From positions 1 to 26,490 of the IMG/VR virus record IMGVR_UViG_3300025732_000232: a stretch of 26,490 bases of DNA. One strand, written 5' to 3'. Source of the DNA: a virus. The position numbers were made by a program, and so were the translations under genes. The notes under the pieces are model-generated. The model did not search any database. It saw nothing but the letters and a program-made list of their open reading frames with translations, and was not told the DNA's origin. Below are positions 1 through 26,490 of this stretch, one piece after another; the stretch's first letter is position 1, and each line of letters begins with the position of its first letter.

Positions 1-1697
1 GAAAACTGCTGCTCCGGCGAGAGAGCCCGCAACTCCTGCACTGATAGGTTGATGCCCTTGAGCGACTTGTCGAACGCATCGCCAGGGGCAGACTTGCCGA
101 TGTTGACGGCCAAAGACTGCACGGCAGATCCGAACTGCTCGGTATCTACGCCAGCCAGCTTGGCTGCCAGCGAGTAGCTTTGCAGCTGCTCGACGCCAAT
201 GCCGGTGCGAGCAGAGAAATCACCAAGCGTGTCGATAGATCCGTTGACGCTCGACACGAGCGAAGTGATCTGCGAGCTAACTTGAGAAAACACAGATCCG
301 AGCGCTTGCAAACCATCAATGACAAGCCGACCGATTTCAATCTTTGCAAGCAGGCTGACGTTATTGTTCAGCTTCTCGATTTTTTGATCTGTTTTGGTTG
401 CTTCCTTTGCAACACCATTCAAGTCTTGCTCAGCCTTTGCGGCTGCACGATTGAACTGCTCTTGGCTTAGTCGCCCTTCCTGTAGGTGCGCATTGAGCTC
501 CTGCATCTGCTGATCGTATCGTTCTTGCGGCGTCAGATTCGCTTCAATAATCCGCGATGCAGAAGCAATGGCCTGCGAACGGATGCTCTCTGCTTTGGCG
601 ATCCTGTTGGCTGCTTCTTCTGTAGCAGCGGCAAGCTCCTTCTCAGCCTCAATGCGCGCCGCATTCAGCCCGCTAAACTCTGCGCGAGCCCTTGCCGCCG
701 TCTCCTCAGAGATAGCATTTGCCTTGAGCAACCTGTCCACTTCTTCAAGTTGCTTGGCCCTTCGTTCTTCAGCGGTAGCAAACTGCTCTGATAACGCTTT
801 GCCGCGAGCGAATACGTCTAGCCGCTCTCGCTCCGCAGCGGCTGCGGCTGCTTGAGCCTCGCTGCCTGCATACACAGCGCGTGCATATGTTTCTTCAGTG
901 ATCAGGCCGTCACGCAGCAACGTATCGAGGCGATCTGTAGAAGCCTGTCGCTTTTCTTGCTCAGTTACGACCGAATCTGTGACCCTCGCTGCCTCTGCTA
1001 CCAAGTCAGCTCTGGCCTTTGCAGCTGCCGCCTCAGCCTCAGCCGCTGCCTTATTGGCTCCGCTCGCCTCAGCGGCAGCACGGTTAAACGTCTCCTGACT
1101 GATCGCACCGGCAAGCAGAAGCTCATTCAGCCGCGACAACTCTTCCGAACGCCGTTCTTCCTGGGTGCGATTCGCCTCGGTGATTCTCGCGCCCTCTTGG
1201 AAGACGCTCGCGTACTGATCGGCCGCAAGCGTTGCCTTCGCGTACTGACCAGCAATGCGTTCCAGGGCTGCTGCGTATTGTTCGTCAGTCAGCATCCCTT
1301 GCTGTCGAAGCCGATCAAGTTCCGCAGTTGAGTCAGCGAAGTCTCGCTGAGCCTTCTGCTCGCTGGTCAGGTTGGCCTCGATGATCTTGCTTGCTTTTTC
1401 AAGATCACTGGCAGCCTCGGTCGCAGCCATCCGTAGCGATTCAAACGATCTCGCGTACTCTTCCGGATTCGTCAATCCAGCCCGTAGGCTCTCGTTCAAC
1501 GCCTGGAGGCGGACGCCGAACTTTTCCTGCTGCGCAGCCGCCGCAGCACTGCTCGATCCGAACTTGTCGAAGACAGCCGTGACGCTCGCCGCTTCTTTAT
1601 CGAGTTGCTGGATCGCCCTCTGGACCGGCGTGAGTTTCTGCACGACGCCACCGGCGTCGGCAAAAATCTTCAGCACGAGTCCAAGGTTGGTCGCCAT
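1..1697 (-). CDS. Tail tape measure protein, N-terminal 565 residues (runs off left edge)
   Basis: The frame is open from the ATG at 1697 to the left edge. Tape measure proteins set tail length, and this one directly follows the tail chaperone genes, the usual place. Residues 1-60 are followed by an Ala/Glu/Arg-rich helical region (about 60-440) holding six imperfect repeats with anchors near residues 74, 134, 197, 264, 327 and 408 (pattern L-x-x-G-x-I-S-x-E-x-F/Y). Residues about 485-565 contain the TGIGVEQLQSYSLAAKLAGV block and the LRALSPEQQF block, typical of siphovirus tape measure proteins. The ATG shares one base with the upstream stop (TGATG). GC looks lower than in neighbouring genes. 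Confident as a tape measure; total length is unknown because the gene is cut. Confidence 0.92.
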   Translation of the reverse strand, partial: MATNLGLVLKIFADAGGVVQKLTPVQRAIQQLDKEAASVTAVFDKFGSSSAAAAAQQEKFGVRLQALNESLRAGLTNPEEYARSFESLRMAATEAASDLEKASKIIEANLTSEQKAQRDFADSTAELDRLRQQGMLTDEQYAAALERIAGQYAKATLAADQYASVFQEGARITEANRTQEERRSEELSRLNELLLAGAISQETFNRAAAEASGANKAAAEAEAAAAKARADLVAEAARVTDSVVTEQEKRQASTDRLDTLLRDGLITEETYARAVYAGSEAQAAAAAAERERLDVFARGKALSEQFATAEERRAKQLEEVDRLLKANAISEETAARARAEFSGLNAARIEAEKELAAATEEAANRIAKAESIRSQAIASASRIIEANLTPQERYDQQMQELNAHLQEGRLSQEQFNRAAAKAEQDLNGVAKEATKTDQKIEKLNNNVSLLAKIEIGRLVIDGLQALGSVFSQVSSQITSLVSSVNGSIDTLGDFSARTGIGVEQLQSYSLAAKLAGVDTEQFGSAVQSLAVNIGKSAPGDAFDKSLKGINLSVQELRALSPEQQF

Positions 1698-2008
1698 CAG
1701 TCGAACCCGAGTTGCTTCTTCAAGTCGAGGAGAACTTCACGCGCCTGCATGACGTGCTGCGGTGGAGCCTCGATCGGATTAAAGTCGCTTGCCTTGGGTG
1801 CCTGTCCTTTCTGGCAGTAGGGAGCCATGATCGCGGAGGTCAGCAAGCCGGTCTCGGCCCATGAGTCGGGGATTGCCTGGAAGTGCCGCGTGTACGCCAT
1901 CCACTCCGCAAGTTCTCGCGTCGTCATTCGCCGCTCGATCTCACCGACCGTCATTCCGAGATGCCCCGCCAAGCGAAATACGAACCGTCTCGCTGGGCGG
2001 ATGTTCAG
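1697..2008 (-). CDS. Tail assembly chaperone, -1 frameshift extension (GT-like part)
   Basis: This 103-codon frame is read by a -1 shift from the chaperone upstream. It has no good start of its own: the first possible one is a TTG at 1972 with no clear ribosome site. It carries the block GMTVGEIERRMTTRELAEWM, characteristic of the T part of lambda-type G/GT chaperones, which sits just before the tape measure gene. The shift site A AAA AAC is at 2008-2014, and after the slip the frame reads CTG AAC ATC with no stop until 1697-1699. The fusion would be 228 residues (125 + 103). Such chaperones bind the tape measure protein and recruit tube subunits. The family call is strong; the frameshift is inferred from sequence only. 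Confidence 0.88.
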   Translation of the reverse strand: MNIRPARRFVFRLAGHLGMTVGEIERRMTTRELAEWMAYTRHFQAIPDSWAETGLLTSAIMAPYCQKGQAPKASDFNPIEAPPQHVMQAREVLLDLKKQLGFD

Positions 2009-2382
2009 TTTTTTGCAAGTTCCTCCACGTCCGCCTCACTCATCGCGTTGTGTCTCATCGCCTTCTCAAACAGCGTCGAGACGACCTTGGCCGACTTGCT
2101 GGCGAGCTTCTCGATCTGCTCGTCGGTGAACAGCCGCTCGCCGCTCTCCGGGTGGCACAGGCAGCGGGCCAAGAACTTCGTGCGGAAGTTGTCGATGCCG
2201 GTTTCCCGCTTGCCGATCCACTCCCGCTCGTAGGCGTCGCGCTCGCCGACCGTCATCACGCGGATGCCGAGGGCCATCGGCTTGCCGTCGCTGCCGGGCC
2301 ACTCCTTGACCGTCACCTTGAGGATGCCGAGGTCGTCCGCCGCCAGAATCTGTGCTGCGAGCTCTGCTGCCGTCAGTACCAT
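2005..2382 (-). CDS. Tail assembly chaperone, unshifted form (G-like)
   Basis: This 125-residue protein lies between tail-tube-type genes and the tape measure gene. Its start resembles phage tail chaperones: an N-terminal helix (TAAELAAQILAADDLG), a beta segment, then helical blocks ending in a FTDEQIEKLASKSAKVVSTL stretch and EADVEELAKN. The ATG at 2382 is preceded by GGAG eight bases upstream, inside the end of the previous gene, so the two are translationally close. Most ribosomes should make this short form and a minority the 228-residue shifted form, as in lambda gpG and gpGT. Function is assigned from position, the slippery site and general resemblance. Confidence 0.85.
   Translation of the reverse strand: MVLTAAELAAQILAADDLGILKVTVKEWPGSDGKPMALGIRVMTVGERDAYEREWIGKRETGIDNFRTKFLARCLCHPESGERLFTDEQIEKLASKSAKVVSTLFEKAMRHNAMSEADVEELAKN
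2008..2014 (-). promoter_or_regulatory. -1 programmed ribosomal frameshift site (A AAA AAC)
   Basis: On the minus strand the last sense codons of the chaperone are GCA AAA AAC, followed at once by TGA. In frame this is the canonical heptamer X XXY YYZ = A AAA AAC. Slippage by -1 opens the frame that encodes the conserved second chaperone domain. G/GT frameshifting between major tail and tape measure genes is widely conserved in long-tailed phages. I did not establish a downstream stimulatory structure. Confidence 0.88.
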
Positions 2383-2386
2383 TGTG

Positions 2387-2707
2387 CTACTCCATGACGA
2401 TGCGAAAGGTTCCGACGTATCGCGTCACGTCGTTGACGGTCCCGCTCGCCTTGAGCGTCTGGCAGATGGCCTTGGTCGTCTGCGTCAAGCCGCCGCCTTT
2501 GAACTCAAGCGTGGCTTTGACGCCGTACTGCGGCTCTGTCAGTTGCACCGTCGAGAAGGACGATATCTCTATAGTCCCGGCGTCAACTGTGAACCGGCTA
2601 TTTCGCGCCTGCGGCAACTCGCCGCCGCGCGTGATGTCGATCTTGCTGACCTCACCAAGCGTGATGCCAGCCCACATGGCGGTTACGCCGGTGCACGCGA
2701 TCGCCAT
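2387..2707 (-). CDS. Probable tail structural protein of unknown type (106 aa)
   Basis: A small, beta-rich protein encoded between the probable tube protein and the chaperones. It has alternating hydrophobic strands and a KATLEFKGGG turn, and ends with RYVGTFRIVME. I do not recognise a named family. Position suggests a second tube-like or minor tail subunit. A strong ribosome site (GGAGG, about seven bases before the ATG) supports the start at 2707. The stop is followed within five bases by the chaperone start. It could equally be a tail assembly factor. Confidence 0.6.
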   Translation of the reverse strand: MAIACTGVTAMWAGITLGEVSKIDITRGGELPQARNSRFTVDAGTIEISSFSTVQLTEPQYGVKATLEFKGGGLTQTTKAICQTLKASGTVNDVTRYVGTFRIVME

Positions 2708-2728
2708 GACGGTCCTCCGTCTATGCGA

Positions 2729-3121
2729 TTACACGCGGTCGATGCGGAGCGTGGCCTGCCCCTTGATCACGTCGTTTGTGGACAGCGTCAGCGTCGAGGC
2801 GTTGACGGTGTAGGCAACGGCGGAGAGCAGGGGCGATCCGCTGACCGTGATCGTGCAGGTGCCGGTCGAGGCGTCGGCAATCAAAGTTCGCCCGAGGTAA
2901 TCAAACTGCACCGTGCGGCCAGTATCGGTGGTGCTTCCTTTAAGCGGTCGATCGAGGGTAGCAATACTGGCACCAACCGTCAGGCCGAGATGCGAAACGT
3001 CGATCTTCTCCTGGTCGGCAGTCGGGTCGGCGTACGAAATGACAATGTTCGTCACGGTGTAGAGGTCAGCACCGAGTCGTAGCGACGTTCCCGTTCCGGC
3101 ATGAGGCGTGGTGATCGACAT
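2729..3121 (-). CDS. Probable major tail tube protein
   Basis: This 130-residue protein directly follows the tail terminator and precedes the chaperones, the usual tube position. The sequence is strand-rich with a QEKIDVSHLG motif near residues 37-46; similar E-K-I-D-V-x-H-L-G motifs occur in siphovirus tube proteins of the lambda gpV type. Residues 95-130 hold repeated Ser/Thr/Val strands that end in GQATLRIDRV. The ATG shares one base with the upstream stop (TAATG), implying coupled translation. At 130 residues it is short for a gpV-type tube, so the fold call rests mostly on position and motif. Confidence 0.72.
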   Translation of the reverse strand: MSITTPHAGTGTSLRLGADLYTVTNIVISYADPTADQEKIDVSHLGLTVGASIATLDRPLKGSTTDTGRTVQFDYLGRTLIADASTGTCTITVSGSPLLSAVAYTVNASTLTLSTNDVIKGQATLRIDRV

Positions 3122-3540
3122 TATTGCTCCTTCCAGATGATCGAGAACGTCTGCGACACGCTATAGACGGGCGGCATATCGCCTCCCGCAAGCTGGATGA
3201 ATCCGTCGGCCTCGTTTTCGAGGCTGACGTGATCCACTAGAGTCGAGTCTGACGGTGTGCCCCCGTATCCATCCAGAGCACGCCGCACCTTGTCGGCGAG
3301 GTCTCTTACTGCCTCGTAGGACACGGCGTAAAGGTCGATGGACAGCACGACCGTGGGCATCCCCAACGGGCCTGACAGGGTGTGCTGGCGTTGCACCGCC
3401 GACCGCCGCCACGTCACGAACGGCACGTCCGCCGCCGCCGGTGCGACCACCGGGTAGATTCGCTGGCCGACGATCGCCGCCACGGCTGGGTCGGTCAGCA
3501 GGACGGTCGCCAGGGCTTGCTCGGGGCTCTTGAGCGGCAT
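3121..3540 (-). CDS. Tail terminator / tail completion protein (DUF3168-like)
   Basis: The 139-residue protein fits the DUF3168 family: an N-terminal helix (SPEQALATVLLTDPAVAAIV), the G-x-R-I-Y-P-V turn near residues 25-31, a PFVTWRR strand, a V-L-S-I-D-L-Y-A strand, an alpha helix with AVRDLADKVRRALDGY, and a final strand pair ending in SQTFSIIW. Members cap the tail tube and join it to the head. Its neighbours are the HK97 gp10-like protein upstream and the tube downstream, which matches this role. The ribosome site at 3540 is weak. Family assignment is by recognition, without a profile search. Confidence 0.82.
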   Translation of the reverse strand: MPLKSPEQALATVLLTDPAVAAIVGQRIYPVVAPAAADVPFVTWRRSAVQRQHTLSGPLGMPTVVLSIDLYAVSYEAVRDLADKVRRALDGYGGTPSDSTLVDHVSLENEADGFIQLAGGDMPPVYSVSQTFSIIWKEQ

Positions 3541-3578
3541 ACCACACTATGCCACTGCGAGGGCACCCCCTTGCAGCG

Positions 3579-4397
3579 TCAGAGCGTGTCCGTGCCGCTG
3601 ACGGTCCCTGATTCGCGGTAGCGGAGCGACGCCCACGCCTCGGCCAGTGACAGCGAGAGTTCCCTCTGGAGGATCGCCGCTACCTCGCCCTGCGTCTGCA
3701 GCCACGCCGTCTCGACGGGCGGCTGGCCGGAAGTGCCGCCCGCAGGCATGGCCGGGATCACGATCGGCGAAGACGACTTGCGGAAGAACGCTCGCGGGTA
3801 CGCCGGGTCGGTTTCGACTCGGCCGTCGCTGCCGACCTGCCTCGCGATCTTGAACGGCCCGAGGCGGTTGAACGACGACGCGATGTAGGTTTCCTTCTGC
3901 TCCTGCACCGTGTGCAGCACGCCCTTGCCGTTGACCGTCTCAGTAACGACGCCTGCGGGGGTTCTGCGGTTTCGGACGAACGGCACCGTTGGGCTGCGCC
4001 GCTGGTAGGTTCGGGCTTTGCCTTTCGTGATCTTTCGCTCGTCGGTTCCACGCTCCAGCCACCATTGATGAAAAGCACGATCCTTGCCCGCCTTGACCGA
4101 GCCGCCAGCCGCGCTTCCGAACGTCTGCCTCCCGGCCCGCGTGTAGCCTACGATTCCGACCGCCGTGCCGTCCTTCGCGTACTGGACCACCTTGCTGGCG
4201 ACAGCTCGCTTGAGGTTCCCGGTCGGACCGACCGGCGTGATCTGCCGCAGCCGCGCCACGGTCGGCCGGATTGCCTTGCGGACGGCGGCGGCGATGATGT
4301 TGGAGGCTGGCTTGGGCTGGAACACCCTGCCGATGCCGTCGATCAGTTCAGCGGCCCCTTCGACCCGCATCGTGACCCTGACGCCCGAGACAGCCAT
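3579..4397 (-). CDS. HK97 gp10-like head-tail joining protein
   Basis: A 272-residue protein between the head closure and tail terminator genes, where HK97 gp10-like proteins sit. The N-terminus (VTMRVEGAAELIDGIGRVFQ), the paired R-R-x-T-P-V-G-P-T-G-x-L-K-R block near residues 48-66 and the late YPRAFFRK block fit that family. It is longer than the common 120-170 residues because of a Lys/Arg-rich middle region (about 100-165) and an insertion around 170-200. The ATG shares a base with the upstream TAA. Likely a neck or tail-completion component; the function of the extra region is unknown. Confidence 0.78.
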   Translation of the reverse strand: MAVSGVRVTMRVEGAAELIDGIGRVFQPKPASNIIAAAVRKAIRPTVARLRQITPVGPTGNLKRAVASKVVQYAKDGTAVGIVGYTRAGRQTFGSAAGGSVKAGKDRAFHQWWLERGTDERKITKGKARTYQRRSPTVPFVRNRRTPAGVVTETVNGKGVLHTVQEQKETYIASSFNRLGPFKIARQVGSDGRVETDPAYPRAFFRKSSSPIVIPAMPAGGTSGQPPVETAWLQTQGEVAAILQRELSLSLAEAWASLRYRESGTVSGTDTL

Positions 4398-4711
4398 TAG
4401 ACGGTCTCCTGGCAGATGATCTCGTGGATGCTGCGGTTGTCCCGCTCCAGCACCGACACGATCTCAAGCGTTCGACCACGCCACGACAGCCGCATCTTCT
4501 GCGTCAGTCCTGGCAGATACCGCATCGTCACGCGATGGCTGATGTCGATCTGCTGCTGACCGGCCAGTAGGTACTCGCGAGCCGAGACGCCTTGGATGCT
4601 CGCCCATACCTCGGCGAACGTCGCCCACGACAGAATGGACTCACCCAGGCGGTTCCGATTCTCGGACGCCTGCTGCACCGTCACACGCTCTCGGAGTTTG
4701 CCAGCGTCCAT
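4397..4711 (-). CDS. Head closure / head-tail adaptor protein (SPP1 gp16-like)
   Basis: The 104-residue protein begins with the typical M-D-A-G-K-L-R-E-R-V-T-V-Q-Q segment, has a WATFAEVWASIQGV strand and helix near residues 29-43, an IDISHRVTMRY strand, and a final LEIVSVLERDNRSIHEIICQ block. These are hallmarks of the phage head-tail joining family (SPP1 gp16, HK97 gp7 type), which closes the portal channel after packaging. The start codon follows directly after the stop of the preceding gene. The next gene is the gp10-like protein, in the usual order. Confidence 0.86.
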   Translation of the reverse strand: MDAGKLRERVTVQQASENRNRLGESILSWATFAEVWASIQGVSAREYLLAGQQQIDISHRVTMRYLPGLTQKMRLSWRGRTLEIVSVLERDNRSIHEIICQETV

Positions 4712-5131
4712 TTAGCCCACGCCGTACAGCAGGATAGTGTAGGATGAGGTTTGACCAGTGACGCCAAGGTCAATGACGTTGACATACAACTCGTTTGCGA
4801 ACGAAAAGTATTCGGTCGTCGATACCCGGCTGCCGCTGCTCAAGACCGATATGCCGCCGTCTTCTGGATTGGTCAGCCTGCACCAGTTGGATGCCGCAAA
4901 ACCGACCCGCATCGGAACGCTGCTTGGCATTGTGATTTGGCCGTCCGCTCCACGGTATTCATACGCTGACGGCTCAATCAGCACCGCCGACGTGCCGCAC
5001 GTTCCCGTAATCACCGCCACCTTGCCAGCGGTGTACTCGGTCGAGTCCGACAGCGACACGACGTTCACCGCCGCCGTCCCGGCGGTGTCGTGAAAGATCG
5101 CGTCGATTGTGATGCGGCCGTCGAGGCTCAT
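4712..5131 (-). CDS. Unknown virion-type protein, paralogue A of a tandem pair
   Basis: I do not recognise the family. The 139-residue protein is a clear paralogue of the one encoded just upstream: both open with S-L/I-D-G-R-I-x-I-D-x-x-F-H-D-T, share E-Y-x-x-G-K-V-A-x-x-T and E-Y-R-x-A-x-G-x, and end in S-Y-T-x-x-L-Y-G. The rest is Ser/Thr/Val-rich and strand-like, without signal peptide or membrane segment. The pair is inserted between two connector genes, so a neck, whisker or capsid accessory role is plausible. ATG overlaps the previous stop by four bases (ATGA). Confidence 0.7.
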   Translation of the reverse strand: MSLDGRITIDAIFHDTAGTAAVNVVSLSDSTEYTAGKVAVITGTCGTSAVLIEPSAYEYRGADGQITMPSSVPMRVGFAASNWCRLTNPEDGGISVLSSGSRVSTTEYFSFANELYVNVIDLGVTGQTSSYTILLYGVG

Positions 5132-5523
5132 GTGCCGTAGAGAACCATGGTGTAGGAAGCGGTGCCGCCGCTGGAGTAGACGCCCAGCGAATCAGTCGGC
5201 GGATTGACGTTCAGGGGCAATACAACGACGGCCCCCGATGGAACTTCCACCGAGTTGTAGGCGTCAGAATAGACGATGTTGCCCAGGTTCGACTTGATCA
5301 CAACTCGAACGACGTTTTGGAACGAAACAAGGCTACCGCTGGCGTCACGATACTCCGTGGGCGTCAGCGGGACGTAAGAAGTCACGCCGCTCGCCGTCCT
5401 CGTCACGATGGCAACTTTTCCCGTCGCGTACTCGTCGCCTTCGTTGAAAGCCACGACCTTGAATCGCTGGCCGCTCGTGTCGTGGAACAGCACGTCGATA
5501 TTGATGCGGCCGTCGATGCTCAC
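5128..5523 (-). CDS. Unknown virion-type protein, paralogue B of a tandem pair
   Basis: This 131-residue protein is the tandem paralogue of the next gene (shared S-x-D-G-R-I-x-I-D start and S-Y-T-x-x-L-Y-G end). I chose the GTG at 5523 because it overlaps the preceding TGA as GTGA, has a GGGGA ribosome site about nine bases upstream, and aligns with the paralogue's start. A GTG at 5538 would add five residues but lacks a ribosome site. It is strand-rich, with a proline-bounded segment near residue 105. Function unknown; context suggests a head-tail neck or surface component. Confidence 0.7.
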   Translation of the reverse strand: MSIDGRINIDVLFHDTSGQRFKVVAFNEGDEYATGKVAIVTRTASGVTSYVPLTPTEYRDASGSLVSFQNVVRVVIKSNLGNIVYSDAYNSVEVPSGAVVVLPLNVNPPTDSLGVYSSGGTASYTMVLYGT

Positions 5524-6101
5524 GTATACGATCCCCACGAGATGGTGTCGAGGAGCCGCTTCGCCGCGTCTGGCATCTGGCCGTCACCGCGCTTTTCGTA
5601 GAGTTCGTGCACGCACATCAGCATGGCCGACTTCGCCCGCTGCGGGACGTCGGCTGCTGCACCGTAGCCAGCCCACCACGTAACCGACACGGAGTTCCTG
5701 TCGATCAAGTGGCTCGGCCACGACCCAGCGTAGGTGGTGCGAACTACGCCGGGTGTCGAGTCACGGTCAACCCGGTAAGACGCCGTGGAGAGCGTAGCGG
5801 TTCCACCGGCTTCGCCCGTGACGTAAGTGACGGTCACGGCGGTGGCCGTGCCGCTGGCGATCATCGGGGGACGGGGAAGTTCGATCTCGTCGGGGAACGA
5901 GTCGAGCGTCATCACAAGCCGCTGGGCCACGAGCGACCGGTCGATGTAGTCCTCGACCCATTCCCGTGCCGTGGTGATGTAGCCAGCGATCAGGGCATCG
6001 TCGGCCGACGTATCGACGCGGCAGTGGGCCTTTGCCTCGGCCAGCGTGATCGGTTCCGCAGCCGGGGCGGTCAGTCGCTTGAGGCTGCGGTAGCGTCTCA
6101 C
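5520..6101 (-). CDS. Head-tail connector (gp6-like adaptor)
   Basis: The 193-residue protein has the hallmark EPITLAEAKAHCRVD opening (residues 16-30), the DDALIAGYITTAREWVEDYI helix, the D-R-S-L-V-A-Q-R-L strand, and a C-terminal A-K-S-A-M-L-M-C-V-H-E-L-Y-E-K-R helix. These define the HK97 gp6 / phiE125 gp8 connector family, which forms a ring under the portal. The GTG start overlaps the upstream stop (GTGA). It lies just before the paralogue pair and two genes after the decoration protein, consistent with head-tail assembly. Confidence 0.88.
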   Translation of the reverse strand: MRRYRSLKRLTAPAAEPITLAEAKAHCRVDTSADDALIAGYITTAREWVEDYIDRSLVAQRLVMTLDSFPDEIELPRPPMIASGTATAVTVTYVTGEAGGTATLSTASYRVDRDSTPGVVRTTYAGSWPSHLIDRNSVSVTWWAGYGAAADVPQRAKSAMLMCVHELYEKRGDGQMPDAAKRLLDTISWGSYT

Positions 6102-6298
6102 GGGCGGCGTCTCCTGGGCGTTATGTCGGCTCGCTCGGAGGCTGGCTCCACGCTGGCCGTTTCGATCAGCGTCTGCTGCTTGTCACGAACCTCGGTGGCG
6201 TACTCCCAGGCGATCAGGCTCTGCGCCTGCCGCTCGGGAAGGTCCACCACCTCGCCCGGCTTGTACGCGCCGTGCTGCCGTGCCATCCGTATCTTCAC
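6098..6298 (-). CDS. Small phage protein upstream of connector (66 aa)
   Basis: A 66-residue basic protein with the block HGAYKPGEVVDLPERQAQSL near residues 9-28. Small proteins with a K-P-G-E-V-V-D-L-x-x-x-x-A segment are common beside phage connector genes, but I know no function for them. The GTG start at 6298 lies three bases after the glycosyltransferase stop, with a G-rich stretch upstream; an ATG at 6286 is an alternative. Its stop overlaps the next gene by four bases. The C-terminus is Arg/Pro-rich. Confidence 0.7.
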   Translation of the reverse strand: MKIRMARQHGAYKPGEVVDLPERQAQSLIAWEYATEVRDKQQTLIETASVEPASERADITPRRRRP

Positions 6299-6301
6299 GT
6301 T

Positions 6302-7033
6302 TCACCCCACCTTCCATGCAGATTCCGGTGGCCGTCGCGTCTCCTGCCAGTCGTTGCAATACTGGAACACCGGCTTGCCGAGTTCCTTGCTGGGCCACGT
6401 GATGACGTATTCGCCGTGGCCGATGCAGACGCGGGGCGTGATGTAGAGCCGGTTGCCGCACGCCTTGAACTGCCTCCAGAATGAGATGTCCGAGTCGGTC
6501 CTGCCGTCCCCCCAGGAGCCGGTGGGGTCTGGCTGCTCGTGAAACCATGGCTTCGCCATGCGCCGCAGGGCACGCGTCGAAATGATCGTGCAGCCGAAGT
6601 GAGCGGTGTCAACCTGCTGGACAGGCTCGCTGAACCACTCTCGCGGCACCTGCGTGACGCCGTTCTCGGGCGGGTTGTCGAGCATATCGAGCAGCGTGAG
6701 CATCGGCCTGCCGTCCTCCCGCTTGGTCTGGAGCGGGGCCAAGGCGTCGCACTGGAACGTCATCGCCATGGCGAACAGGTGTTCGATGTTCTCCTTCGAC
6801 ACGAAGGAGTCCATGTCCAGCGTGATGATGTATTCCGTGGTCGGCTCGAACTTCTCCAGCATCCGGGTGAGCACCTGGGACCAGAACGCCCCTTGCCCGA
6901 GCGTGGGACGGATGTGCAGCGGCATCATCGCCTCGATGAAGCCGAACACGTTGATGAGCGGGCCGAACCGTGGGCCGCTCAAGATCGCCTCGCACCGGAC
7001 CTCGACCGACGAATCACCGACTTGAACCAGCAT
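6302..7033 (-). CDS. Glycosyltransferase, GT-A fold, within the head operon
   Basis: A 243-residue protein with a YIITLDMDSF segment near residues 68-77, whose D-x-D (D73, D75) fits the metal and nucleotide-sugar site of GT-A enzymes. Later features include a hydrophobic GCTIISTRALRRM segment and a D-S-D-I-S-F-W acceptor-side segment near residues 195-203. No signal peptide is present, so it should act in the cytoplasm. It sits between the decoration-type protein and the connectors, just after a strong hairpin, like an inserted accessory gene. The acceptor could be capsid protein, lipid or modified DNA. Enzyme class is likely; acceptor and donor are unknown. Confidence 0.75.
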   Translation of the reverse strand: MLVQVGDSSVEVRCEAILSGPRFGPLINVFGFIEAMMPLHIRPTLGQGAFWSQVLTRMLEKFEPTTEYIITLDMDSFVSKENIEHLFAMAMTFQCDALAPLQTKREDGRPMLTLLDMLDNPPENGVTQVPREWFSEPVQQVDTAHFGCTIISTRALRRMAKPWFHEQPDPTGSWGDGRTDSDISFWRQFKACGNRLYITPRVCIGHGEYVITWPSKELGKPVFQYCNDWQETRRPPESAWKVG

Positions 7034-7059
7034 GAGTTTTCCACTTTCTGGAAATGAGA

Positions 7060-7089
7060 ACGGCGGGGAGGCTCGCGCCTCCCCGCCGT
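7060..7089 (-). terminator. Strong hairpin after the decoration gene, terminator-like
   Basis: A perfect 13-bp GC-rich stem (7060-7072 with 7077-7089) closes a four-base loop. On the minus strand it lies 25 bases after the decoration gene stop and is followed by TTCTCATTT, a weak U-rich tail. It could terminate or attenuate capsid transcription, or stabilise the 3' end of a highly expressed mRNA, before the glycosyltransferase gene. Confidence 0.65.
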
Positions 7090-7113
7090 CTACTGTGCTG
7101 GCCGTGTCAAGCC

Positions 7114-7563
7114 TTAGCCGACGGCCTGCGTGTTCACGCCCTTGTCGGAGGCCGACACGGGACCGGCTTCGCCCTTGGCGAGACGGCAGGAGGTGATGAC
7201 GCCGCAGGTCGAGGCCGGGGTGGCGTATACCGTGAGGTAACGCCGCTTGCCCCGGAGGTCGATGTCGAAGCGATGGGCGTAACCGACAGACGAGGTGGCG
7301 GTCGAGCCGCCTCCGACCGTGAAGTCGGTGCCGCCGACGAACCCGCTGATGTTCGCCTGCCCGCTGCCGCTCGTGTCCGACTGCGCCACCCGCAGCACGT
7401 TGGCGGCGGTCGTGGGACCGGATGCCGACGTGAACGGGGAGAACAGAACGTCGATCGACGCAAACTCGAAACCGAGCGTGTCGATCTCCAGCGAGTGGGT
7501 CGCGTTCAGGGCAACCGACGTTTCGGCCTTGCTGACGCTCTTGGTGGAAGCGACGAAGTTCAT
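7114..7563 (-). CDS. Probable head decoration or capsid accessory protein
   Basis: A 149-residue, Ser/Thr/Ala/Val-rich strand protein encoded directly after the major capsid gene, where decoration proteins are usually found. No enzyme motif, signal peptide or membrane segment is visible. A basic RGKRRYLTVYATP strand lies near residues 104-116. The ATG at 7563 has GGAG ten bases upstream. A strong hairpin follows its stop, consistent with an abundantly transcribed capsid unit. The role is inferred from position and composition; the family is not recognised. Confidence 0.65.
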   Translation of the reverse strand: MNFVASTKSVSKAETSVALNATHSLEIDTLGFEFASIDVLFSPFTSASGPTTAANVLRVAQSDTSGSGQANISGFVGGTDFTVGGGSTATSSVGYAHRFDIDLRGKRRYLTVYATPASTCGVITSCRLAKGEAGPVSASDKGVNTQAVG

Positions 7564-7594
7564 GAATCAGGTACTCCGAGGGAGAGGGTCAGGA

Positions 7595-8962
7595 TCAGCC
7601 GAACTTGAGGGCCACGATGGGACCGGCCTTGGTGGTCGACCCGAGGTCATTGACGACCATCGCGTTGCGAGTGGTCGCGAAGGTGAGGGTCTGGTCGAAC
7701 TCGATGTACCGCTCGGAAGCGGTCTTGATCGAGATGGCCCGACGCTCGCCGAAGATCGCGGCTTGCGACAGGTCGCCGAACAGGGCGGCCACCTTGCCGG
7801 TCGTGCCGGTCAGGTTGCTCTCCAGCGGCTGCACCAGCGTCACCGGGTAGCCGAGGAACGTCTCGCCGAAACCGCTCGCCACGTTGTCGCTGGAGTTGCC
7901 GCCCGCGCCGGACGAGCCGCCGGGGAGCATCGCCAGTCGCAGCATCGCCGAACCCCAGCCAGCCGGGGAGATGTACCACCGGGCGTTCCGGTTGCGAGCG
8001 TACATCGGCAACTTCGCGAGCAGGTCGGTGAAGTTCTTCATCGTCAGGTCGCTGAAGGTCGTGTTGCTCGTGGCAGTCACGACGCTCGCCGAGTAGGCCG
8101 ACTGGAGAATCTTCGTCGCCACGCCCGTCACGCCGTGGTAAGCCAGGGTGCCGTCACCGATGAAGCCCGCGTTGTCGAAGGCTTCGCTGAACGCCTGGGC
8201 CGTCTCGACAGCCATGGCATCGGCGAGGTCGATCACGGAGTCTTCGAGCAGCGAGTTCGGGGTGCGGTTCGCCACGCCCCAAATCTTCGCGGTGAGTTCC
8301 ACGTTGTCGAAGGTGACGTCGCTCGCGGCCACCTCGACGTTCTCGCCGACCGGGCGGGCCGTGAGGCCACCGGTGCGGCGGGCGTAGACAAGGGTGTCGC
8401 TGCTCATGTTGACCCGCTTGGCCTGCTGCGGGAACACGCCGAACTCCTCCACGAGCCGGATGATCTCGGACGACAACTCAGGGCTGGTCAGCACGCCGCC
8501 GAGCGAGTTGATGCCACCGGCCTGGGCACGGCTCTCAACGCCGTGATCCTTGCACCACCGCCGGGCCTCGGCATCGCCGAACACGTAGCCCTTGATGTGC
8601 ATGCCAGCGCGGTAGGCCCGCTCCGACGCATCGGGACCGGAGAACGCCTTGAGGGGACCGTGCGACTTCGGCACGGCGTAGTGACGCTTTTCCACTTCCG
8701 GCTCCTTGACCTCGGGGGTGTCGATCACCTTGGCGGGAGCGGAACGCTCCAGCACGGCACGCAGTTCGACTTCCTTCGCCTGCACCCGCTGCAGGAACTC
8801 GATCCGCTCGCGGAGCTTGTCGGCTCGCTGCTCAAGCGACCGCAGGGACGCCTCCTGCTCCTCGTCCATCGGGGCGGCGTCTTCTGGCGCACCCTCGGTC
8901 ATCGTCTCCATCTCGGCGACAACGGCGGCCAGTTCGTCGAGCAGTGCCTTGATCTTGTCCAC
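7595..8962 (-). CDS. Major capsid protein, HK97 fold, with N-terminal delta domain
   Basis: The 455-residue protein has an Ala/Glu-rich coiled-coil N-terminus (about 1-75), a linker rich in Pro/Glu (80-92), then the HK97-fold body starting near residues 145-160 (NSLGGVLTSPELSSEIIRLV). Typical features are the TARPVGENVEVAASDVTF segment of the E-loop, the FSEAFDNAGFIGDGT block, and the late LGYPVTLVQPL and ALFGDLSQAAIFGERR strands. The delta domain should act as scaffold and be removed by the protease encoded upstream. The start is GTG at 8962 with AGGAG nine bases upstream. Very confident. Confidence 0.95.
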   Translation of the reverse strand: MDKIKALLDELAAVVAEMETMTEGAPEDAAPMDEEQEASLRSLEQRADKLRERIEFLQRVQAKEVELRAVLERSAPAKVIDTPEVKEPEVEKRHYAVPKSHGPLKAFSGPDASERAYRAGMHIKGYVFGDAEARRWCKDHGVESRAQAGGINSLGGVLTSPELSSEIIRLVEEFGVFPQQAKRVNMSSDTLVYARRTGGLTARPVGENVEVAASDVTFDNVELTAKIWGVANRTPNSLLEDSVIDLADAMAVETAQAFSEAFDNAGFIGDGTLAYHGVTGVATKILQSAYSASVVTATSNTTFSDLTMKNFTDLLAKLPMYARNRNARWYISPAGWGSAMLRLAMLPGGSSGAGGNSSDNVASGFGETFLGYPVTLVQPLESNLTGTTGKVAALFGDLSQAAIFGERRAISIKTASERYIEFDQTLTFATTRNAMVVNDLGSTTKAGPIVALKFG

Positions 8963-9054
8963 GGTGGCGATCTCCTAGTTCGATTCGTGGCAACGCGGAC
9001 GCGTCGCCTACGGTTGAAACTACGAGCCACCCGCCCCACCCATGCAGATACTCA

Positions 9055-9234
9055 TCAGCGAGGCAGTAAAGAACTCACGCGGCGTACCTTGGTCGCCAAG
9101 ATGATTTGCTTGTCCGTGCAGCCGCACTTCGCGCACCGCAAGTACCGCGTCTGGTAGTCGCCGGATCGCTGCGACGACGCGACGAGAAGTTTGCCCACGC
9201 GGCACTTCGGGCAGGCTTCGCCGCTATTTGCCAT
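9055..9234 (-). CDS. Small zinc-ribbon protein (59 aa)
   Basis: A short gene between the prohead protease and the capsid gene. The product has two Cys knuckles, C-P-K-C at residues 8-11 and C-A-K-C-G-C at 34-39, with a short strand hairpin between them, the layout of a zinc ribbon. The ATG at 9234 overlaps the protease gene end by 11 bases and has GGAG just upstream. Such ribbons bind nucleic acid or proteins; here it could assist capsid gene expression or head assembly. The coding call is supported by the Cys pattern and ribosome site; function is unknown. Confidence 0.68.
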   Translation of the reverse strand: MANSGEACPKCRVGKLLVASSQRSGDYQTRYLRCAKCGCTDKQIILATKVRRVSSLLPR

Positions 9235-10228
9235 GCCGCTCCATCCACTCGCGGATTTCTTTGGACTTCATTCGCACGTACATCGCCGCTGCCGACTGCC
9301 GGTTCTGCTGCTGGCGGAACGCGTCGTAGGATCGCTTCGCCACCTTGGCGTCGGCATCGGGATAGGCCGGAAAGGTCACGGGGCCAACGTCGATCAAAGA
9401 CGCGACCCGCTTCACGGTGCGGATCGAGCGGCCATCTTCGATGCTCCACTCGTCGCCGCCGGGGGCAATCTGGAACGAGAACGACGAGCCACGCACGATG
9501 CCCGCGCTGATGTTAGAGGCGAGGTCGCGGCCGTAGGTGGTGTCAGGCACCGGGAACTCGTACCGCAGGCCAACGTCGTCGACCGACATTGAAAGCGTGC
9601 CGGGATAGCGGGCGAGCGGGAAGTTGGCGTCGTGGTTCCACAGCGCCCGCGTCTCCAGTGGTTTCTTGCGGCCGCGCCGCTCCGCGACGATGCCGAAGGC
9701 ATCTGGGTGGATTCGCTCGATGAACTCGCCGTCGAGTTCCAACGAGTTGACGCCGAACTTGGCGGCGTAGCCGACGATCCATCGCGTGTCGGCGGCTCCG
9801 TCCTGCGACCGCGACTCGATGCGGAGCAAGGGAAGGGTGCCGGATTCTTCTTCGTAGAGGCTGCGTCGTTCGATCATGCTGCGGTTCTCCTCGTCTGCGG
9901 CGTTCATCTGCTCGACCAGTTTTCGACTCCATGCCCACCCCGCGTCGGAGCCCCACAAGGCCCACGCGATTCGCCCGTTGCTCGGGAACCCCGGCTCGCC
10001 GGGACTCCACCCTTCGCCCTTCTTGTCCACCTCGTGACGGTCGAAGTACGCCTTCATGCGGCGTGCGGTTTGCGGGCTGATCGTCGTTCCGTTGGAGAGG
10101 TCGCGGGCGCGGGCGATGCCGACCGCCGTGCCACCGCGCCCGAACTCCTTCCGCCAATCCAGCCCCTTCTGTGCCTCCTTCCTCACGCCAGCCGGAGGCG
10201 TGAAGTCGATGTGGTCATACTTCGCCAT
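9224..10228 (-). CDS. Prohead maturation protease (S78/HK97 type) with N-terminal extension
   Basis: A 334-residue protein from the ATG at 10228. Residues 123-300 form the HK97-type prohead protease: W-I-V-G-Y-A-A-K-F-G near 150-159, the catalytic-type N-H-D (His199), and R-G-S-S-F-S-F with a probable nucleophile Ser249. Residues 1-105 form an extra domain with G-L-D-W-R-K-E-F-G-R-G-G-T and a G-R-I-A-W-A-L-W-G-S-D-A-G block, seen in other phage head-cluster proteins but without a function known to me. It should cleave scaffold and capsid delta domain during maturation. It overlaps the portal gene end by 14 bases. A longer upstream reading is portal-gene shadow. Confidence 0.9.
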   Translation of the reverse strand: MAKYDHIDFTPPAGVRKEAQKGLDWRKEFGRGGTAVGIARARDLSNGTTISPQTARRMKAYFDRHEVDKKGEGWSPGEPGFPSNGRIAWALWGSDAGWAWSRKLVEQMNAADEENRSMIERRSLYEEESGTLPLLRIESRSQDGAADTRWIVGYAAKFGVNSLELDGEFIERIHPDAFGIVAERRGRKKPLETRALWNHDANFPLARYPGTLSMSVDDVGLRYEFPVPDTTYGRDLASNISAGIVRGSSFSFQIAPGGDEWSIEDGRSIRTVKRVASLIDVGPVTFPAYPDADAKVAKRSYDAFRQQQNRQSAAAMYVRMKSKEIREWMERHGK

Positions 10229-10517
10229 CGCCGCTTGGCTCCTTGATCGTCTGCGGCGAGTCGTCCACCCACACATCAACGTCGATGCCAGCCGCCTCGG
10301 CGGCTTCGGCCTTGAGCGTGTCGCCGCCGACGAGCAGCACCTGCGAGAACGACTCGGCGTATTCGCCAAGAGATGAGATCACCTTCTCTCGATCTTCCTC
10401 GGGACGACGCGAGATCATCACGACCGTGTTGCCGTCGGCGACCGACTTGCGGGCGAACTCGCCCCACAACTGCGGATCGGCGGCGAACGTGCGGTCGAAG
10501 TCGATGCTGATGGTCAT
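10215..10517 (-). other. HAD-like domain at portal C-terminus, possible internal start
   Basis: An in-frame ATG at 10517 with GAGG about eight bases upstream could yield a separate 100-residue protein containing the whole HAD-like domain. Motif I is D-x-D-x-T, motif II a hydrophobic strand ending in Ser, motif III a Lys in LVGGDTLKAEAAEAAGI, and motif IV W-V-D-D-S. Such small HADs include phosphatases and polynucleotide phosphatases. Whether it is made only as a portal tail, or also alone, cannot be told from the sequence. Confidence 0.5.
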
Positions 10518-12029
10518 GGCCCGTGCCTCGGGCAGCGCGCGGCCCACGGGAGCCGGTGGCGGCGTGGCGGGCGTGGCAGCGGCGGGGCGGTCTGCGACCC
10601 CGGCGAGAATCGCCGCAATCTGTGCGGTGTTTATGCTCGGAAACGCCGCAGCGACCATCGCCGCAGCCCCGTCCTTGCTCACGAGCCCATCGACCACCGA
10701 CTGGATGATCGCGATGAGGCCGGTGATCTGCGCTCCGTTGAGCGAGATGTCCGCGACCTGCGGCTCCTCGGGCTGTGCCGGTGCCGCAGGCTCGCCTTCC
10801 GCCGCCGCCGCCACACCGCCCTCGACGGCCTGCCCGTCGATGCCGCTGTCGGGCTGCTGCTGGGCCAGCACATCGTCGACAGAAGGCGGCGCACCAAGCG
10901 TCCCCATGTTGAGCGGCCGATAGCGTTCGTCGCCGCCCTCGACTGGATCGAGGTTCTCGCTGGCTCTGATATCGTTCGTCGAAACGACGCCGATGTCCCA
11001 CATCGCCCGGTTGTACGCGGCACGGCTCGCGGAGTCGCCACGCAGCAGGCCACGCACGTCGAACTCGATGAGGTAGCGATCGTCGTCTCCGAGCAGGTCA
11101 CGCATCATCGCCGTCTCGATGCGGCGCAGCAGCGGGACGATGGTGTGCGTCACAAACTCGATCTCGGCCTGCGGCGTGCTTGGCTCTAGGCCGAGCAGGT
11201 AGCCGGGGCACCGGAAAAGTCTGGCGATCTCGCGCAACTGGTACTGCCGAAGTTCCAAAAACTGAGCATCACTGTTGCTGCTCTGCGGAATATCGTACGG
11301 CTTGAGGCCGCCGGTCAGCACCGCCGTCTCGTGCGAGTTGCCGACGCCGCCGTGCCGCCGGTTCCACTGCGAGCGGAGCATCTCGCGGGCCTCGGCGTTG
11401 AGTTGCCCGTCGGTGGACAACACGAAGCCGGGGCGTGCCCCGGCTGCGAAAAACCGCTCGCCGTGGAGTTCGCACGCCCGCGCAAGCGCGATAGCCGCCT
11501 TGCACTCCTCAACGATCTTGATGCCGTTCACGCCGTCGTCGGACGGGCCGCGAATGTGAAGGATCAAATCCTGTGCGATAGGCCGCTCTTGGCCGCTGGC
11601 CTCGCGGTACTTGTACCGCAGGCTGCCGTTCTCGACCCGCTCGTTCTTCATGCGGCTGGGGTGCAGCGGCTCGATCTTCCCAGCCTTGAGTTCGGAGAAC
11701 GCGTCGCCCCACAGGTCGAGGTGCATAACCAACTGCTCTCGCCACTCAAACGAAGTTTGCCAGCCGTTCGGCTGTGTGTGCAGTTGGCGGTAGAGAGGCA
11801 GTTCGCGGGCGATCCGCTTGCCGCCTCGCGGCGTTCGCTCGTACACATGCAGCGGCAGGCTGGCGACCGTCTCCGCACGGATGCGGACGCATGAGAAAAC
11901 CGCAGACACGGTGTGAGCGTTGTCGGCGTTGATCCTGACGCCTGCACTGCTGCGGCTCGGGGAGTCCTCGTCCCACGAGTCCATGCGCTCCTCGCCGGGG
12001 AGCCAGAGGATGCGGTTGTCAGCGATCAT
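10215..12029 (-). CDS. Portal protein with C-terminal HAD-like domain
   Basis: A 604-residue protein; residues about 30-400 are an HK97-type portal (VFSCVRIRAETVASLPLHVY near the start, LRQYQLREIARLFRCPGYLL in the middle, and an ASRAAYNRAMWDIGV helix with an SENLDPVEGGD block). Portals form the dodecameric DNA channel at the capsid vertex. An Ala/Pro-rich linker and a helical L-N-G-A-Q-I-T-G-L segment (about 445-490) lead to residues 505-604, which carry all four HAD motifs: D-F-D-R-T (D510, D512), V-V-M-I-S (S540), a Lys near 573, and D-D (589-590). The ATG at 12029 overlaps the terminase stop (ATGA). The fused enzyme-like domain is unusual. Confidence 0.93.
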   Translation of the reverse strand: MIADNRILWLPGEERMDSWDEDSPSRSSAGVRINADNAHTVSAVFSCVRIRAETVASLPLHVYERTPRGGKRIARELPLYRQLHTQPNGWQTSFEWREQLVMHLDLWGDAFSELKAGKIEPLHPSRMKNERVENGSLRYKYREASGQERPIAQDLILHIRGPSDDGVNGIKIVEECKAAIALARACELHGERFFAAGARPGFVLSTDGQLNAEAREMLRSQWNRRHGGVGNSHETAVLTGGLKPYDIPQSSNSDAQFLELRQYQLREIARLFRCPGYLLGLEPSTPQAEIEFVTHTIVPLLRRIETAMMRDLLGDDDRYLIEFDVRGLLRGDSASRAAYNRAMWDIGVVSTNDIRASENLDPVEGGDERYRPLNMGTLGAPPSVDDVLAQQQPDSGIDGQAVEGGVAAAAEGEPAAPAQPEEPQVADISLNGAQITGLIAIIQSVVDGLVSKDGAAAMVAAAFPSINTAQIAAILAGVADRPAAATPATPPPAPVGRALPEARAMTISIDFDRTFAADPQLWGEFARKSVADGNTVVMISRRPEEDREKVISSLGEYAESFSQVLLVGGDTLKAEAAEAAGIDVDVWVDDSPQTIKEPSGDGEV

Positions 12030-13633
12030 ATGAAGAAGATTTCTGGTGTGTCCGGCGGCTTCTGCTCGTTGCCCATCCAGCATCCGATGGCCTGACACAA
12101 GGCAACGATGCCGTCGATTCGTTCCGTGGACTTGGCCTTGCTTGGGAAAATGTTCCCGTACCGATCCTCTTGGACGGCGACGTTTCCGGCGCACCACGAC
12201 AGCACCGGGTGGCCGTTGTGCCGAACCTTGGAGTTGGTGATCAAGTTCTCCAGCGACTTGGCAGGCGCGCTCATGGCGCGGCCGCCCTGCGGGTATCCTC
12301 GCACCTCCACCCCGTCCCCTTGCAGCATATTGGCGATCATCTGCCCGTTGAACTTGAGATCGACGGCCAACTGCCGAACGCCGTACTGGGAGCAGATTTC
12401 GGTGATGTCGCGGTGGAGGACGGTGTAGTCGGTCACGTTCCCGTCCGTGACCTTGATGAACCCGTCGCGAATCCAGCCGAGATAGTCCACCTTGTCGCGG
12501 TTCGTCCGCTCCACGGCGTTCGCCTCGGGAATCCAGAAGAACGGCAGAACGTCGATGCTGCCGTCCTCGGTGTCGGGGCAGATCAGCACGAGGGCCGTGA
12601 GGTCGTAGGTGGTCGCGAGGTCGAGGCCCGCGTAGACGGGCCGGTCGCCGAAGTCGCGGAGCGGCAGGGAGCCTTGCTGCCACGTTTCCGGCGACAGCCA
12701 GCGAACATCGGAGGTCGTCCACGTATTGAGCCGGTATCGGAGAAACGAGTTCAACTTCGTCGGCGACTGCTCGGCTTCCTTCGCGTCCGCTGCGAAAACG
12801 TCCTCCTTGATCGTCACGCCCCACGACGGGTTCGCCTGCGGCCAAACGTCGGGGTCTTTCCAATCGGCGTCCTCCTCCATCTCGTAGATGCAGGAAAAGA
12901 ACGACGGGTCGTGCTTCCAGTTCGCCGCGACCGCCTTGGCGTACTGGTACTGCTCGTAGCAGATGCCCTTGCGGTCGTAGCCCGCCGTCGTGATCGACAC
13001 GAGGAGCGGCTGCTCCCGTGCTGCACCGCCGTAGCGGAGGGCGTCCCAGAGACGGCGATCTTTCTGGGCGTGCAACTCATCGAACAGCAGGCCGTGAATG
13101 TTCAAGCCTTCCGCGCGGAACGCGTCGGCGGAAAGGACGCGGTAGAACGACGCCTCCTTGCGGTAGGCGATCGTGCGGCGGGAGTCGATGACCTCAAGCA
13201 CCTGTGAGAGTTGCGGCGACGCCCGCACCATGCTCGCGGCCTCGCGGTAGACCACCGAGGCTTGCTCACGATCTGCAGCCGCGCCGTAGACCTCGGCACC
13301 GTTCTCGCCGTCCATGACGAGCAGGTAGAGCCCGATGCCCGCGAGCAGGGTGGACTTGCCCTGCTTCTTCGCCGTCGAGATGTAGGCCACGCGGTAGCGG
13401 CGGGTATCGTCGGCGAGCCGCTTCCAGCCGAACAACTCGCCGATCATCACGGCCTGCCACTCAAGCAGCGTGAACGGCTGGCCTGCGTGCTTGCCCTTGC
13501 TGTGCCGCAGCCAGCCCTCGAAAAACTCGATGGCGTGCTTCGCGGCCTCGGGGTCGAAGTAGTAGTCAAGCCCCTGACGAGCGGCGTCGCTTCGCAGCGT
13601 AGGCGGCAACCGGGTCTGTATCTGCGTTTCCAT
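12026..13633 (-). CDS. Terminase large subunit (HK97 type)
   Basis: The 535-residue protein is the DNA-packaging motor ATPase and nuclease. The ATPase part has a Walker A-type S-T-A-K-K-Q-G-K-S-T at residues 86-95 and a Walker B G-L-L-F-D-E at 181-186. The nuclease part begins with V-Y-A-G-L-D-L-A near 333-340 (metal-binding D338), followed by conserved D-L-K-F-N-G-Q-M-I and the N-S-K-V-R-H-N-G-H-P-V-L-S-W block. It starts at an ATG inside the small terminase gene (68-base overlap, weak AGGT site) and ends overlapping the portal ATG. Confidence 0.95.
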   Translation of the reverse strand: METQIQTRLPPTLRSDAARQGLDYYFDPEAAKHAIEFFEGWLRHSKGKHAGQPFTLLEWQAVMIGELFGWKRLADDTRRYRVAYISTAKKQGKSTLLAGIGLYLLVMDGENGAEVYGAAADREQASVVYREAASMVRASPQLSQVLEVIDSRRTIAYRKEASFYRVLSADAFRAEGLNIHGLLFDELHAQKDRRLWDALRYGGAAREQPLLVSITTAGYDRKGICYEQYQYAKAVAANWKHDPSFFSCIYEMEEDADWKDPDVWPQANPSWGVTIKEDVFAADAKEAEQSPTKLNSFLRYRLNTWTTSDVRWLSPETWQQGSLPLRDFGDRPVYAGLDLATTYDLTALVLICPDTEDGSIDVLPFFWIPEANAVERTNRDKVDYLGWIRDGFIKVTDGNVTDYTVLHRDITEICSQYGVRQLAVDLKFNGQMIANMLQGDGVEVRGYPQGGRAMSAPAKSLENLITNSKVRHNGHPVLSWCAGNVAVQEDRYGNIFPSKAKSTERIDGIVALCQAIGCWMGNEQKPPDTPEIFFI

Positions 13634-14093
13634 TCGTCGATACCTGCGACCGGCTGCTCGGGTTCAAGCCGAAGTCTTGCTGCATCCGGCGGATGTCGCT
13701 GCGGAGCGACCGCTCATCGACGGCCCACGAGTGCGGCTGCGTCCACTTGATCCGCAACTTCCCGTCGGTGCGATTCGGGTCTGTCTCCATCATCACGTTG
13801 TCGCGGCCGAACTGCTTGCACTTCGACTTCGCCTCCAGCCACTTAGACCATGCGTGGCAATAGATCGCCCATGCGTCGATGTCGGCCTCGGTGAACACCC
13901 GCATCCGCCGCAGCATCGGCACGGTGTCGTTCCACTTCTTGACCGCCACCGGGTCGTCGGCAATCGACTCGGGCGGATCGAGGTTGTCGAGCAGTTCTGG
14001 CGTAGGCTCGTTCGACGGCAGAGCGTCCTTCGACGGGTTGCCGCGAATGTATTTGAGGATCGACGGTTCGGGGGCGGGGCCGCGTTTGCCCAT
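13566..14093 (-). CDS. Terminase small subunit (P27 family)
   Basis: The 175-residue protein opens with the signature M-G-K-R-G-P-A-P-E-P-x-I-L-K and R-G-N-P-S-K block of P27-type small terminases, followed by an LRRMRVFTEADIDAWAIYC helix pair and an R-S-D-I-R-R-M-Q-Q-D-F-G-L-N-P segment at 138-150. It recognises phage DNA and loads the large subunit. A basic C-terminus (A-K-R-R-R-S) may contact DNA. It lies six bases after the TAGT gene stop; its ribosome site is weak, so translation may depend on that gene. Confidence 0.92.
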   Translation of the reverse strand: MGKRGPAPEPSILKYIRGNPSKDALPSNEPTPELLDNLDPPESIADDPVAVKKWNDTVPMLRRMRVFTEADIDAWAIYCHAWSKWLEAKSKCKQFGRDNVMMETDPNRTDGKLRIKWTQPHSWAVDERSLRSDIRRMQQDFGLNPSSRSQVSTNGNADTDPVAAYAAKRRRSSGA

Positions 14094-14099
14094 TTGGTC

Positions 14100-14972
14100 T
14101 TAGTTCCAAGGTGGAGGAGGGGCGAACTTTCGAGTCGCAGCGATCACTGCACGCTCGCATTGCTGGATCTGTTTGCTGTTCATCGTACGCCGTAAAACCA
14201 CGTGACTTCCATCAGGCCATCCTGCCTTCTTCGCGTATCGAATCAAACGCGGATAGGTCTTCACAAGGTGCTCTGCTTCGACAAGTTTTTGTGGTGTTCT
14301 CTGCTCGATGCTTCCGTATGCTCCTGCGGTGTATCTCTTACAGTCTGGAAGCACCCATTGGTTGACAACAACACACCCGAATCTTTCGATGTTCTTTGCC
14401 GTCCAGCAAAGATCGTCGATCATTTGGGCTTTTGTGTCGAATCGCATGGATGACTTCTGGACAACCCAAGCACGCCCGTCAGCGAGTACGTTGAATCTCC
14501 ACTTTGCGTCACGAAACACCGGGTTTTCGATTCCGCAAAAACCGCCGAGCTTAGCCCCAACAGCGCCGCACGCAGCCACCACCTCGTTGGCTCGCCTCAT
14601 GAAAGAACTGAGGCTCAACTGCTTCTTGAACAACCCCCGAAACTGCGATTGGTTGTCGATTGAGATTCCAAGCCTCGTGTCTGACCTCGCATCGTAGTCT
14701 TGGAGTTCCGTTACCTTTTTGAGATCGTCCACGAAGAAGACAGCCCATTCGCCATCGTCCATCATCTCGAGCGCGGCATTTCTGTTGTTTGCGAGGCCTT
14801 TTGGCATGCCGGTTGCGACGATGTTGTTTTTATCAACGCGTCCGCACTCGATGAACCGCTTCTTTGCTTCTTCCGTGTGGCACAGCACTGTGTGATCCAC
14901 TCCGCTTTCCTTTAGCATCAACGGCGTACTGATTGAGTCATATCGGTCGTAGGTGAAAACGAAAACTTTCAT
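14100..14972 (-). CDS. TET-associated glycosyltransferase (TAGT)
   Basis: A 290-residue GT-A-type enzyme. Visible marks are the VFVFTYDRYDSISTP start (residues 3-17), the VDHTVLCHTEEAKKRF strand-helix (25-40), a G-M-P-K-G-L-A-N-N-R-N-A-A-L block (55-68), and F-F-V-D-D-L with the metal-binding Asp pair D82-D83. I recognise this pattern as the TAGT family, found beside phage TET/JBP dioxygenases, where it transfers sugar to the hydroxymethyl group of oxidised cytosine. The ATG overlaps the TET stop by four bases (ATGA). GC is visibly lower than in the terminase genes. The donor sugar is unknown. Confidence 0.85.
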   Translation of the reverse strand: MKVFVFTYDRYDSISTPLMLKESGVDHTVLCHTEEAKKRFIECGRVDKNNIVATGMPKGLANNRNAALEMMDDGEWAVFFVDDLKKVTELQDYDARSDTRLGISIDNQSQFRGLFKKQLSLSSFMRRANEVVAACGAVGAKLGGFCGIENPVFRDAKWRFNVLADGRAWVVQKSSMRFDTKAQMIDDLCWTAKNIERFGCVVVNQWVLPDCKRYTAGAYGSIEQRTPQKLVEAEHLVKTYPRLIRYAKKAGWPDGSHVVLRRTMNSKQIQQCERAVIAATRKFAPPPPWN

Positions 14973-15898
14973 TGGTTGCCGCCAACGAGCGGCTCTCCTC
15001 TCTTGCGGTTCTTTGCCCAGTCGATTTCGTCTTTTGCTGACCGGCAGTGAATCATCTTCTCGCGGTAGTAGAAGACGAGCGTGATTCGCTCATAGCCGAG
15101 GCGCATCCGCGTAAAACCGGTGTTGCTATGCCACTCATGGACGTCCGCGAGGCATAGGCAACCGTGAGCAAAGTTCACGGCAACTCGGTACGCAGGGAAC
15201 ACCAGATACGCTCCGTCGTACTTGTCGTTCCGCAGGCAAGACATGACGCCAAACCCGGCGTGCAGGTCACCAGCGTCCTTGTGCGTGGCCGTCTGGAAGT
15301 TCTTGTTAACCGTGACGGTCGTGAACGTGCTTTGCGGAATGACCCAATCCGATGCCGTGCGACTGGCGTATTCACGTTGCACGGCCCAACGATCAGGCAT
15401 GAACTCGCGGAAGCCCTCGTCGGCTCGCTCGATGTATGGGAGAAACCGCTGCCATGCCGCTGCCTGAGAAATGAGGAATGACGTCTGCCTGCAAAATGGG
15501 AACCTCGCGGAGCGGTCGAAGTATCCGACAATGCCGCTTTCCACCGCGCCACCGCGAGTAGTGTTGCTGATCGTTCCATCTTCTTTGATGGTGCGGAAGT
15601 GCGTCTTTGAGTGGGCTGCGATTGGGCGATGCGTTCCAAGTTCGACCTTCGTCAAATCCCCCGCTGCCATTCCGCGGTTGTTTGTTTTTGTCGCGGCTTT
15701 TCGGCACGCCGGAATGACTGACTTGCACAACGCGTCACTGAACCATCGAGGCCGGTACTTCACGAGCGGCGAGCCGTCCGGCTTAAACACTTCGCACGGC
15801 TCATCGCCGCCGAGCAGCACGTCGTAGTGCGACTCGTCGAGTTTGGTTCCGGCGAGGTGGTCGGCGTCAAACTTCGCCTTACAGTGATGCACTTGCAC
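14969..15898 (-). CDS. TET/JBP-family 2-oxoglutarate/Fe(II) DNA dioxygenase
   Basis: A 309-residue protein with the double-stranded beta-helix iron site: T-H-K-D (H206, D208) within TVTVNKNFQTATHKDAGDLH, a distal His in A-D-V-H-E-W-H-S-N (H254 or H257), and Arg residues in R-M-R-L-G-Y-E-R that can bind 2-oxoglutarate. The asparagine just before the HxD and the following G-D-L fit TET/JBP enzymes. Phage TETs oxidise 5-methylcytosine in DNA to hydroxymethylcytosine. The GTG at 15898 has GGAGG nine bases upstream inside the ParB-like gene (20-base overlap). With TAGT downstream this forms a hypermodification pair. Substrate base is inferred; thymine is an alternative. Confidence 0.88.
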   Translation of the reverse strand: MQVHHCKAKFDADHLAGTKLDESHYDVLLGGDEPCEVFKPDGSPLVKYRPRWFSDALCKSVIPACRKAATKTNNRGMAAGDLTKVELGTHRPIAAHSKTHFRTIKEDGTISNTTRGGAVESGIVGYFDRSARFPFCRQTSFLISQAAAWQRFLPYIERADEGFREFMPDRWAVQREYASRTASDWVIPQSTFTTVTVNKNFQTATHKDAGDLHAGFGVMSCLRNDKYDGAYLVFPAYRVAVNFAHGCLCLADVHEWHSNTGFTRMRLGYERITLVFYYREKMIHCRSAKDEIDWAKNRKRGEPLVGGNQ

Positions 15899-16517
15899 GC
15901 TTCACTGCCTCCAGAACCGTGTCGGTGACGTTCGCTGTCCCGTAGGCCTCGCCGAGCAAGTCGCACGCTGCATGGAACTCGTCGATGTTGGACTCGTCCA
16001 AAAACAACTGCACCATGCGGACACCGCTCGGCGGGGGGTCCGTGTTTAGCGGCTCTTCTTGTTCTTCTTCCTCGTCAGTCGCTTCATCCTCCGGGTTCAA
16101 CGATTCGTATATGCCAGCAGCGTTTGCAGTAAAGGTGATCAGTTGTTGAAGTGCTTCACTGTCCGTGTTGACAGTGTGAAGCAGTTCTTCGAACACAGCC
16201 GCGTCGCTCTCGGCCATCGCCGCGAGCGGGTCAAGCGTGGCGAGCAACTTGTCGGCCTCTGCCTCGGTCACGTCGAGGATCAGCACAGGCACCTTGGCAT
16301 CGGCGACTGTCTCGGCTCGGAGGTGGCCGTCGATCAGCATGAGGGAGCCGTCGGGCAGTTCGCGGGCAAGGCAGGCGTCGGCCATGCCGACCTCGGCCAA
16401 GACGCCCCGCAAGGCGTCCTGCTGGGCCTTCGGGTGCGTCCGCCAGTTCTTCGGGTTCGGCAACAAATCACTCGCAGGGACGCGTCGCAGTTCGCGTATC
16501 CGGTCACGAATCTTCAT
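15879..16517 (-). CDS. ParB-like (ParB/Srx fold) protein
   Basis: A 212-residue protein with the ParB core: R-V-P-A-S-D-L-L-P-N-P-K-N-W-R at 12-26, then S-L-M-L-I-D-G-H-L-R-A-E at 58-69 (the GHxR-type motif). Residues 141-160 are a very acidic linker, and 165-212 form a second domain with V-Q-L-F-L-D-E-S and N-V-T-D-T-V-L-E-A-V. This two-part layout is common in phage ParB-like proteins linked to DNA methylase genes; here no methylase is fused. Nucleotide-binding or DNA-binding roles are known in the superfamily. It opens the TET-TAGT operon after the palindrome-rich gap. Confidence 0.85.
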   Translation of the reverse strand: MKIRDRIRELRRVPASDLLPNPKNWRTHPKAQQDALRGVLAEVGMADACLARELPDGSLMLIDGHLRAETVADAKVPVLILDVTEAEADKLLATLDPLAAMAESDAAVFEELLHTVNTDSEALQQLITFTANAAGIYESLNPEDEATDEEEEQEEPLNTDPPPSGVRMVQLFLDESNIDEFHAACDLLGEAYGTANVTDTVLEAVKRASASL

Positions 16518-16617
16518 GGGCGGGGTTCCATAGGGTCAGGGGATTAGGGGCCGTAAATCGCGTTTTACGAGGTCGGGAAGGGGGGGGGCCGAAAACCCCC
16601 GGCCACACCCCTGCTGT

Positions 16618-16631
16618 AACCAATATTGGTT
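16618..16631. repeat. Perfect 14-bp palindrome (AACCAATATTGGTT)
   Basis: Both strands read AACCAATATTGGTT. It lies about 100 bases upstream of the ParB-like gene, so it is a candidate operator for the hypermodification operon or a recognition element of a cos site. No second copy was noticed in the window. Confidence 0.6.
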
Positions 16632-16658
16632 TTGCTCGTTGGCCTCGTTTTTGTTCGC

Positions 16659-16672
16659 CCCCCCTAGGGGGG
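16659..16672. repeat. Perfect 14-bp palindrome (C6-TA-G6)
   Basis: Six Cs, TA, and six Gs form a perfect dyad; one further C precedes it. Such a sequence is rare by chance and sits next to the HNH gene. It could be a protein-binding dyad, part of a packaging site, or a strong hairpin in RNA. Confidence 0.6.
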
Positions 16673-16726
16673 TGGCCCTATGTATAAGGCTCCCTGAGTC
16701 TGCCAGGGGTGTCAAAAGTTCGACGT

Positions 16727-17032
16727 TCATCCGTGCACGAGCGTCTTCCGGCTGTGGCAGGAGTGGCACAGGCACTGCCCGTTGTCGACCTCGTACCGCA
16801 GGTCGGGCCGCTGCGCGACCGGGATGATGTGATCAGCGTGGGCCTCTCGCTTCGCCCCGCAGACCCGGCCGCAGGCTCGGCAGGTGTAGCCATCGCGGAC
16901 CAGCACCGCGAGTCGCCATGCCTTGTGCCGGTTGTCGCAGTAGCCGCGAGCCGCCGCGTTAGGCCGCTGCTCACGCCGCCTGATCTTGGTGGTGCCGCGA
17001 GGCAGCCGGAACATCTCGACTCGCTGTGGCAT
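16727..17032 (-). CDS. HNH endonuclease
   Basis: A 101-residue protein with the zinc-bound HNH fold: C51-x-x-C54, then A-H-A-D-H-I-I-P-V (D67, H68), N84 in D-N-G-Q-C, and C89-x-x-C92-H93. Phage HNH proteins of this size act with terminase in genome cutting and are normally next to the small terminase. Here they are separated by the hypermodification genes. The ATG at 17032 follows the previous TGA by one base; a second ATG six codons later is possible. A longer upstream reading is a shadow of the preceding gene. Confidence 0.9.
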   Translation of the reverse strand: MPQRVEMFRLPRGTTKIRRREQRPNAAARGYCDNRHKAWRLAVLVRDGYTCRACGRVCGAKREAHADHIIPVAQRPDLRYEVDNGQCLCHSCHSRKTLVHG

Positions 17033-17033
17033 C

Positions 17034-17390
17034 TCAACTCTTGAGCGTGATGGTCGCCGCGACCCCGGTGCCTGCGGTGTTGCCCACCAGCACTTCGAGG
17101 TATGGCACGCCGAACACCGCGTCGGGCAGGGCGTACATCGTGCCGACCGAGGTGGAGGGGGCCAGCGTGATGTCAGCCACCGAGCCGTCAGGGTTGTAGA
17201 GCCTGCGGAACGTCCCGCCGTCGCTCGACGATCCCCACATCTGGAGCGTAGTCGCGGCGGTGGCAATCGTGCCGATTTCAACCACGCCGCCCGCGAAGTC
17301 TTCAAGGTACAGCGTGGTCGCCGACGCCGTGCTCGTGGTCAGCGTGATCGGAACCTGCCGCGACCGGCGACGCATCTTGATTTCGGACAT
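17034..17390 (-). CDS. Unknown small structural-type protein (118 aa)
   Basis: A Thr/Ser/Gly/Val-rich protein with predicted strands throughout and a basic N-terminus (K-M-R-R-R-S-R). It has a Q-M-W-G-S-S-S-D-G-G-T-F-R-R-L segment near residues 49-63 and a V-P-Y-L-E-V-L-V strand near 94-101. No family is recognised. Composition resembles phage decoration, tail or adhesin subunits. The ATG has an AGGAG site eight bases upstream. Position between the lectin-like protein and HNH gives no firm function. Confidence 0.65.
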   Translation of the reverse strand: MSEIKMRRRSRQVPITLTTSTASATTLYLEDFAGGVVEIGTIATAATTLQMWGSSSDGGTFRRLYNPDGSVADITLAPSTSVGTMYALPDAVFGVPYLEVLVGNTAGTGVAATITLKS

Positions 17391-17443
17391 GGCTCATCTC
17401 CTCGTGGTGGCACGGGTCAAGCCCGCAACGTGGCCTCTATCGT

Positions 17444-17764
17444 CTACCCTACCTGCGGACCGGCGGGGTCTTGCAGTAGCGGCAGCACCTCGCTCATCGG
17501 CATCACCTCCACCTGCGCCATCATCTCGGGCGTGATGTAGGCGAACGCGCCCGCAAGAATCCCGCCCTCGCCGACCTCGCTGAGTACGTCGCCGCACAGC
17601 ATCCAGCGGCCGTCGGTGAGTTGCCTTCCGGCCGGAACGTGTCGCGGATCGCCATGCTCTTCTTGCACTCCGTAGAGCGTCACGGCGACTTCGTAGTGGT
17701 AGACGAGCGCGAGATCGCGGCAGTCGGCGTGAGGCATCGGCAGTGTGAGGTCGGAAAGGAGCAT
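17444..17764 (-). CDS. Unknown protein (106 aa)
   Basis: A mildly acidic protein without recognised motifs. It has an L-A-L-V-Y-H-Y-E-V-A-V-T-L-Y strand pair near residues 18-31, a G-R-W-M-L-C-G-D segment near 52-59, and a methionine-rich tail (P-E-M-M-A-Q-V-E-V-M-P-M). The ATG shares a base with the previous stop (TAATG), so it is probably translated together with the lectin-like gene and may be a partner or chaperone of it. That role is inference only. Confidence 0.6.
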   Translation of the reverse strand: MLLSDLTLPMPHADCRDLALVYHYEVAVTLYGVQEEHGDPRHVPAGRQLTDGRWMLCGDVLSEVGEGGILAGAFAYITPEMMAQVEVMPMSEVLPLLQDPAGPQVG

Positions 17765-18615
17765 TAGACGCTCCTTCCCAGAGCAGTCTGGAACGCCTGC
17801 ATAGCGGTGTTGTAGGCAATAGCCTGCTGGTCACTGAGGCCAAGGCCGATGGAGTAGCCGCGAATCGCGTGCTCCCATGGACTGCCAGCAGCCGTCCCCG
17901 TCGCATTCCGCGTGAAAACCATGTACGGGTGCGAACACGCGCCAGGCGTGGTGGCGTTTGTTGAGCCGGTTGCGATTTTTGTGCCGTTCTGAAAAAGAAA
18001 CAGTCCTGATGTAGACGTTCTGGTTGCCAGCAAAAACGAGGCACTTGTCGATATGGCGGCCTCGTTGATGATGGCGGAAACACCGCCAAGCAAAACGCTA
18101 ACGCTTGGCGTGGTGGATGCTGGATACCGCATCTGCATCTGATAAAGGTCGTCGGCATCTCGCGTGCCGATAAACTCGCGAGTCGTCGTCCACGTTCCGG
18201 CTCCCTTGAATACCGCCAGATGCACCGTCGATGGCACGCCCATGTTGTCAGGGGACAGCCCTGTGTTGAGAAACTTCAAAACACCGTCGCCGTCTAGACC
18301 ATTGTTCTCCACGTAGTCCGCAGTGACGAACGGCCCCACGTTGGTGTCGGTGGTGTTGCCGTACTGCGCGCCGCTCAGCGACGGGCCTGTGAAAAGCGGA
18401 ACAAGCGCGGCGTTGAGGCCGGTGCCGCAGAACAGGTTGAGTCGATAGAATCGGTCGCGGATACCCGCTGATGCAATGCTCTTACAGAACTTATCCACGG
18501 CAGAAAGCGTTGTCCCGGTGACGCTGCCGCCGTTGGTAACGACACGGGATGCCCACGACGCCGCCTCTGGGTGCAGCGTCTGCCGTGGCCGCAACAGTCG
18601 TGGCGACATGCTCAT
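17764..18615 (-). CDS. Putative lectin-like adhesin / tail-fibre-type protein
   Basis: A 283-residue protein from the ATG at 18615 (AAGG site upstream). It has a D-R-F-Y-R-L-N-L-F-C-G-T-G-L-N block (about 53-67), beta-rich segments with L-F-L-F-Q-N-G-T-K-I, and a C-terminal G-Y-S-I-G-L-G-L-S-D-Q-Q-A-I-A-Y-N helix region. This pattern resembles concanavalin-A-like domains of phage surface proteins, which bind host sugars. No signal peptide is seen. It lies between the membrane or lysis genes and the packaging genes. GC is lower than in neighbours. A receptor-binding role is plausible but not proven. Confidence 0.62.
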   Translation of the reverse strand: MSMSPRLLRPRQTLHPEAASWASRVVTNGGSVTGTTLSAVDKFCKSIASAGIRDRFYRLNLFCGTGLNAALVPLFTGPSLSGAQYGNTTDTNVGPFVTADYVENNGLDGDGVLKFLNTGLSPDNMGVPSTVHLAVFKGAGTWTTTREFIGTRDADDLYQMQMRYPASTTPSVSVLLGGVSAIINEAAISTSASFLLATRTSTSGLFLFQNGTKIATGSTNATTPGACSHPYMVFTRNATGTAAGSPWEHAIRGYSIGLGLSDQQAIAYNTAMQAFQTALGRSV

Positions 18616-18911
18616 CGTTTTGCCGCCTTCACGTCGATGGCGTAGGCCTTGCGTCCGTCGTCGCAGACTCCAGGCCCGGCGGGGTTGCGGTTGGCGCACT
18701 GCTTGCACTTGGCGGCATGGGCGTCGAACGCGGGCGTCCTGATCGCTGCCACGCTTTCCACGCCGTCACGAGCACGGCTCTCACCCACCACGGCTGCCCG
18801 TGCAGCAGCAACCGCAGCGGCAGCGCGAGCGGGTTCGGTGGCAAGTCGGTCGGTGTCAGCAGAAAGCCACACCAAGAGTGACACGACCCATCGCCAGAAC
18901 AGCACCATCAT
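18612..18911 (-). CDS. Small membrane-anchored protein with Cys cluster (99 aa)
   Basis: The N-terminus (M-V-L-F-W-R-W-V-V-S-L-L-V-W-L) is a hydrophobic anchor or signal, followed by an Ala-rich helix (about 28-42). The C-terminal third has a C-K-Q-C pair (residues 69-72) and a third Cys at 83 in G-V-C-D-D-G-R-K. The start overlaps the upstream stop as ATGA. It may be a spanin-like or holin-associated protein given its neighbours, but I know no matching family. Confidence 0.6.
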   Translation of the reverse strand: MMVLFWRWVVSLLVWLSADTDRLATEPARAAAAVAAARAAVVGESRARDGVESVAAIRTPAFDAHAAKCKQCANRNPAGPGVCDDGRKAYAIDVKAAKR

Positions 18912-19159
18912 GGCTTCACCTCTTCGAGCTTCCGCCAGACGAACATGCAGAGCATCGCCCCGGCGACGCTCAGAACAAGACCGGCTGGGGCGTAGTGGCT
19001 GCCCGTAATGATTGAGCCAGCCAAGCCTCCGCACACCGAGCCGGTGACTCCGATGCCGATCGTCTGGAGTCGCGAGTGCGGCTTGACCGGGGGCCACAGC
19101 CACTCGGCCACGCTGCCAGCGATGAATCCAAACACCAGCCACGCAATGATCGAGAACAT
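18908..19159 (-). CDS. GlsB/YeaQ/YmgE-like small membrane protein
   Basis: An 83-residue protein with three hydrophobic segments (about 3-18, 36-53, 58-75) separated by Gly-rich turns and a W-L-W-P-P-V-K-P loop. The I-I-A-W-L-V-F-G-F-I-A-G start is typical of the GlsB/YeaQ/YmgE (transglycosylase-associated) family. The ATG at 19159 is favoured over one 21 bases upstream because it has GGAGG seven bases before it and shares a base with the previous stop. In a phage it may act as a holin or antiholin; this is inference. Confidence 0.75.
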   Translation of the reverse strand: MFSIIAWLVFGFIAGSVAEWLWPPVKPHSRLQTIGIGVTGSVCGGLAGSIITGSHYAPAGLVLSVAGAMLCMFVWRKLEEVKP

Positions 19160-19419
19160 CACCACCCCTCCGAGTGACATACCATCGTCCGCTCGTCACC
19201 GTGACGGGCGGCGTACTGCTGCTCGGGTGGCAGCGGCTGCGGCTCGGCGAACACCGTGACCCAGAGGCCGATCTTCGCAAGGCGGGCCAGGAACTTGAGC
19301 ACCGGACGCTGCGGCTTCGGATGGAACGGATTCACGGGGTCAAACCCCGGCACCGTCGAGACGAGGTAGCCCGCCACGAGGCAGGCGATGCAGGCGAGCA
19401 CGAGCGAACGCTTAGACAT
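19159..19419 (-). CDS. Small membrane-anchored protein (86 aa)
   Basis: The N-terminal segment (S-L-V-L-A-C-I-A-C-L-V-A-G-Y-L-V) is a membrane anchor or signal, followed by a Pro/His-rich linker (P-F-H-P-K-P), a second hydrophobic stretch around 43-58, and a Pro/Gln-rich tail. No family is recognised. It starts nine bases after the peptidase stop and its stop overlaps the GlsB-like ATG, which suggests co-expression with the envelope genes. Confidence 0.6.
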   Translation of the reverse strand: MSKRSLVLACIACLVAGYLVSTVPGFDPVNPFHPKPQRPVLKFLARLAKIGLWVTVFAEPQPLPPEQQYAARHGDERTMVCHSEGW

Positions 19420-19427
19420 GGCACGAC

Positions 19428-20576
19428 TCACAGAGCGATAGCGTGGGTGATGACAGGAGAGTGGGAGACGGCCTCGGTCGGTGCGGGCTGCAGCCACTCG
19501 GCGTGGTCGAGGTCGCGGTAACGGAAGCCGTCCACGCTGCCGATGACGAATGAATCGCCTTGAGCCAGGATCGCCTCGGCGTCCTGCCGCGTGATCCAGA
19601 ATGAGCCGTCCGGCTGATCGGCAGGGTGCTTGCCACCGCCGACATACGAGCCCCACGAGTTCATCAGGAGGATGCCGTCGCGGGGATTCCGCATCGGGTG
19701 GGCCGATCCAGGGCCATTGTTCGCGGCATACTTCACTGAAATCGCCACCAAGCAGTGATTCCAGGTGGAGTTTCGTCGACAGAACCCATCCGCATCCCGG
19801 TCGCCGCTGGCAAACCCGATGTTGGAGCACACGGGCACGCACATGCCCGACTCCAGGGCCGACGTAATCGAGGCCCAATCCTCACAGAGAGCCACCGCCC
19901 TCGCGGTGTGCTGGTGAGCCTCGCGGGCCAACGCGGGCGGCACGCCATACGCCCCCCAGTTCTTGGAGCGGTCGATGGAGTAGGCAGTCAGATCGACGTC
20001 GCCGTACTTCTCGCGATAGAGGATCCCGCCGACCGTCGGATCCTTGCACCGGCCGGAAACCCAGCGGGCCGCAGCACCGCCGTAGGAGCCGTCCGACCAT
20101 CCGGCATTGGAGATCGGGGGCATCCTGCCGGCCGTCCGCGAGCCGCCGTAGACCGGCTCGGTCGCCACCACCAGCGGACACTCGGCCAGCCCGCCCGTGA
20201 CATGATCGACGCATTGCCCAACATACGAACCCATTGCCCAGCCAAACGACACGCACGACCCATGCGGGCCTTGATTCCATGGCCCGAACGGCCTGCCGTA
20301 TTTCTGCCGATGGCAGCGGTCGGCAAACCGATAGAGGTAGGCATCGACGCCCTTCGCCCCGGCGATCACCTCGGCGCCCGCCTGCCGAAACAACGGCTGG
20401 TCGAGTTCACGCAAAAACTCTTTGGTCCCGGCGGGGTCAGGCAGATAGCCGAAGTTCGTCTCGACGCGATCGGCCAGCCGCGACACGTACCGGCTCACCA
20501 CGGTGCCGAGGACGGCGGCGAAGATCACGAACGAAATCGCCGACCAGTTCCAGTTCGTCTCACTTCGCTGCGTCAC
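19428..20576 (-). CDS. Membrane-anchored papain-like cysteine peptidase
   Basis: A 382-residue protein with one N-terminal membrane segment (about 11-28) and a papain-fold catalytic set in the expected order: Gln102 and Cys108 in W-N-Q-G-P-H-G-S-C-V-S-F, His274 in W-N-H-C-L-V-A-I, and Asn306 in M-N-S-W-G-S-Y. Multiple extra Cys suggest disulfides. The GTG at 20576 has GGGAGGG six bases upstream. Papain-fold enzymes (C1 proteases) cut proteins or peptide bonds; C1-like enzymes are uncommon in phages. Lying next to small membrane proteins, it may degrade the envelope or cut host protein surface layers. Catalytic residues are seen; the target is unknown. Confidence 0.8.
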   Translation of the reverse strand: MTQRSETNWNWSAISFVIFAAVLGTVVSRYVSRLADRVETNFGYLPDPAGTKEFLRELDQPLFRQAGAEVIAGAKGVDAYLYRFADRCHRQKYGRPFGPWNQGPHGSCVSFGWAMGSYVGQCVDHVTGGLAECPLVVATEPVYGGSRTAGRMPPISNAGWSDGSYGGAAARWVSGRCKDPTVGGILYREKYGDVDLTAYSIDRSKNWGAYGVPPALAREAHQHTARAVALCEDWASITSALESGMCVPVCSNIGFASGDRDADGFCRRNSTWNHCLVAISVKYAANNGPGSAHPMRNPRDGILLMNSWGSYVGGGKHPADQPDGSFWITRQDAEAILAQGDSFVIGSVDGFRYRDLDHAEWLQPAPTEAVSHSPVITHAIAL

Positions 20577-21111
20577 TTGCGGCCCTCCCGATGTCGCGGT
20601 AGGCCGTGACCCATGCCGCTCGCGATTCGGCCGTCAGCGGCCCGCCGTCGGTGCCTACGTTCTTGTCGAGGTACTCCGCGATCAGGTCGCGGGCTTGCGG
20701 CTGGCGGTCGCCGATCGAGATGCCCCGGCAGCGCAGAACCCGAGCCGCCTTGCGGAGTTCGTCCACGGCCACGCCGCTCTTGAGATACCGCTCGGCCTCG
20801 GGCTGCGAGCCGTCGAACTCGATCTCGTCGGCCAGTTCGGTGCACAGGGCACCGACGAGGCTGGCGTCCTCCGAGGCCGAGGGGCCGAGGAACGTGCCGC
20901 GAAGCACGAGCGGCCCGGCATCAGGCTCCGGTGTTGGCTCGTCCTGCCTGCCGCCTCGCGGCATCAGCAGCACCGCCGCCAGCACGAGGCCGATGGCGAT
21001 CAGTTTCTTCGGCTCAAGCCGCTTGAGCCATTCGATGGCGGGCCGGAACTTGGACAGGTCGCCGCCGTAAAACAACGCCACGGCGGCGGCCACGAGCAAT
21101 ATCGACAGCAT
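20560..21111 (-). CDS. Membrane protein, unknown function (183 aa)
   Basis: Two hydrophobic segments (about 2-17 and 37-50) separated by a basic-rich loop are followed by a soluble, helical, acidic domain (about 60-183) containing C-T-E-L-A-D-E-I-E-F and V-L-R-C-R-G-I-S-I-G-D. No family is recognised. It precedes and overlaps the papain-like gene by 17 bases, so the pair is probably co-translated. The ATG at 21111 is better placed (GGAG, seven bases) than the GTG one codon earlier. Could be a lysis or envelope partner of the peptidase. Confidence 0.65.
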   Translation of the reverse strand: MLSILLVAAAVALFYGGDLSKFRPAIEWLKRLEPKKLIAIGLVLAAVLLMPRGGRQDEPTPEPDAGPLVLRGTFLGPSASEDASLVGALCTELADEIEFDGSQPEAERYLKSGVAVDELRKAARVLRCRGISIGDRQPQARDLIAEYLDKNVGTDGGPLTAESRAAWVTAYRDIGRAASDAAK

Positions 21112-21129
21112 CACGGCACTCCTGGGAAT

Positions 21130-21366
21130 CTACTCGTTTTTCGCATCTGGACTGCCGCCCCTTGCAGACCCGTTGATCCGGTCGTTGAGGTGGTCGTAGA
21201 GCCTCGCGTACAGGTCAACCGTCTCGCTCGTCGCCTCGGATCGCCCCAGCCGGGTGCCGTACGCGAAGTGGTCGTAATCGAGAACCGCGCCGGTGCCGTC
21301 GCACCGGAAGACGCTGACGTACTTCCGACTGCACTCGATCACGATCTTGCCCTCGACGGGGTTCAC
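21130..21366 (-). CDS. Unknown small protein (78 aa)
   Basis: A 78-residue protein that starts at GTG 21366, overlapping the previous stop as GTGA. It has a strand-like start (K-I-V-I-E-C-S-R-K-Y-V-S-V-F-R), a central V-L-D-Y-D-H-F-A-Y-G-T segment, and a helix (S-E-T-V-D-L-Y-A-R-L-Y-D-H-L) near residues 47-60. No family recognised. The start is chosen from the overlap; a much longer upstream reading is a shadow of the preceding gene. Confidence 0.6.
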   Translation of the reverse strand: MNPVEGKIVIECSRKYVSVFRCDGTGAVLDYDHFAYGTRLGRSEATSETVDLYARLYDHLNDRINGSARGGSPDAKNE

Positions 21367-21764
21367 CACAGCGTCTCTCGCGGCAGGCTGTCGATGATCT
21401 CCTGCAAGTCCTCGGTCAGCGGGACCGGCTCCATCACGAACGCGGTCGGCTTCTGCACTTGCCGATGGGCACGCACCTCGTCGGTCCACTGACACGTCAC
21501 GCACGTCGCTCGCGCCGCGACCATCGGGGCGAGGTCGAGGCTGGCTTCGCTGGCGGCGATCTCCTCGGGCGTAGGCCGCTCGGAGCGAGGAGGGCGGTAT
21601 CGCAGTCTGCGATCGTTGCGGAGCGGCAGCGGCAGGACGTTCCGCAACCGGACGAGTTGATCCTTCGTGATCGTCCAGTACGAGCAGATGGCCGCGTATG
21701 ACGAGTGGCTTGACCACTGCACACGAAGGGTCGCCAGCTCGATGCGTGACGTGTCACCCGCCAT
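21363..21764 (-). CDS. Unknown protein (133 aa), downstream of glycosyltransferase
   Basis: A 133-residue protein with an N-terminal I-E-L-A-T-L-R-V-Q-W strand, then a basic region (R-N-D-R-R-L-R-Y-R-P-P-R-S) near 49-61 and an acidic C-terminal half. A single C-V-T-C pair (88-91) is too little to call a zinc site. No family recognised. The ATG shares a base with the glycosyltransferase stop (TGATG). Function unknown. Confidence 0.6.
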   Translation of the reverse strand: MAGDTSRIELATLRVQWSSHSSYAAICSYWTITKDQLVRLRNVLPLPLRNDRRLRYRPPRSERPTPEEIAASEASLDLAPMVAARATCVTCQWTDEVRAHRQVQKPTAFVMEPVPLTEDLQEIIDSLPRETLW

Positions 21765-22660
21765 CAGGAATCAGGAATCCAGAAGGAGACGCACCGCATC
21801 GACGGGTTCAACGCCATGCGGGTGCGACCAGGGCCGCCGTAGTAGTCGCCGGGATCGTGCAGGGCTTTCTCCGCGATGCTGCGATGGAACGTGACGTGCT
21901 CGCAGTCGCTGCCGTCGTACGAGCCGCTCAGGTACGAGCCGCCGTCGTAGATCGCCAACTGACCGAACGCGGACCGGAACTCGACCGGCGGGCTGCCGAC
22001 CGCCGGATGCCAAAGATGAAACCAGTTTTGATCCCGCCGCTGCCAACCATTGAGCCTCGCGGCGAAGGCGTCGTAATGGAACGCCATCGGCGGCGTGTTC
22101 GGCTGCTCCCACTCGCTCCACGAGTACGAGGCCAGGGCGTAGAGCGAGTCGTCGTGCTGCATCTGTGCCACGCTGTTCGCCACGCCGTCCACGCTCCAGC
22201 CGCCCCACGGGTCCGTGTCGAACACAATCACGTAGTCCACCGGGTCGCTGTTGCGGACGAACTGCTGGCACGCCGCCCGGTACTGGGCCAGGGCGTGGGT
22301 CCGCACCGGAGCCGTGGTGTAGTTGAGGTGCGGCCTGCCGTTGATGTTGAGGCTGACGTGCCGCTGCTGCCCGTCGCTCCAGGCGGCGAGGACCGCCTTC
22401 GTGTCGTCGGCCGAGTCGTTCTCGTAGACGAAGCACGACGCCTCGCGGAACATCGCCCCCGTCTCCTCCACGAGCGCGAGCGTGCGGGGCAGCCAAGGCA
22501 TCGCGTTGCGGCAGATGGCCACCATCGCCACGGTCTTGTCGCGGGCGATCTCGCGGCCGTGCTGCACCGCCGCCGCGTAGTCCTCCGCGAACTCCGCGTC
22601 GGGCGGCAGGAGCACGTCGGGATGATGCCGCTCGATGTCGTCTAGTGTGACGGTTGCCAT
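21764..22660 (-). CDS. Glycosyltransferase (CAP59/GT69-like)
   Basis: A 298-residue protein with a GT-A type core: V-A-I-C-R-N-A-M-P-W-L-P-R-T near 47-60, V-Y-E-N-D-S-A-D-D-T (78-87), R-T-H-A-L-A-Q-Y-R-A-A (120-130), and the metal-binding D-x-D in V-I-V-F-D-T-D-P-W-G-G-W (D148, D150). The combination of E-N-D-S and F-D-x-D resembles CAP59-type mannosyltransferases. No signal peptide, so cytoplasmic. The ATG lies next to element A of a shared 32-bp sequence. Sugar donor and acceptor are not predictable; the phage's own DNA sugar or a virion glycoprotein are candidates. Confidence 0.8.
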   Translation of the reverse strand: MATVTLDDIERHHPDVLLPPDAEFAEDYAAAVQHGREIARDKTVAMVAICRNAMPWLPRTLALVEETGAMFREASCFVYENDSADDTKAVLAAWSDGQQRHVSLNINGRPHLNYTTAPVRTHALAQYRAACQQFVRNSDPVDYVIVFDTDPWGGWSVDGVANSVAQMQHDDSLYALASYSWSEWEQPNTPPMAFHYDAFAARLNGWQRRDQNWFHLWHPAVGSPPVEFRSAFGQLAIYDGGSYLSGSYDGSDCEHVTFHRSIAEKALHDPGDYYGGPGRTRMALNPSMRCVSFWIPDS

Positions 22661-22686
22661 GCCCGCAGGATGGCGGGCGTGTCAAG
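22655..22686 (-). promoter_or_regulatory. Shared junction element A (TTGACA-containing)
   Basis: A 32-base segment, CTTGACACGCC onward, is 25/32 identical to element B at 25351-25382. It overlaps the stop of the upstream gene and the ATG of the glycosyltransferase. It contains TTGACA, a perfect -35 type hexamer, with G-C-A-T-G-G seventeen bases later, a poor -10. Within it, GCCCGC and GCGGGC form a six-bp hairpin stem. Confidence 0.45.
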
Positions 22687-22996
22687 TAGACCGGTCGTCG
22701 AGCAGCAACTGGCACATCGCCTTGATCTCGTTCAGCAGGTCCATCGCCAAAGAATCACCAGCAACTTCAAGGCGAGCAGCCGCCCGTCCGGAATAGTTGG
22801 CCGTCAAAAATCTCTCCGCTTGCTCTCGTCTGACGTAAAACCTCTTCGGCCTTCCTTTCGACATGTAGTCGATGTCATCGTTTTTGATCGCTCGGAGCAA
22901 TGCGGCGTACTCGCCGCTAGCCCCGCCGCACGACTTGTCCTCCCTGGTGTCGTACGAAGCAACGGGTACCCATTCCTGGGATATGTCAGGCTCCAT
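22682..22996 (-). CDS. Small protein, possible winged-helix/HTH DNA-binding (104 aa)
   Basis: A 104-residue acidic protein. The segment Y-A-A-L-L-R-A-I-K-N-D-D-I-D-Y (about 30-44) followed by R-P-K-R-F-Y-V-R-R-E-Q-A-E-R-F-L resembles a small excisionase-like or MerR-like winged helix. A helix follows (M-D-L-L-N-E-I-K-A-M-C-Q-L-L-L). It overlaps the previous gene by 11 bases and sits amid glycosyltransferase genes. A regulator is possible, but I have no family match and the call is tentative. Confidence 0.55.
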   Translation of the reverse strand: MEPDISQEWVPVASYDTREDKSCGGASGEYAALLRAIKNDDIDYMSKGRPKRFYVRREQAERFLTANYSGRAAARLEVAGDSLAMDLLNEIKAMCQLLLDDRST

Positions 22997-23627
22997 CTTG
23001 TTCTCCTTTGGTAAGCGGCCACTCGTGATGCACGAGCCTGCCGGTCACGGCCATCGTCGTCAGTTCCGGGTACGCGTACGTTCCGACCACGCTGAGTTCA
23101 TCCGGTCCACGCTCGCCGCCTTCGTGGTTGTGCATCGTCTTGATCGAGAGGGCAGGGTTGACGACCTCGTAGCCCGCGTTCATCGCCGCGCCGCAGATCG
23201 CCTGATCGCAGCCGATGTAACCCAGCGGGATGCCGTCACCAACGCCGACAAGTTCGCCGCCGACCCAGGCCCACACGTCCTGCGACCCGGAATAGAACCG
23301 CTCGTTGCGGTACTGCCCGATCATGCGTGGCGAGGCGTTCGACTCCCATCGCGTCAGTGTCACGAGCCGCTTCGGCCGCACGACGCCTGGAATCAGACGA
23401 GCGGTGTAGTCGAACTGGATGTCGGCGTTGGCCAGGACGCATACCTGACCGGGGTGCTTCTCCGCTGCGAGCCGGAACGCGTGGGCGTACTGCAGCCGTT
23501 CGTCGCCGTTGCTCAGCGGCATGATTTCCGCGAACACGCCGAGGGCCATGTTGGCCTCAAACGTGGCATTGATTTCGCCAAGCCGCTTGGGATCGCTCGG
23601 CACGTAATGCTCGACCATGAGGATCAT
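22986..23627 (-). CDS. Glycosyltransferase-like protein (GT-A type)
   Basis: A 213-residue protein with the pattern C-V-L-A-N-A-D-I-Q-F-D (D69, D73) of GT-A metal sites, following a helix (Q-Y-A-H-A-F-R-L-A-A-E). Later segments include R-E-x-x-Y-S-G-S-Q-D-V-W-A-W-type residues and L-G-Y-I-G-C-D-Q-A-I-C near 140-150. The ATG overlaps the preceding gene's stop by four bases (ATGA). It is less clear than the other glycosyltransferases; it may be a divergent hexosyl- or acyltransferase-like protein. Confidence 0.62.
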   Translation of the reverse strand: MILMVEHYVPSDPKRLGEINATFEANMALGVFAEIMPLSNGDERLQYAHAFRLAAEKHPGQVCVLANADIQFDYTARLIPGVVRPKRLVTLTRWESNASPRMIGQYRNERFYSGSQDVWAWVGGELVGVGDGIPLGYIGCDQAICGAAMNAGYEVVNPALSIKTMHNHEGGERGPDELSVVGTYAYPELTTMAVTGRLVHHEWPLTKGEQDGA

Positions 23628-24322
23628 AATCGCGGCTCCACCTCGGTGAAGTCGAGCACTAGTTCTTCGTCCAGATCATCCGCCGTGACCGGCACATGGT
23701 GGTACTTCGCGTGCCACTCTGGCCCGGAGACGTGCGTGCCCTTCTCGGCTCCGATGTTCTGGATGCGGCTCACGGTCGGGAACGCCTCCCATCGCGTGCC
23801 ACGCAGCACGTCGTTGACCACGATATCCCAAGAGGCACCGTCCTTGCTGGTCCACCGCTCCCGCATCTCGGCCCAGCGGTTGATCCACGTTCCCCAGCCC
23901 CACGGCGTGAACCACCGCCGCCGCCCGCACTCGTGAAGCCTGCCGTTGCTCTGCTGCTGGTAGCCGCTCACCGTGAACACGTTCTGATGGTGGCGGTACT
24001 TGTCCCTGGCCCACGAGAACCAGAGCAAGGCATCGCGGGTCGGCACCGTGTCGTCCTCAAAGTGCAAATGGAACTCCGACTGCATGACCTCGAATCCATA
24101 CCGCAGGGCCGTATAGATCGCGTCGTTGCAGCCTGCGTGGGCGACGAAGACGTGCGACTCCCAGCCGTGGGACTCCGCGATTTCGACGCACTGCTCGGTC
24201 TCGGCACACGGATCGAGCAGCACGACGACGCGGCAACTCGCCACGCCGATGCACCGCGACACCGCGTGGCAGGTCTGCGCAAGGTACTCCGGTCGGTTGT
24301 AGCCGCTGATCGTGATGTTCAT
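23624..24322 (-). CDS. Glycosyltransferase (GT-A type)
   Basis: A 232-residue protein opening with the typical I-T-I-S-G-Y-N-R-P-E-Y-L start of GT2/GT13-like enzymes, a V-V-V-L-L-D-P-C strand (32-39), and the catalytic-type H-F-E-D-D-T-V-P-T-R-D-A-L (E89, D90, D91). The C-terminal part has W-F-T-P-W-G-W-G-T-W, near residues 136-145, common in GT13-related enzymes. No membrane segment. Start chosen at the ATG at 24322, which overlaps the methyltransferase stop (ATGA). A longer frame upstream is a shadow. Acceptor unknown. Confidence 0.8.
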   Translation of the reverse strand: MNITISGYNRPEYLAQTCHAVSRCIGVASCRVVVLLDPCAETEQCVEIAESHGWESHVFVAHAGCNDAIYTALRYGFEVMQSEFHLHFEDDTVPTRDALLWFSWARDKYRHHQNVFTVSGYQQQSNGRLHECGRRRWFTPWGWGTWINRWAEMRERWTSKDGASWDIVVNDVLRGTRWEAFPTVSRIQNIGAEKGTHVSGPEWHAKYHHVPVTADDLDEELVLDFTEVEPRL

Positions 24323-24900
24323 TCGATCTTGGTGCACCATGCCACGAGCAGGCCGTTCCAGTAGCCGTCGCTGTCGTTGAGCCTCGCGCTCGGGTAGATG
24401 TTCTGCGAGTCGATCCGCATCTTCCCGGCGTGCGCCTCGATCCCGGCATCGCAGCCACGCCGAACCTTGTCCCACGAGTAGTCGTCCACGATGTAGAGGA
24501 ACGACCGGTCGAGGTGCGGCCACGCCACCGCAAGTTCTGCCGCGTGCTGCTCCTCGTCGTGCGGCCCGTCGTAGAGGTACACGTTGAACTTCTCGCCGCC
24601 GAAGGTGTCGGCGGTGATGTCGCGAAAGAAATCGAGGTCGTGAATGGTCGAGGGCAGGAGGAACCGCAGGCAGGTTCCCGCGAGCGCGGCGTCGGTGCGG
24701 CCGAACTCGCTGTGGTTGTCCACCATGTGGATCGACTGCACGTCGTTGCCGTGGCACATCGCCACGGCGGTCGAGCCCATGTAGGAGCCGACCTCCAGAA
24801 TCCGGGCGCGAGGGATCGCCGCCACGGCACGGTTGAGGATCAGGCGGTTCGCCGCAGACGAAAATCCCTGCAGCGCGAGCACGTCGTCCCAGGTCGGCAT
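24319..24900 (-). CDS. SAM-dependent methyltransferase (Methyltransf_24-like)
   Basis: A 193-residue class I methyltransferase. Motif I is I-L-E-V-G-S-Y-M-G-S-T (34-44); a further acidic end M-V-D-N-H (59-63) would bind the SAM ribose, and L-Y-D-G-P-H is the family's acidic strand end. This group (TylF/Methyltransf_24) often methylates sugars or small metabolites and not DNA bases. Start at the ATG at 24900 has AGGAG seven bases upstream, better than the upstream start. With the glycosyltransferase that overlaps it, a sugar-decorating role is likely. It should not supply cytosine methylation. Confidence 0.8.
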   Translation of the reverse strand: MPTWDDVLALQGFSSAANRLILNRAVAAIPRARILEVGSYMGSTAVAMCHGNDVQSIHMVDNHSEFGRTDAALAGTCLRFLLPSTIHDLDFFRDITADTFGGEKFNVYLYDGPHDEEQHAAELAVAWPHLDRSFLYIVDDYSWDKVRRGCDAGIEAHAGKMRIDSQNIYPSARLNDSDGYWNGLLVAWCTKIE

Positions 24901-24921
24901 GTCAGGCTCCTCGTGCGAACA

Positions 24922-24961
24922 CCACCGGCTGGCGGGCTTGGGCGGCACCGCCAGCCGGTGG
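24922..24961 (-). terminator. Perfect 14-bp stem hairpin between accessory and sugar genes
   Basis: Perfect 14-bp stem (24922-24935 with 24948-24961) and a 12-base loop, lying 12 bases after the secreted protein stop on the minus strand. It lacks a U-run, so it may be a stem-only terminator, an attenuator or mRNA-stabilising structure. It separates the secreted protein gene from the methyltransferase/glycosyltransferase cluster. Confidence 0.55.
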
Positions 24962-24973
24962 GCTCGTGGAAGG

Positions 24974-25315
24974 TCACTCGTAGCGAATCACGGCGACCCA
25001 GCCGCGACGGGCCGGGCACCACGCCGTACCGATCTCGCGAACGCGACGCTGGCCCCAGAAGCACGCTCCTCGGCACGCGGCATCGGGCGAGGCCGTCGAG
25101 AACCCGAGGCCTTCGTAGCCGCTACCACGCCGCCCGCAATGGACGAACGTGTTCGTCGTGGCGAGGTGGTCGGCGTGCTCCTGGGCCGAGACGACGCTGA
25201 CGTTGTTCACCACGACTCGCGGCTGGCGAACGACACCGCAGCGGCCGGTGACGCAGACGCTCGTATCGGCAGCAGCAACACCGGACAACAGCAGGGCAAG
25301 AATCAAAAAACGCAT
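24974..25315 (-). CDS. Secreted CAP-like protein with signal peptide (113 aa)
   Basis: The N-terminus (M-R-F-L-I-L-A-L-L-L-S-G-V-A-A-A-D) is a Sec signal peptide with a likely cut after Ala-Ala-Ala. The mature part has seven Cys, a Q-E-H-A-D-H-L-A helix, F-V-H-C-G, and a G-Y-E-G-L-G-F-S-T segment. This order resembles small CAP/SCP-like proteins, which I associate with planctomycete genomes; that is from memory. Start at 25315 has AGGAG nine bases upstream. A secreted phage protein of this kind suggests host-cell or envelope interaction. Family call is tentative. Confidence 0.65.
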   Translation of the reverse strand: MRFLILALLLSGVAAADTSVCVTGRCGVVRQPRVVVNNVSVVSAQEHADHLATTNTFVHCGRRGSGYEGLGFSTASPDAACRGACFWGQRRVREIGTAWCPARRGWVAVIRYE

Positions 25316-25350
25316 GAGACTTTCTCCTGAGGACAGCACCAATCCGTTGG

Positions 25351-25382
25351 TGCGATGCGATCAGGGTTGCAGGCGTGTCAAG
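25351..25382 (-). promoter_or_regulatory. Shared junction element B (TTGACA-containing)
   Basis: A 32-base segment 25/32 identical to element A at 22655-22686, again overlapping a TGA stop at the same element position. It contains TTGACA and, seventeen bases later, GCATCG. It lies about 40 bases upstream of the secreted protein start, so it may be that gene's promoter. A seven-bp hairpin (25336-25342 with 25347-25353) follows. Confidence 0.45.
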
Positions 25383-25647
25383 CGAGCCGCTCCAGCAGGC
25401 CGCGCAGGGTGGCGGCCCGATCGGCGTGCTGGTGCGCCTCGGCCTCCAGGGCAGCAGTCTCCACCGCTGCACGCTCTTCGTCGGTGAGCGTTGGCTGCGG
25501 CTTGCGGTAGAGCGGAACGATGCTCCAGCCCCAGTCATTAGCGGCTGCTTGGGCTTTCTCTTGCGTCATGTAGACCGCCGATGATTCGCTGCCATCGGTG
25601 GCAAATGCCAGCCATGCGGCAGGCTTCGGGCTATCATATTTGCTCAT
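25378..25647 (-). CDS. Unknown small phage protein with PQPTLTDEER block (89 aa)
   Basis: An 89-residue protein. It has an A-W-L-A-F-A-T-D-G-S-E strand pair, a V-Y-M-T-Q-E-K-A-Q-A-A-A helix (27-38), W-G-W-S-I-V-P-L-Y-R-K-P-Q-P-T-L-T (41-57), and a Glu/Ala-rich coiled C-terminus. Proteins with this P-L-Y-R-x-P-Q-P-T-L-T block occur in phage and planctomycete genomes, without known function. The ATG at 25647 has GGAG eight bases upstream. An ATG at 25743, overlapping the previous gene, would add 32 residues and cannot be excluded. Confidence 0.65.
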   Translation of the reverse strand: MSKYDSPKPAAWLAFATDGSESSAVYMTQEKAQAAANDWGWSIVPLYRKPQPTLTDEERAAVETAALEAEAHQHADRAATLRGLLERLA

Positions 25648-25729
25648 GTTCCATGCTCCAGAACGCGATCCATGCAGACCCTCCTCCATCAACGCTTCAC
25701 CAAGTGCCGTGAACCAATCGACTATCAGA

Positions 25730-25921
25730 CTAAGCCACTTCATGTCCGTCTTCAGCAAAGCGGCGATAAATCGACAGAAGCCCTTCTCGGGCGCGGCAGG
25801 CGGCGCTGTTTGTTGAGTGCTCCAGAAGTCGTATCGCCGCCCGCACGCAATCCAACTCCTCTTTCGTCAGGCGTGCCTGAGAACCAAGCATTGGAGCAGA
25901 CCCGGCATCGTCCTGTGTCAT
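25730..25921 (-). CDS. Unknown small helical protein (63 aa)
   Basis: A 63-residue protein with a helical run (L-T-K-E-E-L-D-C-V-R-A-A-I-R-L-L, about 18-33) and a second helix (A-R-E-G-L-L-S-I-Y-R-R-F-A). The ATG at 25921 has AAGGA eight bases upstream, a good ribosome site. No family recognised. A longer reading to 26032 would lack a ribosome site. It may be a small regulator or a partner of the following gene. Confidence 0.6.
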   Translation of the reverse strand: MTQDDAGSAPMLGSQARLTKEELDCVRAAIRLLEHSTNSAACRAREGLLSIYRRFAEDGHEVA

Positions 25922-25964
25922 GTGAAAGTCCTTTCTCGGGCTGCTCAATGCAGCCGTTCTGTGG

Positions 25965-26300
25965 CTACTTGTCGTCCGTTGGCGGCTCGGGGAGCGGCAT
26001 CCAGTGGCTTGGTGCATCAACCTCGCAGTCATCGCACTCCCGATCCTGCGGCGACCACGCCTCCCAACGGTTCCCTGCCATCGGCCCGCCTTGCACGGTG
26101 CCGCTGTGCCGAAACCACGCCCGAACCCGGTCGGCTTTGTGCCATCCGAGAACCTCAGTCATTAGTTCCGGCAACCGCTCCTTCACCGAAATCCATCGCG
26201 GCATCCGCTCCTCCAAGTCTTCGATCTCGGCGTGCATCCTCCGCTCCTCTGGCGTGCAGTCGCAGTTCATGGGCTTCTGGTCGCAGATCGGGCAATACAT
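25965..26300 (-). CDS. DUF551-type protein with N-terminal Cys cluster (111 aa)
   Basis: The N-terminus has C-P-I-C and C-D-C (residues 3-15), a possible small zinc knuckle. From about 36 it shows the DUF551 pattern: W-I-S-V-K-E-R-L-P, then V-L-G-W-H, and H-W-M-P-L-P-E-P-P at the end. DUF551 proteins are common in phages and prophages; function is unknown. A second Cys pair lies in R-E-C-D-D-C-E-V-D. The ATG at 26300 is preceded by an AGGGGAG site. It is likely an early-to-middle accessory gene. Confidence 0.78.
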   Translation of the reverse strand: MYCPICDQKPMNCDCTPEERRMHAEIEDLEERMPRWISVKERLPELMTEVLGWHKADRVRAWFRHSGTVQGGPMAGNRWEAWSPQDRECDDCEVDAPSHWMPLPEPPTDDK

Positions 26301-26369
26301 CTTACTTCTCCCCTACGCTCACAGAACCACGCGATGCAGCGGACGGGGCCGCTGATCGCTGGCGTTCTC

Positions 26370-26490
26370 TCACTTCGTCCGTTCAATCAACGCCCGCAGC
26401 GTGGACACGACATTCGCCTCGCGCCTTTCATCATCGGCGTCTGCTTTGTCGCAAAGAGCAGCACACTCGCAAGTGAATATCGCTTCCTCA
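26370..26490 (-). CDS. C-terminal fragment of an unknown protein (runs off right edge)
   Basis: The frame is open from the right edge to the TGA at 26370-26372, giving 39 residues. They include a C-x-C-x-x-x-x-C pattern (T-C-E-C-A-A-L-C) and an Arg/Glu-rich helix ending in L-R-A-L-I-E-R-T-K. Not recognised. The 69 bases between its stop and the next ATG hold only that gene's ribosome site. Confidence 0.5.
   Translation of the reverse strand, partial: EEAIFTCECAALCDKADADDERREANVVSTLRALIERTK

Follow-up and report, generated by a model that had tools for sequence, protein, structure and literature searches.

A ParB-TET-glycosyltransferase cassette in a tailed phage and the case for thymine as its substrate

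Three overlapping genes of a tailed phage, encoding a ParB-like protein, a TET/JBP dioxygenase and a TAGT-like glycosyltransferase (GT), form a cassette which, as judged from gene families and gene order, very probably oxidises a base in the phage's own DNA and adds a sugar to it. The DNA analysed, referred to here as the window, is a virus record 26,490 bases long, a fragment of a genome. The initial annotation had predicted glycosylated 5-hydroxymethylcytosine (5hmC), made from 5-methylcytosine (5mC). The oxidise-then-glycosylate part of that prediction is well supported, whereas comparison with related loci does not support its cytosine part. Instead, we lean towards a reading in which thymine would be oxidised to 5-hydroxymethyluracil in DNA by TET and then glycosylated, giving the phage a protective analogue of base J. 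A broader proposal, that the whole phage clade makes true base J by ParB-assisted action of TET on thymine, with the sugar as one of the choices offered by an exchangeable tailoring slot, is about evenly balanced between true and false.

Results

The cassette and its genomic setting

The minus strand of the window carries the genes of a tailed phage, which encode the tape measure, tail terminator, major capsid protein, prohead protease, portal and the large (TerL) and small (TerS) terminase subunits. The cassette consists of three minus-strand open reading frames (ORFs) located directly upstream of the terminase genes. The features of this region are:

15879..16517, minus strand: ParB-like protein, first gene of the cassette; ATG start, 212 amino acids; assigned by PHROG match
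14969..15898, minus strand: TET/JBP Fe(II)/2OG dioxygenase; GTG start, 309 amino acids; assigned by Pfam PF12851, fold and motif
15899..15912, minus strand: Shine-Dalgarno-like GGAGG plus spacer, upstream of the TET GTG and within parB; assigned from the sequence and relatives
14100..14972, minus strand: divergent TAGT-like GT-A glycosyltransferase, in the variable slot between TET and terS; ATG start, 290 amino acids; assigned by PHROG 842 and hhalign
13566..14093, minus strand: terminase small subunit, the landmark that closes the slot; Pfam Terminase_4, 1.5e-15
12026..13633, minus strand: terminase large subunit, a landmark; Pfam TerL_nuclease, 8e-43, and TerL_ATPase, 2e-28

The parB and TET genes overlap by exactly 20 bases and the TET and GT genes by exactly 4, so that the place, order and overlaps first described for the three genes are all confirmed. 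Only 6 bases lie between the GT stop and the terS start. The GGAGG sits 9 bases 5' of the TET GTG, and both the GTG start and a GGAGGC-like site are kept in most of the ten relatives checked. Elsewhere on the minus strand, at 21764-24948 and 6302-7033, the window has more GT2-like genes, one of which lies among the capsid genes, as well as a Methyltransf_24 gene. These perhaps serve glycosylation of the virion or another target unrelated to DNA.

The dioxygenase is a TET enzyme

Assignment of the dioxygenase to the TET family is secure. The protein scores 72.3 bits against Pfam PF12851 (TET_JBP), for which the cut-off is 34.9 (E 3.4e-20). Its metal ligands are H206, D208 and H257, and the 2OG-binding arginine is R271; these four residues are conserved in practically all of ~220 relatives. 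The T-H-K-D motif corresponds to T205-H206-K207-D208, with H206-x-D208 inside it, and the earlier identification of a TET/JBP enzyme from this motif, a distal His and an Arg is upheld by both the profile score and the conserved residues. H254 was considered as the distal His and ruled out, as the TET clade associated with C5-methyltransferases lacks it; the distal His is H257.

An AlphaFold (AF2) model of the protein made with a 74-member alignment has a pLDDT of 95 and a pTM of 0.91; this alignment was used instead of one of 16 close sequences, which gave a pLDDT of 37.6. In VIA-align, the model matches human TET2 (Z 21.9), NgTET1 of Naegleria (19.2), CMD1 (18.4) and CcTET (17.5), whereas AlkB-type enzymes reach at most 14.7, and the fold is thus distinct from that of AlkB. 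A broad TET profile searched against the PDB found TET2, and a narrow one returned no match. A genome scan of prokaryotes for the window TET yielded no relative, and no prophage or host was identified in this way. Phage TET dioxygenases are widely annotated as "queuine tRNA-ribosyltransferase" and elsewhere as "SNF2 DNA repair protein" or "DnaJ chaperone"; mislabelled examples include PHROG 6059, L363:776-1744 and many mycobacteriophage gene 2 entries.

The glycosyltransferase and ParB-like protein

The third protein had been called TAGT-type, and this holds in a qualified form: a remote or divergent TAGT, GT-A-like, is supported by comparison of profiles. With hhalign, which aligns profile to profile, the match to bona fide TAGTs has an E of 2.3e-7 and a probability of 93.5 over 200 columns, and residues R10, R64, D82-D83 and D187 are kept in the alignment. 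The protein scores 16.5 bits against Pfam TAGT (PF20691), below the 27.5 cut-off and over the first 83 residues only; its match to PHROG 842 has an E of 6e-5. A local iterated TAGT profile scored it highly and was set aside as circular in favour of hhalign. Among the 26 closest loci, orthologues of this GT are confined to L006, L007, L012 and L013.

The ParB-like protein matches PHROG 498, a family of ParB-methyltransferase proteins, at 1.5e-12 and PHROG 620 at 3.4e-9. It has no Pfam match, PF02195 included; the syntenic ParB homologue of phage HTVC112P passes PF02195 (ParB_N) at 2.9e-10. ParB domains are frequent companions of DNA-modifying enzymes (PMC12783734), and it is proposed that here ParB is a DNA-binding or targeting partner of TET.

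Phage TET enzymes form two clades with different partners

A total of 215 loci was compared, 144 on the side of the window and 71 in the clade that includes Methylophilales phage Melnitz. In the tree, a fully supported branch splits the TETs into these two clades, and the window TET falls on the side marked by ParB. There, ParB lies beside TET in 135 of 144 loci, and the remaining nine lie at a contig start or close to one; because the order recurs in this way, ParB-TET is not a chance arrangement. A C5-methyltransferase occurs within 5 kb in two loci of the 144, where it lies 2-4 kb upstream of ParB (L226:5351-6322 and L227:5763-7112). The Melnitz-type clade is the reverse: a C5-cytosine methyltransferase sits beside TET in 66 of 71 loci, TET is at the contig start in the other five, and ParB is found in none. 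The Fisher P for this contrast, ~1e-46, overstates the independent support, as the contrast represents one evolutionary split.

The clades also differ in what follows TET and in the predicted pocket. The amino acid:DNA transferase (ADDT) occurs in 47 of 144 loci on the window side versus none of 71 on the Melnitz side. At the position of TET2 H1904, the window's subclade and those next to it have Arg, the actinophage subclade has Leu and the C5-methyltransferase clade has Asp, so that, by alignment, the pockets are not the same. A second pocket residue, D211, which aligns with TET2 N1387, is shared, the same Asp being present in the C5-methyltransferase clade. The kinase is likewise found on both sides, as 27 of the 71 Melnitz-type loci have one. 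In 23 of these 71 (for example L051, L130 and L156) the order is C5-methyltransferase-TET-kinase, which suggests phosphorylated 5-hydroxymethylcytosine as a product.

The gene behind TET is exchangeable

The slot between TET and the terminase genes was surveyed in 32 loci: the window, 26 IMG/VR relatives and five more. The ParB-TET pair is kept in the 26 relatives and TerS-TerL follow the slot in most; a few carry a second ParB gene or have a different kind of terminase behind the slot. The slot itself contains the window-type GT (five loci), other TAGTs (six), a radical-SAM/SPASM protein with a protein of unknown family and a TAGT (five), a protein that is GT-B-like by eye and lacks a database match (seven), ADDT plus a P-loop kinase (eight, once with a PLP enzyme) or an FkbM methyltransferase (one). 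A base-tailoring candidate, whether GT, ADDT-kinase, radical SAM-TAGT or FkbM, stands directly after TET in every legible relative of the window clade. Since the content varies behind a kept ParB-TET pair, it is the last step that is exchanged and TET that is the constant part.

Module exchange reaches the closest relatives of the window. The TETs nearest to it on the tree, those of L014 and L017, are both followed by a transferase-kinase module, and TETs 79-80% identical to the window's precede ADDT and P-loop kinase genes (L014); L026 is a further close relative with ADDT and kinase. The window record has no ADDT, and its TET is followed by a GT instead of a kinase and transferase. On the ParB side, the tree places at least 12 switches between GT and kinase/ADDT modules, so that one and the same oxidised base must serve as acceptor for either type.

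Several slots hold further ORFs of interest. The radical SAM/SPASM arrangement occurs in L019, L020, L024, L025 and L027 (10913-13526). The GT-B-like candidate is a 315-amino-acid protein matching neither Pfam nor PHROG (L003:1625-2569, L004, L005 and L008-L011). The 3.3-kb slot of L014 (2207-5509) also has, by eye, amidoligase-like, LMW-phosphatase-like and class II glutamine amidotransferase-like ORFs, and that of L017 has an ORF between ADDT and kinase (4181-5434) that resembles, by eye, an H-x-D/H hydroxylase. Tandem ParB genes precede TET in L014, L021-L023, L026 and L172. Gene 3 of Nigel (L363:1786-2382) and of KayaCho (L364:1802-2377) is labelled "terminase small subunit" and matches the profile of the TET-linked P-loop kinase at ~9e-27; PHROG 800 carries the same label, yet matches the L014 kinase. 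In these cases the label looks wrong.

Search for a source of 5-methylcytosine or of modified nucleotides

PF00145, the C5-methyltransferase family, was not found in the window, an incomplete record, nor in two relatives that are complete by end overlap (G003 and G022). A third complete relative, G026 (L028), has a partial match of 25 bits. More widely, the search for a C5-methyltransferase was negative in 26 of 27 long ParB-TET contigs and in 14 of 15 complete isolates; the exception among the isolates is Melnitz, so that the count on the window's side of the tree is 0 of 14. The 43 non-structural ORFs of G022 include no recognised DNA methyltransferase, and the N6/N4-methyltransferase family is present in one of 28 ParB-TET-side records. 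Relatives such as HTVC112P have hosts in the SAR11 group, and a survey of 39 genomes from that group found a C5-methyltransferase above the cut-off in six. The thymidylate-synthase family, which includes the nucleotide-level hydroxymethylases, was found only in Cr30, and a nucleotide-level route is set aside because of its absence elsewhere.

Discussion

Thymine as the probable substrate

With no methyltransferase feeding TET, thymine is the sole 5-methylpyrimidine that is always present. A route from thymine to 5-hydroxymethyluracil and a sugar is, on this genomic comparison, at least as likely as the route from 5mC. In the mechanism that we infer, modification would be post-replicative: TET, guided or assisted by co-translated ParB, would oxidise the 5-methyl group of thymine to give 5-hydroxymethyluracil, the reaction that JBP carries out in kinetoplastids. 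A sugar would then be attached to the hydroxymethyl group by the TAGT-like enzyme, and the resulting base-J-like glycosyl-hydroxymethyluracil may protect phage DNA against nucleases of the host. In this scheme the dioxygenase would be the constant core, and the last gene an exchangeable tailoring module for a sugar or for an amino acid (kinase plus transferase), or else a radical-SAM module or an FkbM methyltransferase.

The kinases and transferases that act on 5hmdU belong to the thymidine pathway (PMC6449724), and a TET homologue of a Mycobacterium phage is annotated "thymidine hydroxylase". The P-loop kinase was considered as proof of 5-hydroxymethyluracil and was dropped, as it also follows C5-methyltransferase-TET pairs. 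Since the kinase alone is not specific to thymine, it is ADDT and the lack of a methyltransferase that carry the argument for thymine.

Alternatives to thymine

The alternative that survives best, although we regard it as rather unlikely, is that TET oxidises 5mC to 5hmC for glycosylation by TAGT, with 5mC from a C5-methyltransferase that either the host or the uncaptured remainder of the phage genome would encode. The Asp of NgTET1 that matches D211 contacts the amino group of cytosine; the D211 common to the window TET and the C5-methyltransferase clade could do likewise, which would favour cytosine. Phages that make glycosylated cytosine with a C5-methyltransferase, TET and glycosyltransferases are established (PMC12730594), the Melnitz-type loci have just this layout, and glucosylated hydroxymethylcytosine is what T-even TAGTs act on (PMC13216743). 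The window is a partial record, and a host methyltransferase could supply 5mC; there are also the two ParB-TET loci with a methyltransferase nearby and the partial match in G026. Against this stand the near-absence of C5-methyltransferases from the complete and long ParB-TET genomes, the restriction of ADDT modules to the ParB side, where they lie behind close orthologues of the window TET, and the Arg in place of Asp at the TET2 H1904 position. In addition, a shield dependent on host 5mC would be patchy and vary with the host. The prediction of 5mC-derived 5hmC is accordingly not borne out by the clade in which the window TET falls.

An improbable alternative is that TET is an eraser, a counter-epigenetic enzyme acting on methyl marks made by the host, and that the neighbouring GT acts elsewhere. 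TET enzymes do erase 5mC in animals and the other GT-like genes of the window are not tied to DNA, but the 4-base overlap represents translational coupling of TET and GT, and the legible relatives all have a tailoring candidate right behind TET. Action on N6-methyladenine is very improbable: CcTET of Coprinopsis, one of the structural matches, oxidises 6mA as well as 5mC (PMC12730594) and P12024L has an N6-type methyltransferase two genes downstream, but that methyltransferase family is nearly absent from ParB-TET-side records and the tailoring enzymes are those of pyrimidine pathways.

Relation to known systems

Thymine hypermodification is also the annotated function of the nearest described gene sets. 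The actinophages Tonitrus (a Rhodococcus phage), Wooper and Prince encode ParB, a Tet-like J-binding protein, aGPT-Pplase2 or ADDT, and a 5-hmU DNA kinase, and the ParB-TET-transferase-kinase set is annotated as thymidine hypermodification (PMC11955845). Like the window, they have the ParB-TET core near a terminase gene, and their complete genomes lack a C5-methyltransferase. Unlike the window, their slot holds a kinase and transferase in place of a GT, and the TETs of their subclade are only ~20% identical to the window's. Closer in order is the isolated Arthrobacter phage Altadena, in which genes 60-63 encode ParB, TET, TAGT (2.4e-36) and a deacetylase, again with no C5-methyltransferase; it differs in having a 162-bp ORF between ParB and TET and a glucosaminyl deacetylase gene after TAGT, which may point to an amino sugar on its DNA.

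Cytosine hypermodification of the Melnitz type (Burke et al. 2021, as described by papers that cite it) shares with ParB-TET loci a TET followed by TAGT or kinase tailoring genes, and differs in the methyltransferase, the lack of ParB, the separate clade and the pocket Asp described above. Base J of kinetoplastids, made by JBP1/2 and JGT, involves the steps proposed for the window, hydroxylation of thymine in DNA and then glucosylation (PMC4111573, PMC6449724); this pathway is eukaryotic. Phages M6, ViI and phiW-14 have the same classes of kinase and transferase as the slot of the window's close relatives, but these phages make 5hmdU as a nucleotide, which the polymerase then incorporates (PMC6449724), whereas the window TET would make it in DNA.

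Significance

TET enzymes in phages, C5-methyltransferase-TET-GT operons, TAGTs and thymidine hypermodification are all known. As of 2019, a phage with glycosylated hydroxymethyluracil "has not been reported" (PMC6449724). In the literature examined, no description was found of the clean dichotomy between ParB and C5-methyltransferase or of the swapping slot, parts of which may be contained in the primary phage-TET papers.

The split means that the base choice of a phage TET would be predictable from gene order, and this is testable in the isolates Altadena, Wooper, Prince and HTVC112P, of which Altadena has the ParB-TET-TAGT order. If thymine is the substrate, base J of kinetoplastids gains a phage counterpart, which bears on the origin of the JBP pathway. 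There would then be a post-replicative route to 5-hydroxymethyluracil that does not require takeover of the nucleotide pool, and a natural enzyme family that decorates thymine with groups such as sugars and amino acids. The plug-in slot would let related phages alter the chemical coat of their thymines.
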